Of a stretch of DNA of 64,000 bases, positions 1 to 64,000 are shown piece after piece. Each line of letters starts with the position of its first letter. Position 1 is the first letter of the stretch. Both the position numbers and the translations under genes were made by a program. The stretch is from NCBI RefSeq assembly GCF_946478805.1, contig NZ_CAMLDC010000001.1, positions 124,001 through 188,000 on the forward strand. Reading direction: 5' to 3'. The stretch is from an uncultured Fluviicola sp. GTDB taxonomy: Bacteria; Bacteroidota; Bacteroidia; Flavobacteriales; Crocinitomicaceae. The notes under the pieces were generated by a model that had not been told where the DNA came from, did not search any database, and saw only the letters and a list, made by a program, of their open reading frames with translations.

Positions 1-1300
1 CGTCGATGTAGATTGCTCCTTCGTTCACATCATAAAAGCGCGGAAGCAAATCTGCAATTGTGGATTTCCCACTTCCGGATTCACCGACCAAAGCAATGGT
101 CTTTCCGCGTTTCAGATCAAAATTGATGTTTTTCAAGACCCATTCATCCTTATACTTGAAACTGACCCCTTCTATACGGATCTCGTTCTTGAGACCATTT
201 AACTCCTTCGGATTTTCCACTTGGTAGATGTTCTCATTTGTATCGATAATTTCGTTGATCCGATCACGGGAGACCTCTGCTTTGTTGAGATTACCTACTG
301 CGGTTGCGATTCCTTGAATAGGTCGCAATAATTGGGAAAAGACGATGATAAAGGTGATGAATTGAGCTCCGGTGAGGAGATTTGCCTCCTTGTCCAGGAT
401 CATTAACCCACCAAACCAAACCAGGCACATCATTACTGCTGCCCCTAAGAATTCATTCAAAGGCGGAGAAAGGTCTTTTTTACGGAAAGTACGTGTGATC
501 AGTTGCTGATGTCTTAAGTTGATCTTACGAAAACGCTCTTTCATGAATGGGATAGCATTGAATGCTTTGATTACTTTAATCCCACCCAGAGCCTCGTCAA
601 TTGTTGAAAAAACGATTCCATTTTGTTCCTGTCCCAGTTTGGCAGTGCGTTTCAAACTTTTACCGATACGGGAAATTACAAAAGCAGAGACCGGAAGCAG
701 GATGAAGGAAATCAAGGTCAGTTTAGGACTGATGTATAATAATACTCCCACTGTCGTAAGAATTGCAAAGGGTTCCCGGTAAATTAATTCCAGGATGGCT
801 ACGACTGCAATCTCAATTTCTCCTACATCACTGTTCATACGAGACATCAAATCTCCTTTTCGCTCCTCTGTGTAAAAAGAAAGCGGAAGCTTCATCGCTT
901 TAGAAAATAATTGGTCCTTGATATCGCGAACAACCGCCATCCGGAGTTGGGATTGATACCAAATTGCTCCGTAACGGGTTAGATTCTTCAGGAAAAAAGC
1001 AACCAGAACGGAAATACAGACGAAGAGAAGTGCGTCTTTCGGGTCTTCTTTCACCATTTCCTGCATGGTGTAGTTGTAAAGATCTTTGCAGTAAATAAAA
1101 AAGGCTGAGAAACCACCATTATAAACCGGCTCGGGTAGGTTGGTAATTTTATCCGGCTGGAAAATCAACTGCAGAAAGGGGATAAACAACACCATGGAAA
1201 GCAGGTTGAAGATCACAAAAAGCAGGTTGTAAAAGATCGTAAGTATAGCCGGAGCTTTATACGAAAATGTGTATTTGTGGAATGCCAATATCGATTTCAT
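1..1300 (-). CDS. ABC exporter, MsbA-like (partial, C-terminus outside window)
   Basis: This half-transporter fuses an export-type membrane domain to a nucleotide-binding domain. It probably flips a lipid (lipid A core) or drug across the inner membrane at the expense of ATP. I read the start at the ATG at 1300 and 433 residues before the window edge. Several hydrophobic helices lie in the first 300 residues. The Walker A motif GESGSGKST sits at about residue 412, so the Q-loop, signature and Walker B lie outside the window. A TAnnTTTG box ends 6 bases before the ATG. The gene is divergent from rbfA. The family is certain; the MsbA substrate is inferred only from overall similarity. Confidence 0.9.
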   Translation of the reverse strand, partial: MKSILAFHKYTFSYKAPAILTIFYNLLFVIFNLLSMVLFIPFLQLIFQPDKITNLPEPVYNGGFSAFFIYCKDLYNYTMQEMVKEDPKDALLFVCISVLVAFFLKNLTRYGAIWYQSQLRMAVVRDIKDQLFSKAMKLPLSFYTEERKGDLMSRMNSDVGEIEIAVVAILELIYREPFAILTTVGVLLYISPKLTLISFILLPVSAFVISRIGKSLKRTAKLGQEQNGIVFSTIDEALGGIKVIKAFNAIPFMKERFRKINLRHQQLITRTFRKKDLSPPLNEFLGAAVMMCLVWFGGLMILDKEANLLTGAQFITFIIVFSQLLRPIQGIATAVGNLNKAEVSRDRINEIIDTNENIYQVENPKELNGLKNEIRIEGVSFKYKDEWVLKNINFDLKRGKTIALVGESGSGKSTIADLLPRFYDVNEGAIYID

Positions 1301-1306
1301 GCAGTA

Positions 1307-1314
1307 CAAAGATA
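1307..1314 (-). promoter_or_regulatory. Bacteroidota -7 promoter box of the ABC exporter gene
   Basis: TATCTTTG on the minus strand fits the Bacteroidota consensus TAnnTTTG. It ends only 6 bases before the ATG at 1300, so the transcript would have almost no leader. Confidence 0.6.
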
Positions 1315-1355
1315 TGTTTTTGTTGTCCTTTGTGTATGAACGAGTTTACAATTCT

Positions 1356-1363
1356 TAACTTTG
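1356..1363 (+). promoter_or_regulatory. Bacteroidota -7 promoter box of rbfA
   Basis: TAACTTTG fits TAnnTTTG, with a TTG at 1330-1332 as a possible -33 element. The box ends 4 bases before the rbfA ATG, which implies a leaderless or nearly leaderless message. Confidence 0.6.
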
Positions 1364-1367
1364 CAGT

Positions 1368-1703
1368 ATGAGTTCTATTAGACAAAACCGAATTGAGGGT
1401 GTAATTCAAGAGGAATTAGCCACTTATTTTCAACGCAATGCAAGTGAAATTTGCCTTGGAGCAATGGTAAGTGTAACGATTGTAAGGGTGACTTCTGATT
1501 TATCTTTGGCACGCATTTACTTATCTGTTTTTGCCGGTCCGGATAAGAATGAAGTTTTGAATAGTATTCAGCAAAACTCGCGCAAGATCCGTGGTGAAGT
1601 TGGAAAACGCTTAAAGAATATGCACAAGATTCCGGATCTTCAATTCTTTATTGATGACTCGTTGGATTATGCTGAAACGATCAATAAATTGTTGAAAGAT
1701 TAA
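1368..1703 (+). CDS. rbfA: 30S ribosome-binding factor A
   Basis: RbfA binds the 30S subunit near helix 1 of 16S rRNA and assists late small-subunit maturation and cold adaptation. The 111 residues match the family length and its single KH-like fold. The N-terminal part begins SSIRQNRIEG. The family's typical C-terminal signature is seen as DDSLDYAETINKLL. The ATG at 1368 follows a TAnnTTTG box by 4 bases. The stop codon overlaps the inferred ATT start of the next gene, so the two are probably translated from one message. Confidence 0.95.
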   Translation: MSSIRQNRIEGVIQEELATYFQRNASEICLGAMVSVTIVRVTSDLSLARIYLSVFAGPDKNEVLNSIQQNSRKIRGEVGKRLKNMHKIPDLQFFIDDSLDYAETINKLLKD

Positions 1704-2913
1704 GGTTTCATTTTTCATAGCGCGAAGATACCTCCGGTATACGAGAAAGCAACGGAACCTGGTCAGTTGGATTACACGGATTTCCGTTGCCGGGATTGCA
1801 GTCATTACAGCTGCCTTGATTATCATTCTATCTGCCTTCAATGGAATTGAGCAAATGGTTTCCAAGTTGTATTCCGATTATGATCCTTCCATTTCAATGC
1901 GCTCGTCCGAAGGAAAGACATTTGATTCGACCACTGTAAATCTGGACCGGTTGCGGAAGATTCCGGGAGTGATCTCCCTATCCAAAGCCATTGAAGAAAC
2001 GGTGATCATCAAGCATGGAAAGAAATGGGTAAACGCACGCATGGTGGGCGTTGATTATTCTTTTGTGGAAGCATGCAACTTGTCAAGACACTTAGTCGAC
2101 GGATATCCGTACCTGGAAGAAAATGGAGAACCGACAGCGGTTATAGGTGCGAGTTTGATGGACAAGATCGACGGATATATCTCTGAGTTGGACGGTTATG
2201 AGGAATTGACTTTGTATACGCCATTAAGAGATGCTTCCATAGCCAGGTTGAAAAGCCCCTTCAAGGTTTCTCCGTTGAAGGTGGTTGGAAGAATGAACTA
2301 CAACAAGGATGTGAATATGTCCGATTTATTGGTTCCGATAAACTATGCGGAAATCCAGTTGAATTATGACAAAGATATCACCGCAATCTATTTTCATGCA
2401 AAAAAGGAAGACATAGAACGAATCAAAGCTGTCCTTGTAGCCAAATTCGGAAATTCCTTTCAAATTAAGACCGCTGCCGAAAAGAATGAATTGATTTTTA
2501 AGACAAGTGAAAGTGAAAAGAAGATTGTCGTTCTGATCTTGCTGTTCATTTTTGTTTTGGCAGCATTCAACCTGGTGGCCTCCCTGAATATGTTGTTCAT
2601 TGAGAAAAAGGAAAACATGGAGACGATGGAGCGTTTCGGTGCTACGAAACGGTTTGTTTTCCAGATCTTCTTTTTCGAAGGAATCTTGATTGCCCTTAAA
2701 GGAATCGGGATCGGATTGGTATTGGGAATAAGTGTTTGCCTGCTTCAAAACCACTATGGGTTCTTACAGATGCCTAATTCAGGAGGAAACGATGCATTTC
2801 CGGTTATTCTTCGGGTGAGGGATGTTCTATTTATCTTGGGAACAGTCACCGGTCTGAGTGTTTTATCGGCTTATTTCCCGGTTGCTTACCTGGTACGAAA
2901 AACGAATGTTTAA
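1699..2913 (+). CDS. FtsX-type ABC permease (LolC/LolE-like), probable ATT start
   Basis: This inner-membrane permease belongs to the FtsX/MacB-PCD class, like LolC/LolE, which release lipoproteins from the inner membrane. The first in-frame conventional start (TTG, 1816) would cut into the first membrane helix. Reading upstream gives KVSFFIARRYLRYTRKQRN, which is how Bacteroidota LolC/E-like proteins normally begin. The codon just before it is ATT (1699-1701), overlapping the rbfA stop TAA. I therefore take ATT as the start, giving 404 residues: one N-terminal helix, a periplasmic domain and three C-terminal helices. The stop overlaps the convergent phosphatase gene by 4 bases. No LolD ATPase is nearby. 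Family call is firm; start is inferred. Confidence 0.8.
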   Translation: MKVSFFIARRYLRYTRKQRNLVSWITRISVAGIAVITAALIIILSAFNGIEQMVSKLYSDYDPSISMRSSEGKTFDSTTVNLDRLRKIPGVISLSKAIEETVIIKHGKKWVNARMVGVDYSFVEACNLSRHLVDGYPYLEENGEPTAVIGASLMDKIDGYISELDGYEELTLYTPLRDASIARLKSPFKVSPLKVVGRMNYNKDVNMSDLLVPINYAEIQLNYDKDITAIYFHAKKEDIERIKAVLVAKFGNSFQIKTAAEKNELIFKTSESEKKIVVLILLFIFVLAAFNLVASLNMLFIEKKENMETMERFGATKRFVFQIFFFEGILIALKGIGIGLVLGISVCLLQNHYGFLQMPNSGGNDAFPVILRVRDVLFILGTVTGLSVLSAYFPVAYLVRKTNV

Positions 2914-5900
2914 TTCTTCGGTTTGTATTTTTTTAATCCGATGATGGTAATATCATCTGTCTGTTCGTGACCTTCAGACCAATTGGACCAAGCATTTTCA
3001 AAATATTTCTTTTGTAATGGCATGGATTCGATTTTTATCTTTTCCAACAACTCACGAATTCGTTTGAAAGAAAATTTCTTGTTCCGAATGGAACCGAATT
3101 GCTTTTGAAAACCATCTGTAATCAGATAAAGCTTGTCATCATCTGTAATGGACAGTTGCTTTTTTTCATAGATCAGCACTTCCGTATCATTTTCTTTCTT
3201 AGTGGATCTGTGCAATAGGAATTCATCTTCATGGATGTGAATGAGTGCTACTCCGCTTGTTGCAAATTCTACTGAATCTCCCTCAAATACGGCAACCAAA
3301 GCATCCATTCCTTCAGTTGTCAATGTATTGGTTCCGTGATGAAGCAGTTTATGCAATTCACTGTTCAATCCATTCAGAATTTCCGCGGGATCGTCAATTT
3401 TTCGTTCGATGACTAACTGGTTCAACAGGTTGATTCCAAGAATTGTCATAAATGCTCCGGGAACACCATGTCCGGTACAATCTGCCAGAACAAGGATCAG
3501 TTTGTCACCGATCTGATGCATCCAATAGAAATCGCCACTGACAATGTCTTTCGGTTTGAAAATCACAAAATAATCCTCAAAATGATCCCCCACTTCAGAA
3601 GCCTTCGGTAAAAGGCTGTACTGGATTCGTTTTGCTGAATTGATACTCGAGGTAATGTCCTTGTTTTGTTGTTCGATCAGTAATTCATTGGCGCGTTTCT
3701 CCGTAATATCCCGTGCCAAAGCGGTAAACCCGATAATTCGTTTCCTGGAACCCGGTTCAAATACAACAGATGCATTTTGTCCGAGCCAGATAATCCGTCC
3801 TTCCTTGGTCCGGATCGGGAATTCCAAATAGGTGTTCTGGATCCGGTTCAGGATTTGATTTCTAAAGAAATCCTTGACAATCTCCCGGTACTCCGGATGG
3901 ACAATAGATACAGAATCTTTCCCGACAAGATTTTCATTCTTGTATCCGAATGTCCGGCTACTCATCTCATTCAGATAGGTGAAATTACCATCGATATCGG
4001 TATTGAAAATCATATCGTGTGCGTTTTCGACCAGCGATTGATAGTTGGTGGTAAGAGTTAGTTTTTCAGTAACATCCTGACCCATAATTACGCGAACAGA
4101 ATCGGAAAAATATTTACAGGACCATTCTATCCAGATCACTTCCCCTTTTTTGTTATACATGGGAACAAGGAAAATCTTTCCGTCGGAGAATTCATCTCCC
4201 AAAGAGAATTCGCGCATTTCAGCGGAAACAACAATCGGATTGAGCGTGGAAAGGGATTTCCCAACAATCATATTCGAATCGATATGTAATAAGGTTGACA
4301 GGTTTTTGCTGCAGTAGGTAATGATCCCTTTCTGATCAAATGAAATAACCATCATATTTCCTTTGTTCAAGATGTTGCTCACGAAGAATAATTTCTCCAG
4401 TGAGTCATTTCTTAAATATGTCACCATAATGGTAAGTGCTGATGAAACGCCAACCGAGAGGATGAAAAGCACGCTATTGTATACCGGGTTTTCAATCCAA
4501 ATCAACATCAAAACGGAAACAAAGATCTGAAAGAGACAAATGATGATGATCGATCGGATATTGTTCAGCATGTAAGGTAGAACGCTTGAAATAAGCAAGA
4601 TTGCAATAAGCGGATAGGGATGGATATTTGTGATGAACAATAAGTAAAAGAATTGCACAAATAACACCAGAAGCGAGATGTATAAACTGAGGTTGTTGAT
4701 TCTGTCCAGGCGATTTCTGCGACCCGAAAATTTATGAGTGACAAAACCAACCACGAGTACCGAGCTGGCAATGAAATTGACCATCATGTTTCCAAGACCC
4801 TTGTCTACGAAATAATGAATGATTAATCCGGTAAGTGTATTGCTGAGTGCTCCGAACAACAGCAATTTGGGAACAAATCTCGGATCCAGTGAATTGTAAC
4901 TGATTTCGTAAAGGTTCACCCTCATCCCGGTTCGGGTCCACTCCAGGTACCCGATGTTCAATAACCCCAGGAATAAGATCACAATCACGATAAACCATTT
5001 GGATTGCCATATCGGATTATGGATAAGAATAGGATAAGTTGAAATCTCGGAGAAATTGATTCCGTCGAAAGTCGATTTGACCTCTAAACGATACGAACCA
5101 TTTTCAAGTTCGGGCATTTTCATTTCACCGGAACTATTGAGTTTGATCCAAAATTTGTGGAACCCCGAGATTTTATAGTAATATTCCAGCCCGCTGTTTT
5201 TAGACAGGATTGTTTTGAATGTGAGGTACTTTCCCTGATCGACATCCCGGATCATGCCATTTTGAAACAATCGGCCTTTAATGATAATTGGTTTTGGAGG
5301 GACGGGATAATTCTTTAGAATTTCGGTATTGATCAAAAACAAGCCCTCGGAAGTCCCGACAAAACATTTGTTTTCATCCTGGAAAACGGCACGCATATTG
5401 GTTTCATAACCTCGGAAACCATTCTTTTCATTGTAATTTTTGTGGTGGACGACCTCACCGTTCTGATTCATTTTAAGAATATGAATGCCCAGGTTGGTTC
5501 CCAAAATCAGGTTCCCCAATTTATCTGACGAAAGTGTATAGAACAGGTAAGAAGGAAGGATTTTTTGGTCTGTGATAGTTATTAATTTGTGATTCCTATC
5601 AATTCCGGCTATTCCCCGATCAAAAGTAAACCACAAGTTCCCAAATATATCGCTGGTTGAATTTCCTGCGTAGGCTCCAATGACATTGAATTGTTTTAGA
5701 TGGGTGACTTTTTTTGTAACAAGATTGACTCTTTTGATTCCTTCATTTGTGCCGAGATAAAGGAACTTACCATCAACAGACTTTTGACCGCAATAGAAGT
5801 AATCCGGCGGGTTTTTGATTTTTAGTTTTGTTGTTGTCCCTAATCTTGGATCGTAGTAATAAAGGCCTTTTTCAGCGGGTGCAAACCACAGTTTTTCTCC

Positions 5901-7151
5901 ATCCCAAATAGCAAATTTGATTCGTTCCCCCTTTTGCCTCGGAATAGTTGTTTCCTTTATTTCCCCGTCTTTCAATTCATAAATCCCGGTTTCGGAACAA
6001 ATAAGTGTTCCAAGCGGACATTCCAGGATGTGATTGATTCGAAATCCCCTTTTCACTTTAAAATTAGAGGAGTAAAGCGGTCCGTAATACACTTCATTCT
6101 TTCCGTTTCCAAGCAACAAGTCATTGTTTTTTGTACGGAAAATCTGGAGGATCAAATTGTCTTCAAAAATGGGGGAAAGTTTCACTTTCGTGAAAGGTTC
6201 AATGCTTATTTTGGTGATTCCCTGAGAAGTATTCGCCCAATAGTCCCCGGAATTATCAATGAAAAGGTGATAAACGGATCCTAATTCCTTTGAGTAATTC
6301 GGAGCTATCCGTTTGAGGTTATTGTCTACAATTGAAAAGAGTTGATCATCCGAATCACTGAATAAGATCTGGTTGTTTTTTGACGCGATATTTTCTATTG
6401 GAGTGTCCTGAAACTCAAAATGGGTTTCTTCCTTGGTTTGTCTGAAAATACTTCCATTGTTGGAGAAGTAATAGGTGTACCTGTTTTTTCCGCTTTCATC
6501 ATATAGAACCAATTTCTTCTGATAATAGGAAGCCACTTTAAAATTCACTTTAGAATTCAGCCATTTGTTAAGCGGTGTTATTTCAGTCGAGCTGATGAAA
6601 TAGGATTCTTTATCCGTAATCAGGATGTTTCCATACGGAGTTTCCAATAATTGAACGCATTTTTTGATGTGTTTGGATACGTATTGTTTCTTTAAAATGA
6701 GTTTACCGTTCAGATCCACCACCATGATGGAATTATTCGCAATGATTGACAGATCGTTTTGACATTTGCCGATACGTAAGGCAGAGCCATCGATAACCGG
6801 GTTTATCTTAAGGAACGAGTGAATCCCATTGTTGTAATAATTCAATACTCCGGCATAAAGTGTGGAGAAATAGATCTCTCCGTTGACAATAGAGATCCCG
6901 GTTACGTGATAAGGACGGTCAAGGCCTTTTGCAGTGTGAATGGATTCAAAAGAAGTTCCGTTGAACCGGACAATCCCATTTCCATCTGTTCCGATGAGGA
7001 GATGACCCAATTCATCTTGAGTGGTTGTCAGTGTGGCAGTTATCTTTAGTCCGTCCTGGTGATTGAACTCCTGAAATGTATACAACTGAGCATTAAGTTG
7101 TTGACTCAATGCAAGAAATGAGAATACAAAAGTAAGTATACGTAGTTTCAA
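2910..7151 (-). CDS. Beta-propeller / PAS / SpoIIE-type PP2C phosphatase sensor protein
   Basis: This 1413-residue protein is built as a transmembrane sensor whose output is a SpoIIE-type serine/threonine phosphatase instead of a histidine kinase. Order: signal peptide (1-21, ending LNAQ), a two-component-regulator-type propeller with repeats such as HLLIGTDGNGIVRFNG (about 25-640), a Y_Y_Y-like domain (about 640-710), a membrane helix near 718 and a further multi-helix membrane block (about 760-940), two PAS domains (about 950-1160), then the phosphatase (about 1190-1405) with metal-binding motifs GDFYW and ADCTGHGVPGAFM. The start is TTG at 7151, the only one leaving the signal peptide intact. 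It probably acts on anti-sigma or STAS-type partners, none of which is in the window. Confidence 0.88.
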   Translation of the reverse strand: MKLRILTFVFSFLALSQQLNAQLYTFQEFNHQDGLKITATLTTTQDELGHLLIGTDGNGIVRFNGTSFESIHTAKGLDRPYHVTGISIVNGEIYFSTLYAGVLNYYNNGIHSFLKINPVIDGSALRIGKCQNDLSIIANNSIMVVDLNGKLILKKQYVSKHIKKCVQLLETPYGNILITDKESYFISSTEITPLNKWLNSKVNFKVASYYQKKLVLYDESGKNRYTYYFSNNGSIFRQTKEETHFEFQDTPIENIASKNNQILFSDSDDQLFSIVDNNLKRIAPNYSKELGSVYHLFIDNSGDYWANTSQGITKISIEPFTKVKLSPIFEDNLILQIFRTKNNDLLLGNGKNEVYYGPLYSSNFKVKRGFRINHILECPLGTLICSETGIYELKDGEIKETTIPRQKGERIKFAIWDGEKLWFAPAEKGLYYYDPRLGTTTKLKIKNPPDYFYCGQKSVDGKFLYLGTNEGIKRVNLVTKKVTHLKQFNVIGAYAGNSTSDIFGNLWFTFDRGIAGIDRNHKLITITDQKILPSYLFYTLSSDKLGNLILGTNLGIHILKMNQNGEVVHHKNYNEKNGFRGYETNMRAVFQDENKCFVGTSEGLFLINTEILKNYPVPPKPIIIKGRLFQNGMIRDVDQGKYLTFKTILSKNSGLEYYYKISGFHKFWIKLNSSGEMKMPELENGSYRLEVKSTFDGINFSEISTYPILIHNPIWQSKWFIVIVILFLGLLNIGYLEWTRTGMRVNLYEISYNSLDPRFVPKLLLFGALSNTLTGLIIHYFVDKGLGNMMVNFIASSVLVVGFVTHKFSGRRNRLDRINNLSLYISLLVLFVQFFYLLFITNIHPYPLIAILLISSVLPYMLNNIRSIIIICLFQIFVSVLMLIWIENPVYNSVLFILSVGVSSALTIMVTYLRNDSLEKLFFVSNILNKGNMMVISFDQKGIITYCSKNLSTLLHIDSNMIVGKSLSTLNPIVVSAEMREFSLGDEFSDGKIFLVPMYNKKGEVIWIEWSCKYFSDSVRVIMGQDVTEKLTLTTNYQSLVENAHDMIFNTDIDGNFTYLNEMSSRTFGYKNENLVGKDSVSIVHPEYREIVKDFFRNQILNRIQNTYLEFPIRTKEGRIIWLGQNASVVFEPGSRKRIIGFTALARDITEKRANELLIEQQNKDITSSINSAKRIQYSLLPKASEVGDHFEDYFVIFKPKDIVSGDFYWMHQIGDKLILVLADCTGHGVPGAFMTILGINLLNQLVIERKIDDPAEILNGLNSELHKLLHHGTNTLTTEGMDALVAVFEGDSVEFATSGVALIHIHEDEFLLHRSTKKENDTEVLIYEKKQLSITDDDKLYLITDGFQKQFGSIRNKKFSFKRIRELLEKIKIESMPLQKKYFENAWSNWSEGHEQTDDITIIGLKKYKPKN

Positions 7152-7201
7152 AAGTTCTTAAATGGGGGATAAAGGTAGCAATTATAGAGAAACAAATGAA
7201 T

Positions 7202-8347
7202 TTAAGCTTTGATTTTTAATTCTTTAGCTACGATTCTTCCGGTTGTTTTCAGTTCCTCCAAATGTGGTCCGTAGATAGTGACGTGTCCCATTTTCCGGAA
7301 AGGTTTGGTTTGTTGTTTTCCATAGAGATGGACACTGACACCTTCCCGGGAAATGACTTTTTCCAGGTTTTCGTATTTGGCAGTTCCTTCAAAACCCTGT
7401 TCACCAAGCAAATTAATCATCACTCCGGGAGTAATCAGTTTGGTGGATCCTAAAGGAGCATTTACGATACTCCTCAAATGTTGTTCAAACTGGGAAGTAT
7501 AACAGCATTCAATGGTATGATGTCCGCTGTTGTGCGGACGGGGTGCTATTTCGTTGATCAGGATTTCATTATCTGCGGTAAGGAAAAGCTCAACAGCCAA
7601 AATTCCTACCATTTGCAAGGAATCAATTACCTGAAGGGCAATTTCACGGGCTTTTTTCTCCACTTCTTCCGAAATGTCAGCCGGTGAGAACAAGAACTCA
7701 ACCAGGTTCACGGTTGGACTGAATTCGCATTCCACCGTTGGGTACACTGCGCTTTCTCCCTGTTCATTTCGTGCAACAATGACAGCCAGCTCTTTGGTAA
7801 AAGGAACCAGGTGTTCAATAACAAACGGTGTGTCGGTTAACTGATCCAAATCAGCTGCAGATTTCATAATCTGGACACCTTTTCCATCGTATCCTCCTTT
7901 ACGCCACTTGAGTACATAAGGGAAAGGAATATTTTTGGAAATCAGTTCCTCTTTTCCACTAACTAAAGTAAAGTCAGCGGTAGGCAGGTTATTTTTTCGG
8001 TAGAACTCTTTTTGAAGTCCTTTATCTTGTACAATTGCCAAAACAGCCGGTTGCGGAAATACCTTGACTCCCTTTTTTTCCAATGTGTGCAAAGCATCAA
8101 CATTGACGTGCTCAATTTCCACTGTAACGACATCCTTGTCACTGCCGAACTGAACGACCGTTTCGTAATCCTGCAAAGAACCATGTTGGAAAGAAGTTGC
8201 CAAGTGTTTACAGGGTGCATCCGAATCCGGGTCCAAACAATGTACATGAACATCATAATTAAGTGCTTCCTGGATAAACATGCGGCCCAATTGACCACCA
8301 CCAAGCATTCCGACTTTATAAGTGTTTCCGTTCCATTGTTTTTTCAT
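7202..8347 (-). CDS. purK: 5-(carboxyamino)imidazole ribonucleotide synthase
   Basis: PurK makes N5-CAIR from AIR, bicarbonate and ATP in purine synthesis. PurE, encoded at 19.8 kb, then converts N5-CAIR to CAIR. The 381 residues carry the ATP-grasp architecture: VGMLGGGQLGRMF at the N-terminus, the nucleotide-binding FVIEHLVPFTKELAVIVARN stretch in the middle, and NEIAPRPHNSGHHTIE near the metal site. I chose the ATG at 8347 because the 30 codons upstream are not conserved-looking and a promoter box lies only 4 bases upstream of it. The gene is divergent from hpt. Confidence 0.95.
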   Translation of the reverse strand: MKKQWNGNTYKVGMLGGGQLGRMFIQEALNYDVHVHCLDPDSDAPCKHLATSFQHGSLQDYETVVQFGSDKDVVTVEIEHVNVDALHTLEKKGVKVFPQPAVLAIVQDKGLQKEFYRKNNLPTADFTLVSGKEELISKNIPFPYVLKWRKGGYDGKGVQIMKSAADLDQLTDTPFVIEHLVPFTKELAVIVARNEQGESAVYPTVECEFSPTVNLVEFLFSPADISEEVEKKAREIALQVIDSLQMVGILAVELFLTADNEILINEIAPRPHNSGHHTIECCYTSQFEQHLRSIVNAPLGSTKLITPGVMINLLGEQGFEGTAKYENLEKVISREGVSVHLYGKQQTKPFRKMGHVTIYGPHLEELKTTGRIVAKELKIKA

Positions 8348-8351
8348 GATG

Positions 8352-8359
8352 CAAAGATA
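8352..8359 (-). promoter_or_regulatory. Bacteroidota -7 promoter box of purK
   Basis: TATCTTTG on the minus strand matches TAnnTTTG and ends 4 bases before the purK ATG. It supports the shorter purK start and a leaderless transcript. Confidence 0.6.
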
Positions 8360-8485
8360 GTTGCTTTTGAATATATATGGAATTCGGAGAGAAATGGAAT
8401 AGGGGATTTTTGTGTAAGATTCAACGAAATAATCCATTTGAAGCTATTTCTTTGTGATTTAAGCCAATAATTCCCTTAAAAACCC

Positions 8486-8493
8486 TACTTTTG
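8486..8493 (+). promoter_or_regulatory. Bacteroidota -7 promoter box of hpt
   Basis: TACTTTTG fits TAnnTTTG. A TTG that could be read as a start (8491) lies inside this box, which argues for the GTG at 8515 as the real start. Confidence 0.55.
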
Positions 8494-8514
8494 CCCTTAA
8501 AATTAGACAACAAA

Positions 8515-9054
8515 GTGCTTCAGCTGAACGATAAAACATTCGAGATTTTTATCCAAAAAGAAAAAATTCAGGCAGAGATAGCCTCTTTAGCTGCAAAGCT
8601 GGAGCGGGATTACGCTGGAAAAGAAATCGTATTCATTGCTGTTTTGAATGGAGCATTTATGTTTGCTGCTGATTTAATGAAATGCTTCCGGGCTCCTTGC
8701 GAGATCACATTTGTAAAAGTGAGTAGCTATCAAGGAATGCATTCTTCAGGTCGGGTGGATGAAGTAATAGGTTTGACTGCAAATATCAGGGACAAACACG
8801 TTGTTATTCTTGAAGACATTGTCGATACGGGAATAACCATGGAAAAATTGTTCACCTTATTATCGGTTGAAAAACCGGCGAGTCTGGAGATAGCAACTTT
8901 GTTGTTCAAACCCGAAGCATTTAAAGGAACACATACCCCAACATATATCGGTTTTTCGATTCCGGACAAATTTGTAGTAGGTTACGGCCTTGATTACAAT
9001 GAGTTAGGAAGAAATACCGAACACATTTATCAACTAAAGGGTGAATCCCATTAA
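8515..9054 (+). CDS. hpt: Hypoxanthine phosphoribosyltransferase
   Basis: This purine-salvage enzyme transfers phosphoribose from PRPP to hypoxanthine or guanine. The 179-residue protein has the type I PRTase PRPP loop, read as VVILEDIVDTGITM at about residues 98-111, and a hood/C-terminal part with VVGYGLDYNE. The start is set at the GTG (8515), giving a protein beginning LQLNDKTFEIFI as in homologues; an in-frame TTG upstream lies within the promoter box. It heads a plus-strand run with adk 11 bases downstream, so purine salvage and nucleotide phosphorylation appear to be co-expressed. Confidence 0.93.
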   Translation: MLQLNDKTFEIFIQKEKIQAEIASLAAKLERDYAGKEIVFIAVLNGAFMFAADLMKCFRAPCEITFVKVSSYQGMHSSGRVDEVIGLTANIRDKHVVILEDIVDTGITMEKLFTLLSVEKPASLEIATLLFKPEAFKGTHTPTYIGFSIPDKFVVGYGLDYNELGRNTEHIYQLKGESH

Positions 9055-9065
9055 AAGAAAAACGT

Positions 9066-9638
9066 ATGTTGAACATCGTACTATTTGGCCCTCCCGGAGC
9101 AGGGAAAGGAACGCAATCGGAAAGATTAATCGGAAGATATAACCTGGCACATTTGTCAACGGGAGATATTTTCCGTGCAAACATTAAAGGCGAAACAGAA
9201 TTGGGTTTATTGGCCAAAAGTTATATGGACCAAGGAAACCTGGTGCCTGATGAGGTAACCATTAACATGCTGAAAAGTGAAGTGCTGAAGCATGAAAATG
9301 CTAAAGGTTTTATCTTTGACGGCTTCCCCAGAACCAATGCACAGGCACAAGCTTTGGATTCTTTCTTAAACTCGATCAATACCGAAATCACCATGATGAT
9401 CGGTTTGGAAGTAGCGGAAGATGAGTTGCGTGACCGTTTGAAGAAACGTGCTGAAGTGAGTGGAAGACCGGATGATGCAAACCCGGAAGTAATCCAAAAC
9501 CGGATCAATGTTTACAAGAATGAAACAGCTCCGGTAAAAGATTATTACGAAAAACAAGGTAAATACATTGCAGTTGATGGTATTGGAAGTATCGATGATA
9601 TTTCGGATAGACTCTATGCTGCAATAGACAATAATTAA
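9066..9638 (+). CDS. adk: Adenylate kinase (short-LID form)
   Basis: Adenylate kinase interconverts AMP, ATP and ADP. The P-loop GPPGAGKGTQSERL lies at residues 8-21, LSTGDIFR in the AMP-binding part at about 31-38, and DGFPRT at about 85-90. At 190 residues it is the short type: after KKRAEVSGRPDD the large zinc-finger-like LID insertion of the long type is missing. It follows hpt by 11 bases and is followed by a hairpin terminator, so hpt-adk may form a unit separate from obg. Confidence 0.95.
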   Translation: MLNIVLFGPPGAGKGTQSERLIGRYNLAHLSTGDIFRANIKGETELGLLAKSYMDQGNLVPDEVTINMLKSEVLKHENAKGFIFDGFPRTNAQAQALDSFLNSINTEITMMIGLEVAEDELRDRLKKRAEVSGRPDDANPEVIQNRINVYKNETAPVKDYYEKQGKYIAVDGIGSIDDISDRLYAAIDNN

Positions 9639-9660
9639 GTTAGAAATTGGCTTGGACGTT

Positions 9661-9687
9661 AACCGCATTCGAATAGAGTGCGGTTTT
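9661..9687 (+). terminator. Hairpin terminator after adk
   Basis: AACCGCA (9661-9667) pairs with TGCGGTT (9679-9685) across an 11-base loop, followed by a short T run. It lies 23 bases after the adk stop. Confidence 0.6.
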
Positions 9688-9737
9688 CAAGTCTAATAAG
9701 GTTTCAAATAAGTTCAAAAGTTTAAGTTTTCAAAAAT

Positions 9738-9752
9738 GTTCAACAGTTGAAC
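9738..9752. repeat. Inverted repeat upstream of obg
   Basis: GTTCAA and TTGAAC are separated by CAG in a region with several further partial GTTCAA copies (9711-9760). It could be an operator or a leader hairpin for obg. No function is known from the sequence. Confidence 0.3.
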
Positions 9753-9800
9753 GCTTTGAACCTTTTTAACCCTTTTGAGCATTCAATTAAAGGAAAAAGT

Positions 9801-10793
9801 ATGGCATCAGATAACTTTGTCGATTATGTAAAAATTCACTGTACTTCAGGAAATGGAGGCGGTGGGTCTGCGCATTTTCGACGTGAAAAGTATATTCCGC
9901 AGGGAGGACCGGATGGTGGAGATGGAGGACGCGGTGGTCATATTATTCTTCGCGGGAACAAGCAATTGTGGACTTTACTTCATTTGAAATTTCAGAAACA
10001 CATGAAGGCCGGACATGGTGAACATGGTTCGGGTCAGTTGCAAAAAGGATCCCAGGGTCAGGATAAATACATCGAAGTTCCTCTTGGAACCTTGGCGAAA
10101 GATGCCGAGACAGGAGAGGTACTTTTCGAAATCACGGAAGACGGGGAAGAGAAAATCCTGGTTCCCGGAGGTCGCGGTGGTTTAGGGAACGATCATTTCA
10201 AATCATCCACTTATCAGACACCTCGCTTTGCACAACCTGGCGAACCCGGAATAGAAAGCTGGATGGTCCTGGAAATGAAAATCCTGGCGGATATCGGTTT
10301 GGTTGGAAAACCGAATGCGGGAAAAAGCACCCTGCTTTCTGTACTGTCGTCGGCAAAGCCGGAAATCGGTGATTATCCGTTTACAACACTCCGTCCGAAT
10401 TTAGGAATTGTGAAATACCGCGATTATCGGTCATTCGTAATGGCGGATATTCCCGGAATCATCGAAGGAGCACATGAAGGAAAAGGTTTGGGCTTGCGGT
10501 TTTTACGTCACATCGAACGCAATTCCTGCTTGCTCTTTATGATCCCGGCAGATGCGGACGATATTCATGCAGAATACAAATTGCTTCTGAATGAATTAAA
10601 GCAATACAATCCGGAATTATTGCACAAGGAACGCTTGTTGGCAATTACCAAATCGGATATGCTGGACGATGAATTACGGGAAGCAATCAGTAAGGATTTA
10701 CCCAAAATACCTTATGTCTTCATATCATCCGTAGCTCAACAGGGCTTAACGGAATTGAAAGACATGATCTGGAAGCATCTGAACCATGTTTGA
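9801..10793 (+). CDS. obg: GTPase Obg/CgtA
   Basis: Obg is an essential GTPase that associates with the 50S subunit and links ribosome assembly to growth and stress. The ATG at 9801 gives 330 residues beginning [13 protein letters not shown]. The glycine-rich Obg fold (residues 1-158) includes [11 protein letters not shown]. The G domain follows with G1 [10 protein letters not shown]3 [14 protein letters not shown] and G4 TKSD. The C-terminal OCT domain found in Gram-positive Obg is absent. Upstream in-frame codons look non-coding and contain the 9738-9752 inverted repeat. Its stop overlaps the next gene by 8 bases. Confidence 0.95.
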
Positions 10794-11376
10794 GTACCTG
10801 GAATCCATTGATAGAAGCATTGTTCTCGCAGTGAACGGTTGGAATACACCTTTCCTTGATCAATTTTTCTGGTACGTCACGCAGACGGCAACATGGATTC
10901 CACTTTACTTGCTCCTTATTTATTTTATCTGGAAAAATTACGGAACAAAAACAACCCTTCTATTCCTGGGCATGGCTTTGCTGATGGTTGCAATCGTTGA
11001 CAGTTCGACCAAATTCTTTTTCAAAGATACGGTCATGCGTTACCGTCCTTCTCACAATTTGTTGCTGGAAAAACACCTGCATTATTACATGGAAGACGGA
11101 CATACCTACCTTGGAGGTAAATACGGTTTCTTCTCCTCTCACGCTTCCAACAATGCCGCTGTTGCTTTGTTGGCTTGGTTTTTTCTGTATAAATTCTACC
11201 CGAACCTGAAATGGATCCTGATTTTCTGTGTGGCGTTGATCGGGCTGAGCAGGATCTATCTGACGATGCATTATTTATCGGATGTACTGTGCGGGATTGT
11301 TTGGGGAATTCTATGGGCTTTTGTATTTTGGAAGCTGTATCAACGGTTAAGTTCAAATAAACTGGCCTCAGAATGA
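10786..11376 (+). CDS. PAP2-family membrane phosphatase
   Basis: This is an integral membrane phosphatase of the type 2 phosphatidic acid phosphatase family. Such enzymes dephosphorylate undecaprenyl pyrophosphate, phosphatidic acid or lipid A. All three active-site motifs can be seen in 196 residues: [22 protein letters not shown] (in place of the usual PSGH) and [14 protein letters not shown]. About six hydrophobic helices are present. It overlaps obg by 8 bases and crcB by 4, so it is translated in an operon with both. The exact substrate cannot be told from the sequence. Confidence 0.9.
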
Positions 11377-11741
11377 ACGTAGTCTATGTTTTCTTGGGAG
11401 GAGGAATTGGCGCAATCTTACGTTTCGGATTGACTCGCCTCATTCAACAATTCCCAAAGTCTGTTTTTCCGGTTGCAACCCTGGCATCCAATCTTATCGC
11501 TTCTTTGTTGGTTGGGATCTTTCTTATCTTGATGATGAAAATGAAACCTGCCAATGCGGAATCCTTCCAGGCTTTTTGGATCGTCGGGATTTGTGGTGGA
11601 TTCAGTACGTTTTCCACTTTTGCCAGAGAGAACCTGGAACTGATGGAACGTGGACATGTATTGATTGCGATTTTGAACATCCTGATCTCGGTAAGTTTTT
11701 GTGTCGGGATGGTTTATCTGGGGAGAAAATTAGTTGGCTAA
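11373..11741 (+). CDS. crcB: Fluoride channel Fluc/CrcB
   Basis: Fluc channels export toxic fluoride as dual-topology dimers. The 122 residues form four membrane helices with family motifs GGGIGAILRFGLTRLI at the N-terminus, ASNLIASLLVG with the pore asparagine, and GICGGFSTFSTFARE, which contains the phenylalanine box and sodium-site glycines. It starts inside the PAP2 gene stop (ATGA overlap), ending the operon. No fluoride riboswitch is recognisable, as expected for a gene placed last in a housekeeping operon. Confidence 0.94.
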   Translation: MNVVYVFLGGGIGAILRFGLTRLIQQFPKSVFPVATLASNLIASLLVGIFLILMMKMKPANAESFQAFWIVGICGGFSTFSTFARENLELMERGHVLIAILNILISVSFCVGMVYLGRKLVG

Positions 11742-11783
11742 TATTTTTTACTAATCTGTTAATCATATAATTAGTTGCCAATC

Positions 11784-11820
11784 TGTTCGCATCTTTGCGA
11801 ACAAGCGAATTCGCGAATTC
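11784..11820. repeat. Two adjacent palindromes between convergent genes
   Basis: TGTTCGCA (11784-11791) pairs with TGCGAACA (11796-11803) across a four-base loop. A second perfect 14-base palindrome, GAATTCGCGAATTC, follows at 11807-11820. They lie between the convergent ends of crcB and the phosphatase gene. They may terminate transcription from both sides, although no strong T run follows. Confidence 0.45.
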
Positions 11821-11886
11821 TCAAATTTTGGGATCTCTTTTATCTTTGGAAAAGAATCGTTCGGTACTTCTTTCTTCTACAGAAAG

Positions 11887-13836
11887 CTACAATTCGATCC
11901 CGAACACACAAATATCATCCACCTGTTCCAGATTCAATTTCCATTTGGTAAATGTTTCTCTCAAAAGGACAGCTTGCTCTTTTTCCGATTTCTTACTTGT
12001 GCTCAAAAGTAATTCCTTGAGTTTTCGGTATTTGAATTTTTTACCTTTTTCTCCTCCAAACTGATCCGCATAGCCATCCGTAAACAGGTAAAGCCAATCA
12101 CCGGTCTGGTAAGGTAATTCGTGAGTTTGAAATGTATTGGTCCTGATCCCATTTCCAACGGGCATTTTGTCATAAGTCAGTTCGATTACTTCTTCATCCC
12201 GGACAATCACAGGACCGTTGTTTGCTCCTGCATAACGAATTTCCCGGCTTACCAGATTCATGGAAAGAATAATCCCATCCATTCCATCGAAATGCTTATC
12301 CTGATCAAGGTTCTCAATCAGGCGGTTCCGTACAAAATCAAGGATTTTCCCAGGTTCTGTAAGCTGTTTTTCCGCAATAGCCTCCGTTAGAAAATTGATA
12401 TTCAACAAGCTCATGAACGCTCCCGGAACCCCATGGCCTGTGCAATCACAAACTGCAAGGAAGAAATGTGATTTAGTTCTTATTGCCCAGTAAAAATCAC
12501 CTGAAACGATATCTTTCGGTAGAAAGAGAACAAAGTATTTATTCAGATTGGTCTGCAATAAATGGTCATTTGCCAGGAGTGTATATTGAATGCGTTTTGC
12601 GTAATTGATACTGCTCAGAATTTCTTGCTGTTTTTCTTCAATGATCCTGTTTTTTAAAGTCAGTAATTGATAAGTTTTGTGTTTTCTTCTGTTTGATCTC
12701 CACAACACGATACCAATTGCAATGAATAGAATTCCTGAAAATGCAAACGCCCAGATCAAAGATTGTTTTCGTTGAAGTTCGCTTTCGTTAAGAGCATTTG
12801 TTTTGCTTAACAGTTGAATTTCAGCATCTTTTTTTTCCGTTTTGTATTCCTCTTCAATCGCTACTAATTGCTGATTGCTGGCCTCATTGAAAACCCGATC
12901 TTTGTAACGCAAATGCATTTTCAAAGCACCTAGTGATTCTTCATATTGCTGGTTTTTCTCATAGGCTTTGGATAGCAATTTACAAAGATCCGAAATGTTG
13001 TGATCTGCTTTATCCAGCATTGCAAGATCAAGAGCAGTCTTATAGGCCAAAATAGCTTCGCTGTATTTTTTCCTTTCCATTAACTGATCCCCAACTTCCA
13101 TGTGGTATCCCAGTTTAGCGTAATTATTATTACTCAGCTGTATATTCTTTTGAGCCTCTCCGAGCATTTTTTCGGCCTTGTCATATTGTTTTAATTTACG
13201 GTAATTGGTTGCGATGTTTACACGTATAATCCCGCTGGCAAGATTGTTATTGATGGAGTCAAATTGTTTTAGAGCCTTAAAATTCCATTTGTTGGAAGCC
13301 CGGTAATCGAAAACACTGGTATAATAGTTGCCTAGTCCGGTAGCACCGACTGCCGTGGTCATGGGGTTCTTAATCTTGACTCCGATCTCGTAACATTTCC
13401 GGAAACTTTCCTCTTGCTTTTTTGAAACTTTTAAACCGAGGTAGGTATTTCCCATCAAACTGTAAGTACTGCCTAATAAATGATTAAGAGGAATGTGTCT
13501 GAGCCGTTTTTCAGCAATGATCTCATACTTCAATGCCGGCGAATATCTGCCTATCCCATTGAATTTGTTGCCAATAAAAATAGCAGTTTCAGCAACTTTT
13601 TCGTGGTTGTCGGTCGGAGCGATAAGGACATAAAGTCTTTCTGCTTTGGAGATCAGTGAATCTGCCTGGTCGGGATCCGATTTGAGTTTTTTCAGATAGG
13701 AATTTACCAGGTTTGTGTCTGTTGGAGTTTGTTTGATTTTCCCAAGTAAATCCTGGTAATCCGAAGATTGTGAAAAACCGGTTCCGCTGACCCAAATAAT
13801 TAGTATTCCAAGTGATAATAGTCTCAAGTCATTCAA
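11887..13836 (-). CDS. TPR / SpoIIE-type PP2C phosphatase
   Basis: This is a membrane-anchored serine/threonine phosphatase with a TPR sensor. Order in 649 residues: signal peptide (1-22), TPR-like helical repeats (about 25-310), a coiled coil (about 315-355), one membrane helix (about 357-380, SLIWAFAFSGILFIAIGIVL), then a SpoIIE domain (about 430-649) with GDFYWAIRTK and VCDCTGHGVPGAFM. Like the other SpoIIE gene in this window it has no ATG; TTG at 13836 (or TTG at 13827) is the likely start. The linker SSINYAKRIQYTLL is shared almost exactly with the 2.9-7.2 kb protein, so the output modules are paralogous. Confidence 0.87.
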   Translation of the reverse strand: MNDLRLLSLGILIIWVSGTGFSQSSDYQDLLGKIKQTPTDTNLVNSYLKKLKSDPDQADSLISKAERLYVLIAPTDNHEKVAETAIFIGNKFNGIGRYSPALKYEIIAEKRLRHIPLNHLLGSTYSLMGNTYLGLKVSKKQEESFRKCYEIGVKIKNPMTTAVGATGLGNYYTSVFDYRASNKWNFKALKQFDSINNNLASGIIRVNIATNYRKLKQYDKAEKMLGEAQKNIQLSNNNYAKLGYHMEVGDQLMERKKYSEAILAYKTALDLAMLDKADHNISDLCKLLSKAYEKNQQYEESLGALKMHLRYKDRVFNEASNQQLVAIEEEYKTEKKDAEIQLLSKTNALNESELQRKQSLIWAFAFSGILFIAIGIVLWRSNRRKHKTYQLLTLKNRIIEEKQQEILSSINYAKRIQYTLLANDHLLQTNLNKYFVLFLPKDIVSGDFYWAIRTKSHFFLAVCDCTGHGVPGAFMSLLNINFLTEAIAEKQLTEPGKILDFVRNRLIENLDQDKHFDGMDGIILSMNLVSREIRYAGANNGPVIVRDEEVIELTYDKMPVGNGIRTNTFQTHELPYQTGDWLYLFTDGYADQFGGEKGKKFKYRKLKELLLSTSKKSEKEQAVLLRETFTKWKLNLEQVDDICVFGIEL

Positions 13837-13871
13837 ATTCGATCTTAAGTAAAGATAGCATTTCTATCCAA

Positions 13872-15194
13872 TTATGCAATAGGAATCAATCTCTTGATGC
13901 GTTCCTCCAATTCGGCGCGTTTCTCTACAAATTTCGACAAGTCCACAGATCTCATTTTTCGTTTGATCCGGATTTCCTTGAATTGATTTGCATATTCATA
14001 GCTTAGGCGCCATAAGACGGGAACGATGAAATAATATAAAATACCCAAAGACCAATGAGGAAGGTACCATTTGGTGACCAGGATAATAATTGGAATATTA
14101 TAGATCGAACCAATGATCTTGGCCATCATCATTTTCACAGAACCCCAAAAAACGGTGCGTTTCATGATTGTTTCAGTTACTTTTTTGGAGATGATATAAG
14201 GAATGAAACCATGAATGAATCCGGCAATTGCAAACGGCCACATCAGGATCAGGTAAAGCCAGTTGTTCAAAGTACTCACTAATTCCGGTTCTTTCTTGGC
14301 AATTACAAAACGATCCTGAATTTTCATTCGTTTTTCCAAGTTGAAATACGCATCCAAATCCTTTTGAAGTGCCAGGATTTCCGTGCTTTCATCCGTCACA
14401 TTCTGATTGATCCAGGTAGCCAGTTCTTTCGAATAATTCCAACGTTTCAACAAGGGAATGTGATCGTCGTGGTTTAAATTATTATACCCTTTTCTGGTGA
14501 TCTGCATGATTCCTTCCAACAAAGAATAACGTGCAGGTTTCGCTACATAAATAATGCAATCCTGCATGTTTTTTTCAATGATTCGGGTAACTTCATTAAT
14601 AACCTTACTCGGATTTTGGAGATAAGTTTCCTTGTAATCGTTCAGACAGATTTTCGGCCCATTGTCCAAAACGAATTCGGATCCCATCGCATTTCGATCT
14701 GTGTAACTGATTCCAATTCCGGAAATGTAGATATTCTTGCTCCAGTTGATAGATTCCAGGGCTCCGAATCCCATTCGGATAGGTCCTTTCTTAACCGATT
14801 TTAATCCCCTGATAGGTTTATCATCCGTGAATCCTTCACCAAATATCAAAATGTTCCTTCCTTTTCTAAGAGAGGAGTTGACTTTGTTGAAGACATCGGT
14901 ATTTTTTCCTTTGGTATCTGTTCCGTCCTGTTGGCGAAAGATCGGCAACATATGAGCTGACCAAAGAATGGGTTTTAACCACCAGACAAATACATCCGAA
15001 CGCGTCATAAAGTGCACGATCGGTCGGTTCAATGAACCGATCAGGATCGGATCCATGAAAGAATTCGGATGATTACTTACGTAAATCGTGCTTCCAAATA
15101 GTTCTTTGTGTTTGTTTAATACAAGAAATCGTTTGTAAAAGAGTCTGAATGAAATATTTAAAGATAGCTTGAGCAATAAATAAAACGGACGCAT
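13872..15194 (-). CDS. PlsC-type acyltransferase family protein
   Basis: This is probably a membrane-bound glycerophosphate or lysophospholipid acyltransferase. The acyltransferase block lies at residues 30-210, with the NHPNSFMDP motif at about 41-49. That reads H-x5-D where classical PlsC has H-x4-D, a spacing I recall in related Bacteroidota proteins. GEGFTDDKP supplies the second conserved block. The C-terminal 160 residues contain two or three membrane helices and a basic tail, making 440 residues, longer than PlsC. A TAnnTTTG box lies at 15213-15220. The substrate is not determinable here. Confidence 0.8.
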   Translation of the reverse strand: MRPFYLLLKLSLNISFRLFYKRFLVLNKHKELFGSTIYVSNHPNSFMDPILIGSLNRPIVHFMTRSDVFVWWLKPILWSAHMLPIFRQQDGTDTKGKNTDVFNKVNSSLRKGRNILIFGEGFTDDKPIRGLKSVKKGPIRMGFGALESINWSKNIYISGIGISYTDRNAMGSEFVLDNGPKICLNDYKETYLQNPSKVINEVTRIIEKNMQDCIIYVAKPARYSLLEGIMQITRKGYNNLNHDDHIPLLKRWNYSKELATWINQNVTDESTEILALQKDLDAYFNLEKRMKIQDRFVIAKKEPELVSTLNNWLYLILMWPFAIAGFIHGFIPYIISKKVTETIMKRTVFWGSVKMMMAKIIGSIYNIPIIILVTKWYLPHWSLGILYYFIVPVLWRLSYEYANQFKEIRIKRKMRSVDLSKFVEKRAELEERIKRLIPIA

Positions 15195-15212
15195 AGTATG
15201 TGTACTTTTTTA

Positions 15213-15220
15213 CAAAATTA
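15213..15220 (-). promoter_or_regulatory. -7 promoter box of the acyltransferase gene
   Basis: TAATTTTG on the minus strand matches TAnnTTTG and ends 18 bases before the ATG at 15194. Confidence 0.5.
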
Positions 15221-15241
15221 GCAATACTTGAAAATTAGCAT

Positions 15242-16303
15242 TTATTCTTCGGGTTTTGTTTCTTCAGGTTTCGTTTCTTCCGGTGTTGGTTCTACCTTTT
15301 CATCCTGCTTAAATTCCTTATTCATATTTCTTTTATGACCGAAAATGAAGCCCAATCGCACTTCATGGGAAGTATTTCCAAATTTTTGGGTGACTCCGGT
15401 TCCGAATTCGAATGAATAGGAAACGTTGAAGTGTGCAAGCAAGTTGATCCCGAAACCTACTCCGATGGAAGATTGTCTTCTATAAGAAAGGCTCACCCAG
15501 CCCATTCGCATGTAATGTAAACGCATGGCTATGTCGTAACTGATGGGAGCATGCTTCACTGATCTGAACTGAACGATCGGTTCCAAACCGTAGTTTTTCC
15601 CTAGGTCAAAGCGGTAACTTGCCAAGGCGAAAAGATGCGGTTGGAAGGTACTTGCTGTCGTTACATCACTCAAACGCATTTTGTTGTTAAACACCTGGCT
15701 TCCGCTGACACTGACCAGTAAACGGTCGTTATAAACAACCAAACCCGCCTGCGCATCCAGGTAGTTTTGGGAAGCTGAAATCCCGATGTAATTCGCATAA
15801 GCTTTGTCATTGGCTGTTCCAAGGGTAACTTTTGAATTGTCAATCCCAAAATTCGACCAACCCACACCGAGTCCGATACCGGCATTCAGTTTTTGGGACA
15901 AAGGAATGTGCACTCCGAGATTTGCTTTCACACTTGTTCGTGTAAACGGTCCGATGATGTCATTGATAAATGTCAAACCTGCTACTTGTTTGTATGAAAC
16001 TGTCCTTTGAGGTGTACTGTAAAAAGTTTGTCCGAGTGAAGACAGTTCATTCAACAATGCTTTTGATTTGCGCTTCTTAAATCGAACCATACTTTGTATA
16101 CCTGCAAAAGTGGTCATTGGTCTTCCGTCGACGCCCGCATACTGTAAGCGATTTCCGAGAACAACTTCAGCAACATTCATCATGCCGCCTGCAGCAGGAT
16201 TCACTAAAAAAGGGGAAGAAGCAGTTTGCGTAAATTGGATATCTTGTTGACCGAATGCTAATCCTACAACTGAAATAAATGCGATGACTAATAATTTTTT
16301 CAT
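15242..16303 (-). CDS. PorP/SprF family outer-membrane protein
   Basis: PorP/SprF proteins are outer-membrane barrels that help attach or retain T9SS type B cargo at the surface. A signal peptide (1-18, ending AFG) precedes QDIQFTQTASSPFLVNPAAGG, typical of the family start. Alternating beta strands continue to about residue 325. The last about 27 residues form an acidic proline-rich tail with repeats of PEETK, an unusual addition beyond the barrel. The gene starts 12 bases after the HYR-repeat type B protein gene, so the two form a cargo-partner pair. Confidence 0.88.
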   Translation of the reverse strand: MKKLLVIAFISVVGLAFGQQDIQFTQTASSPFLVNPAAGGMMNVAEVVLGNRLQYAGVDGRPMTTFAGIQSMVRFKKRKSKALLNELSSLGQTFYSTPQRTVSYKQVAGLTFINDIIGPFTRTSVKANLGVHIPLSQKLNAGIGLGVGWSNFGIDNSKVTLGTANDKAYANYIGISASQNYLDAQAGLVVYNDRLLVSVSGSQVFNNKMRLSDVTTASTFQPHLFALASYRFDLGKNYGLEPIVQFRSVKHAPISYDIAMRLHYMRMGWVSLSYRRQSSIGVGFGINLLAHFNVSYSFEFGTGVTQKFGNTSHEVRLGFIFGHKRNMNKEFKQDEKVEPTPEETKPEETKPEE

Positions 16304-16315
16304 GATTGTTGGAGA

Positions 16316-19300
16316 TTAACGAATAATACTGATTGATCCTTTGATTGTCTTGAAATCACCATTAGGTGAAACAATTTCATAGAAATAAGTTCCCGTTGGG
16401 AGATCACCTCCTTTGAATGTTCCGTCCCAAGGTTCGGCATATCCCGTAGATTCAAAAACCCTGGAACCCCAGCGATTAATGATCATGACCTTACAATCCG
16501 GAGAGGTTTCATGAAGATTCGGAATGATAAACTGGTCGTTATCCCCGTCGTGATTAGGCGTAAACACCGTTGGTACGTCGAAGGTATTTTCGCCACATGC
16601 ATCCAAGTGAATACGTAAGGTATCCCTGGTAGGTCCACAGAAATCGTGCGTATGCATGTAAAGAAGAACCAGATCGCCAAGTGCTGCACCGGTCAACTCC
16701 GTGTTCGGATTGTATTTATTTGTTAAGGTACCGGAACCTGAAAGTTCGATCCAATAGGTTGCCTGATCGTTACCCGGTTGATTTCCATGTAAGGAGATCG
16801 GAAGTTGGTCCAAACAAAGTGTCGTATCATTCGTAAGAACATGAGCTGTTACCGGAGCATAAATGATACTGCTGTCTACCGTACTTGGGCAGCCATTTAT
16901 AGAAATGGTCCAATACAAGGTGTGATATCCGTCCGGAATGGAAAGGACAGTTGCTACCGGAGCATGAATGTTATTGAAAGTGATTCCGGCGTCACTTGTC
17001 CAGGTTCCCTGACCGATTAGCGGCGTATTTGCTTGAATGATAAAGCTGGTGGTTGCACAAGCATACATGGAATCCTGCAAAACCGCCTGGGAAGGTGGCA
17101 TGTTCACTACAATTTGTACGGTATCTCTTCTTGAACCGCATGTTGGGGAAGTGACAACCCATTCAATGGTGTTTGAGCCCGGAGAAAGATTTTGGACGGT
17201 TGTCTGAAGTGCATTTGCATTTGTAAGTGTTCCTGTTCCCGTCAGGACATTCCAGGAGCCGGTTCCTGATTGGATTGCCTGTGCCTGGATATTTGTCGTA
17301 TAAGTGTCGCAAAGATAAATCTGGCTGTTCGGGATAAATGCGGTGTCCGGATAAAGAAGGACCTGAACCGTGAACGAACAGGAATTGGTGTTCCCGGAAG
17401 AATCTTCGATCTGGTAAGTTTGAGTAGTTGTTCCGATCGGGAAGATATCTCCTGATGAAAGACCTGATAAATCGGTTTGGGAAATCGTGAAATAACAGTT
17501 GTCTGATCCGGTCGGATTGGAATAAGTCACAAGTGGGTTACAAGTTGAAATATTCCCGGGGCATGTAATATTTGGGGCTTGGTTTTCAATAATGGTGAAA
17601 GTCGTATTGCAAGATGATGTATTTCCGGCCAGATCCGTTACCGTAATAGTTACAATATGAGTCCCTGAAATCAGGTTTGTTCCGGGAGCGGGTTGTTGTG
17701 TTAAAGAGTATCCAGTGCAGTTATCGGTTACGGTTGCAAGCGAAGTCAAGTTGGGAATAAGTGCATAACAAGCAACACCATTATTCAATGTTTGTCCGGA
17801 AGGACAGGTAATCGTCGGATTAATAGACTCGATTGGAACCGCTTGTGTCAGACATGTTCCGATATTTCCTGAAGTGTCCGTATAAGAAATCACAATTCCA
17901 ACAGGATTTGTAATTACGGTTCCTGGAAGTGGATTTTGGGAAAAAGTAAGCAGGTTGGAAGGAGTGCAATTGTCGACAGCGCTGTGCGTTCCCAGTAGGT
18001 TTGGAACCGTCATGGAACAAGTTCCTGAAACAGCAAGACTGGTGTCACTTAGACAGGTAACAACAGGTGCAAGTGTGTCAATGGCGACAACAAAAATGGA
18101 ACAACTTCCAATGTTTCCGTTTAAATCGACCGCAGTCATCAGAACTGTAATCGAATCTGCAAAGATCAGGTTGACCGGTTTATTTTGTGCAAATACCAAT
18201 TGACCGCTTGCAGTACAGTTATCAGTTGCAGATACCAGGGGAACCAGATTTCCAAGTACTGCCAAACATTGATTATTTACCGGAACTGTGATTGTTGCCG
18301 GACAATTGATGATTGGCAATGTTCCATCCTGCACTGTCAGGTTGAATTGACAAACTTGTGCATTTCCATCCTGGTCAATTGCTTGAATTGTAATGGGATG
18401 AACTCCGGTTGGCAGAGAGTTTCCGACAGCCGGGCTCTGGTTCAATAAGAATACGGTTGAACAATTATCCGTAACGGTTGCCTGAGAGGTAAAGCTTGCA
18501 ATATCATAGGTACAACCGTTATTTGTTGATACCGTTTGGTTAGCCGGACATGTGATCGCCGGTGAAATGGTGTCAAACAGCAACACGTGAGTGAAACAAC
18601 CACCTACATTTCCAGCCAAATCAGTAACGGTAACAAAGACATTTTGGGTTGCTGTCATAACACTTCCGGCTGCCGGAGTCTGGTTAAAGATCAAAGAAGT
18701 TGCCGGAGTACAAAATTCATCCACTGTAACCGTCGGGACAATATTGGGAACAATTGCCGTACAAGAAGCGGAAGCGTAAACCGAATCCAAAGCCAGACAA
18801 GTAGCTTTTGGCGCAACAGTATCGATTACTGTCAATGTAAAGTTACAACTTGCCATATTTCCGGATGGATCCGAAGCTTGCAGGGTAATCAGTGTATTTG
18901 AACCTACAGTTGTTCCAATAGCAGGTGATTGAACAGTTGAAACGATTCCACAAGCATCATTCACAGTTGCCAAAGCCGCATAATCAATCAGTGTAAAGTC
19001 GCAAAACTGGTCCGAATAAACAGCACCTGGTGATGGACACGTAATAGTTGGTGGAGTTACATCGCTGGAAATTCCCTGGATTCTGAAATTGTCTATTGCA
19101 GGAGCTTTGTTCCCGATATTCGAATTATTGTAAGTGAAACGGAAACCAATCCAGAAAATGGTGTTATCGAAACTTCCCGGAAGTAATTGACTGAATCCGG
19201 AATAAGTTGCATTTGCAACCAATTGGGTCGAAACAGGTGTCCAGGTTGCCCCCGAATTGGTACTGCAAACCAGTTCCAGGTAATCCAATCCGCTTTCGCC

Positions 19301-19648
19301 TTCTACCTGAATTTCAGCAAGTACGTTTAAGGCCGTGAAGCACGTAGCATTTACAGACCGGTAAACGATAGCGGTTTCTGTTCCGGAACTGGCATTGGTA
19401 TATCCGTAATGTTGAATTCCAGTGGGTGTACAATCGTTTGTAACTCCCCCGGAAGTAATGTACAAGGCTGAATTCCCGCCATTGCTCGTACAATTTCCCT
19501 GGACCCATTGATTCGGTCCGGAAGTACTGACGGTATTCCATGCAAATGCACCTTCGAAATTATCAGTTACAAAAGTAGTTTGCGCTTGTAGTTGTGAACT
19601 CCAATGAAGGAAAATGGTGCACACAAATAGGAGTATAAATTTATTCAT
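16316..19648 (-). CDS. HYR-repeat surface protein with T9SS type B sorting domain
   Basis: This is a secreted or surface-anchored adhesin-like protein of 1110 residues. A signal peptide (1-22, ending LQAQ) is followed by a jelly-roll-like N-terminal domain (about 25-190). Seven HYR-type Ig-like repeats follow (about 195-800), each starting with a form of APxITCP and containing TDLAGN-like motifs. Further Ig-like modules come next. The C-terminal type B (gliding-motility-associated) domain begins VPTVFTPNHDGDNDQF and ends with NRWGSRVFES and a basic tail. It is co-transcribed with the PorP/SprF gene. Confidence 0.9.
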   Translation of the reverse strand: MNKFILLFVCTIFLHWSSQLQAQTTFVTDNFEGAFAWNTVSTSGPNQWVQGNCTSNGGNSALYITSGGVTNDCTPTGIQHYGYTNASSGTETAIVYRSVNATCFTALNVLAEIQVEGESGLDYLELVCSTNSGATWTPVSTQLVANATYSGFSQLLPGSFDNTIFWIGFRFTYNNSNIGNKAPAIDNFRIQGISSDVTPPTITCPSPGAVYSDQFCDFTLIDYAALATVNDACGIVSTVQSPAIGTTVGSNTLITLQASDPSGNMASCNFTLTVIDTVAPKATCLALDSVYASASCTAIVPNIVPTVTVDEFCTPATSLIFNQTPAAGSVMTATQNVFVTVTDLAGNVGGCFTHVLLFDTISPAITCPANQTVSTNNGCTYDIASFTSQATVTDNCSTVFLLNQSPAVGNSLPTGVHPITIQAIDQDGNAQVCQFNLTVQDGTLPIINCPATITVPVNNQCLAVLGNLVPLVSATDNCTASGQLVFAQNKPVNLIFADSITVLMTAVDLNGNIGSCSIFVVAIDTLAPVVTCLSDTSLAVSGTCSMTVPNLLGTHSAVDNCTPSNLLTFSQNPLPGTVITNPVGIVISYTDTSGNIGTCLTQAVPIESINPTITCPSGQTLNNGVACYALIPNLTSLATVTDNCTGYSLTQQPAPGTNLISGTHIVTITVTDLAGNTSSCNTTFTIIENQAPNITCPGNISTCNPLVTYSNPTGSDNCYFTISQTDLSGLSSGDIFPIGTTTQTYQIEDSSGNTNSCSFTVQVLLYPDTAFIPNSQIYLCDTYTTNIQAQAIQSGTGSWNVLTGTGTLTNANALQTTVQNLSPGSNTIEWVVTSPTCGSRRDTVQIVVNMPPSQAVLQDSMYACATTSFIIQANTPLIGQGTWTSDAGITFNNIHAPVATVLSIPDGYHTLYWTISINGCPSTVDSSIIYAPVTAHVLTNDTTLCLDQLPISLHGNQPGNDQATYWIELSGSGTLTNKYNPNTELTGAALGDLVLLYMHTHDFCGPTRDTLRIHLDACGENTFDVPTVFTPNHDGDNDQFIIPNLHETSPDCKVMIINRWGSRVFESTGYAEPWDGTFKGGDLPTGTYFYEIVSPNGDFKTIKGSISIIR

Positions 19649-19669
19649 AATTTAAGTTGGACGAAGAAT

Positions 19670-19677
19670 CAAAACTA
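19670..19677 (-). promoter_or_regulatory. -7 promoter box of the HYR protein gene
   Basis: TAGTTTTG on the minus strand matches TAnnTTTG and lies 21 bases before the ATG at 19648. It would drive the HYR-PorP pair. Confidence 0.5.
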
Positions 19678-19750
19678 ACAGAAAAATCAATAAAAGGAGC
19701 GAAAATACTCCACAATGAGGGAATAGTTTTCAACGAAGTCTAATAATCGT

Positions 19751-19758
19751 TAGATTTG
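19751..19758 (+). promoter_or_regulatory. -7 promoter box of purE
   Basis: TAGATTTG matches TAnnTTTG and lies 18 bases before the purE ATG. Confidence 0.5.
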
Positions 19759-19776
19759 CAAACAAATTAGACGGAA

Positions 19777-20265
19777 ATGGTTGGGATTATCATGGGCAGC
19801 ACTTCAGATCTGCCAATTATGCAAGATGCTGCAGATATTTTAAAAGAATTTGGAATAGCTTATGAGTTAACCATCGTTTCTGCTCACAGAACTCCTGAAC
19901 GCATGTTCGAATATGCAAAAACCGCTTCCGAAAGAGGAGTCCAGGTGATCATTGCAGGAGCAGGTGGAGCAGCTCATCTGCCGGGAATGACAGCAAGTCT
20001 GACACCGCTTCCGGTAATTGGTGTTCCGATCAAATCAAGCAATTCGATTGACGGTTGGGACAGTTTGTTGTCGATCGTTCAGATGCCGAATGGAATTCCG
20101 GTTGCAACGGTAGCTATCAACGGTGCAAAAAATGCGGGAATCCTGGCTGCGAAGATCCTTGGAGCCACAAACATGGATCTGCAGAAAAAACTGAGCGCTT
20201 ACATGGAAACGATGAAAGAAACCGTATTGGAAGGCGCTAAGAAGGTGGAGCAATCAGGGAAATAA
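19777..20265 (+). CDS. purE: N5-carboxyaminoimidazole ribonucleotide mutase
   Basis: PurE class I converts N5-CAIR, the product of PurK, to CAIR in purine synthesis. At 162 residues it has the usual length and octamer-forming single domain. Motifs include [19 protein letters not shown] at the N-terminus, SAHRTPERM with the catalytic histidine, and [12 protein letters not shown]. Unlike many bacteria, purE here is 11 kb from purK and on the other strand. It has its own promoter box, and three AATTACG units directly follow its stop. Confidence 0.96.
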
Positions 20266-20289
20266 TTACGAATTACGAATTACGAATTA
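20264..20289. repeat. Short tandem repeat, 7-base unit
   Basis: AATTACG occurs three times in a row plus a partial copy, overlapping the purE stop codon. It is a simple repeat of unknown role. Confidence 0.6.
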
Positions 20290-20415
20290 TCTGTAAAGTA
20301 GATACTTTTCCGAATCTTATTGATTGAAACCTGGTGGAGAAATAAATGTGTTCTTCTCGGGATGAATCCAACCTTTTTGTAAAGAAGCCATCTACTGAGT
20401 GCAAAGAGCACAAGA

Positions 20416-21465
20416 ATGGGTTCATCTAAACAAAGCAAACGCTCCTTTCTGAAAAAAATCCGGTACATATTGCTTTTACACCTGCTTTGCAGTAATACCC
20501 TGTTTTCGCAGCAATTGTGTTACATAGCTAGAGGTAATGAGGTTCTTAAACTTGATATAAACGCATGCAGTGCGGAACTTGTCGGCACCACAACTAGTGC
20601 TTTAACCGACATAGCATTGACACCGTCCGGCAATCTGTATGGAATTGATTTTTATAATTTCTACAAAGTGGATACCACAAATGGAGCTTTGACATTCATT
20701 TCATCGATTAATGCATTTAGCACCGGATTTAATTCTTTGGTTGGGTTTAATGAGGATTATGTCTTAGCAGTAAAAAATACAAGTGGTTTATACAAGATTC
20801 ACACTTCTACCGGAGATACTACATTAATTGGCTTATTGGGATATTATCCTGCTGGAGATATCACCTACTATAAAGGAAGCTATTACATGGCTGACATTAT
20901 GAACCGGTTGATCCGTTTCAAATTAGACTTCCCGAACAGTATTATCTCGGATATTGAGATTGCAGGAACAATGAACACAGTGGACAATGCCGTATATGGG
21001 ATTGTTACAATGGGAGAGGTTACTTGTGAAAAGGATGATTTGCAAATGATCGCTTTTGAGGGGACGACTGTTTACAGGGTAAATCCTGCAAATGCAAACT
21101 GTTCGACAATATGTCCTGCGACTAGTAATCTGGGTGCATCGGGAGCCGCTTCTTTGGTTGAAACTCAAACGCAATTCCCTGATAGTAGGATAGAAGTACC
21201 CAATATCTTTACCCCAAACAATGATGGAGTTAATGATTATTTTGAACCAAGGATCTTAGTGAGAATCTCAAATTTACACATAGCTATTTTTAATCGGTGG
21301 GGCAATACCGTTTACGAGGTTGATTCCAATACAGCTTTTAGATGGAACGGGTGCAACAGTGCTAATGAACTATGTCCGGATGGTGTGTATTTTTACAAAT
21401 TAATTTATGCTGATTATTGCAATAGGCAAGAGATTGTAACAGGGTTCATTCAGTTGATCAGGTAG
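20416..21465 (+). CDS. Small T9SS type B (gliding-motility C-terminal) protein
   Basis: This is a secreted protein of 349 residues. A long basic N-terminal region leads into a signal helix ending LFSQ at about residue 32. The middle (about 40-250) is beta-rich and carries propeller-like phrases such as LTDIALTPSGNLYGIDF, so it may be a single beta-propeller. The C-terminal type B sorting domain begins VPNIFTPNNDGVNDYF and contains FNRWGNTVYEV. No PorP/SprF gene is adjacent, unlike the two other large type B proteins. Ligand and function are unknown. Confidence 0.85.
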   Translation: MGSSKQSKRSFLKKIRYILLLHLLCSNTLFSQQLCYIARGNEVLKLDINACSAELVGTTTSALTDIALTPSGNLYGIDFYNFYKVDTTNGALTFISSINAFSTGFNSLVGFNEDYVLAVKNTSGLYKIHTSTGDTTLIGLLGYYPAGDITYYKGSYYMADIMNRLIRFKLDFPNSIISDIEIAGTMNTVDNAVYGIVTMGEVTCEKDDLQMIAFEGTTVYRVNPANANCSTICPATSNLGASGAASLVETQTQFPDSRIEVPNIFTPNNDGVNDYFEPRILVRISNLHIAIFNRWGNTVYEVDSNTAFRWNGCNSANELCPDGVYFYKLIYADYCNRQEIVTGFIQLIR

Positions 21466-21543
21466 TGTCCTGAAAAAATGCAGTTCCTGTTTCCCGCTAG
21501 ACATTTGTTTCCCGAAGTGTTCCAAATAAACTTTCAGCTATAA

Positions 21544-22836
21544 TTACTTGTAAATCAAATACTTTTGACGAATTTTCAAAAACTCCTGGATCCCGGTTTT
21601 CCAGGTTTCCTTGATTTCTTTTGCGCCCATTCCGGCTTTCAGTTGCGCCCGGAGTTGGGAAGTTCCCGCCAGGCGATCAAAGAAATTTCGTTGATTGATG
21701 AAATCGACACTGTCTCCCAGTTGGTCCCGCGCAGTGATCAACCAATTCAGGTTGATCTCGTACATCCGTTTGTTTTGACCGGCCCGCAAATCATAACCGT
21801 TACATGTACGGTTTTGCCATAAGGGATCCTTTGCTCCGGTAGTCGGCATGGGTACAAAAGTGAATCCTGTCGTGCGGAAACTGGGATGTCCGTATAATTC
21901 GAACGGGCGTTCGGTTCCTCTTCCGATACTAACTGTCGTTGCTTCGAAGAAACACAAGCTCGGATACAAATTGATCGCCAGGTCCGTCCGAAGATTCGGG
22001 GAAGGTGGGATTGCGATTTCAAACTTCGTTTTGTGCGTGTAATTGCGGCATGGAACGATGTACATCTGGCAAGTTACATCATTGTGCAGCCAGAATTCTC
22101 CATTGATCATCAAGGCATATTCACCAATGGTCATTCCGTAAACGATGGGAACAGGATGCATTCCGATAAAGGAGGTTTGGTCTTTTTCCAATAAGGGTCC
22201 GTCTACATAATGTGCATTCGGGTTCGGGCGATCCAATACAATCAAAGGTTTGTTGTTCTCTGCACAAGCTTCCATCACGTAATGCAAGGTAGAGATATAG
22301 GTATAAAACCGCACTCCGACGTCTTGTATATCAAACAGTACGATATCCACATCCCACAACTGATCTGCCCGCGGTTTTTTGTTACTTCCGTAAAGGGAAA
22401 CAATTGGTAAACCGGTTACCGGGTCTTTGTGACTCCATACTTTTTCACCGGCATCTGCTGTTCCGCGAAATCCGTGTTCAGGAGCAAAAACCTTTTGTAT
22501 CTGAATTCCAAGAGCGAGTAAAGTGTCGACCAAATGATCCTCTCCCAAAGTGGAAGATTGATTGGCTACGATAGCCACTCGTTTCCCTCTTAACGAATCC
22601 AGGTACAGATCCATTCGGCCATTTCCGAGTTGCAGACGTGGTAGTTTCTCCACTCCGTATGAATCGTACTTAATCTCGTCATCAATAGGCTGAATGACAG
22701 GATATTCCTTTGTTTTATCCTGATTCGGAGTATTTACAGGAGGATTTGGATTCTTTTTGTTCGTGGCACATGAAGCCAGGAAAAGCAAAATAATACTTTT
22801 CAACGCCAAAAGCTTTATGTACTTTCGTATTCGCAT
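21544..22836 (-). CDS. NamZ-like exo-beta-N-acetylmuramidase (DUF1343), lipoprotein
   Basis: NamZ enzymes remove terminal N-acetylmuramic acid from peptidoglycan fragments, a step in cell-wall recycling. The 430-residue protein has a lipobox (LFLASC, cysteine near residue 23), a flexible linker, then the DUF1343 fold. Typical blocks are VAIVANQSS, FAPEHGFRG, SLYGSNKKP and VLFDIQDVGVRFYTY, with DRPNPN further on. The ATG at 22836 overlaps the ATG of the divergent permease gene in a CATG palindrome. A TTG a few codons inside would also give a complete lipoprotein signal, so the start is uncertain. Confidence 0.88.
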   Translation of the reverse strand: MRIRKYIKLLALKSIILLFLASCATNKKNPNPPVNTPNQDKTKEYPVIQPIDDEIKYDSYGVEKLPRLQLGNGRMDLYLDSLRGKRVAIVANQSSTLGEDHLVDTLLALGIQIQKVFAPEHGFRGTADAGEKVWSHKDPVTGLPIVSLYGSNKKPRADQLWDVDIVLFDIQDVGVRFYTYISTLHYVMEACAENNKPLIVLDRPNPNAHYVDGPLLEKDQTSFIGMHPVPIVYGMTIGEYALMINGEFWLHNDVTCQMYIVPCRNYTHKTKFEIAIPPSPNLRTDLAINLYPSLCFFEATTVSIGRGTERPFELYGHPSFRTTGFTFVPMPTTGAKDPLWQNRTCNGYDLRAGQNKRMYEINLNWLITARDQLGDSVDFINQRNFFDRLAGTSQLRAQLKAGMGAKEIKETWKTGIQEFLKIRQKYLIYK

Positions 22837-24541
22837 GAGTAATAATTGGAATTATATCTATTTCATCGCTAAAAAACTTCAACGTAAACAAGCTGTTACG
22901 GATGACTCATTGCAAGGCAATAAAAAAGCAGCAAAACCAATTACGAGAATTGCTGTTTTGAGTATTTCGCTTGCAATGGTTGTAAACATCGTCACAATTG
23001 CAGTGGTTGAAGGATTCCAACAAGAAGTGAGCCGTAAAGTTATAGGTTTTGGTTCACATATTTCCATCCAGAAGTCGGGAGAAATTTCTTTAATGGAATC
23101 TGCTCCACTTATGAAGAGCGAAAAATTCGAACAGACACTTGGTAAAACAGAAGGGGTAACTCATGTCCAGTCAGTTGCTTACAAACCTGCCTTGCTTCAG
23201 TCGCGGGGAGATGTAACTCAAAAAGAGATTCTTGGAGTTGTCTTAAAAGGTGTTGATAAAAATTATGATTGGTCTTTTTTCAAATCGTACCTGAAAGAAG
23301 GAGAGCTACCGACCTTCAAGGAACCTTCTTCCACTGAAATCCTGATTTCCAAACGCATTGCAAGTGATTTGCATTATAAATTGGGAGATACAGTCAATGC
23401 TTATTTCGTGAAACAGAAACCGATCCAGCGGCAATTTCAGGTGGTTGGAATTTACGAAACAGGTTTGGAAGATTTTGATAAGGAATTGGTATTCTGTTAT
23501 TTGCCGCAGGTTCAGCAATTGAATGATTGGGGAATTACTGCGGAGATCGTTGTTGACGATACACTTTCATACGGAGAGTTGATCATAAGGGCACAGGTTT
23601 CCGGAGGAAATGGGAATTATCGCTACGATTGGGGAAAAGGGTATGAACGGTATGCCGGATTTACCATCTGCCCAACGAAAGATACAGTCATCAAATTGGT
23701 AGCATCTGATTATTGGACATTTTTAGACGAACCAAGTGGAAGTTTGGATGATGCAAAGAGTGAAACAGCCATCCCGGACACTGCTTATTTGCAAATCAAA
23801 GTGCATGGAAACAAACAGGCTCCTTGTTTGTTTAAACTTGATTCGGATGCGAATTTGAAGAAGAAATTCCTGAGTAAGGATGGTCTCCACTATGAACTGA
23901 ATGCAGGTGCAAAAACAATCGAATTGGAATTCTTTCCCGGACATGGTTCGTACAGGGAATATATCGGGTCGTATGAATTGAGCGTGGCGGACTTTTCGGA
24001 TATTGAAAATCAGAAGTATAAGATCAGGAAAGCGGTGGAATTTAATCCTGATTTCAGACAACAAGTGAAGGTGAACAGCATCAAGGATAACCAAGCGGAT
24101 CTGTTTGTCTGGTTAAGTTTCCTGGATGTGAATTTGGCCATTGTATTGACTCTCATGCTGATTATCGGAATCGTCAATATGGGTTCCGCCTTACTTGTCC
24201 TGATCCTGGTCAGAACCAATTTTATCGGGATCCTGAAAGCAATGGGGGCAAATAACCTATTCATACGAAAAGTGTTTTTGGTTCACACCGGACAGTTGAT
24301 TCTGAAGGGAATGATTTGGGGAAATGTCATCGGAATCGGACTTTGCTGGCTTCAATATCAATTCCATATTATTCCGTTGGATGCAAAGGTTTATTATTTG
24401 AATACGGTACCAATTGAATTCAGCATATGGAAAATTGCTTTGTTGAATATCATTACCCTAGGTGTCTGCTTGTTGGTTCTTTTCATCCCATCCTTATTGA
24501 TCAGCAGAATAAATCCTGCCAGATCCATCCGGTTCAAATAG
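22835..24541 (+). CDS. FtsX-type ABC permease with enlarged periplasmic domain
   Basis: This LolE-like inner-membrane permease begins SNNWNYIYFIAKKL from the ATG at 22835. Helix 1 lies at about residues 45-70, a periplasmic domain spans about 70-425, and three C-terminal helices lie at about 430-565. At 568 residues it is about 160 longer than the 404-residue permease at 1.7 kb. The surplus lies around residues 240-400, where QVSGGNGNYRYDWGKG resembles a SprB/PKD-type beta repeat and is followed by a second beta-rich stretch. No ATPase gene is adjacent. The family is clear; the role of the insert is unknown. Confidence 0.85.
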   Translation: MSNNWNYIYFIAKKLQRKQAVTDDSLQGNKKAAKPITRIAVLSISLAMVVNIVTIAVVEGFQQEVSRKVIGFGSHISIQKSGEISLMESAPLMKSEKFEQTLGKTEGVTHVQSVAYKPALLQSRGDVTQKEILGVVLKGVDKNYDWSFFKSYLKEGELPTFKEPSSTEILISKRIASDLHYKLGDTVNAYFVKQKPIQRQFQVVGIYETGLEDFDKELVFCYLPQVQQLNDWGITAEIVVDDTLSYGELIIRAQVSGGNGNYRYDWGKGYERYAGFTICPTKDTVIKLVASDYWTFLDEPSGSLDDAKSETAIPDTAYLQIKVHGNKQAPCLFKLDSDANLKKKFLSKDGLHYELNAGAKTIELEFFPGHGSYREYIGSYELSVADFSDIENQKYKIRKAVEFNPDFRQQVKVNSIKDNQADLFVWLSFLDVNLAIVLTLMLIIGIVNMGSALLVLILVRTNFIGILKAMGANNLFIRKVFLVHTGQLILKGMIWGNVIGIGLCWLQYQFHIIPLDAKVYYLNTVPIEFSIWKIALLNIITLGVCLLVLFIPSLLISRINPARSIRFK

Positions 24542-24604
24542 TCCGTTTAATCGATAATTTACCCATTTCCCGATAATTTAGAACTTTAAGCAGCGATAAT
24601 TCCT

Positions 24605-24612
24605 TATTTTTG
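24605..24612 (+). promoter_or_regulatory. -7 promoter box of the outer-membrane protein gene
   Basis: TATTTTTG matches TAnnTTTG and ends 15 bases before the ATG at 24628. An in-frame TTG at 24610 falls inside the box and is therefore not taken as the start. Confidence 0.5.
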
Positions 24613-24627
24613 AGAGACTTTAAAAAC

Positions 24628-25386
24628 ATGAGAAATTCTATTATACTCGCTTTTCTGATTTTTTCCCATTTTCAAGGGATTGCTCAAAGAAATGTCCGTG
24701 ACAGTGCGGTTGCTACACCATGGATTGCTCTCCATTACGGATTGAATTCACCCGGTGGTGATTTAAAAGAACGGTTTGGTGCAATCAATCATTTGGGAGC
24801 GATGGCAGGCTATAAAACTTCCAAAAACTGGGTGTACGGTTTAGATGGAAATTTCATGTTTGGAAACAAAGTGAAGATTCCGGGAATGTTTGCCAATCTG
24901 ACAGATTCCCACGGATTAATCAACGATGTGAATGGAGATGTTGCGATCGTGGTGGTAAATATGCGTGGTTTCAATGTGAATACGATGGTCGGAAAAGTAT
25001 TTCCGGTATTGAGCCCGAATAAGAACTCAGGTATTTATGTTCATGGAGGAGTAGGATACGTGCAATACAAAGCACGTGTCGAGACACAAGACCAGGTAGT
25101 TCCGACACTGGAGTTGAAATATAGAAAAGGATATGACCGCTACACAACCGGGTTGAATTTCCATCAATTTGTTGGATATGCTTTTATGGCAAATCAGGGG
25201 TTTGTAAATTTCTATGGAGGATTTTATATCCAGGAGGGATTAACATACAATAGAAGACAAGTGTTTTTTGATCAGCCGGATGTGCCTGTTTCGAAAGCAC
25301 AACGATTGGATTTGCAATACGGATTTAAAGTTGGATGGTTTATTCCTGTTTACAAACGTAAACCGAAAGACTATTATTTTGAGTAA
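24628..25386 (+). CDS. Putative outer-membrane beta-barrel protein, uncharacterised
   Basis: I do not recognise a named family. The 252-residue protein has a signal peptide (1-20, ending GIAQ). It then has repeated amphipathic strands rich in glycine and aromatics, for example NFHQFVGYAFM and VNFYGGFYIQEGLTYN, ending in aromatic residues (YYFE) as outer-membrane barrels often do. It stops directly before the waaA start with no gap, so the two are co-transcribed. A role in lipopolysaccharide or envelope biogenesis is only suggested by that linkage. Confidence 0.7.
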   Translation: MRNSIILAFLIFSHFQGIAQRNVRDSAVATPWIALHYGLNSPGGDLKERFGAINHLGAMAGYKTSKNWVYGLDGNFMFGNKVKIPGMFANLTDSHGLINDVNGDVAIVVVNMRGFNVNTMVGKVFPVLSPNKNSGIYVHGGVGYVQYKARVETQDQVVPTLELKYRKGYDRYTTGLNFHQFVGYAFMANQGFVNFYGGFYIQEGLTYNRRQVFFDQPDVPVSKAQRLDLQYGFKVGWFIPVYKRKPKDYYFE

Positions 25387-26592
25387 ATGAGAGGATTCTA
25401 CGGATTTGGTATTCGCGGTTTTTATGCAGTGATGTGGCTTGCTTCCTGGTTTCATGCCAAGGCAAAAAAATGGATTGTAGGAAGACAAGTCCCGATTGAA
25501 TCATTCCAGGTTCCAAAAGACAAAAAAGTAGTTTGGTTCCATTGTGCCTCATTAGGCGAGTTTGATCAGGGACTTCCGGTAATGAACGCCTACAAGGAAG
25601 CTTTTCCCGATTCTTTTCTGATGGTCACTTTTTTCAGCCCTTCTGGAATGGAGTTTTTCGACAAACGCGACCACCAGGTTGATTTGGCATTGTATTTACC
25701 GCTTGACACCAAAACCAAAGCCCGGAAATTTGTGGATCATTTCAATCCTCAGATTGTATTCTTCGTAAAGTATGAATTTTGGTATAATCACCTGAAATGT
25801 GCCCGAAGGAAAGGAGCAAAAATCTATGGCGTAAGTAGCCTGTTCAGGCCCAGCCACCGGTTCTTTCAATGGTATGGAGGGTTCTTTCGGAAAGCTTTGC
25901 GTTTGTTTGATCATTTTTATACGCAGGACGAACGTTCAAAAGAGTTGTTGAACTCGATCGGGATCGACCGGGTCACTGTTACCGGAGATACGCGCTACGA
26001 CAGGATGCTTGCAGTAAAAGCAAAGAGCCAGGAAAATGAGATCATCCGTACTTTTGTAGAGGAAAAACCTGTTCTGATCCTGGGGAGTTCCTGGACAATG
26101 GACGAAGAGATCCTGGTTCCGGCATTATCCGAATTACGTACAAAGTTTAAAATTATCATAGCACCACATGACATCTCGGATAAACATGTTGAACAAATTT
26201 CTGCAGAATTTGATGATGAAGTGGAACGCTACACTGATTTTCGGAATTTAGGCCTGGATATCCTTATTCTGGATACGATAGGTCAATTGACCAATGCTTA
26301 TCAATATGCGGATCTGGCATATGTCGGAGGTGGATTTACAGGGAAACTGCACAATATTCTGGAGCCAGGCGCTTTTGGAATTCCTATATTTTTCGGTCCG
26401 AAACACGCGCGTTTTCCGGAAGCGCAATTATTCCTGGATCATGAAGTGGCTTTTACAATTGAAGACAGTTTCAGTTTTGAGAAAGCGGTGGAAGAAGCAC
26501 TTGCAAAAAGAGCCCAGATCAACGAAAGACTTGCTGAAATCTTCGCTAGAAACCAAGGTGCAGCCAAAAAAATCATTGGCTCGCTGAGTTAA
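25387..26592 (+). CDS. waaA: 3-deoxy-D-manno-octulosonic acid transferase (KdtA)
   Basis: WaaA transfers Kdo from CMP-Kdo to the lipid A precursor at the inner face of the cytoplasmic membrane. The 401 residues form a GT-B fold with an N-terminal membrane-associated segment. The N-domain motif HCASLGEFDQGLPV carries the conserved glutamate. TFFSPSGMEFF and VKYEFWYN follow, and the C-domain has YVGGGFTGKLHNILEP, the donor-binding block of the family. It directly abuts the outer-membrane protein gene upstream. Confidence 0.93.
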   Translation: MRGFYGFGIRGFYAVMWLASWFHAKAKKWIVGRQVPIESFQVPKDKKVVWFHCASLGEFDQGLPVMNAYKEAFPDSFLMVTFFSPSGMEFFDKRDHQVDLALYLPLDTKTKARKFVDHFNPQIVFFVKYEFWYNHLKCARRKGAKIYGVSSLFRPSHRFFQWYGGFFRKALRLFDHFYTQDERSKELLNSIGIDRVTVTGDTRYDRMLAVKAKSQENEIIRTFVEEKPVLILGSSWTMDEEILVPALSELRTKFKIIIAPHDISDKHVEQISAEFDDEVERYTDFRNLGLDILILDTIGQLTNAYQYADLAYVGGGFTGKLHNILEPGAFGIPIFFGPKHARFPEAQLFLDHEVAFTIEDSFSFEKAVEEALAKRAQINERLAEIFARNQGAAKKIIGSLS

Positions 26593-26598
26593 TTAAAG

Positions 26599-26681
26599 AA
26601 TCACTTTTTAACCGCAAGGGTCGTAAGAACGCGAAGAATATAATTTAACCTTCGCGCCTCAGTTTTTGTGTTGAAGTGATT
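26599..26681. repeat. Nested inverted repeat between convergent genes
   Basis: AATCACTT (26599-26606) pairs with AAGTGATT (26674-26681), and inside it CGCGAAG (26630-26636) pairs with CTTCGCG (26650-26656). The element fills the gap between waaA and the convergent LOG gene. It may act as a two-way terminator or be a small intergenic repeat element. Confidence 0.45.
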
Positions 26682-26699
26682 GTGTTTCCGGATGGTAGT

Positions 26700-27383
26700 C
26701 TAGAAGTTCGGACTTAAATCGTGTGTTTTGTAGAAGTCCTCTACATATTTCACGGCTTCATCGGCGGTGTCGACAATCGTTAAAAAGCGCATATCCTCCG
26801 CAGAAATGTTGTTTTCCTTTTCAAGCATCACCTTTTGAACCCATTCGACCAACCCAGTCCAATAGTCCCTTCCTACAAGAACAACCGGTCGTTTGGTAAT
26901 TTTCTTCGTCTGGATCAAAGTAATTGCTTCGAATAGTTCGTCCATTGTTCCAAACCCGCCGGGTAGAACAACAAAACCTTGGGAATATTTCACGAAAATC
27001 ACCTTGCGGACAAAGAAGTAATCGAAATTGACAAGACTTCCCCGGTCGACGTATTTATTGTGGAATTGTTCAAAAGGCAAATCAATATTCAATCCGACAG
27101 ATTTTCCACCGCCCTGATGTGCACCTTTGTTTCCGGCTTCCATGATACCGGGTCCACCACCCGTAATGATTCCGTAACCGGATCGGGCAAGTTTTTCTCC
27201 GATTTCAACACTCAACTGATAGTATTTGTTTTCATCTTTGGTTCTTGCCGATCCGAAAATGGAAATACAGGGGCCAATTTTAGCCATACGTTCATACCCT
27301 TCTACAAACTCTGACATGATTTTGAAAATTGCCCAACTATCGTTTGTTTTTATCTCGTTCCAATCCTTGCGTATTGCGTTCAT
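26700..27383 (-). CDS. LOG-family protein (TIGR00730-type, putative nucleotide phosphoribohydrolase)
   Basis: LOG-family enzymes cleave the N-glycosidic bond of nucleoside 5'-monophosphates, releasing bases such as cytokinins. The 227-residue Rossmann-like protein shows the two diagnostic motifs: GGGPGIMEAGNKGA at about residues 77-90 and PGGFGTMDE at about 141-149. It belongs to the larger Gram-negative form. It is a single-gene unit convergent with waaA. The physiological substrate in this organism cannot be told. Confidence 0.88.
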   Translation of the reverse strand: MNAIRKDWNEIKTNDSWAIFKIMSEFVEGYERMAKIGPCISIFGSARTKDENKYYQLSVEIGEKLARSGYGIITGGGPGIMEAGNKGAHQGGGKSVGLNIDLPFEQFHNKYVDRGSLVNFDYFFVRKVIFVKYSQGFVVLPGGFGTMDELFEAITLIQTKKITKRPVVLVGRDYWTGLVEWVQKVMLEKENNISAEDMRFLTIVDTADEAVKYVEDFYKTHDLSPNF

Positions 27384-27766
27384 TCGAATGTTTTAAGTAG
27401 CGGAAATGCTATTTTGGTAAAAATAAAGTTCTTGACCCACCGGTCAGATAGACAGGTACATTAATTATGAACTTCGCATAGTTTATAAGCATTTTCTTGT
27501 TGGGAAATTCACAAATAAACACTTTTTTTTCATTCAACTATACTAATAGTTAAACCGTTGGAAACCAATTGTTTGAATTAAAACCAGAATCGATTAATTC
27601 ATTGAAATTATCGACGATTCATTAAATTTTAGCGTTAAAAATTTGGATGGTGTTAAATTTTTTCATAAAGTTGATTATTCTTTCAATTACAACTATTTGT
27701 GCTAGCTACCGTTCGACGTTCACCTAGACAGATCCGAGTAAAAGAAGGTATTTAAAAAACTATCAT
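27384..27766. other. Gene-free leader region of the adhesin cluster
   Basis: This AT-rich 383-base stretch lies between the divergent LOG and adhesin genes. I see no open frame with coding character, no clear hairpin terminator and no perfect TAnnTTTG box. It presumably holds the promoters of both genes. Confidence 0.5.
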
Positions 27767-30700
27767 ATGACCATTATTTACTCGAATCGAGCGAGGATAT
27801 TTATGTCCTTACTTTTCAGCACCTTCTTCATTGCAGCATCTACTGCCCAATGTCCTGGATCAAACACCGGATACGTCAATGCGCAAGTGAGTTTGAACAA
27901 CGCTGCCGGCGGAACAGATCCCTGGAACAACCCCGGAAATGCATTAACTGATAACAACAGTTATGCGACAATGACCAATGCGGCCTTACTGATCGGAGGA
28001 ACTGTCAGAAGTTCCAATTTCCTGGTTCTGAGGAACCTGAATTTAAATATTCCGGTAAACGCGCAAATTTGTGGAGTCCAGGTAGAAATCAGGAAGTTAA
28101 GTTCCGATAACACCAGTTCCAATTGGACGCGTGATTTGGATATCCGATTGCTTAAGAACAATCAGATAACCGGAACGAATCACGCCAATACCGGGGTTAA
28201 CTGGCCAACTACTGAAACGGCTTTCACTTATGGTACGAATGCCGACTTATGGGGAACAACCCTGAATGGAATGGATGTAAGCAGCAATGGTTTCGGGGTG
28301 GCGATTGCCATCGAATCGCGCGCTGCCGGTCTACTTCTTCCTACGGTCATATCTTACATTGATGCAGTCCGGATACGGGTTTATTATTACGTCCCATCAA
28401 GTGATTCGGACAATGACGGTATCCAGGATGTGGCGGATATCGATTGGGATGGGGACGGAGTAGCAAACAATGCAGAGTTATTGCCGTGTACAGCAACTTC
28501 AACTCTTCCGTTGACAGCACAATCCGATCCAACGTTATATTACCCGACCATCTCGGGTGTTTCGGCAAACGTAATTACACGCAATACGGCTGGTGCCGGC
28601 TTGGTCAACTTTAATATATCTGAAAACTATTCTGCAGTTACCGGTTTGGAAATTTATACCGAACAAGATGTAGCTACTGCCGCAGACCAGTCTATTCAGG
28701 TAATCAGATTCAGTCAGCCGGTAAGTGACCTCTCGTTCAAACTTCAGGATATTGATATTGCTGCAGGGCAATTCCAGGATCGGATTACAGTGAATGCCTA
28801 TTCTTTTGGACAATTGTATCAAATTACTGCGGCTGATTATACCATAGGAACCGGGAATTTCAATATGTATGCCGGAAATAACAGGTTCCAGGGTTTGGTT
28901 GCGATGGATAATACAGAGTTGAATGGAACAATAACGGTTAACCTTCCCATCCTGGTCGATTCGGTTCGATTCATCTACGATAATATGGATGCGGGCCTTG
29001 GAAATCAGGGATATGGAATCGGTGAAATCAAATTCTGTTCTCCCTTAGCATCTTCACAGGATTTTGACAACGATGGAAAACCGGATTGGAAAGATCAGGA
29101 TTCAGATAACGATGGAATCTTGGATTTGTATGAATACCAAACTTCTGCTGGATTTATTCCTCCAACGGGAGCGGACTCCGATGGTGACGGATTAGATAAT
29201 GCATACGATGTGAGTACCGGTGGAACCTTGATTGTTCCGGTCAATACGGATGGAACAGATAACCCGGATTACATTGATCTGGATTCGGATAATGATGGAT
29301 TCTCAGACCAATTGGAAGGAAACGATGCCAATCACAATTGTGTAGCGGACTTCAATTTATTGAATATTGATACAGATAACGATGGATTGGATAATGCCTA
29401 TGATCCTGATAATGGAGGTACAACTGCTCCGAGACAAGATACGGATGGAAATGGAATTCCCGATTGGAGACAGAATTCGGTTCCGACAACTGCCGCTGCA
29501 GGAAACGACCAGAGTGGATGTGGAACAACTTATACCATGGACGCAAATGTTCCTGTTATCGGTCAAGGTTATTGGACTGTCGGTTCGGGAGCAGGTTCTT
29601 TCTCGAATATCAATGCGGCAAATGCTACGGTGTCCGGTTTGAATATGGGAGCCAATACCTACAACTGGATCATTTATACTGATGGATGTCATTCATCTTC
29701 GGACCAGGTTGTTATCAATCAAAGTACTCCGATCTCAACACCGAGTGCAATGACCAACGGACCCTTATGTGAAGGAACCACTCTAAATCTGACAACACCA
29801 ACTGTGGTAAGTGCAACTTATTCCTGGACGGGACCAAACAGTTTTGCGAGTAACTTACAAAACCCATCCATTCCAAATATTACTGCAACAAATGCCGGAA
29901 CGTATAATGTAACTGTTTCCATTGCCGGATGTAGTTCGGCTCCCGGAAGTGCTTCACTAATCGTCAATCCTGCTCCGACAGTACCGGCAGTTTCCAGTAA
30001 TTCACCCGTTTGTGGAGGTGGAACGATTAACTTGACTGTTCCGACTGTTACGGGAGCAACTTATCTTTGGTCCGGACCGAATGGTTTCAATTCAACTCTT
30101 CAGAATCCGTCTATCGGATCAGCGGGTAGCGTTCATGCTGGAACTTATTCCTTACAAATTACGGTAAGTGGTTGTTCTTCCATTGTTGCTTCGACAACCA
30201 ATGTGATCGTAACTCCTACACCGGCATCTACAACGGCTTCAAGTAATTCGCCGGTTTGTCAGAATGCAAGCATCAACCTTGCTGCCACGACTGTTCCGGG
30301 AGTGACTTATTCATGGACCGGGCCAAATGGATTTACAAGTACGGATCAAAATCCGATCATACCTAACGCGCAATCAGTGAATGCAGGTTCTTACTCCGTG
30401 ACTACTGTTGTAAGTGGATGCAGTTCGTCCGCAAGTTCAACTTCAGTAGTTATCAATCCGAGTACGACGATCGCTTTGGGAACGGTTTCGAATCCGACAA
30501 CTTGTTCATCAGCGGATGGAAGTATCCAGGTAACAGGCTCTGCAACAGGAAATCTGACGTGGACAGGTACTTCTTCAGGAAGCCAGGTAGGGGTGACTCT
30601 TCCGGCGACTATTCCGAATTTGGGTTCTGGGTCATATACTATTTCGTTGGTGCTGGCATCAGGATGCTCATCCAATATTCTGGCGCAGACACTTAGTGGT

Positions 30701-33241
30701 CCAAGTGCACCAGCTACTCCGACAATTACACCTGGAGGTCCGACGACATTCTGTTCAGGAGGTTCAGTTACCCTGACATCATCACCGGCAACGACTTATT
30801 TGTGGTCAACAGGAGAAACAACCTCCTCTATCTCTGTTTCTGCAGGAGGTTCTTATACCGTAACAGTTGGAAATGGATCAGGTTGTGTTGCAACTTCTTC
30901 AGTTACGCTAGTCACAGTGAATCCTTCTCCGAGTGTACCGATCATTGTGGCTGGGGGACCAACTACATTCTGTACAGGAGGGTCCGTAACCTTGACATCA
31001 TCATCAGCAACTGGAAATACTTGGTCAACGACCGAAGTCACTCAAGTGATTACGGTATCAACTTCAGGAACATACACTGTAACAGTATCCAATGGAACAT
31101 GTAGTGCAACAAGCGCCGGAACCAGTATAACTGTTACTCCACCACCGGCAACTCCAACAATTACACCTGGAGGTCCGACAACTTTCTGCAGTGGTGGTTC
31201 TGTTACTTTAACTTCATCCGCACCAACCGGGAATAACTGGTCGACAAGTGAAACAACGAGTTCAATTGTTGTTTCTGCAAGTGGATCGTATACCGTAAGC
31301 GTCGGGTCAGGAAGTTGTACGGCTTCAAGTACACCGATTGCCGTTACGGTGAACCCTTCACCAACAGCAACAATTACACCCGGAGGCCCGACTTCATTTT
31401 GTGCCGGAGGTTCGGTGACACTGACCGCCTCTGCAGGTGGAAGTTATTTGTGGTCATCAGGACAAACGACGCAATCAATTACAGCATCTGCTTCCGGGTC
31501 TTATACAGTTACAGTAACAACCAGCGGATGCAGCGCGACAAGTGCAGCAACAGTAGTAACAGTGAGTACTACCCCTACAACGCCGGTGATAACTCCCGGA
31601 GGTCCAACGACATTCTGTTTAGGAGGTTCTGTCACCTTGACTTCGTCAGCTGCAGGTTCCTATCTTTGGTCGAATGGTTCGACAACTCAAGCGATTACAG
31701 TTTCAGGTTCGGGTTCCTATTCGGTAACGATCACTACCGGAGGTTGTTCGGCTTCGAGCGCTCCAACGACGGTTACTGTAAATCCGACTCCTGCAACGCC
31801 AAGCATTACTGCTGGTGGTCCGACAAATTTCTGTGCAGGCGATTCAGTCCAATTGACATCTTCTCCGGCAACCGCTTATTTGTGGTCGAACGGATCTACA
31901 AGTCAATCTATCTGGGCTTCGGCAACAGGTACATTTACAGTTACCGTTTCCAACGGAACATGTTCTTCACAGGCATCATCGCCGGTTTCAGTGACCATGA
32001 TTGATTGTAATATCGATACGGATGGTGACGGATTGACAGACTTTGATGAGGTAACTAATACCGGAACAGATCCGAATAACCCGGATACAGACGGCGATGG
32101 TTATGGTGATGGAGCAGAGGTCACTTTTGGCTCAGATCCATTGAATCCATGTGATCCGAATCCGAATAACCCGGTTTGTGACCAGGATGGCGACGGATTG
32201 ACAAATGCGGAAGAAGGAACTGCCGGTACAAATCCGACAAATCCGGATACCGATGGAGATGGGGTATTGGATGGAGAAGAAGTGGACGGAGTGGATGATC
32301 CTTCAACACCTTATGTAGTTACAGGAACATCTGATCCGCTGGATCCATGTGACCCGATTAATACAAGTCCTGCCTGCGACACTGACGGTGATGGATTGAA
32401 TAATGGAGATGAAGCGACAAACGGCACAGATCCGAACAATCCGGATACTGATGGTGATGGATTCAATGACGGATATGAAGTCACTACAGGAACTGATCCA
32501 TTGGATCCGTGTGATCCGAACACCATGAGCGTTGCTTGTGATGTGGATGGAGACGGATTAACGAATGGTGAAGAAGGAACTGCCGGAACGAATCCGAATA
32601 ACCCGGATACCGATGGAGATGGAGTATTAGATGGGGAAGAAGTTCACGGAGTGGATGACCCTTCCACGCCATATGTTACAACGGGAACATCCGATCCGTT
32701 GGATCCATGTGATCCGTTGCCGACCAGTGTAGCTTGTGATGGCGATGGCGATGGCGTCTCTAATGGCGATGAAGCAACAAACGGAACAAATCCGAACGAT
32801 CCGGACACCGATGGTGACGGAGTATCTGACGGAGAGGAAATATATGGAATTGATGATTCCACAACTGTATATGTTCCAACCGGTACTTCCGACCCGCTTG
32901 ATCCTTGTGACCCGCTTCCGAATGCGCCTTCGTGTAACCCTGGAGGTGGTACTGGAGGACCTGGTGTCGTTGTTCCGGAAGGATTCTCTCCGAATGGGGA
33001 TAATTCCAATGAAACACTGATTATTCCAAACCTGGAAGATTATCCGAAGCATGTGTTCAAAGTGTTCAATCGCTGGGGTGAGGAAGTCTACAAGGCAAGT
33101 CCTTATAACAATGATTGGGACGGAACGAACCAGGGAAAAATGGCCGTTGGAAAAGAGGCTTTGCCTTCGGGTACATACTTCTACATCCTGGATTTGGATG
33201 GAGATAAGATAGTTAAAGGTTATATCTACATAACAAGGTAG
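27767..33241 (+). CDS. Giant repeat adhesin with thrombospondin type 3 repeats and T9SS type B domain
   Basis: This 1824-residue surface protein has a signal peptide (1-27), an N-terminal domain (30-210) and calcium-binding DxDxDG segments (about 212-230 and 430-570). Three Ig-like repeats with the SWTGPN-type motif lie at about 655-895, then a SprB-like module (895-980). Six repeats of about 72 residues, each starting with a form of [14 protein letters not shown], span 985-1410. Thrombospondin type 3 repeats with DTDGDG loops lie at 1418-1722, and the type B sorting domain at about 1735-1824 ([23 protein letters not shown]). It is probably a calcium-stiffened adhesin. PorP/SprF and PorE-like genes follow at once. 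Confidence 0.92.
30718..31995 (+). repeat. Six in-frame Ig-like repeats with highly similar DNA
   Basis: Each unit of about 216 bases encodes one Ig-like module. Stretches around the GGPTTFC motif are nearly identical at the DNA level between copies, for example near 30722 and 31161. Confidence 0.8.
32019..32930 (+). repeat. Tandem thrombospondin type 3 coding repeats
   Basis: Alternating long and short units encode DTDGDGxxDGEE and SDPLDPCDP motifs. The nucleotide sequence repeats closely, including the run through GATCCG-rich segments near 32330 and 32690. Confidence 0.8.
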
Positions 33242-33274
33242 GAGAATGCTTAGAGCAGATTAAAAAGAGAAGAG

Positions 33275-34207
33275 ATGAAAAAAAGATTCATATTAATAGC
33301 ATTGATTGTTTTAGGATTAAATCAATTGCATGCACAGCAACAGGCGGCATACACTCATTACATGTATAACACGTTGGTGGTCAACCCGGCATATGCCGGA
33401 AGCAGGGACGCGCTCACGTTCACCGCATTGGGAAGATTCCAATGGGTTGGATTCAAAGGCGCCCCGACAACACAAACATTCACAGTTCATACACCCATCG
33501 CCAAAAAGAATATCGGGTTGGGATTGAGTCTGATGAATGATAAAATCGGTCCCACAAACAATACGGCAGTGAATGTGGATTTCGCTTATCGGTTGAAACT
33601 ATCCGAAAAAGCACGTTTGTGTTTCGGTATCAATGGCGGATTTAACAGCTTTTCAGCAAATGTGAACTCCCTGACTCTGGCTGATCCGAATGATGCGTCA
33701 TTTATGCAGAATATGAGAGGTAAAATGCTCCCTAGCCTGGGAGCCGGGATTTATTTCCAGATGCCTAATTTTTACTTAGGCGCATCTGTTCCTTCCCTCC
33801 TGGAAAATAATTTGTTTGCAACGGGTAACAGCAATGCAATGGATATTTCCAAAGAGCGGAGACACTATTATTTCATTGCAGGTGCCGTATTCACCCTTTC
33901 GCCTTCGGTAAAATTCAAACCTACCGCATTGGCAAAGTTGGTGCAGAATGCTCCTTTCCAGGTTGATGTTACAGGAACGTTCATGTTGCGGGAACTGATC
34001 GATCTTGGAATCATGTATCGAACCGGAGACGGTATCGGCGCATTGGTCGGTGTTCATGTCTCCAAACAATTCCTTTTCGGATATTCTTTTGACTGGTCAA
34101 CAGGAGTTCGGACAGGTAAGTTTAATGGAGGAAGTCATGAAATCATGTTGCGTTATGATTTACTCTTCAACAACGATGAAAAAATTAAATCCCCTAGATA
34201 CTTCTAA
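33275..34207 (+). CDS. PorP/SprF family outer-membrane protein
   Basis: This is the second PorP/SprF barrel in the window. A signal peptide (1-20, ending LHAQ) precedes QQAAYTHYMYNTLVVNPAYAGS, the family's classical N-terminus. Beta strands continue to residue 310 with no extra tail, unlike the copy at 15.2 kb. It starts 33 bases after the adhesin stop and ends 1 base before the OmpA-family gene, so the three genes form one operon. By analogy with SprF/SprB it should be needed for display of the upstream adhesin. Confidence 0.92.
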   Translation: MKKRFILIALIVLGLNQLHAQQQAAYTHYMYNTLVVNPAYAGSRDALTFTALGRFQWVGFKGAPTTQTFTVHTPIAKKNIGLGLSLMNDKIGPTNNTAVNVDFAYRLKLSEKARLCFGINGGFNSFSANVNSLTLADPNDASFMQNMRGKMLPSLGAGIYFQMPNFYLGASVPSLLENNLFATGNSNAMDISKERRHYYFIAGAVFTLSPSVKFKPTALAKLVQNAPFQVDVTGTFMLRELIDLGIMYRTGDGIGALVGVHVSKQFLFGYSFDWSTGVRTGKFNGGSHEIMLRYDLLFNNDEKIKSPRYF

Positions 34208-34208
34208 T

Positions 34209-36410
34209 ATGAAAAGAATCATACTATTTGCTGTTTCATGCTTACTTATCAGTTGGGTGTCAGCGCAGGAAAAAAATGAAATTATCGGGACTACCGAGTT
34301 AAATAATTACGACTATTATGCATCTGTTTCAACACTTGAAAAAGTGAAGGATAAGGATGCCGGAGTACTTCGCAAATTGGCTGAAGGTTATGATATGATC
34401 GGGAATTCTGCGAATGCAGAAGCTTGTTATGCTGCAATTTGCAAACGCATGGACCGGATTCCGAATGATCACCTGGAGTACGCACGGGTCCTGATGAAGA
34501 ATCAAAAATATGCAGAGGCGGAGACGCAACTGAAGATCTATTCGGAATTGAACCCGAAAGACAGTGAGATGGACCGCTTCAAATTGTTGAACGAGTCTTT
34601 GGCAAAGTTTTCTACTCAGGGAGTTGCTATCAAGGTTCAAAATGCTCCATTCAATACAGAAGAAGAGGATTTTGGACCGGCAATCCATAACGGGAAATTG
34701 TTTTTCACTTCGTCCAGGAGAAAAAGCGAGGCTGTTAACAGGACCTGGTTGGGGAATCGCCTTTCATTTCTAGATTTATACCAGGCAGACATCAATCCTT
34801 CCGATAACAGTGTGGCAAACATTCATTCCATTAAAAACAAGAAGGTCAACAAGAAATACCATGAAGGACCGGTCGCATTTTCTCCTGATGGAAAACAAGC
34901 ATTCATTACACGCAATAACTACCAGGAGAAAGCAATCGACGGAACCCGGCTTTTTTCCCTGTTTGTTTCCAATCTGAATGGAGAAATCTGGTCAGAACCG
35001 ACACCGATCATGTTTAATAGCAATGATTACAGTGTAGGACACGCTACGCTTTCCCCTGACGGTAAAACCTTGTTTTTCGCTTCCGATATGCCGGGGGGAA
35101 AAGGGGGAGTTGATATCTATCGTTCCAGATGGCAGGATGGAAATTGGTCTGTTCCGGAAAATATGGCTTCAATCAATACAAGTGGTGACGAGATGTTTCC
35201 TTTTTTCCATGAATCAGGTATTTTCTTTTTCTCTTCTGATGGTTATGCCGGTTATGGAGGATTGGATGTGTTTGTGGGACAATACAAAGACGACGATATC
35301 AAGCAAACCCGAAATGTAGGGGCGCCATTCAATTCTTCCGGAGACGATTTCTCGGTTTGGATGAATCCGGATGCTAAAACGGGAATGTTCTCTTCCAACA
35401 GGACAGGCGGAAAAGGGAATGATGATCTGTACACCTTTTCAATGGATAAGCCCTTCACCTTTGCACGGACAGTCAAGATCACTGCAAAGGATGAAAAAGG
35501 GAATAAGTTGGCAGGCGTTCAGATCAAAATGAAAGATGCTTCCGGCAATGAATTGGCAACATTGACTTCTGACGCAAATGCGGAAACTGTCTACGAAACT
35601 TCAGAAGTCGGCTCCTTCAATTTGGACGGAATGAAAAAAGATTATTTCGAATCGAAAACAACGGTGAAAATCACAGATGAATCTCCTGAATTGCTGTCTG
35701 CAGATTTGGTATTGGAAAAAGATCCCGGGTTCATGCTTTTGGTTAAGGTACTCGATAAAAAATCGGGATCCGTGCTGGATAGTGTGAAAGTGACTTTGAT
35801 CAACAACATGACCGGCAAGGAGGAAGTGTATTATACCAATAAGGAAGGCGCAATCAAACGACCGATTTATGACAAGAAGTTGAATGACCGGGTTTCTTAC
35901 AATATCCGGATGGAAAAAACGGGTTACCTGCCAAGAGGGACGACCTATAATAAAGAACTGACCGCTCCGGGAGTGTATGATGTTTCCAAAGATCTGAACC
36001 TGGCAATTGAAAAAATGGAAGTTGGAACGGATCTGGCGAAAGCGATTGATCTGAAACCGATTTATTTTGACCTGGCGAAGTATGATATCCGCCCGGATGC
36101 TGCAGTGGAATTGGATAAGATCGTGGCAATCATGAACGAATTCCCGACAATGGTGGTTGAACTCGGTTCTCATACGGATTGCAGGGGAACAGCACTTAAG
36201 AACCTGGAACTTTCCCAGAAACGGGCAGATGCTTCGGCAAACTACATAAAAGCAAGGATCAAAGATCCATACCGTATTGCAGGAAAAGGATACGGGGAAA
36301 CAAAGATCTTGAACGGTTGTTCCTGTGAAGGACCAAAAAAACAACCGAAATATACGGAAGCACAGCATGCTGTGAACCGTAGAACGGAATTCCTGGTAGT
36401 GAAGATTTAA
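34209..36410 (+). CDS. PorE-like OmpA-family protein (TPR, propeller, regulatory-like and OmpA domains)
   Basis: The ATG at 34209 gives 733 residues. Order: signal peptide (1-20, ending VSAQ), TPR-like helices (about 20-130), a PD40/TolB-like propeller (about 140-420) with phrases like FSPDGKQAF and LSPDGKTLFFASD, carboxypeptidase-regulatory-like beta modules (about 420-600), and a C-terminal OmpA peptidoglycan-binding domain (about 613-733). The last carries IYFDLAKYDIRPDA and HTDCRG plus LSQKRADA. This is the arrangement described for PorE, a T9SS component in Porphyromonas. Here it is linked to one adhesin and one PorP, so it may be a dedicated paralogue. Confidence 0.9.
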   Translation: MKRIILFAVSCLLISWVSAQEKNEIIGTTELNNYDYYASVSTLEKVKDKDAGVLRKLAEGYDMIGNSANAEACYAAICKRMDRIPNDHLEYARVLMKNQKYAEAETQLKIYSELNPKDSEMDRFKLLNESLAKFSTQGVAIKVQNAPFNTEEEDFGPAIHNGKLFFTSSRRKSEAVNRTWLGNRLSFLDLYQADINPSDNSVANIHSIKNKKVNKKYHEGPVAFSPDGKQAFITRNNYQEKAIDGTRLFSLFVSNLNGEIWSEPTPIMFNSNDYSVGHATLSPDGKTLFFASDMPGGKGGVDIYRSRWQDGNWSVPENMASINTSGDEMFPFFHESGIFFFSSDGYAGYGGLDVFVGQYKDDDIKQTRNVGAPFNSSGDDFSVWMNPDAKTGMFSSNRTGGKGNDDLYTFSMDKPFTFARTVKITAKDEKGNKLAGVQIKMKDASGNELATLTSDANAETVYETSEVGSFNLDGMKKDYFESKTTVKITDESPELLSADLVLEKDPGFMLLVKVLDKKSGSVLDSVKVTLINNMTGKEEVYYTNKEGAIKRPIYDKKLNDRVSYNIRMEKTGYLPRGTTYNKELTAPGVYDVSKDLNLAIEKMEVGTDLAKAIDLKPIYFDLAKYDIRPDAAVELDKIVAIMNEFPTMVVELGSHTDCRGTALKNLELSQKRADASANYIKARIKDPYRIAGKGYGETKILNGCSCEGPKKQPKYTEAQHAVNRRTEFLVVKI

Positions 36411-36497
36411 CCTTCACCAAATTGAAAAGGGCGGATTCATCGAGTGTCTGCCCTTTTTCGTTGATTGGAATCCTCAGTGTGTTCACAGTGAAAAGAG

Positions 36498-36505
36498 TAT
36501 ATTTG
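36498..36505 (+). promoter_or_regulatory. -7 promoter box of the DUF5684-like gene
   Basis: TATATTTG matches TAnnTTTG and lies 24 bases before the ATG at 36530. Confidence 0.5.
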
Positions 36506-36529
36506 GTTCAACTTTAAAACTAATGACTT

Positions 36530-36910
36530 ATGATTATCGTACTACTTTTCTTCTTTATCGTCTACTTCGGAATAATTGCTTTAATGATCATTTCCATGTG
36601 GAAAGTATATGAAAAAGCAAATAAACCCGGTTGGGCTGCAATTGTTCCTGTCTATAACCTGATAATTATGCTGGAAATAGCGAAAAAACCGACTTGGTGG
36701 GTGGCTATGTATTTCGTACCGGTTGCAAACATTGTATTCATGATAATGACCATGAACGGTGTTTCTAAAAACTTTGGGAAAGACGAAGGTTTTACTGTCG
36801 GAATGGTGCTGCTGGGAATTGTTTTCTGGCCGATCCTGGCTTTCGGTAGTGCACGTTATGTGGACAACAAGGCAATGGTAAATTCAAGCAACGATTTATT
36901 GGATTCGTAA
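36530..36910 (+). CDS. Small membrane protein, DUF5684-like
   Basis: This 126-residue integral membrane protein has three or four helices. The motif KPGWAAIVPVYNLIIMLEIA in the first half and FGSARYVD near the end match a widespread family of unknown function (DUF5684) that is sometimes fused to signal peptidases. Its own promoter box lies upstream and a strong hairpin terminator downstream, so it is a monocistronic unit. Function is unknown. Confidence 0.75.
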   Translation: MIIVLLFFFIVYFGIIALMIISMWKVYEKANKPGWAAIVPVYNLIIMLEIAKKPTWWVAMYFVPVANIVFMIMTMNGVSKNFGKDEGFTVGMVLLGIVFWPILAFGSARYVDNKAMVNSSNDLLDS

Positions 36911-36930
36911 AGAACTTTCACAAGATAGAA

Positions 36931-36965
36931 GAAGCACCGATCAACTGATCGGTGCTTCTTGCTTT
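36931..36965 (+). terminator. Strong intrinsic terminator
   Basis: GAAGCACCGATC pairs perfectly with GATCGGTGCTTC (36931-36958, short loop), followed by TTGCTTTT. It ends the small membrane protein transcript. Confidence 0.85.
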
Positions 36966-37273
36966 TATTGAGTTATTTTTTACAATTGAATACTCAATTT
37001 TTCCAGGTGACCATACTTTTTTCGATGATTCATTTTCGCTTCAAAGTGGGCGCAAAACGATTTGAAAACCTTACTCAGCCAGAAAATAGATGTGAATTTT
37101 AAAATAAAGAAAATGTTAAAACGTGAATTTAGTATTATTCAACAATAATTGATGTATCAATTTAAATTGCCCTAGTAACCAGCTAATTAACAGATGCACA
37201 ACTATTTTAACACTTTGTTAAATCGTTTTAGTCCGGATTATTCCGCCAATCGAATTATCCGTACCTCTTGTGA

Positions 37274-37290
37274 GAGTATATTTAATATAC
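37274..37290. repeat. Perfect inverted repeat overlapping the candidate RNA promoter
   Basis: AGTATATT and AATATACT flank a single T between the possible -33 and -7 elements. The placement would suit an operator, but this is inference only. Confidence 0.35.
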
Positions 37291-37456
37291 TATCTTTCGT
37301 CAAAGAAACTTTGAAATAGTCTATGAAATGCAGGTGATTTGGTTCACCAATTGTGCAAATCAATAAAAATATACGGGTACATATTGTTTCATAAAATGAA
37401 ACAAATATGGCTCAAGGAGCTCTTACGCAAGAGTTAGTTAGGTTAAGTTGTAGTAG

Positions 37457-37494
37457 AGAAGCCCATTGAACTTTGTTCGATGGGCTTCTTTTTT
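37457..37494 (+). terminator. Intrinsic terminator with no assigned gene upstream
   Basis: AGAAGCCCAT (37457-37466) pairs with ATGGGCTTCT (37480-37489), with an inner GAAC/GTTC, followed by TTTTT. The T run is on the plus strand only, so it does not serve the convergent uvrA gene. Confidence 0.85.
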
Positions 37495-37541
37495 GTAGCT
37501 TGCTTTACAACTGAAGATACTCCGCTAGTCGTTCTTCGTTT

Positions 37542-40391
37542 TTACTTTATCTTTAATTCGTTTCTCAATTTCTGCATGTGATCAATCTCCATTTTCAGGT
37601 ATTTCGCCGTGTGGGAAATTTCTGTATGTTTCTTGATGAGGTCTTCCGGGGTTCCTGTACAAACGATATTACCGCCACCACGCCCGCCTTCCGGTCCGAC
37701 ATCGATGATATGGTCGGCAACTTTTACAATATCCAGGTTGTGTTCGATCACCAGAACCGTATTTCCATCGTCTACCAGGCGTTGAAGAACTTCAATCAAC
37801 ATCCGGATATCCTCAAAATGCAATCCCGTACTTGGTTCGTCCAAAATATAAATCGTATTTCCTGTTCCGCGTTTGGTTAGTTCACCTGCCAATTTGATCC
37901 GTTGTGCTTCTCCACCACTTACCGTTGTGGAAGGTTGGCCTAATTTGATATAACCGAGTCCAACGGAATTCAAGGTTTCCAGAACACGATGGATTTTCGG
38001 GACATTTTCAAAGAATACAACGGCATCTTCAATGGTCATTTCCAATACATCGTTGATGGATTTTCCTTTGAAACGAACTTCCAATGTTTCGCGGTTATAA
38101 CGCTTTCCGTTGCAGGTTTCACATTCGACATAGACATCCGGCAGGAAATTCATTTCGATGACTTTCAATCCACCTCCGCCACAAGTATCACACCGTCCGC
38201 CGGCAACATTGAAAGAGAATCTCCCGGCTTTGTATCCGCGGATCTGTGCTTCTGGAAGTGAGGCAAACAAGGAGCGGATCTCCGTGAAAACATTGGTGTA
38301 AGTTGCCGGATTGCTTCGCGGAGTCCTTCCGATCGGACTTTGATCGATTTCAATCACCTTATCCAAAAACTCCAACCCTTCGATTTTCTTGTAAGGCATG
38401 GGTTTCTTCACGCCATTGTAAATGTGCGCGTTCAGGATAGGGTAGAGTGTATGATTGATCAAGGTCGATTTCCCGCTTCCCGAAACACCTGTTACGCAAG
38501 TCAATGTTCCCAACGGGATAGTAAGATCTACGTTTTGCAGGTTGTTTCCGGTTGCACCTTTTAAAACCAGTTTTTTTCCGTTTCCTTTCCTGCGTTTTTT
38601 GGGAATCTCAATTTCCAATTCACCGCGTAAATATTTGGTTGTGATCGAATCGGTTGAAATGAGCTGGTCAAATGGAGCTGCATTGACAATTTCTCCACCA
38701 TGGACTCCGGCGCCGGGACCGATATCGACTACAAAATCTGCAGCTTCCATCATCTCGCGGTCGTGTTCCACTACGATAACAGAATTTCCCCCATCCCGCA
38801 AGCGTTTCAGGGAATTGATCAGGCGGGTATTGTCCCGTTGGTGTAATCCGATGCTCGGTTCATCCAAAATGTAAAGTACATTCATCAATTCAGATCCGAT
38901 CTGGGTTGCCAAACGGATGCGTTGCGCTTCACCTCCTGATAAACTTCGGGCTGAACGGTGCAATGTCAGATATTCCAAACCGACTTCCAGGATGAAACGC
39001 ACACGCGCCCTGATTTCCTTTAGAATTTCAGTTCCGATAACCTGTTGTTCATTATTCAATGTATCTTCAATATTCTCCAGCCAAAGAGCCAGTTCCTGGA
39101 TATCCAGGGTGGCAACTTCGCCCAAAGTCCGATTGCTTACTTTAAAATGTAATGCTTCTTTTTTCAATCGTGCTCCATGACATTCGGGGCAGGTGATCTT
39201 ATTCATGAAACTTTGAGCCCAGCGTTGAATACCGGCTGTACTTTCTTCGGCGTGTCTCGCCATGAAATTTCCAAGACCTTCAAACTGAATTGTAGTTTCC
39301 TTGGCACCTTGCTCCAAACCTTCATTCCCATTCAAAATCACGTGCACCAATTCATCCGGAAGATCTTCAATGGGTGTATTGATGTTATAACCTTCCTGTT
39401 GCAGGAACGATTCGATGCGATCAAAAAACCAGTTGCGCTTGTATTCGCCGATTGGCGCCAAACCACCTTTTTTAATGCTCAATTTGGGGTTTGGAATCAC
39501 TTTTTCACGGTCAATCTCAGAAATTTCACCCAATCCGACACATGTTGGACAAGCTCCATACGGTGAGTTGAAAGAGAATAGATTCGGTTCCGGTTCTGGA
39601 TACGAAATTCCGGTTGTAGGACACATCAACAAGCGGGAAAAATGCCGCACGTGATTGCTTTCGAACTCCTGGATCATCATGCTCTTTCCACCATGCTTCA
39701 TGGCAGTGGTAATGGCATCGTATAATCGCTTGCGGTCGTCCGCCTTGATCTGGATCCGGTCGATTACAATTTCAATATCGTGAATCTTATAGCGATCCAG
39801 TCTCATGCCTTTTTCGATTTCCTTGATCTCGCCATCAATGCGAGCCTTGGAATAACCCATTTTGGCAATCTGTTCGAAAAGTTCCCGGTAATGTCCTTTT
39901 CGTCCTTTGATTTTTGGAGCTAAGATCAGTACTTTTTTTCCATCAAATTGTTCAATGATCAGATCTGTAATCTGGTCGTCGGAATATTTGACCATTTTCT
40001 CCCCGGTTTCGTAGGAATAGGCTGTTCCTATCCGGGCGTAGAGCAAACGCATGAAATCATAGATCTCGGTTATTGTACCGACGGTAGAACGTGGACTTCT
40101 TGAAACGGTTTTTTGTTCGATCGAGATGACAGGGCTCAAGCCATTTATCTTATCGACATCCGGGCGCTCCATTCCACCAAGGAATTGTCTTGCGTAAGAA
40201 GAGAAAGTTTCAATGTACCTCCGTTGTCCTTCTGCGAAAATGGTGTCGAATGCCAAAGATGATTTCCCACTTCCGCTTAAACCGGTAAATACGACGAGTT
40301 TGTCTCTTGGAATTTCTAAATGCACATCCTTTAAATTGTGTTCTCTGGCTCCGTAAACTTCGATTGTTTTTGTTTGTTCGTCAAAACTCAT
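37542..40391 (-). CDS. uvrA: Excinuclease ABC subunit A
   Basis: UvrA is the damage-sensing ATPase of nucleotide excision repair and loads UvrB onto lesions. The 949 residues have the full two-ABC layout. The first Walker A is FTGLSGSGKSSLAFDT at about residues 32-47, with its signature RSLSGGEAQRIRLA near 488. The second Walker A is VTGVSGSGKSTLINHTL at about 640, with TTVSGGEAQRIKLA further on. Zinc-binding CxxC pairs (CPTC, CPEC, CDTCGGGG, CETC) are present. The ATG at 40391 lies 24 bases after the lytic transglycosylase stop on the same strand. Confidence 0.97.
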   Translation of the reverse strand: MSFDEQTKTIEVYGAREHNLKDVHLEIPRDKLVVFTGLSGSGKSSLAFDTIFAEGQRRYIETFSSYARQFLGGMERPDVDKINGLSPVISIEQKTVSRSPRSTVGTITEIYDFMRLLYARIGTAYSYETGEKMVKYSDDQITDLIIEQFDGKKVLILAPKIKGRKGHYRELFEQIAKMGYSKARIDGEIKEIEKGMRLDRYKIHDIEIVIDRIQIKADDRKRLYDAITTAMKHGGKSMMIQEFESNHVRHFSRLLMCPTTGISYPEPEPNLFSFNSPYGACPTCVGLGEISEIDREKVIPNPKLSIKKGGLAPIGEYKRNWFFDRIESFLQQEGYNINTPIEDLPDELVHVILNGNEGLEQGAKETTIQFEGLGNFMARHAEESTAGIQRWAQSFMNKITCPECHGARLKKEALHFKVSNRTLGEVATLDIQELALWLENIEDTLNNEQQVIGTEILKEIRARVRFILEVGLEYLTLHRSARSLSGGEAQRIRLATQIGSELMNVLYILDEPSIGLHQRDNTRLINSLKRLRDGGNSVIVVEHDREMMEAADFVVDIGPGAGVHGGEIVNAAPFDQLISTDSITTKYLRGELEIEIPKKRRKGNGKKLVLKGATGNNLQNVDLTIPLGTLTCVTGVSGSGKSTLINHTLYPILNAHIYNGVKKPMPYKKIEGLEFLDKVIEIDQSPIGRTPRSNPATYTNVFTEIRSLFASLPEAQIRGYKAGRFSFNVAGGRCDTCGGGGLKVIEMNFLPDVYVECETCNGKRYNRETLEVRFKGKSINDVLEMTIEDAVVFFENVPKIHRVLETLNSVGLGYIKLGQPSTTVSGGEAQRIKLAGELTKRGTGNTIYILDEPSTGLHFEDIRMLIEVLQRLVDDGNTVLVIEHNLDIVKVADHIIDVGPEGGRGGGNIVCTGTPEDLIKKHTEISHTAKYLKMEIDHMQKLRNELKIK

Positions 40392-40415
40392 GTCAAAAAT
40401 GTGTATTCTTAAATG

Positions 40416-41342
40416 TTAATTGTATGCTTTGTAAGGTTTGAGGTTTTCAGAAGCTGAAGGTAAAATGAGCGTGAATTTTTTTCCTTCTTTCACTGTCAAT
40501 TTTGTTGTTTTCAACCAAGGATTCAATTTACGAAGAATTTTGATATTGAAGCCCTGATCGTTCGCCCAAATGGCCAGATTCGGGATTGTTTCATTCACAA
40601 CAACCTTTTGGATATGGAAGGGCTCGTATAATTCCATCTGTTCCGGATAGAATCCGTAAGCTTCCGGGTTTTCGTAAATGAGTTTTGTAGCCAATAGTCG
40701 GAAAACATACCTGCCTGTCTCACTATTCTGATAGGTATCAAAATAATGTTCCGTTTCTTGCCATTCCATGTCTTCTAGCACACCTCCGACACCACGATTG
40801 TAAGCTGCGGTTGTCATGACCCAATCGTTCAATGTCCGGTTCGCATCTTTCAGGTAACGGCATGCTGCATGTGTACTTTTTTCAATGTTCAGGCGCTCGT
40901 CGATCTCCGCATTCATTTCCAGGTCGTACAGTTTCGCAGTGGCAGGCATGAATTGCCAGAAACCTTGCGCACCAACAGGTGATATGGCTTGTTGAAGGTT
41001 GCTCTCAATGATTGCCAGGTATTTGAAATCATCCGGAACACCTTCTTCTTTCAGAATACGCTCTATTTCAGGAAAATAGCGATTTGCACGTTTGATTGCA
41101 CCAATCCAGGCACTTTGATAATATGCGGTCATGAGTACTTCCCGATCCAATCGCTCACGTAGGTCTTCATCCCGCAGATCGATCGTTGTACCGGCAAGAG
41201 TCATACTTTGGGGTAAATCCGGAAAAACAACGGCTGCAGTTGAGGTGACCGCTTTTTGTCGGGGAGTATTTTTTTCCTGCGGTTTTTGGGTCTGACAAGC
41301 AGCGATGGAAACCACGGATAAGAAAAGAAATAGTTTTTTCAT
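40416..41342 (-). CDS. MltD-like membrane-bound lytic transglycosylase
   Basis: This is probably a lipoprotein that cleaves peptidoglycan glycan strands. From the ATG at 41342 it has 308 residues with a lipobox (VSIAAC, cysteine near 17). The SLT domain (about 85-220) shows the catalytic glutamate in AIIESNLQQ, then SPVGAQGFWQFMPATA and a VMTTAAYNRG block. The C-terminal 80 residues look like one degenerate LysM-type domain. It lies between polysaccharide genes and uvrA on the same strand. Confidence 0.88.
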   Translation of the reverse strand: MKKLFLFLSVVSIAACQTQKPQEKNTPRQKAVTSTAAVVFPDLPQSMTLAGTTIDLRDEDLRERLDREVLMTAYYQSAWIGAIKRANRYFPEIERILKEEGVPDDFKYLAIIESNLQQAISPVGAQGFWQFMPATAKLYDLEMNAEIDERLNIEKSTHAACRYLKDANRTLNDWVMTTAAYNRGVGGVLEDMEWQETEHYFDTYQNSETGRYVFRLLATKLIYENPEAYGFYPEQMELYEPFHIQKVVVNETIPNLAIWANDQGFNIKILRKLNPWLKTTKLTVKEGKKFTLILPSASENLKPYKAYN

Positions 41343-41376
41343 GTAACGCAATTAAAGCATTACAAAATTAATCAAT

Positions 41377-42441
41377 CTACTTCTTGTGAATAAGGGTGTT
41401 ACGGTATAAAACAAAAAATACTGCAAAAAAGTAGCTTGTGAGGAAGAAAGCCATCCACGGATTGCCCATTTTTGCAAATACTACTGCAAGAACCGTTATT
41501 AAAGTTGCCATCAGACCGATTCCCAGAAAAACAATCCAGACTTGACGGTCATTCAATCCGGAATAAACCAGGTGATGGGTCGTATGATCTTTTCCTCCAA
41601 CCATTGGGGATTTCCCTTTTCTCAGGCGATTGATGACAACAGTAAGCGTATCTGCAATTGCGGGAGTAAAGGCGATCAGGGTGATTGCAGCTCCGGTTAA
41701 GGGATTCAACTGCGTGTTATTTCCAACGTTCCATAATTCGTGAATTGAAAAGAAGGAAACAAATAACCCGATGAACTGACTTCCGGCATCTCCCATGAAT
41801 AACCTGGAAGGATGAATGTTGTATCCCAAAAAGCCGATAGTTGCACCAATTTGAATGAACATGGTCAACGTCCAGATATTCATGTTCCAATCGAAAAGGA
41901 TGATATTGCTTGCCAAACAGGAAATCAGGATAAAAAGCACGGTTGTGCCGGTTATTCCATCCATATTATCGAGCATGTTCAGGGAATTCATGATTCCCAC
42001 AACCCACACAACGGTTATCAGGGAATTTAACCAGCCTATATCGCTCAGTTCAATGATATTATTGGTGTAGACAAAAATGATACCGCAAAGAATCTGGACA
42101 AACAGCTTCATGAAAGGTTTGGTGTTGTAAGCATCATCCGCCAAGCCCATGATGAACGAAATTGTTCCGGCAGTAAGAAGTCCTACAAACTGCCTGTTCT
42201 GAAAGATGTTCTCGTTATTGAAAATGACCGAATAAGCGACTGTTCCGAAGAAGAAGGCAACAAAGAACCCGATCCCTCCCAAGGAAGGTTTCGATTCGTT
42301 CGACCAACGCACGGTTACATCATTTTTGTTGCGGATCCCAAGACTTTGGGAAAACCGCAAAAGAATACCATTTGAGACATAACTCATGATAATTCCCATT
42401 AGTAGGAACCCAAGACAGGCTAAAGTTATTTCGTATGTCAT
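41377..42441 (-). CDS. WecA/MraY-like undecaprenyl-phosphate sugar-1-phosphate transferase
   Basis: This enzyme moves a sugar-1-phosphate from a UDP-sugar to undecaprenyl phosphate, starting a surface polysaccharide. The 354 residues contain about ten membrane helices. Conserved cytoplasmic motifs are LADDAYNTKP, NMLDNMDGITGT, MGDAGSQFIG and the late DHTTHHL histidine motif, which together place it in the WecA branch. It starts 6 bases after the rfbC stop and belongs to the export run upstream. Confidence 0.9.
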   Translation of the reverse strand: MTYEITLACLGFLLMGIIMSYVSNGILLRFSQSLGIRNKNDVTVRWSNESKPSLGGIGFFVAFFFGTVAYSVIFNNENIFQNRQFVGLLTAGTISFIMGLADDAYNTKPFMKLFVQILCGIIFVYTNNIIELSDIGWLNSLITVVWVVGIMNSLNMLDNMDGITGTTVLFILISCLASNIILFDWNMNIWTLTMFIQIGATIGFLGYNIHPSRLFMGDAGSQFIGLFVSFFSIHELWNVGNNTQLNPLTGAAITLIAFTPAIADTLTVVINRLRKGKSPMVGGKDHTTHHLVYSGLNDRQVWIVFLGIGLMATLITVLAVVFAKMGNPWMAFFLTSYFFAVFFVLYRNTLIHKK

Positions 42442-42447
42442 GTCAAA

Positions 42448-42996
42448 CTATGCAAATGGAGATTTAAAATTTGCCAGAAGAACTCCCAGCTTATCTTTTT
42501 CTGATAAGATCGGGTTGGTCTCTTCCCATTGAATGTGTAACGCGGGATCGTTCCAAAGGATGCTTCCTTCACTGGACGGATGGTACCAATTAGTACATTT
42601 GTACTGGAAAATGGTATTGTCCTCCAATGTAACAAATCCATGCGCAAAACCTTCCGGAATGAACGCTTGTGTTTTGTTTTCCTCGCTTAAGATAAAAGAA
42701 ACGTGCTGACCGTAAGTAGGGGAACTTAAGCGGATATCCAAAGCCACATCTAACACACTTCCTTTGATGACGCGGACTAATTTTCCTTGTGCATGAGGAG
42801 GAGCCTGAAAATGTAATCCACGAAGTACTCCTTTGGAAGATTTTGATTCATTATCCTGCACAAAGGAAATTTCTGACCCAATAAAATCATTGAATTTTTT
42901 TTGGTGAAACGACTCAAGAAAATACCCTCTGTCATCTCCAAAAACAGTTGGTTGTATCAATATCACATCAGCAATGGCTGTACGTTTAAATTCCAT
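42448..42996 (-). CDS. rfbC: dTDP-4-dehydrorhamnose 3,5-epimerase
   Basis: RfbC epimerises dTDP-4-keto-6-deoxyglucose in dTDP-L-rhamnose synthesis. The 182-residue cupin has the usual length and family blocks: FGDDRGYFLESFHQKKF, the active-site region GVLRGLHFQAPPHAQGKLVR, and IPEGFAHGFVTLED. It abuts the Wzc-like gene with no gap. The partner genes rfbA, rfbB and rfbD are not in the window, so they must be elsewhere or this acts on a related dTDP sugar. Confidence 0.94.
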   Translation of the reverse strand: MEFKRTAIADVILIQPTVFGDDRGYFLESFHQKKFNDFIGSEISFVQDNESKSSKGVLRGLHFQAPPHAQGKLVRVIKGSVLDVALDIRLSSPTYGQHVSFILSEENKTQAFIPEGFAHGFVTLEDNTIFQYKCTNWYHPSSEGSILWNDPALHIQWEETNPILSEKDKLGVLLANFKSPFA

Positions 42997-45348
42997 TTAG
43001 TTGTTTTTTTTCTTCTTTTTGTCCTCCTCCTCATAATAGCCATACCCGTATCCGTATCCATAGCCATATTTCCCTTTGGAAGCTTTTGTACCATTCAAAA
43101 TGATGTTCAGGTGGGTTATCTGGTTCATATCAAACAATTCACGGACCCTTCCTGCAAAAATGCGTTTCGAATAATGTGCTTTGAAGATATAGATAGGAAC
43201 ATCCGCTTTTGCGAGGATTTGAACACCATCTGTGACCAGGCCAACCGGTGGATTGTCAATAATCACTACGTCATATCGCGATTTCAATGACTCCAGGATA
43301 TCAAAAAAGGAATCGCTCAGAATCAGTTCCGAAGGATTCGGAGGAATAGGTCCTGCACTGATGAAATCCAGGTTTTCAATCTCGGAGTGCCGGATGCATT
43401 CGTCCAAAGTGGCTTGTTTGATAATCAGGTTACTGATTCCCTTGTCGTTCGGAACATTCAGTCCCAGGTGAACTTTTGGTTTTCTCAAATCCAGGTCAAT
43501 GACAATTGTTTTTTTTCCCGAAAGTGCAATGATTCCCGCCAGGTTGAGTGCCACGAATGTTTTTCCTTCCCCTGAAATAGACGAGGAAATTGCAATTATA
43601 CGTGCATTGGAATTGACGAAACTGAGATTGGTCCGGATATTCCGCATGGATTCCGCCAAAATGGATTTCGGATTGTTATGGATCATCAACTGGCTGAATT
43701 CGGAACTTTCTTTCAACTGAGGAATATTTCCTAAAATGGTGATCTTGTCCGGAAGAAGTTGTTTCAGGTCTTCAACCGAGTTGATCTCATTGAATGTGAT
43801 ATACTTGAAGAAAAGAAATGCAAAACCAAAGATGAATCCGACGAAGATAAACCCTGCGTAGACCAATTTCCGGTTCGGGCTCACAGGAACCAGGTTCAGC
43901 GATGCTTCGTTCAGTACCCGGTTGCTTGAAGTATAACCTGCATTCGAGATCGAGTACATGACCTTCTTTTCCGTCAAAATGGTGTAGTATTTTTCATTCA
44001 GGTCCTGCATCGATTTTAACCGGTTGTATTCCATCTTCTTTTGAGGAAGTTTCAGGTATTCTCCTTCAATCACCCCGATTTTTCCATTGATGACCTTGAT
44101 TTGTGCCCGGATACGTTCCTGGATGACCTCCACACTTCTTCTGATGGACTGGATTTTGGATTGAATCCGGGAATTGAGCATTTTTAATTCCGAATTATTC
44201 TCTGTGACATTGGTGAGTAGTTCTTCTTTACGTTCCAATAAAGTATTCAGATCCGTAATTTGCTTTGTCAGGGACACTTCAAAACTTTTTCCAAGCATTT
44301 CGGGAATCAGGCGGTAAATATCCAGGCGATTGGGTTCCGACTTCAATTTCAGATTGACCATTTTCAAGGTCGCTGATTCATTCTCCAGGTCAAACAGCAG
44401 ATCCTGGAATTTATCCATATTGTCAGATAATGAACCGCCGGTGTTTTCAGGATCGGTAAGGTGCGTTTTGCGCTGGAAATCAGTCAGGCTATCTTTCGAA
44501 TCTTTCAGTTCTCCGGAAATGGAATCAAGTTGCAATTGAATAAATGTGAGAATGTTATCCGCACTTTTCCGTTTCATTTCTTCATCATAATGGAAAAAAG
44601 TGGTTGAAACGGATTGAATGATGTCCTTGCATAATTCAGGATTATTCCCGTTGTATCTTAATTCTATCGTTTTTGCATTGACATCGATCGGGTTTACCTG
44701 TAGATTCGCAATCAACCGGGATGCCAGAGACTTCTGATTGTTAAAAGTGAAATAAAGCCGGTTGTTGTTGTCATCCTGTTTCAGGAGATCCCAATTTTCC
44801 ACTTTGAAGGCTACGTCGAAGTGCTTGGTCCGAATAATCTTGTTTACACCGGAAACTTTTGAATAAGTTTGGTTGTTCAAGGTGTACATTAACTTGACCT
44901 TGTGATGATCCATTGTTTCAACCCATACCGGAATATCACAAAGGCTGCTATCTCTAAGGGCATACGGCAGTATAATGAAAGTACTTTGATGGTATTTTTC
45001 CTCTGTCAGGATTTTTCCTTCTGCGAAAATCGAAACGTTCATATTCATTTTCGAAATAGCCATTTCAAATAATAATTGTGAACGGAGTAATTCAATTTCG
45101 GTGGAGATATCATCATTTTTGTTGATGTTATCTATTTCAAGTAATTCCTTCCCCTGATCCTTTTCAGCCAACTGAATAATCATTGCGGAATCATAAACGG
45201 GTTTGGTGTAGCGCAGGTAGAAGAATGCGATACTTATGAAGAATGAGACTAACAGTAAAACCCACCACCAATAGCGGCGCAGGATCACACTCACAATAAT
45301 GGGATTGTAATCCTTGTTTATAAATATGGAGGAGTTTGAACTGTTCAC
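42997..45348 (-). CDS. Wzc-like polysaccharide co-polymerase with tyrosine autokinase domain
   Basis: Inner-membrane Wzc-type proteins control chain length and export. The start is GTG at 45348, 1 base after the Wza-like stop. Order in 783 residues: Wzz-type helix 1 (about 30-50), periplasmic coiled-coil region (to about 490), helix 2 (about 500-520), then the BY-kinase. The kinase has Walker A SSSISGEGKTFVALNLA, Walker A' VIDLDLRKPKVHL and Walker B VVIIDNPPVG. The tail has alternating Tyr-Gly (about six tyrosines) followed by an acidic and lysine-rich end, the expected autophosphorylation cluster. No cognate phosphatase is visible nearby. Confidence 0.93.
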   Translation of the reverse strand: MNSSNSSIFINKDYNPIIVSVILRRYWWWVLLLVSFFISIAFFYLRYTKPVYDSAMIIQLAEKDQGKELLEIDNINKNDDISTEIELLRSQLLFEMAISKMNMNVSIFAEGKILTEEKYHQSTFIILPYALRDSSLCDIPVWVETMDHHKVKLMYTLNNQTYSKVSGVNKIIRTKHFDVAFKVENWDLLKQDDNNNRLYFTFNNQKSLASRLIANLQVNPIDVNAKTIELRYNGNNPELCKDIIQSVSTTFFHYDEEMKRKSADNILTFIQLQLDSISGELKDSKDSLTDFQRKTHLTDPENTGGSLSDNMDKFQDLLFDLENESATLKMVNLKLKSEPNRLDIYRLIPEMLGKSFEVSLTKQITDLNTLLERKEELLTNVTENNSELKMLNSRIQSKIQSIRRSVEVIQERIRAQIKVINGKIGVIEGEYLKLPQKKMEYNRLKSMQDLNEKYYTILTEKKVMYSISNAGYTSSNRVLNEASLNLVPVSPNRKLVYAGFIFVGFIFGFAFLFFKYITFNEINSVEDLKQLLPDKITILGNIPQLKESSEFSQLMIHNNPKSILAESMRNIRTNLSFVNSNARIIAISSSISGEGKTFVALNLAGIIALSGKKTIVIDLDLRKPKVHLGLNVPNDKGISNLIIKQATLDECIRHSEIENLDFISAGPIPPNPSELILSDSFFDILESLKSRYDVVIIDNPPVGLVTDGVQILAKADVPIYIFKAHYSKRIFAGRVRELFDMNQITHLNIILNGTKASKGKYGYGYGYGYGYYEEEDKKKKKNN

Positions 45349-45349
45349 G

Positions 45350-46120
45350 TTATTTCAAGGTTGAGAATACAGTAATAATGACCAAAGCACTGGATACCAG
45401 GGATACGATCGGAGCAACAACTTTCAGGGTTTCCTGTCCGACTTGTTCTTTTGGTTCAATATAAATGAAGTCATTCGCCTGGACGATCATATCGACATAC
45501 TTCAGGCCTTCAATGACAGAAAGGTCAATTACATACATAGTCCTGACATCGTTGACAACGCGCATGATCTTTACGGTATTTGCTTTTCCACGTTCCGCGA
45601 TCCCTCCCGCAAGTGCGATTGCTTCCATGAGTGTCGTATTGCTGTTCTGAAGTGGAATCACCTTTGCCGCACTTCCGTTTCCGGGAAACACAATCACCCG
45701 TTGATTCGTCAGTTTGACCTGTACAAATGGTTTATTGTACCCGTTTTTCTGTTCGAAGAGGTGTGACAGCGTATCTTCACATTGTTTCACGGTGAATCCG
45801 GCAACTTTTGTCGCGCCAAGAATAGGTAAATCAGCAGTTCCATCAGGTCTTACTACATATTCTATTTCTGCCTTGGCAATAGCTTCCTTGTTCATCCCGG
45901 CCATTTCATTGACAATCCGTTCCCCCTCATTGGTATAGAGCATAAAGGAGAACTTGTCATCTCTAGAAATTTTATATTCGGCAACGGGTTTTAAAGGAAT
46001 GCTATCTCTTACTTCTTTCATCCCCTTGGGAGTTCGGAACATGAGATTGCTATTGATCCCACAGGATTGCAGTAAGAACAAACCGACCAGTAAGGAAAAC
46101 AGTACTCCTTTATTTCGCAT
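45350..46120 (-). CDS. Wza-like polysaccharide export lipoprotein
   Basis: This outer-membrane export protein carries a lipobox (FLLQSC, cysteine near residue 20), a polysaccharide-export (PES) domain starting around EYKISRDDKFSFML, and SLBB-type beta-grasp sequence to about residue 225. A C-terminal hydrophobic helix follows, as in Wza. The ATG at 46120 is preferred over a TTG at 46138, and it overlaps the glycosyltransferase gene by 11 bases. At 256 residues it is shorter than E. coli Wza but usual for Bacteroidota. It pairs with the Wzc-like protein. Confidence 0.9.
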   Translation of the reverse strand: MRNKGVLFSLLVGLFLLQSCGINSNLMFRTPKGMKEVRDSIPLKPVAEYKISRDDKFSFMLYTNEGERIVNEMAGMNKEAIAKAEIEYVVRPDGTADLPILGATKVAGFTVKQCEDTLSHLFEQKNGYNKPFVQVKLTNQRVIVFPGNGSAAKVIPLQNSNTTLMEAIALAGGIAERGKANTVKIMRVVNDVRTMYVIDLSVIEGLKYVDMIVQANDFIYIEPKEQVGQETLKVVAPIVSLVSSALVIITVFSTLK

Positions 46121-47288
46121 TTTTTCTCGAATTTTCAATTAATTCAGTATAATAATTCTCCATGTTTTTCACCAAGGTAGTGTAATGGAATTTATCTCTT
46201 ACGAAGTTCCAGCCATTTTGTGACATTTTATCGCGAATTTCTTTCTTTTCGATCAGCAACCCTAGTTTTTCAGCGAATGCTTTTGCGTCTTTTTTGGGTA
46301 CGACAAAACCCGTTTCACCTTCATCCAGGATATCCTTCACACCTCCTACATCTGTTGAAATCACCGGAACTCCGCTGGCTTGGGCTTCAATTAAACTGAC
46401 AGGTGTTCCTTCGTTGTCGGAACTCAGGCAGATAATATCCATCCCGGCATTAAAAGTTGCAATATCTTTTATCCAGCTGGTCATTTCGATCTTTAAATCG
46501 TACTTGTTTTCAAGTTCTTTTGACCGCTGTTCAATGGAAATTTTTTCTTGCCCGTCACCTACAATGAAATAACGTGCCTTGATCCCTTTTTCAGCAAGCA
46601 GTTCGATTACGTCCAGGAAGAGTCCGTGGTTTTTGATCGGAGCCAATCTTCCAACGATTGCCACAGCTACTTCATCGGCCTCCAATTTCCATTCGGTTCT
46701 TGTTTTTATTCTTTTTTCGGGTAAGTTTTCCTGGAACTTCACCAGGTCAAAACCAAGTGGAATAACCTTTATTTTTTCCGGTTTGCAAATGCCGTGAATG
46801 GAACTTAGTTCTTCTTTTTGAATCGGGCTGATAGCGATAATACCGGTAGAAAGTTTAGCCAGCCTGCGTTCAATCACTTTATACAGCAGTGTTTTTGCTT
46901 TCCCGAAATAGGAATGGAAAACATGTCCATGGAAGGTATGGACAATGATCGGAACGCCACAGGCCTTTGCGGCTTTTCTTCCGAGAGCTCCGGCTTTTGC
47001 AGCATGTGTATGGACAATGTCCGGCTGGAACTCTTCAATAATCTGTTTGATTTTCCGGTATGCCTCCCGATCGGAACGAAAATTGGGAATCCGCTTCATT
47101 TCCGGGATCAATAAGGGCTTGACTCCGTAATCTTCCAAAATGTGCAAAGAATCCGATTCGTCTTTTTCAGGTAAACCACCCACCAATAATGTCTCATAAT
47201 CTTCCGAGATGAATTTCGTTAAGAAAGTAGCATTGTAGGTTGGTCCACCAATATTGAATCGGTTAATGATTCTCAGCACTTTTGGCAT
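46110..47288 (-). CDS. Glycosyltransferase family 4 protein
   Basis: This cytoplasmic GT-B retaining glycosyltransferase probably extends the lipid-linked sugar of the polysaccharide. The 392 residues include the acceptor-side GGPTYNATFLT, the HTHAAKAGALGR block and the donor-binding E-x7-E segment SLIEAQASGVPVISTDVGG followed by VVPKKDAKAFAEKL. It is the first gene of the minus-strand run GT4-Wza-Wzc-RfbC-WecA. The sugar transferred cannot be predicted. Confidence 0.9.
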   Translation of the reverse strand: MPKVLRIINRFNIGGPTYNATFLTKFISEDYETLLVGGLPEKDESDSLHILEDYGVKPLLIPEMKRIPNFRSDREAYRKIKQIIEEFQPDIVHTHAAKAGALGRKAAKACGVPIIVHTFHGHVFHSYFGKAKTLLYKVIERRLAKLSTGIIAISPIQKEELSSIHGICKPEKIKVIPLGFDLVKFQENLPEKRIKTRTEWKLEADEVAVAIVGRLAPIKNHGLFLDVIELLAEKGIKARYFIVGDGQEKISIEQRSKELENKYDLKIEMTSWIKDIATFNAGMDIICLSSDNEGTPVSLIEAQASGVPVISTDVGGVKDILDEGETGFVVPKKDAKAFAEKLGLLIEKKEIRDKMSQNGWNFVRDKFHYTTLVKNMENYYTELIENSRKNAK

Positions 47289-47318
47289 TAATTGTAGAGA
47301 GTTTAAAACGTTTAATCA

Positions 47319-47437
47319 AAATTGAAAATTGAGAATGGAAAATTGAAAAGTTAAGAAATAAATTGTGCAAAGCTTGTGTATATTGATATACCACGACAAA
47401 TCTCTCCTTTTCAATTGTCAATTTTCCATTTTCAACT
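47319..47437. repeat. AT-rich inverted repeat element, about 119 bases
   Basis: The arm at 47319-47350, built from AAAATTGA-like units around GAATGGAAAATTG, is complementary in imperfect form to 47407-47437. A spacer of about 56 bases separates the arms. The element lies in the gap between the divergent glycosyltransferase and dacB genes. The gap holds no gene. Confidence 0.6.
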
Positions 47438-47585
47438 GAATTAGTTCAAAATTAAACAAAATCTAACTAAATCCTTCCGTAAAATGTTCATTTAAATCGA
47501 TTAAATGGAAACTTTCCTGATCGAACTGTTCAAAAGTTTTTAAGTGGCAGAAATTTTGCAAGCAGAGAAAGCAGAACTTTATAGT

Positions 47586-49067
47586 ATGATTCATTTCAAG
47601 TCGATGTTGCGCATTTTTTTTATCGGATTCCTATCTTTTTTTCCGGGAAATTTCAGTTTTTCCCAGAACTCGATTCAAACGGCAATAGACGCATTTTCTT
47701 CGAATGCCTATTTTTCGAATGCGTCTATCAGTTTCATGGCAATGGATTGTGCTACCGGACAGGCTGTTGCATCAAAAAATCCTACGCTCGCATTGTCACC
47801 GGCGTCCACAACCAAATTATTTGCCACTGCTACCGCTTTTCAGTTGTTAGGAAAGAACTATGCTCCCCAAACACGCATCTACCTGGATGGCGAACTTTCC
47901 AAAGACGGGGTTTTGAATGGGAATTTGTGGATCCGTGGTGGTGGCGATGTTGCTCTCGGAAGTCGTTATTACAACGGAGAAGGCAGGGAGGATGAGTTTA
48001 TGGAAAAATGGGTAGATACGCTTGTCAAATTAGGAATCAGGAAGATCAACGGGGCGATTGTAGCCGACGGTTCGGAGTTTGGATATGAAGGTGCGCCCGA
48101 CGGTTGGAATTGGGGAGATATGGGAAATTATTATGGAGCCGGTGCTTCCGGATTGCCTATTTACGATAATATGCTGCGCTATCATTTCCAGACCGGGGCA
48201 AAAAGCGGAACGAAAACTACCTTTTTGGGAACAACTCCTTCCATTGAGAGCTTGAAATATGCCAATTACATCCAAACAGGAGGTTCGGGAGATAACTCCT
48301 ATATCTACGGAGCGCCTTATTCCATGGACCGGTTCGGAACAGGTACCTTGGGAGCCGGGTTGGGAAAATTCACGGTGAAAGGAAGTTTGCCGGATCCGGA
48401 GCTCTCTTTTTCACAGGAATTTACGCGGGTTTTGAAATCGAAAGGAATTGAGGTGAAGGAAACGGCACTTGCAGCACGAAATTTAAGCCTTTCTTCAGCA
48501 ACCACAAGATATGCAACCATGAAGTTGTTTTTCACCTACAAAGGGAAAACACTGGGCTCCATTGCCTGGTGGACCAATATGAAATCCGTGAATCTGTTTG
48601 CGGAAGAAGTCTTGTGCTGGATCGGTTACGGAACATCCGGAAATGGTTCCATCGACAACAGCATTGCCAGAATGATGGGTTATTGGTCAGGCAAAATCAA
48701 TACCATCGGGCTTTACATCACAGATGGGTCGGGCCTTTCAAGAAGCAATGCCATTTCTGCAAGTCATTTTTGCGAGATGTTGAAGTACATGACAACTGCC
48801 AAAGAGTTTGATGCGTTTTACGGAACCTTGCCCGTTGCCGGAGTTTCAGGAACTCTTTCTTCCGTTTGTAAAAATCAGCCGGGTGAAGGAAAGATCCATG
48901 CAAAGAGTGGGACCATGAAGCGGATCAAGGCCTATTCCGGGTATGCGGAAACAAAATCCGGGAAACGAATTTGCTTTTCGCTGATCATCAATAATTTCAA
49001 CTGCTCATCCGAGTATACCGTAGAGCAGATGGAAAAGGTCTTCAATGCGATTGTTTTATCGGAATAA
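47586..49067 (+). CDS. dacB: D-alanyl-D-alanine carboxypeptidase/endopeptidase (PBP4 family)
   Basis: This periplasmic peptidase S13 trims or hydrolyses peptidoglycan cross-links. From the ATG at 47586 it has 493 residues with a signal peptide (about 1-28, ending FSFS). The three active-site motifs are present: S-x-x-K as SPASTTKLFATA, S-x-N in MKSVNLFAEEVL, and K-S-G as HAKSGTMK. The large insertion between the first two motifs is typical of PBP4. A longer frame starting at a GTG upstream is rejected because it would precede the signal peptide with polar residues. Confidence 0.93.
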   Translation: MIHFKSMLRIFFIGFLSFFPGNFSFSQNSIQTAIDAFSSNAYFSNASISFMAMDCATGQAVASKNPTLALSPASTTKLFATATAFQLLGKNYAPQTRIYLDGELSKDGVLNGNLWIRGGGDVALGSRYYNGEGREDEFMEKWVDTLVKLGIRKINGAIVADGSEFGYEGAPDGWNWGDMGNYYGAGASGLPIYDNMLRYHFQTGAKSGTKTTFLGTTPSIESLKYANYIQTGGSGDNSYIYGAPYSMDRFGTGTLGAGLGKFTVKGSLPDPELSFSQEFTRVLKSKGIEVKETALAARNLSLSSATTRYATMKLFFTYKGKTLGSIAWWTNMKSVNLFAEEVLCWIGYGTSGNGSIDNSIARMMGYWSGKINTIGLYITDGSGLSRSNAISASHFCEMLKYMTTAKEFDAFYGTLPVAGVSGTLSSVCKNQPGEGKIHAKSGTMKRIKAYSGYAETKSGKRICFSLIINNFNCSSEYTVEQMEKVFNAIVLSE

Positions 49068-49151
49068 TCTTTCTTCCCTCTTTGAAGTGGGATAAAGGAA
49101 GGTAAAGAACTACAATTCTAAAATTGCTTTTCTTCAATTCAGTGCTTTTAT

Positions 49152-49159
49152 TAACTTTG
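49152..49159 (+). promoter_or_regulatory. -7 promoter box of the nucleotide-sugar genes
   Basis: TAACTTTG matches TAnnTTTG and lies 42 bases before the GTG start of the aminotransferase. It would drive the aminotransferase-ugd-decarboxylase run. Confidence 0.5.
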
Positions 49160-49201
49160 TGGGAATAGACTATTTTAAGTAATCTCCATAGATTTAAGCA
49201 C

Positions 49202-50335
49202 GTGAAAAAAATTCAAATGGTTGACTTGGCCACTCAGTACCAAGCAATAAAAACGGATATCGATTCAGCTATTCAGGAAGTTTTGGATTCAGCGATTTTT
49301 ATTGGTGGACCGGTGGTTCAGCGTTTTCAGAAATCATTGGAAACGTATTTGGATGTGAAGCACGTAATTCCGTGTGCCAATGGAACGGATGCCTTGCAGA
49401 TTGCCATGATGGCTTTGGGATTGAAAGCAGGTGACGAGGTCATTACCCCTTCGTTCACTTACATTGCTACAACAGAAGTGATCGCCTTATTGGGATTAAC
49501 TCCGGTATTTGTCGATGTGGACCCGAAGACATTCTGCATGGATCCTTCGAAAATTGAGGCTGCAATCACTTCGAAAACAAAAGCGATCGTTCCGGTTCAT
49601 TTATACGGACAGGCATCGGATATGGATGCGATCATGAAGATTGCGAAAAAACATAACTTGTTTGTTGTCGAAGACAATGCCCAAGGAATCGGTTCCGATT
49701 ATTATTTGGAATCGGGTGAAACTAAGAAGTTGGGTACAATTGGGGATATTGGCTGCACAAGCTTTTTTCCATCAAAGAATCTGGGTTGTTATGGTGACGG
49801 TGGTGCAATTTTCACAAACAATGATGCATTGGCAGAGCAATTGAGAATGGTTGCAAACCATGGTCAGAAAGTGAAATACCAACACGATGTGGTCGGCTGC
49901 AATTCCCGATTAGATGCGATGCAGGCAGCGATTCTGAACGTCAAACTCCCGAAATTGGATGAATACATTGCTGCGCGGATCAAAGTGGCGGATTTCTACG
50001 ACCAGGCGCTTGGAACATCTGAAAAAATAGAAACCCCAACCAGGGATGGAAAGTCAAAACATGTATTTCACCAATATACCGTTCAATTGAAAGGTGTTGA
50101 CAGGGATGCATTGCAAGCGTATCTGGCATCAAAAGACATTCCGTCGATGATTTATTATCCCGCTCCGGCACATAAACAAGGAATGTTCAAATCATTCAAC
50201 TTGGGAGATTTGGATCTGCCGGTGACGGAAGCATTGACGAAATGCGTGATTTCATTCCCTATTCATACAGAAATGACAGAAGAGCAACAAACCCTTATTT
50301 GTTCTGAGATCCTGAACTTCTTAAACGCTAACTAG
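49202..50335 (+). CDS. DegT/DnrJ/EryC1 aminotransferase, WbpE-like
   Basis: This PLP-dependent sugar aminotransferase probably converts a UDP-3-keto-GlcNAc-uronate to its 3-amino form, as WbpE does. The start is GTG (49202), giving the usual opening KKIQMVDLATQYQAIK in 377 residues. The PLP lysine lies in FFPSKNLGCYGDGGA, and VVEDNAQGIGS carries the ring-stacking part. It lies 3 bases upstream of ugd. The WbpE role is inferred from the WbpD-, WbpB- and WbpA-like genes further along the strand; other amino sugars are possible. Confidence 0.88.
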   Translation: MKKIQMVDLATQYQAIKTDIDSAIQEVLDSAIFIGGPVVQRFQKSLETYLDVKHVIPCANGTDALQIAMMALGLKAGDEVITPSFTYIATTEVIALLGLTPVFVDVDPKTFCMDPSKIEAAITSKTKAIVPVHLYGQASDMDAIMKIAKKHNLFVVEDNAQGIGSDYYLESGETKKLGTIGDIGCTSFFPSKNLGCYGDGGAIFTNNDALAEQLRMVANHGQKVKYQHDVVGCNSRLDAMQAAILNVKLPKLDEYIAARIKVADFYDQALGTSEKIETPTRDGKSKHVFHQYTVQLKGVDRDALQAYLASKDIPSMIYYPAPAHKQGMFKSFNLGDLDLPVTEALTKCVISFPIHTEMTEEQQTLICSEILNFLNAN

Positions 50336-50338
50336 AAC

Positions 50339-51655
50339 ATGAAAAAAATTGCTGTTGTTGGAACCGGTTATGTCGGTTTGGTAACCGGGACCTGTTTTGC
50401 TGAAACGGGAAATCAAGTGATCTGCGTAGATATTGATAGTAAAAAAGTGGAACGCATGCGCAATGGAGAAGTTCCTATTTACGAACCGCACCTGGATGTG
50501 CTTTTTGAACGGAATATCAAAGCGAACCGCTTGTCTTTCACCACGAACCTGGAAGAAGGGATCCGGGATGCGGAAATTATCTTTTTGGCTTTACCGACTC
50601 CTCCGGGAGAAGATGGTTCGGCCGATTTGAGGTACATTCTGGGTGTTGCAGACGATTTGGGTAAATTATTGAAAGATTACAAAGTTATTGTAGATAAAAG
50701 TACTGTTCCGGTAGGGACGGCTGAAAAAGTTCATGCTGCCATTGCAAAAAATGCGACGGTGGACTTTGATGTTGTTTCCAACCCGGAGTTCCTGAGAGAG
50801 GGATATGCCGTGGACGATTTCATGAAACCAGATCGCGTGGTTTTGGGAACTTCTTCCGAACGTGCGGAACGCATCATGGAACAATTATACAAACCATTTG
50901 TCCGCCAGGGAAACCCGATTATTTTCATGGATGAAAAATCCGCAGAGTTAACCAAATATGCTGCAAATGCATTTTTGGCTACCAAAATCACTTTTATGAA
51001 TGAAATCGCGAATTTCTGTGAATTGGTGGGTGCAGATGTGGATAAGGTGCGCATCGGGATCGGTTCGGACGAACGGATCGGTAAACGCTTCCTATTCCCG
51101 GGTATCGGTTACGGAGGTTCGTGTTTCCCGAAAGACGTTCATGCATTATACAATTCGGGAGCGGAAAACCAATTTTCATTTGAGATCTTGAAGGCTGTGA
51201 TGGCTGTCAATGAATCCCAAAAAACCGTTCTTTTCCCGAAAATGCAGAATTTTTTCAGAGGAGACCTAGCCGGAAAAAAAATTGCCTTGTGGGGCTTGGC
51301 TTTCAAACCCGACACGGACGATATTCGTGAAGCACCGGCATTGTATATGATTGACGAACTAACCAAAGCAGGAGCCATTGTGACCGCATATGATCCGGAA
51401 GCGATGGAAAATGTAAAAGCACTCGTTGGAACCAGGATTTCCTTTGTGGAGAATGAATACGATGCCTTGAAAGATGCAGATGCCCTGTTGATCTGTACGG
51501 AATGGGGCGTATTCCGTAATCCGGATTTCGACAAAATGAAGTCTTTGATGAAAGATTCCGTTATCTTCGATGGAAGAAATCTATTCGAGGTTTCCGAAAT
51601 GAATAACAAGGGCTTCTATTATAGCTCGATTGGTAGATCCGTAGTATCGAAATAA
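50339..51655 (+). CDS. ugd: UDP-glucose 6-dehydrogenase
   Basis: Ugd oxidises UDP-glucose to UDP-glucuronate with two NAD. The 438 residues have the N-terminal Rossmann motif [17 protein letters not shown], the central helix block [20 protein letters not shown], the catalytic cysteine in [16 protein letters not shown], and the C-terminal domain with [18 protein letters not shown]. Its product is the substrate of the next gene, 1 base downstream. Confidence 0.95.
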
Positions 51656-51656
51656 G

Positions 51657-52655
51657 ATGAGTACAAGCAGAAAACGCATATTGATTACCGGTGCAGCCGG
51701 ATTTTTAGGTTCTCATTTGTGTGACCGTTTCATCAAGGACGATTACCATGTGATTGCAATGGATAACCTGATCACAGGTCGTTTAAAAAACATCGAACAC
51801 TTATTCCAATTGGAAAACTTCGAGTTTTATAACCACGATGTGAGCAAGTTTATTCATGTTTCCGGTGAATTGGATTACATCCTGCATTTCGCATCGCCGG
51901 CAAGCCCGATAGATTACCTGAAAATCCCGATCCAGACATTGAAAGTAGGATCCCTGGGAGTTCACAATTGTTTGGGATTGGCGCGTGTGAAGAATGCACG
52001 CATATTGATTGCAAGTACATCCGAGATTTATGGTGACCCGACGGTTCATCCGCAAACAGAAGAATATTGGGGAAATGTGAATCCCGTTGGACCAAGAGGT
52101 GTTTACGACGAAGCGAAACGTTTCCAGGAAGCAATCACCATGGCGTATCATACATTTCATGGACTTGAAACACGGATTGTTCGCATCTTCAATACGTACG
52201 GACCGCGTATGCGCTTGAACGACGGGCGCGTATTACCTGCATTTATCGGACAGGCGTTGCGAGGGGAAGACCTGACCGTATTCGGAGACGGCTCCCAGAC
52301 ACGTTCATTCTGTTATGTGGATGATTTGGTGGAAGGGATTGTCCGTTTGTTGCATAGCGATTGTTCGGATCCGATCAACATTGGAAACCCGGATGAGATC
52401 ACCATCAGCCAATTTGCGGAAGAGATCATCAAATTGACAGGAACAAGCCAAAAAGTCATTTACAAGGACCTGCCTGTCGACGACCCGAAACAACGTCAGC
52501 CGGATATCACAAAAGCACGAAAATTGCTTGGTTGGGAACCCAAAATTGACCGGGCGGAAGGGTTGAAACGGACGTACGCTTATTTTAAAAGTTTAACCAA
52601 GGAAGAATTGTACCAATCGGATCATATCGATTTTGAGAAGTACATCGTTAGATAA
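51657..52655 (+). CDS. UDP-glucuronate decarboxylase (UDP-xylose synthase)
   Basis: This extended short-chain dehydrogenase decarboxylates UDP-glucuronate to UDP-xylose. The 332 residues show [16 protein letters not shown] for NAD binding, the serine in [10 protein letters not shown], the catalytic [10 protein letters not shown], and [10 protein letters not shown], all in the UXS pattern. It follows ugd by 1 base, so glucuronate production and decarboxylation are coupled. Xylose-containing glycan is the expected product, which I cannot confirm. Confidence 0.93.
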
Positions 52656-52667
52656 TTACTAATTGAA

Positions 52668-52740
52668 GACTTAAGACCAAAGACTTAAGACCAAAGACAA
52701 ATGTTGTTTAAAGTCTGTTGTCTTCGGTCTGTTGTCTTTT
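52668..52740. repeat. AGAC-type tandem and inverted repeat
   Basis: Two tandem copies of a 14-base unit, GACTTAAGACCAAA (52668-52695), are followed by an imperfect inverted copy of the same AAGACnnnAGACC pattern at 52711-52740. The element fills the space between the decarboxylase and the acetyltransferase genes. Confidence 0.65.
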
Positions 52741-52757
52741 CACTTTTCAATTTATAT

Positions 52758-53327
52758 ATGGATTATTTTGCACACGAAACAGCTATAGTTGATGCCGGCT
52801 GTATTATTGGTGAAGGAACCAAGATCTGGCATTTTTCGCATATCATGCCCAATTGCACAATCGGTGAAAAATGCAATATCGGGCAGAATGTGGTGGTTTC
52901 TCCGGAAGTCATTCTAGGGAACAATGTCAAGATTCAGAATAACGTTTCTATCTACACGGGTGTGATCTGCGAAGACGATGTGTTCTTAGGTCCGTCGATG
53001 GTTTTCACCAATGTGATGAATCCGCGTTCGGCTGTAAATCGAAGAGACCAATATTCGAAAACCGTTGTGCGTAAAGGCGCTTCCATCGGGGCAAATGCAA
53101 CAATCGTTTGTGGAAACGATATCGGTGAATACGCCTTCATAGGCGCAGGATCCGTTGTCACAAAAGAAGTTCCTGCCTATGCATTGGTGGTAGGAAATCC
53201 GGCAAGACAAATCGGCTGGATGAGCGCTTTCGGTCACCGCCTGACCTTTGATGAAAAAGGGTTTGCGGTTTGTCCGGAGAGCAATGAAAAATACCAGTTG
53301 GTTGAGAATCGGGTGAAGGTGGTTTGA
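52758..53327 (+). CDS. WbpD-like sugar N-acetyltransferase (left-handed beta helix)
   Basis: This hexapeptide-repeat acetyltransferase probably acetylates the 3-amino group of UDP-GlcNAc(3NH2)A, giving the diacetamido uronate. The ATG at 52758 starts [14 protein letters not shown]. Turns of the beta helix run from residue 5 to about 150, including [22 protein letters not shown] and [20 protein letters not shown], then a short C-terminal helix region. The 189 residues match the WbpD length. The 19 in-frame codons upstream are repeat-derived and not counted. Confidence 0.88.
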
Positions 53328-53388
53328 CCAGCTTGTACATCATTTTACCACTGATCTCGAATTATCGAGACAAGTTGCACAGATATAG

Positions 53389-53420
53389 AAGTCGCCTACC
53401 GGTCGACTTTTATTATTTCA
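53389..53420 (+). terminator. Hairpin terminator after the acetyltransferase gene
   Basis: AAGTCG (53389-53394) pairs with CGACTT (53404-53409), with an inner CC/GG, followed by TTTATTATTT. It closes the plus-strand sugar run before the minus-strand island. Confidence 0.55.
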
Positions 53421-53544
53421 TTCATCCTGCCCATTGGAGATTAATACAGAATTGCTATTCTAAACAGATCATCTCAGCAAGAATGAAAACACTGCTTCGT
53501 GTGATACAGGTCTAAACAGATTGAAATAATTATCTAAGCTGTTG

Positions 53545-54600
53545 TTATCTTAATAAGTTTGCATGCCCGGTCAAGACCTTCTTCTCGGTTGTATTTTCCG
53601 CTTTGTATTGCAGTTTCCAACCGAAAACTCCTTCTTTTGCAGGTGAACCGTTGTAAGTCCCGTCCCAACCAATTTCTGAGTCTAAAGAAGTAAAAACAGT
53701 TTCTCCCCAACGATCATAGACTTCAAACCGATATTCCTGTGGATCATACCCGCAGACAAAAACCGGGTTGAAGATATTGTTGTGTTCGTCTCCGTTTGGT
53801 GTAAAGGTGTTGGGAACGTAGTAGATGATTTCATCTTCAGCGAGGTTTAATTGCAGGTTATCCCAAAAGATATAGGACATTCCTCCGTCTAGATCCTGCG
53901 GTTGAAGATCATAATTACAGGAGCCTCCAAGCATGACTGAATAAATATCCTCTTTCGGTGTAAAGAAAAGATAAACGGTACTCCAGGTCTTTTGCATGGA
54001 ATAACTGATCTTTCCAACTTCTTTCCATCCAAAACTTTCAGGACACCCGGTTGTTTGAACAGGGAATGGATCACAGTCTGTTTTTCCGAATAATACTAGG
54101 TCAATCGGAATGGGGGGAGGATCAGTATTTGAAATAGCAAAATAAATGCTCGAAGCCACATTGAATTTTAGTAAATAGGACTGATCCTTAAGTAAAGGTC
54201 CGTTCAGGCAAGTGCCAATATATTCCATCCAATCTGTCTCAAAAATAGTTCCCACACAATTAGTTCCATCCGGAATAGGTAATGGTACCAGACCGGATAT
54301 ATAACCATTAGTAGAGAACAGATCTGTTGTTGCTAAAGTTGCCTGACTCCAATCTTCTGCACAATTTAATTGACTGACCCAATCCGGAATGCAATTAACC
54401 GCTTCAAAAGAAGGATTCGGGATCAGTGAAATCTTGAATGTATCTGCACGAGTACACGGACAATCTTCCACATCATACAAATCAATCAATCGATCACCAT
54501 CATCATCAATGTTATTATTACAAATTTCCTGGCTAAGCGAAGAAAAAGAGTGTAAAACAAGGAATAGAAATAATGTGAGCGAATAATTTAGTTGTTTCAT
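53545..54600 (-). CDS. T9SS type B secreted protein with jelly-roll-like domain
   Basis: This 351-residue secreted protein has a signal peptide (1-23, ending SLSQ), then a short calcium-type motif NNIDDDGDRLIDLYD. A beta-rich domain of about 190 residues starts at SLIPNPSFEAVNC and resembles carbohydrate-binding jelly rolls. The C-terminal type B sorting domain carries VPNTFTPNGDEHNN and YDRWGETVFTS. It has its own promoter box and lies downstream of the lipoprotein array on the same strand. No PorP/SprF gene is adjacent. Ligand unknown. Confidence 0.85.
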   Translation of the reverse strand: MKQLNYSLTLFLFLVLHSFSSLSQEICNNNIDDDGDRLIDLYDVEDCPCTRADTFKISLIPNPSFEAVNCIPDWVSQLNCAEDWSQATLATTDLFSTNGYISGLVPLPIPDGTNCVGTIFETDWMEYIGTCLNGPLLKDQSYLLKFNVASSIYFAISNTDPPPIPIDLVLFGKTDCDPFPVQTTGCPESFGWKEVGKISYSMQKTWSTVYLFFTPKEDIYSVMLGGSCNYDLQPQDLDGGMSYIFWDNLQLNLAEDEIIYYVPNTFTPNGDEHNNIFNPVFVCGYDPQEYRFEVYDRWGETVFTSLDSEIGWDGTYNGSPAKEGVFGWKLQYKAENTTEKKVLTGHANLLR

Positions 54601-54629
54601 TTAGCGACTAGAATTTCAGTAACGGTTTT

Positions 54630-54637
54630 CAAATATA
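54630..54637 (-). promoter_or_regulatory. -7 promoter box of the type B protein gene
   Basis: TATATTTG on the minus strand matches TAnnTTTG, 29 bases before the ATG at 54600. Confidence 0.5.
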
Positions 54638-54680
54638 AAGATTATCCTTAATAATTACACATAAATGTGTAAATCAATAA

Positions 54681-55181
54681 TCAATGCTGTTTTACTGCAA
54701 TTTGCTTGCAATCATAGGCATAGTATGGGGTTACATCTTCGATGTAATAATTAATATTTGTCTTTTGAAAATTCAGACGAATTGTGTCGTTTTTGAAATT
54801 ATTATATTCTTCTGAAATACCTGCACTCAATTTCCACCTTTTAGAGTTGGAATCAAACAAAGTATCATGACCTCCGATTGATATACACATTGGGAAATTC
54901 GCAGGACTTGGATACAATTGTTTTACTGTAAAAGTAAATTCCCCATCAAAATTTTCAAACCTCAATGAATCATTTTGTTCATTTACATGTATCAAATCCA
55001 TCTCATACAAATACACGCCTGTTGTATCATACACCTTGTAATGTCCTGCAATCTTTTCCCATTTTGTTGGCTCGGGTGGAGGTGTTACAGTTGGTGTTTT
55101 CTCTTTGGTGCAAGAAAAAAACAAACCAATCCCGACGATCAACGTCGGGATTAGTGTTAAATATTTTTTGGTGAAACCCAT
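54681..55181 (-). CDS. Tandem lipoprotein paralogue F (sixth, last in operon)
   Basis: This is the last of six paralogues. The 166 residues have a lipoprotein signal (lipobox LFFSC, cysteine at about 24) and a threonine/proline linker. The conserved block KWEKIAGHYKVYDTTGVYLY and FENFDGEFTFTVKQ follow, then a variable middle (LYPSPANFPMCISIGGHD) and the shared end CKQIAVKQH. The leader is nearly identical to copies B, D and E, while the middle is closest to copy C. The beta-rich pattern could be lipocalin-like, but I recognise no named family. It starts 7 bases after copy E. Confidence 0.85.
   Translation of the reverse strand: MGFTKKYLTLIPTLIVGIGLFFSCTKEKTPTVTPPPEPTKWEKIAGHYKVYDTTGVYLYEMDLIHVNEQNDSLRFENFDGEFTFTVKQLYPSPANFPMCISIGGHDTLFDSNSKRWKLSAGISEEYNNFKNDTIRLNFQKTNINYYIEDVTPYYAYDCKQIAVKQH
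55128..55152 (-). repeat. Hairpin inside the signal-peptide coding sequence of copy F
   Basis: AATCCCGACG (55128-55137) and CGTCGGGATT (55143-55152) form a perfect 10-pair stem with a 5-base loop. Copies B, D and E keep the same stem with one change that still allows a G-U pair in RNA. Copies A and C have lost it. Confidence 0.55.
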
Positions 55182-55188
55182 CTCTATA

Positions 55189-55695
55189 TCAGTGCTGTTT
55201 CACCGCAATCTGCTTGCAGTCACAAGAATAATACGGAATAGCATCGGTAATCCAATAAGCTGTATTGTTCATTTTGAAATGCAATCTTATTGTATCATTT
55301 TTCCATTCGTTATCTAAAGCATTTGGCCAGTATTCAACTAATTGCCAAGAATGACTGTCGTTATCAATTGCAGGGTTGTGGGAACCAATTCGAATTAACA
55401 TTTCAGGCCAGTTTGAAAAAAATGATTGATACACCGTCAAATTGAAGTTTCCATCAAAATTTTCAAATCTTAAAGAATCAGTATTTGTCGGATTGTCATG
55501 AATGTAAATGAGATTCATGTCGTGTAAATATACCCCTGTTGTATCATATACCTTGTAATGTCCTGCGATTTTTTCCCATTTAGTGGGTTCCGGTGTAACG
55601 GGTGTTGGTGTCTTCTCCTTTGTGCAGGAAAAAAACAAACCAATCCCGACGATCAACGCCGGGATTAGTGTTAGATATTTTTTGGTGAAACCCAT
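55189..55695 (-). CDS. Tandem lipoprotein paralogue E
   Basis: This 168-residue lipoprotein is copy five of six. It keeps the leader with lipobox LFFSC and the KWEKIAGHYKVYDTTG block. It has the most divergent middle of the set: FNLTVYQSFFSNWPEMLIRI and a WPNALDNEWKN stretch unlike the others. Near the end it has YWITDAIPYYSCDCKQIAV in place of NYYIEDVTPYYACDC. It starts 7 bases after copy D. Function unknown. Confidence 0.85.
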   Translation of the reverse strand: MGFTKKYLTLIPALIVGIGLFFSCTKEKTPTPVTPEPTKWEKIAGHYKVYDTTGVYLHDMNLIYIHDNPTNTDSLRFENFDGNFNLTVYQSFFSNWPEMLIRIGSHNPAIDNDSHSWQLVEYWPNALDNEWKNDTIRLHFKMNNTAYWITDAIPYYSCDCKQIAVKQH

Positions 55696-55702
55696 TTTTA
55701 CA

Positions 55703-56203
55703 TCAATGCTGTTTTACCGCAATTTGTTTACATTCACACGCATAGTAGGGAGTTACATCCTCAATATAATAATTGATGTTTGTTTTTTGAAAGCGTAGCG
55801 GAATGGTATCATTGTTCCAATTGTTGTAATAGGTAAATGTTCCTCCACTTAGTTTCCATCGTTTATTATTAGAATCGTAAAGAGTATCCCATCCTCCAAT
55901 TGCTACATACATTGGGATATTTATAAAGTCTTCCTGTTGAGTCGTAAAAGTAAATTCACCATCAAAATTCTCAAAGCGGATCGAATCTCTATTCGTTGCG
56001 TTATTATGAATATGGACTAAATCCATATCGTACAAATACACGCCTGTTGTGTCATACACTTTGTAATGCCCTGCGATCTTTTCCCATTTTGTAGGTTCGG
56101 GAGTTACGATAGTAGGTGTCTTTTCCTTGGTGCAAGAAAAAAACAGACCAATCCCGACGATCAACGCCGGGATTAGTGTTAGATATTTTTTGGTGAAAAC
56201 CAT
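55703..56203 (-). CDS. Tandem lipoprotein paralogue D
   Basis: Copy four of six, 166 residues. The leader (VFTKKYLTLIPALIVGIG, lipobox LFFSC) is shared with B, E and F. The middle has the TTQQ form, FTFTTQQEDFINIPMYVAI, like copies A and B, and RWKLSGGTFTYYNNW. It ends with YYACECKQIAVKQH; the glutamate in CEC replaces aspartate of the other copies. It starts 7 bases after copy C. No catalytic motif is visible, so a binding or structural role is more likely than an enzymatic one. Confidence 0.85.
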   Translation of the reverse strand: MVFTKKYLTLIPALIVGIGLFFSCTKEKTPTIVTPEPTKWEKIAGHYKVYDTTGVYLYDMDLVHIHNNATNRDSIRFENFDGEFTFTTQQEDFINIPMYVAIGGWDTLYDSNNKRWKLSGGTFTYYNNWNNDTIPLRFQKTNINYYIEDVTPYYACECKQIAVKQH

Positions 56204-56210
56204 TTTTACA

Positions 56211-56717
56211 TCAATGCTGTTTTACCGCAATCTGCTTGCAGTCACAGGTATAGTATGGGGTTACATCTTCGATGTAATAATTGATATTCGTCTTAAGGAA
56301 ACGCAAAGGTAAAGTGTCATTGTTGTAACTATTATAATATTCGTAAGTAGCACCTCCTAATTTCCATCTCTTTGAGTTTAAATCATATAACATCATGTGA
56401 TACCCTAAATCAATATAATTTGGATAATTACTTGGATTTGGACTTGACTGCTTCACTGTAAAAGTAAACTCTCCATCGAAGTTTTCGAAGCGTAATGAAT
56501 CAACTTGGTCATTTACGTGAATATGAACAATACTCATATCATACAAATAAACACCTGTAGTATCGTAGACCTTGTAATGACCATTTACTTTTTCCCAAAG
56601 AGTTGGCTCTGGAACAGTTGGAATTATTGGTTTCTTTTCCTTGGTACAGGAAAAAAACATGCTAACCCCGACAAAGAATGTCGTGATTAGTAGTTGGTAT
56701 TTTTTAATGAAACCCAT
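56211..56717 (-). CDS. Tandem lipoprotein paralogue C
   Basis: Copy three of six, 168 residues. Its leader is divergent (IKKYQLLITTFFVGVSMFF, cysteine next) and the first block reads LWEKVNGHYKVYDTTG instead of KWEKIAGHYKVYDTTG. The middle has the TVKQ form with SSPNPSNYPNYIDLGYHMML, closest to copy F. So the leader and the body point to different relatives, which suggests recombination between copies. It lies 12 bases after copy B, the widest gap in the array. Confidence 0.85.
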   Translation of the reverse strand: MGFIKKYQLLITTFFVGVSMFFSCTKEKKPIIPTVPEPTLWEKVNGHYKVYDTTGVYLYDMSIVHIHVNDQVDSLRFENFDGEFTFTVKQSSPNPSNYPNYIDLGYHMMLYDLNSKRWKLGGATYEYYNSYNNDTLPLRFLKTNINYYIEDVTPYYTCDCKQIAVKQH

Positions 56718-56729
56718 TTCCTTCTAAAA

Positions 56730-57236
56730 TCAATGCTGTTTGACTGCAATTTGCTTACAATCACAGGCGTAATAAGGGGTTAGATCTGAAATGTAATAGT
56801 TGATGTTCGTTTTTTGAAAGCGTAATCGAATCGTATCATTATCAAAGATGTTAAAGTATTCTAGATAAATACCCGACCATAATTTCCATCTTTTTGAATT
56901 TGAATCAAAAAGGGTATCATGACCATCAATAGATACAGCCATTTGAACAGTTAAATTGTCTTCTTGTTGAGTAGTAAAAGTAAATTCACCATCAAAATTT
57001 TCGAAGCGGATCGAATCCCTATTTGTTATATTATTATGACTATGGATCAAATCCATGTCATACAAATAGACTCCCGTTGTGTCGTACACCTTGTAATGTC
57101 CTGCGATCTTTTCCCATTTTGTTGGCTCGGGTGGAGATGTTACAGTTGGTGTTTTCTCTTTGGTGCAAGAAAAAAACAAACCAATCCCGACGATCAACGC
57201 CGGGATTAGTGTTAGATATTTTTTGGTGAAACCCAT
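56730..57236 (-). CDS. Tandem lipoprotein paralogue B
   Basis: Copy two of six, 168 residues. It has the common leader with lipobox LFFSC. The conserved KWEKIAGHYKVYDTTG block is followed by HSHNNITNRDSIRFENFDG and the TTQQ-type middle EDNLTVQMAVSIDGHD. The end NYYISDLTPYYACDC is shared with copy A. It starts 7 bases after copy A. Like its neighbours it is predicted to sit on a membrane facing the periplasm or the outside; which membrane cannot be told. Confidence 0.85.
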   Translation of the reverse strand: MGFTKKYLTLIPALIVGIGLFFSCTKEKTPTVTSPPEPTKWEKIAGHYKVYDTTGVYLYDMDLIHSHNNITNRDSIRFENFDGEFTFTTQQEDNLTVQMAVSIDGHDTLFDSNSKRWKLWSGIYLEYFNIFDNDTIRLRFQKTNINYYISDLTPYYACDCKQIAVKQH

Positions 57237-57243
57237 TTTTGCA

Positions 57244-57741
57244 TCAATGCTGTTTTACTGCAATTTGCTTGCAATCACAGGCATAGTAAGGTGTTAAATC
57301 AGAAATATAGTAATTGATATTTGTTTTACTAAAACGGAATGGGATAGTATCATTAAGGAAATTGTTATAATACTGGTAGGCGGCACTGCTTAATTTCCAT
57401 CTTTTTCCATCGGAATCATACAGTGGGTCGTATCCCCCAATTCTCACAAACATAGGAAGGTTTGCAAATTCTTCTTGTTGCGTTGTAAAAGTGAATTCCC
57501 CGTCAAAATTTTCAAATCGAATCGAATCCCTATTTGTTGTGTTGTTATGAATATGGACTAAATCCATGTCGTATAAATACACTCCTGTGGTGTCAAACAC
57601 CTTATAATGCCCTGCAATTTTCTCCCATTTAGTTGGTTCAGGTGTAACGGGGATTGGTGTTTTTTGCTTCGAACAAGCAAATAAGGTACTTATCCCAACC
57701 AAAGTCGGAATAAGTACCTGATATTTTGTGAACAGTTTCAT
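57244..57741 (-). CDS. Tandem lipoprotein paralogue A (first in array)
   Basis: First of six copies, 165 residues, with the most divergent leader: KLFTKYQVLIPTLVGISTLF, cysteine next, then SKQKTP. The block KWEKIAGHYKVFDTTG, the TTQQ-type middle (EEFANLPMFVRIGGYD) and the CKQIAVKQH end are retained. Its ATG overlaps the stop of the upstream T9SS protein gene by 1 base (TAATG), so translation is coupled and the whole array belongs to that operon. Confidence 0.86.
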   Translation of the reverse strand: MKLFTKYQVLIPTLVGISTLFACSKQKTPIPVTPEPTKWEKIAGHYKVFDTTGVYLYDMDLVHIHNNTTNRDSIRFENFDGEFTFTTQQEEFANLPMFVRIGGYDPLYDSDGKRWKLSSAAYQYYNNFLNDTIPFRFSKTNINYYISDLTPYYACDCKQIAVKQH

Positions 57742-60179
57742 TACATTTTAATTACTTTCCGAACAGCATAGGCCGTTCCGGAATAGATACGAATATAATA
57801 CGTTCCTTTGGAATAATCAGCTAAGGAGAAGGTTTGATTTACCACTTTATCCTTGCTCGATAGCATAATCCCTTTATCATCGAACACCTGGTAGTACACA
57901 TCGTCTGATCCTGTGCCTGAAATCTGAACTAAATCCGTTGTTGGGTTCGGGAACAAACTCAATTCTTTATCCAAACGTTCCTGATCTGCTTTAAAGGCAT
58001 CCAATCTCTCTTGTTGTTGAGGTGTGAGTGAACTGTTCACTGATTCCCCTACGTTCTGTCCATTTGGGTTTTGAGCAAGATTCACTACCGTTTGCACGTA
58101 AATGTCTCCATGCATAATCATGGATTCTCCGTTGCAACCATATAGCTCAATGGTGTAAACATATACCTGTGCCTCCGCAAGATGCTGATTTCCAGACGCC
58201 GTAGTGTAGTAGCCATCCCACCAAATGCTTGAATGTGCAATGGGGTTTTCGGGAGCAGGTGATTCGAAAGGACAACAAGCGGTAGTCTGTATTCCTGTAA
58301 TTGAATTGATAGGATCAGCACCTGCATTGGTACGCAAAATTTCCAGATGAAACCCTTTTGCTCCAAAGGCACAAAAAGGATGATTGACATCCGTCAATTG
58401 AAAAATATCATTGGTTGGATCGTTATCATCAAAATTCATGATGATAGGAACAGGAAACTGATCGTAAGTAAAACCTGCCCAATCGGTACAACAGTCTTCA
58501 CAATCGGTTACGCAGGTTGTTGGATCAATGATGCCTTCATAACCTGCTCCGGCATCCCAAAAAGAACCATAATCAAGTGTTTTTCCGGCAATGAAAGTTA
58601 CATTCGCATTTCCGGTCGAAACAACCTGGCTAAAACCGGATTGAATACATTTTCCTGCTTTCGTTTCAGCAGGAAGTGGGGTTCCACTCGGAGTCCTGTT
58701 TTCATAACTGATGCATACAGGGCATTGATCACATACGACTATTATTCGAAATTTGAAAAAGCTTGTATCTGAATCACAAGCATTATCATCAATCGCCTTG
58801 ATGCTGTAATAATATTCTCCTGTTTGAGTAGATAACGAAGTAACCCAACTTAAGGAAAATATACCACCATATGGACCAGGCGTTACCACTTGAAAACCAG
58901 AAGGGATATTATTGTCTGTTGAAAGATCAATTTGTTCATTTGAATGGTCATTTGATAGCAATGAGTTGAAGAATACCGCATCACCTTGCCTCACATAGTA
59001 GGTATATTCTCCCGTACCATTAATCCCATCCATCCATGGTGCAATATTGTTAGGTGAACTCACATTCAAATGAATACTTTCAGTATGTGTGCAGCCTTCC
59101 TGCGTGGTTACGGTTACGGTGTAAACGCCGTTTCCAATAGTTGGTGTAACGGTAAGATTCTTTAAACCTGTTCCAGTTGCCAGTTGCTGACCTCCCTGAC
59201 TCCAGGTATATGTCCATCCATTGTCTCCGGTAACCTGCAGATCAACAGGGAAGTTCTCACAGACGGGGTTACCGTCAAAGATGAAATCAATGTCGGGATT
59301 TGCAATACAAAACTCTACGGTAGCAACATCATTACAAACACCGTAGACCGTTAGTTCGGCTCGGTAGCAGGCTCCGGGAAGTGCAAATGGTAAACTGGGA
59401 GATAAGGTTCCTGCTGTTCCCTGAAGTATGCCGGAACTGTAAACAAGGGTTCCCCCATTATTAGGATAGTAAATATTCCATTCGTAGGAAGTTTCATTGG
59501 CAGATGATGAGCCATCCAAAACTGGGAGTTCTCCATAACAAAGTACTGTTTCAGCAATGCTCAGATTGGCTGTAGCAAGTGGAGTGGTTGGAGGAATGGT
59601 CATTACACTGACACTGTCAATGAAATATACGGCATCTCCGCCATATCCATTGTAAGGACCAAAAGTTACGTAATGCACTACACTGTTTTGAGCAGTGAAA
59701 CAGGCCTTGAATTTTGTACATTGAGTACTTTCAGGAGTGATTAACATTAATGGAGTTGCAGAAACAATGGAAGTTGTTGGGACAGTTTCAGACATCACCA
59801 AACCAATTGACCTGTTTACTTCCGTGGGATAATCCTTCTTCACCCAAAAAGAAACTTCATAAATTTGTCCTGCTGTAAGTGGAAGTGTAGTACCATACAT
59901 ATATTCAGGTGATCCGCTGGTTCCCGACACACCAAATCTCCCACAGCCATTACCAAAGCAAGGCGTTCCGTCCACGTCATGTGGTACACATGGATTAATC
60001 AGATCACAGGTTCCAGTGATATTATGCCAATATGCACCATATTCGATATTATATAAATTAACAGTCCCTGAAGGAGCGTCCCCGTCGCAATTTTCAAAAC
60101 TCCCGTTGAGCATCATATCCTGCGCAGTGACTTTTGCTGTTATCCCTAACAACAAAAGAAATAAGAATAAGTACCGCAT
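57741..60179 (-). CDS. Large secreted protein with T9SS type A sorting domain
   Basis: This 812-residue secreted protein has a signal peptide (1-19, ending VTAQ). An N-terminal jelly-roll-like domain (about 20-200) starts DMMLNGSFENCDG and resembles carbohydrate-binding modules. Ig/PKD-like modules follow (about 205-400) with YTWSQGGQQLATG and TVTVTTQEGCTHT. A cysteine-rich region lies at about 490-690 (CDQCPVC, CVTDCEDCC). The C-terminal type A domain begins LSLFPNPTTDLVQISG and ends in KVIKM. It heads into the lipoprotein array with a 1-base overlap and follows the tail-fibre-like gene by 1 base. Its target is unknown. Confidence 0.86.
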   Translation of the reverse strand: MRYLFLFLLLLGITAKVTAQDMMLNGSFENCDGDAPSGTVNLYNIEYGAYWHNITGTCDLINPCVPHDVDGTPCFGNGCGRFGVSGTSGSPEYMYGTTLPLTAGQIYEVSFWVKKDYPTEVNRSIGLVMSETVPTTSIVSATPLMLITPESTQCTKFKACFTAQNSVVHYVTFGPYNGYGGDAVYFIDSVSVMTIPPTTPLATANLSIAETVLCYGELPVLDGSSSANETSYEWNIYYPNNGGTLVYSSGILQGTAGTLSPSLPFALPGACYRAELTVYGVCNDVATVEFCIANPDIDFIFDGNPVCENFPVDLQVTGDNGWTYTWSQGGQQLATGTGLKNLTVTPTIGNGVYTVTVTTQEGCTHTESIHLNVSSPNNIAPWMDGINGTGEYTYYVRQGDAVFFNSLLSNDHSNEQIDLSTDNNIPSGFQVVTPGPYGGIFSLSWVTSLSTQTGEYYYSIKAIDDNACDSDTSFFKFRIIVVCDQCPVCISYENRTPSGTPLPAETKAGKCIQSGFSQVVSTGNANVTFIAGKTLDYGSFWDAGAGYEGIIDPTTCVTDCEDCCTDWAGFTYDQFPVPIIMNFDDNDPTNDIFQLTDVNHPFCAFGAKGFHLEILRTNAGADPINSITGIQTTACCPFESPAPENPIAHSSIWWDGYYTTASGNQHLAEAQVYVYTIELYGCNGESMIMHGDIYVQTVVNLAQNPNGQNVGESVNSSLTPQQQERLDAFKADQERLDKELSLFPNPTTDLVQISGTGSDDVYYQVFDDKGIMLSSKDKVVNQTFSLADYSKGTYYIRIYSGTAYAVRKVIKM

Positions 60180-60180
60180 C

Positions 60181-61347
60181 TTATTTGGAAGTTTTTTCTA
60201 ATTCAACCACTTTAGTTTTCAAAGCTTCCATTTGCAGCTTTAACTCTTCCGTATTCTTATTTTGCTGAATTAAATACAAGGTCAATTCTTCCACTTTTTC
60301 CATCAGGATTTTGTTCATCTCCATTACGTCTGCACCGTCTGCTTTTAATTCTTGTTCAGAAGGAACATTTGGCAAGTGTTTTTCTTTCTTTACAAAAGTC
60401 TCTACGTCGCTTAATGGCATCAATTGGTAAGTCGGTTCAAAAACGTAATCCGCCCAAGTGTCCAAATCCAGTTTCATTCGGCGCCCACGGATCATTCCGT
60501 TTGTTTCAACTTTGAATGTTTGCAGTGAACCGCTTCTAAGCTCTAAGGAACCTTCCGTTCCCAAATGGAATATCCGGGTTGTTCCGTTATCAATGTCCAT
60601 CGCACCGTTGGCTTGTAATAGGAATGGAGTTCTGCTGGTCGCCGTATTGATAACCTCCATAATTTTAGTGTCGGCATTGTCGTATTCAAAATACATTAAA
60701 CGCTGATAAGCAAGTGTATTACCTACCGTTCGAACCTGAACGGCAGCAGCTCTGTTTGTATTGACAAGATTAAATTTTGAAAAAGTATTCAGATCGGTAC
60801 CAACTGAAAGCGAACCATTCGCCCAGATATGTGAGTAAGCTTTGATATCCCCGATTACATCAAGACTCCTGGAAGGCGATGCCGTCCCAATTCCAACCCG
60901 AACTTCGGGGCATTCACTGAAGATCTTATTCGGTCCGTTTGCCCAGGTCGGACTAGCTACAACACCTCCAACTGCGGAACAATGTTTGGAATACAGAATG
61001 TTGTTTAATTCGGTCAGACTTCCTTTTTCTACCTGCCCTTCCGAGTTTGTAAATAAAATGGTTTCGTCTATGATATGGTCTAATACCGGAATATTCGGAA
61101 GGTACAGGTTGCCATTGACCTTCAAATCTTCGCCAACACTTGCACTGGACGACATCGTTACCGAATCGCTTACAATAAGGGTGGAATCAATGCGGGCTGA
61201 ACCTGCAACGGTCAAACGTGCAGTGGGTGCAGTTGTTCCGGTTCCCAACCCGACGTTCCCGTTTTCGGAAATGGTATTTTCCTGGGCAATAGAATTACTT
61301 GCAATAAACAAGGCTGACAAAGACAGCAAATAAGTGATTTTTTTCAT
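60181..61347 (-). CDS. Tail-fibre-like secreted protein with C-terminal coiled coil
   Basis: From the ATG at 61347 the protein has 388 residues with a signal peptide (1-21, ending SIAQ). The opening NVGLGTGTTAPTARLTVAGS and later SPSRSLDVIGDIKAYSH are typical of trimeric tail-fibre-like repeat proteins common in Bacteroidota. The C-terminal part has WADYVFEPTYQLMPLSDVE and HLPNVPSEQELKADG, then a coiled coil to the end. That motif is familiar from many uncharacterised Bacteroidota proteins. An upstream ATG at 61581 would add 78 residues before the signal peptide and is rejected. Confidence 0.83.
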   Translation of the reverse strand: MKKITYLLSLSALFIASNSIAQENTISENGNVGLGTGTTAPTARLTVAGSARIDSTLIVSDSVTMSSSASVGEDLKVNGNLYLPNIPVLDHIIDETILFTNSEGQVEKGSLTELNNILYSKHCSAVGGVVASPTWANGPNKIFSECPEVRVGIGTASPSRSLDVIGDIKAYSHIWANGSLSVGTDLNTFSKFNLVNTNRAAAVQVRTVGNTLAYQRLMYFEYDNADTKIMEVINTATSRTPFLLQANGAMDIDNGTTRIFHLGTEGSLELRSGSLQTFKVETNGMIRGRRMKLDLDTWADYVFEPTYQLMPLSDVETFVKKEKHLPNVPSEQELKADGADVMEMNKILMEKVEELTLYLIQQNKNTEELKLQMEALKTKVVELEKTSK

Positions 61348-61724
61348 GATAGTGATAATAATGATAGTGCCTACTCTGATTAAATCGTCACAAGGGCATT
61401 TTTTGGCATCCCTGTCCATGTGAAGTCTGGTTCCGATGACCTGTAATCCATCGGAACGTTGGAAAGAGGACCTTACAGGTATCCCGTTTCCGGATCTTAT
61501 GTTGTTTCGCTGAATGTGATCCAGTGAATTGTTCGCGGAGACCATTTTTAAGTATTCCGCTAACAAGTGATTAAATTCCATGTCAAATAATGCAGTGACT
61601 CTTTTTTGTTACAGTTCTTCTTTTAGCTGTGCGCTGAAAGTAATGAAAAACAATTTTACGCACACAATAGTGCATAAAAAGTTACATATTTGAATATAAT
61701 TGTTGATTTTTATTTAATTCTTAG

Positions 61725-61732
61725 CAAAGGTA
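61725..61732 (-). promoter_or_regulatory. -7 promoter box of the lipoprotein-array operon
   Basis: TACCTTTG on the minus strand matches TAnnTTTG, with a TTG 17 bases further upstream (61750-61752). Transcription from here would give a leader of about 370 bases before the ATG at 61347. Confidence 0.45.
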
Positions 61733-61951
61733 AGCCCGGAGTCCGTAAACAATTTACGAGCTACTTTATTTTATGCAAACCCTTACCGGGCAACTTACAC
61801 ATCTTTGCATCCTTTGTGCCTTCGCTGTAGCTCTTTACCCTCGCATAACCGCTTCGGTGGAACAAGGTCGGCGCAAGCGTTGCTTCTCTGCGGTCTCTAA
61901 ATTTAGAATCTTCTACAGATCCACCTGATTTAATTTCATAAAAAGAGTTAA

Positions 61952-61965
61952 CCGGTTGCAACCGG
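61952..61965. repeat. Perfect 14-base palindrome
   Basis: CCGGTTGCAACCGG reads the same on both strands. It sits between the divergent promoters, a position that would suit a dimeric regulator. Confidence 0.5.
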
Positions 61966-62052
61966 GGTCTCAAAAAAAACGATGCGTATGCAGCAGAAAC
62001 AAGATTGGGGGGCAATTGTGCTTCCCGAATCTGTATTCCAAGCAAATTTCAT

Positions 62053-62060
62053 TACTTTTG
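62053..62060 (+). promoter_or_regulatory. -7 promoter box of the WbpB-like gene
   Basis: TACTTTTG matches TAnnTTTG and lies 46 bases before the ATG at 62107. Confidence 0.5.
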
Positions 62061-62106
62061 GTCTCTGAATTTTTCATAGAACCCATCAAAATATAGAACG
62101 AACAGT

Positions 62107-63147
62107 ATGATACCTGAAAATCACAAAGTAAAATTTGCCATTCTTGGATCCGGGCATATCGGGAAAAGACATGCTGAAATGGTTCGGAGAGATCCTGAAG
62201 GAGAACTGGTCGCAATGATCGATGTGCGTTCGATGGAGGAATGTGCAGCTGCGGATTTCAATGTTCCATTCTTTAAGACGGTTGACGAATTATTGGCTTC
62301 GGGTATCGAATTCGATGTGCTGAATGTGTGTACTCCGAACGGATTGCATGCAGACCAGGCGTTGATCGGTTTGGAAAATAAGAAACATGTGGTGGTTGAG
62401 AAACCGATGGGTCTGACCAAAGACCAATGTGAAAAAGTCATTTTTAAATCCCTGCAGCAATCCAAACACGTTTTTTGTGTGATGCAAAACCGCTATTCAC
62501 CTCCGAGTGAATGGATCAAGGACCTGGTTGAACGCAAAGTGTTGGGTGATATCTTTATGGTTCAGTTGAATTGCTATTGGAATCGCGACGAGCGTTATTA
62601 CAAAGCGGGAGGATGGAAAGGAACGAAAGACCTGGACGGGGGAACCTTGTTTACCCAGTTTTCTCACTTCATAGACATCATGTATTGGTTGTTCGGTGAT
62701 ATCGACAACATCCAGGGAAAATTTGCCGATTTTACACACAAGGATTCCACAGATTTTGAAGATTCGGGATTTGTGAGCTTTGATTTTGTCAACGGTGGAA
62801 TGGGATGTATCAATTATTCTACGGCAGTTGCCGATAAGAACCTGGAAAGTTCAATGACGATTGTCGGCAGGAACGGAAGTGTGAAGATCGGTGGCCAGTA
62901 TATGAATGAAGTGGAAGTATGCAATATTCCCGGTTACGAAATGCCTAATCTGGCGCCGACGAATCCCGGGAATGATTACGGAGCTTACAAAGGTTCCGCA
63001 GCAAACCATCATTATGTGATCACCAACGTGATCGACACACTGAAAGGAAGAACTTCCGCAACAACCAATGCCTTGGAAGGATTGAAAGTGGTGGAAATTA
63101 TTGAACGCATTTATAAGGTAAGAAATGAGCAACTCAATTTACAATAA
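62107..63147 (+). CDS. Gfo/Idh/MocA oxidoreductase, WbpB-like
   Basis: This NAD(H)-dependent sugar dehydrogenase probably oxidises C3 of UDP-GlcNAc-uronate, as WbpB does, handing its product to the WbpE-like aminotransferase at 49.2 kb. The 346 residues open with [19 protein letters not shown], the Rossmann nucleotide site. The catalytic [11 protein letters not shown] segment lies at about 98-108, and the C-terminal domain has [20 protein letters not shown]. It overlaps the WbpA-like gene by 23 bases, so both are translated together. Confidence 0.9.
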
Positions 63148-64000
63148 ATTAGTAGCAAAAGAAGCGAAACTGGCAGTTATCGGTTTGGGATATGTCGGTC
63201 TTCCGATTGCATTGGAATTTGCAAAAAAGATCCGCGTTGTCGGATTCGACATCAACCAGGCGCGTGTAGACATGATGCGTAACAAGAAAGATCCGAGCAA
63301 TGAATTGGCTTCCGGTGATTTTGACAACTGTGACATTCATTTTACTGCGGATCTGGAAGATTTGCGGGATGTCGAGTTCTACATCATTGCGGTTCCTACA
63401 CCGATCGATGATGCGAATTTACCTGATCTGCGTCCGCTTCTGGGTGCTTCGAAAACAGTTGCACAGGTTCTGAAGAAGGGCGATTACGTGGTGTTCGAAT
63501 CAACTGTATATCCGGGTTGTACTGAAGAAGATTGTATCCCGGTCCTGGAAGAAATTTCGGGATTGAAATTCCGGGATGATTTCAAGGTCGGTTATTCACC
63601 TGAACGAATCAATCCGGGAGACAAGGAGCATACGCTTCAAAACGTGATCAAAGTCGTTTCAGGTTGCTCTGATGAATCCCTGGAGGAAATTGCAAAAACC
63701 TACGAATTGGTTGTAAGTGCAGGAGTTCACCGTGCTGCTTCCATCAAGGTGGCAGAAGCTGCAAAGATCATTGAAAATACACAGCGCGACGTGAATATCG
63801 CCTTGATCAATGAATTATCCATCATTTTCAACCGGTTGGGGATCAATACCTACGAGGTGTTGGAAGCTGCCGGAACCAAATGGAATTTCCTGCGGTTTTC
63901 ACCCGGTTTGGTAGGTGGACATTGTATCGGGGTCGACCCATATTATTTGACACACAAAGCGCAGCAAGCTGGTTATCATGCAAAAATCATCAACAGTGGC
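63125..64000 (+). CDS. UDP-N-acetylglucosamine 6-dehydrogenase-like, WbpA-type (partial)
   Basis: This NAD-dependent nucleotide-sugar dehydrogenase probably oxidises UDP-GlcNAc to the uronate, the first step of the WbpABED path. From the ATG at 63125 I read 292 residues before the window ends. They contain [40 protein letters not shown], and the catalytic cysteine in [15 protein letters not shown]. The spacing and GGHCIGVDP motif place it in the WbpA/TviB branch, not with the Ugd at 50.3 kb. The C-terminal UDP-binding domain is outside the window. Confidence 0.92.

What the first reader, a model, noticed from the sequence alone, without database searches (positions are those of the whole stretch)
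54681..57741. Six tandem copies of one small lipoprotein gene behind a T9SS-secreted protein
Six genes encoding 165-168 residues sit head to tail with 7-12 base gaps. All have a lipobox, a conserved block around GHYKVYDTTG and the same CKQIAVKQH end. The middle (about residues 88-140) varies strongly. Conserved ends with a variable core, translationally coupled to an exported protein, resemble arrays of immunity or ligand-binding proteins. No toxin domain was recognised, so an immunity role is only one hypothesis; surface variation or dose amplification are others.
Basis: partly seen in the sequence, partly recalled or inferred. Interest (0 to 1): 0.75.

Follow-up and report, generated by a model that had tools for sequence, protein, structure and literature searches.

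The report
Lipoprotein gene array with hairpin leaders
In a Bacteroidota bacterium related to Fluviicola, six look-alike lipoprotein genes sit in a row behind a secreted adhesin-like protein; their variable parts map to one end of a predicted barrel, and the start of each gene hides an evolutionarily preserved RNA hairpin inside the code for its export signal.

The parts
57244..57741 (-). lipoprotein copy 1 (w1), 165 aa
   Evidence: ATG overlaps T9SS gene stop by one base
56730..57236 (-). lipoprotein copy 2 (w2), 168 aa
56211..56717 (-). lipoprotein copy 3 (w3), 168 aa
55703..56203 (-). lipoprotein copy 4 (w4), 166 aa
55189..55695 (-). lipoprotein copy 5 (w5), 168 aa, most divergent core
54681..55181 (-). 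lipoprotein copy 6 (w6), 166 aa; core closest to F. chungangensis copy 2
57687..57716 (-). leader stem-loop of copy 1 (stem extends over 57684-57719, 16 pairs)
57179..57211 (-). leader stem-loop of copy 2, followed by TTGTTTTTTT
56660..56692 (-). leader stem-loop of copy 3 (two of 13 positions unpaired; a run of 7 T follows)
56146..56178 (-). leader stem-loop of copy 4, followed by CTGTTTTTTT
55638..55670 (-). leader stem-loop of copy 5, followed by TTGTTTTTTT
55124..55156 (-). leader stem-loop of copy 6, followed by TTGTTTTTTT
57741..60179 (-). T9SS type A protein, 812 aa: CBM4-like domain, Ig-like domains, sorting domain
60181..61581 (-). fibre/coiled-coil-like exported protein (description by eye); ORF 466 aa, likely start near 61347 giving 388 aa as in F. 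chungangensis
53545..54600 (-). T9SS type B (CHU_C) protein, 351 aa; follows the array also in L003 and L045

Best explanation
The operon makes a cell-surface recognition complex: a T9SS-exported carbohydrate-binding-type adhesin and, coupled to it, a set of outer-membrane lipoproteins that share one barrel scaffold. Each barrel keeps one pole constant (docking to a common partner, most simply the adhesin, or a shared small ligand) and varies the other pole (recognition of, or escape from, different partners). Variety is kept by recombination that separates cores from leaders: leaders are homogenised within a genome, cores are shared across genomes. Each lipoprotein's signal-peptide codons also form an RNA stem-loop of terminator type; I infer that it acts as a translated attenuator: an RNA polymerase followed closely by a ribosome reads through, an uncoupled one tends to stop, so the lipoproteins are made only in step with translation and in falling amounts along the array. 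Shown: operon, mosaic, old copies, base-pairing under selection. Shown on predicted models only: pole asymmetry, adhesin-like partner. Inferred: surface location, docking, ligand, attenuation.
Confidence: 0.4

Rival explanations
1. Immunity array: the T9SS protein is an antibacterial toxin and the lipoproteins protect the producer against its own and foreign variants, as TilA lipoproteins do against the T7SS lipase TslA.
For: Close architectural precedent: tandem, mosaic, copy-variable lipoproteins beside a secreted toxin (passages of PMC10730906). Cores differ within a genome; stop/start coupling. One toxin (Vip4Da2) appears in the partner's fold list at high rmsd.
Against: No clearly polymorphic domain in the partner: six-way comparison and 61 of 69 listed homologues; window entropy 1.05-2.48 bits, highest at the linker before the sorting domain. 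Its recognised domains are CBM4-like, Ig-like and sorting. Four solo lipoproteins could be orphan immunities, but partner loss goes with lipoprotein decay in L042.
Confidence: 0.15
2. Surface variation: the lipoproteins are exposed coat proteins whose variable pole escapes phages, predators or grazers; no shared ligand is needed.
For: Variable loops at one pole, mosaic cores, copy number changes and decayed copies.
Against: pN/pS below 1 and similar cores recur across genomes, more like a stable repertoire than an arms race. I did not search the window for switching machinery.
Confidence: 0.2
3. The leader palindrome is a DNA-level element (recombination hot spot, or a selfish palindrome tolerated in signal peptides) rather than an RNA regulator.
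For: It lies inside the leader tract that recombines within genomes; both strands fold (antisense mean z -2.6).
Against: G-U pairs 21 against A-C 1; sense strand more stable in 16 of 17; sequence changes between genomes while pairing stays, unlike a fixed recombinase site.
Confidence: 0.2
4. The stem-loop works on translation or mRNA stability (a pause during signal-peptide synthesis, or a processing site separating the messages) and not on termination.
For: The stem is kept where the T-run is short or absent (a1, n1, w1).
Against: T-runs of 6-7 in 10 of 17 copies; most other genomic matches to the model are terminator-like by eye.
Confidence: 0.3
5. Simple dose amplification of one lipoprotein.
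For: Six copies in one operon.
Against: Cores differ by more than half the residues within a genome (mean identity .47); copies are old.
Confidence: 0.03

Closest known systems
TilA/Lpl (DUF576) tandem lipoproteins of Staphylococcus aureus with the T7SS lipase TslA (PMC10730906, passages read)
   Same: Tandem, non-identical lipoproteins in variable copy number next to a secreted protein, with recombination through a conserved stretch
   Different: No DUF576 match; partner is an adhesin-like T9SS protein without a clearly polymorphic domain; exchange here homogenises the leader
Avidin/streptavidin barrels
   Different: 4-9% identity in the rows shown; no Pfam Avidin match; biotin site not examined; Foldseek E not significant
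Premature terminators with translated leaders, e.g. the pil1 pilus attenuator of Streptococcus gallolyticus (PMC3894217, abstract and section list read) and ORF-internal 3' ends in E. coli (PMC7815308, passages read)
   Same: Ribosome passage through a stem-loop terminator would decide downstream transcription
   Different: Here the stem is inside the signal-peptide codons of the structural gene itself and is repeated in the copies of an array
Adhesin-type extracellular domains (CBM4-2, gingipain K2/K3 domains, GhpA of Aureispira)
   Same: Fold matches of the partner protein
   Different: Low identity; ligand unknown

Membership tests
DUF576/TilA immunity lipoproteins | DUF576 sequence family | tested here: not met
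   not among the Pfam matches at E<=1 for six copies or at 0.1 for 65 members
DUF576/TilA immunity lipoproteins | cognate secreted toxin with polymorphic toxin domain | tested here: not met
   no polymorphic domain seen, adhesin-type folds; residues beyond ~480 barely tested by fold
DUF576/TilA immunity lipoproteins | tandem, mosaic, copy-variable lipoproteins | tested here: met
Avidin/streptavidin | eight-stranded meander barrel | tested here: inconclusive
Avidin/streptavidin | Pfam Avidin sequence match | tested here: not met
Avidin/streptavidin | biotin binding | not testable with these tools
   needs biochemistry
Lipocalin | lipocalin fold | tested here: inconclusive
   some lipocalin/FABP rows in Foldseek, none significant
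Intrinsic terminator | G+C-rich stem followed at once by a U-tract | tested here: met
   w2, w4, w5, w6 and, weaker, w1 match the scan; w3 is not listed there
Intrinsic terminator | U-tract conserved with the stem | tested here: not met
   T-run >=6 in 10 of 17 hairpin copies
Intrinsic terminator | RNA 3' ends at the site | not testable with these tools
   needs RNA data
Conserved structured RNA | compensatory base changes beyond shuffles | tested here: met
   four of five measures
Known Rfam family | match at gathering score | tested here: not met
   0 matches in the window
Bacteroidota surface lipoprotein export signal (PMC5080379, passages read) | C-X-K-(D/E)2 | tested here: inconclusive
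   of 124 proteins 120 fitted the lipobox pattern I used (which itself asks K/R/E at +3 and D/E/K/Q/H at +4): +3 K in 120, +4 D/E in 100, +5 K in 106; Fluviicola's own signal unknown
T9SS type A substrate (partner protein) | C-terminal Por_Secre_tail above cut-off | tested here: met
   34.7 bits, cut-off 27; TIGR04183 37 bits, cut-off 23

The most novel reading that the evidence does not exclude
A 'translated terminator': the hydrophobic core of a lipoprotein signal peptide is written so that its own mRNA forms a terminator-type stem. In an array each gene would carry its own gate, tying transcription of the next copy to translation, perhaps to signal-peptide pausing, of the present one. The base-pairing constraint has reshaped the signal peptide: between the related copies g1 and u1 all six stem differences fall into three compensated pairs, with amino-acid changes such as I to T and V to A.
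Probability: 0.25. Interest if true: 0.75.

Novelty: new variant of a known kind. Interest (0 to 1): 0.6.

Why it matters
Tandem lipoprotein arrays can be immunity sets, as in S. aureus. Here the genes pair a barrel with a constant and a variable pole with a T9SS adhesin-type protein, and carry a covarying RNA element inside the signal-peptide code. It gives a testable case of selection acting on protein export and RNA structure in the same codons, and a possible way for bacteria to meter expression within gene arrays.

Tried and rejected
Recent gene conversion as the cause of identical ends: rejected, silent sites are near saturation there (window residues 38-62 pS .77, pN .09; C-terminus 153-165 pS .64, pN .04); the leader is the exception (residues 1-37 pS .48). 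Positive selection on the core: not found (pN/pS .39-.58 in the window, up to .81 in L041). Known families: no Pfam match above cut-off (DUF4369 at 15 bits against 25), no NCBIfam match for the four copies scanned, no solved relative (one chain at E 0.79), no Rfam match, no tRNA. The hairpin as a general feature of exported genes: the T9SS protein's leader can form a short stem but is not beyond synonymous shuffles (z -1.3 to 0.7 in five copies). The hairpin core as the commonest terminator type of F. chungangensis: not supported, 0 of 15 perfect non-ORF stems of at least 9 bp in 400 kb had the CCCGR core. A local export-signal consensus from SusD proteins: no SusD in the 7 genomes searched. 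Lipocalins were not among the 50 rows shown by the second aligner, which proves nothing.

Rows set aside: one search uses only copies with a visible stem, which favours the structure; one search is a same-spacing set that keeps g2, u2 and s1 but leaves out w1, n1 and the L042 copy; n2, n3 and g4 were in neither (they are in the table, where the anchor of n2 and n3 is uncertain); the third copy of L003 was left out because it holds N. In one search two loci (L073, L078) were read at a wrong position and they were left out; one search reads them at the right one. In one search the fibre gene of the window was entered two codons late. Of 69 partner homologues 61 went into the alignment.

Literature: nine searches. 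None of the listings showed a report of this array or of a hairpin in lipoprotein signal-peptide codons; the library holds open-licence papers only. Papers: PMC5080379, PMC10730906 and PMC7815308 passages only; PMC3894217 abstract and section list; all others search listings only.
Full report
What is there. Six minus-strand ORFs of 165-168 codons with gaps of 7-12 bases fill 54681-57741. All carry a lipoprotein-type signal peptide and end in CKQIAVKQH; identity to the first copy is 61-77%. The ATG of the first copy shares a base with the stop of an 812-aa protein with a T9SS type A sorting domain. Upstream lies an exported protein that looks fibre-like by eye (ORF 466 aa, probably 388 aa by comparison), downstream a type B T9SS protein of 351 aa.

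Family and distribution. A profile of the six finds 283 proteins at E 0.001, a second round 290; of each round the best 120 are listed, and the names given there are of Fluviicola, Crocinitomicaceae and Wandonia where an organism is named. In the family of F. chungangensis 13 of 240 genomes have a match, with at most 15 candidates scored per genome; of the 10 genomes behind the first loci all match, with 1-4 matching stretches each, fragments included. No curated family is matched above its cut-off.

Operon. In 15 fetched loci scanned beside the window, the order fibre-like gene, T9SS protein, lipoprotein(s) occurs in L002, L003, L041 and L010, and T9SS protein plus three lipoproteins at a contig start in L045; the type B protein follows in L003 and L045 as in the window. 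L011, a distant relative, has lipoprotein, T9SS-like piece, lipoprotein. L005, L007, L008 and L009 have a single lipoprotein without the partner in the fetched flanks; in L001 and L006 the lipoproteins lie at contig ends; L043 has before it, at a contig end, a T9SS-like C-terminus that does not match the partner; in L044 this scan found nothing (one search reports a stop-ridden remnant there). In L042 the place of the partner is taken by an 823-aa protein that does not match it at E 1e-5; the last residues before the lipoprotein read, by eye, like the partner's C-terminus, and the lipoprotein has lost its lipobox Cys and its frame. That the lipoprotein decays where the partner is lost is one case only. 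By hand count, 19 of 66 distinct contig lengths in the partner's homologue list recur among the 124 listed lipoproteins; equal length is a proxy for the same contig.

Age and mosaic. Between the six window copies silent differences are near saturation in the conserved blocks (residues 38-62, 73-88, 132-152, 153-165: pS .64-.86, pN .04-.19), so these are held by selection on the protein. Residues 63-72 have pS .61, pN .30; the core 89-131 has pN/pS .48 (.58 for 89-108.74 and .81 for that stretch in L002 and L041). The leader 1-37 differs: pS .48, and copies 2, 4, 5, 6 are on average 96-98% alike over the first 20 alignment codons and then diverge. Across the 16 copies of genomes with more than one, the nearest neighbour of the leader is in the same genome for 10, that of the core in another genome for 14. 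Permuting genome labels gives P 0.0002 for leader homogenisation and about 0.03 for cores being less alike within a genome than expected. The latter is suggestive only, being one of several regions tested.

The leader stem-loop. Folding the first 81 nt of the genes shows a stem-loop about 25 nt after the ATG in all six window copies, z -3.2 to -4.5 against synonymous shuffles, at most 1 of 300 shuffles as stable; a repeat with F. chungangensis codon usage gives -2.9 to -4.0. It is also in c1-c3 and the c4 fragment (L002), g1 and g3 (L041), u1 (L003), a1 (L001), a2 (L006), n1 (L045) and the broken L042 copy, 17 in all. Of these n1 (z -0.9, -0.5) and g3 (-2.1, -1.9) are not extreme. It is absent in g2, g4, u2, n2, n3, in solo copies s1, d7, d8, d9 (L005, L007, L008, L009), in d43 (L043), in the L010 copy and in the one L011 copy tested. 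It is present in the first copy of all six Fluviicola-type operons (window, L002, L041, L003, L045, L042). In 400 kb of F. chungangensis the three intact copies rank 1, 2 and 7 of 353 ORFs by this z; five other ORFs reach z below -3.

Selection on pairing. On the 17 hairpin copies (15 distinct) 98.4% of cells pair, 9 of 13 pairs show changes on both sides, 19 such cells against 4.5 in shuffles, 0 of 500. On the same-spacing set, which includes g2, u2 and s1, 90.3% pair and 7 pairs covary, 1 of 500 shuffles reaching this; the count of further pair types is not exceptional there (58 of 500). Shuffles do not allow for relatedness. Third codon positions pair with third positions, so silent compensation is possible: c3 and the c4 fragment differ in the stem by one fully silent compensated pair; g1 and u1 differ by three compensated pairs and nothing else in the stem; w3 against c3 differs by two uncompensated changes. 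Over all 92 comparisons of unlike rows of equal spacing: 168 compensated, 160 one-sided but paired, 42 one-sided broken, 8 both-sided broken; these are not independent. Non-Watson-Crick cells are 21 G-U, 1 A-C, 2 other, and the sense strand is the more stable in 16 of 17, which points to the transcript. The antisense strand is also structured (mean z -2.6 against -3.5).

What it resembles. A covariance model of the stem finds all six window copies (E 1.2e-10 to 3.4e-7) and the array leaders of the other genomes, which it matches by construction. In 10 genomes it gives 87 rows at E up to 1, from at most 150 candidates scored per genome; I count 21 rows at array leaders and 61 other places. All 61 were read: 53 lie outside mechanical ORFs of 70 aa or more, and by eye many have the A-run, stem, T-run look of terminators (34 places, 27). 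Eight fall inside such an ORF; several of these carry the same A/T flanks, so the ORFs may be spurious, and none lies in what I recognise as a signal peptide, but one, in L135, sits in a 206-aa frame and reads IPVSIVGM, much like the leaders. The terminator scan lists w1, w2, w4, w5 and w6 (12 sites found in the region against 6.6 expected). T-runs of 6-7 follow in 10 of 17 copies, 1-5 in the others. So the stem is what is kept; termination is plausible for the window's copies 2-6, doubtful for a1 and n1.

Reading. I favour a surface recognition complex with an attenuating leader (0.4 for the whole; the operon, mosaic and stem-loop are near certain). Immunity has a good precedent in TilA but the partner fails its key feature as far as tested. 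A translational or stability role of the stem is a serious rival (0.3). Coupled transcription-translation and attenuation as general mechanisms are established knowledge; whether they operate so in Fluviicola is not known to me.

Noticed in passing
L042 9212-9813: Operon in decay: T9SS partner apparently reduced to a C-terminal remnant (by eye), lipoprotein without lipobox Cys and out of frame, yet the leader stem is intact.
   Followed up: partly
L011 9579-11705: Distant Bacteroidota locus with alternating T9SS-like pieces and lipoproteins, as if the pair itself had been duplicated.
   Followed up: partly
L010 6901-6933: Single-copy operon without the leader stem but with a perfect 14-bp hairpin near the 3' end of the lipoprotein gene.
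   Followed up: no
L009 7833-10468: Solo lipoprotein next to ORFs that look, by recall, like an integrase and a Bro/antirepressor protein; possible transfer by a mobile element.
   Followed up: no
L009, L010: Records titled Chitinophaga pinensis and Chryseobacterium gleum MAGs, yet their genomes (G008, G009) came up in the family of F. chungangensis: the titles look wrong.
   Followed up: no
L135 around 1001-1023: A CCCGG..TCGGG stem inside a 206-aa frame reading IPVSIVGM, the one match to the stem model in a plausible other gene.
   Followed up: no
window 49202-53327: Plus-strand cluster that reads, by recall, as nucleotide-sugar genes (aminotransferase, sugar dehydrogenase, epimerase, acetyltransferase), opposite to the array.
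   Followed up: no
window 37457-37489: A 14-bp hairpin between ORFs, the only other stem in the window that passed that scan besides one array leader and the T9SS leader.
   Followed up: no
lipoprotein residues 155 and 157 (copy 1 numbering): A CxC motif in the last strand is near invariant in the aligned homologues but incomplete in L009, L010 and L043; the partner is Cys-rich with many invariant Cys. Function unknown.
   Followed up: no
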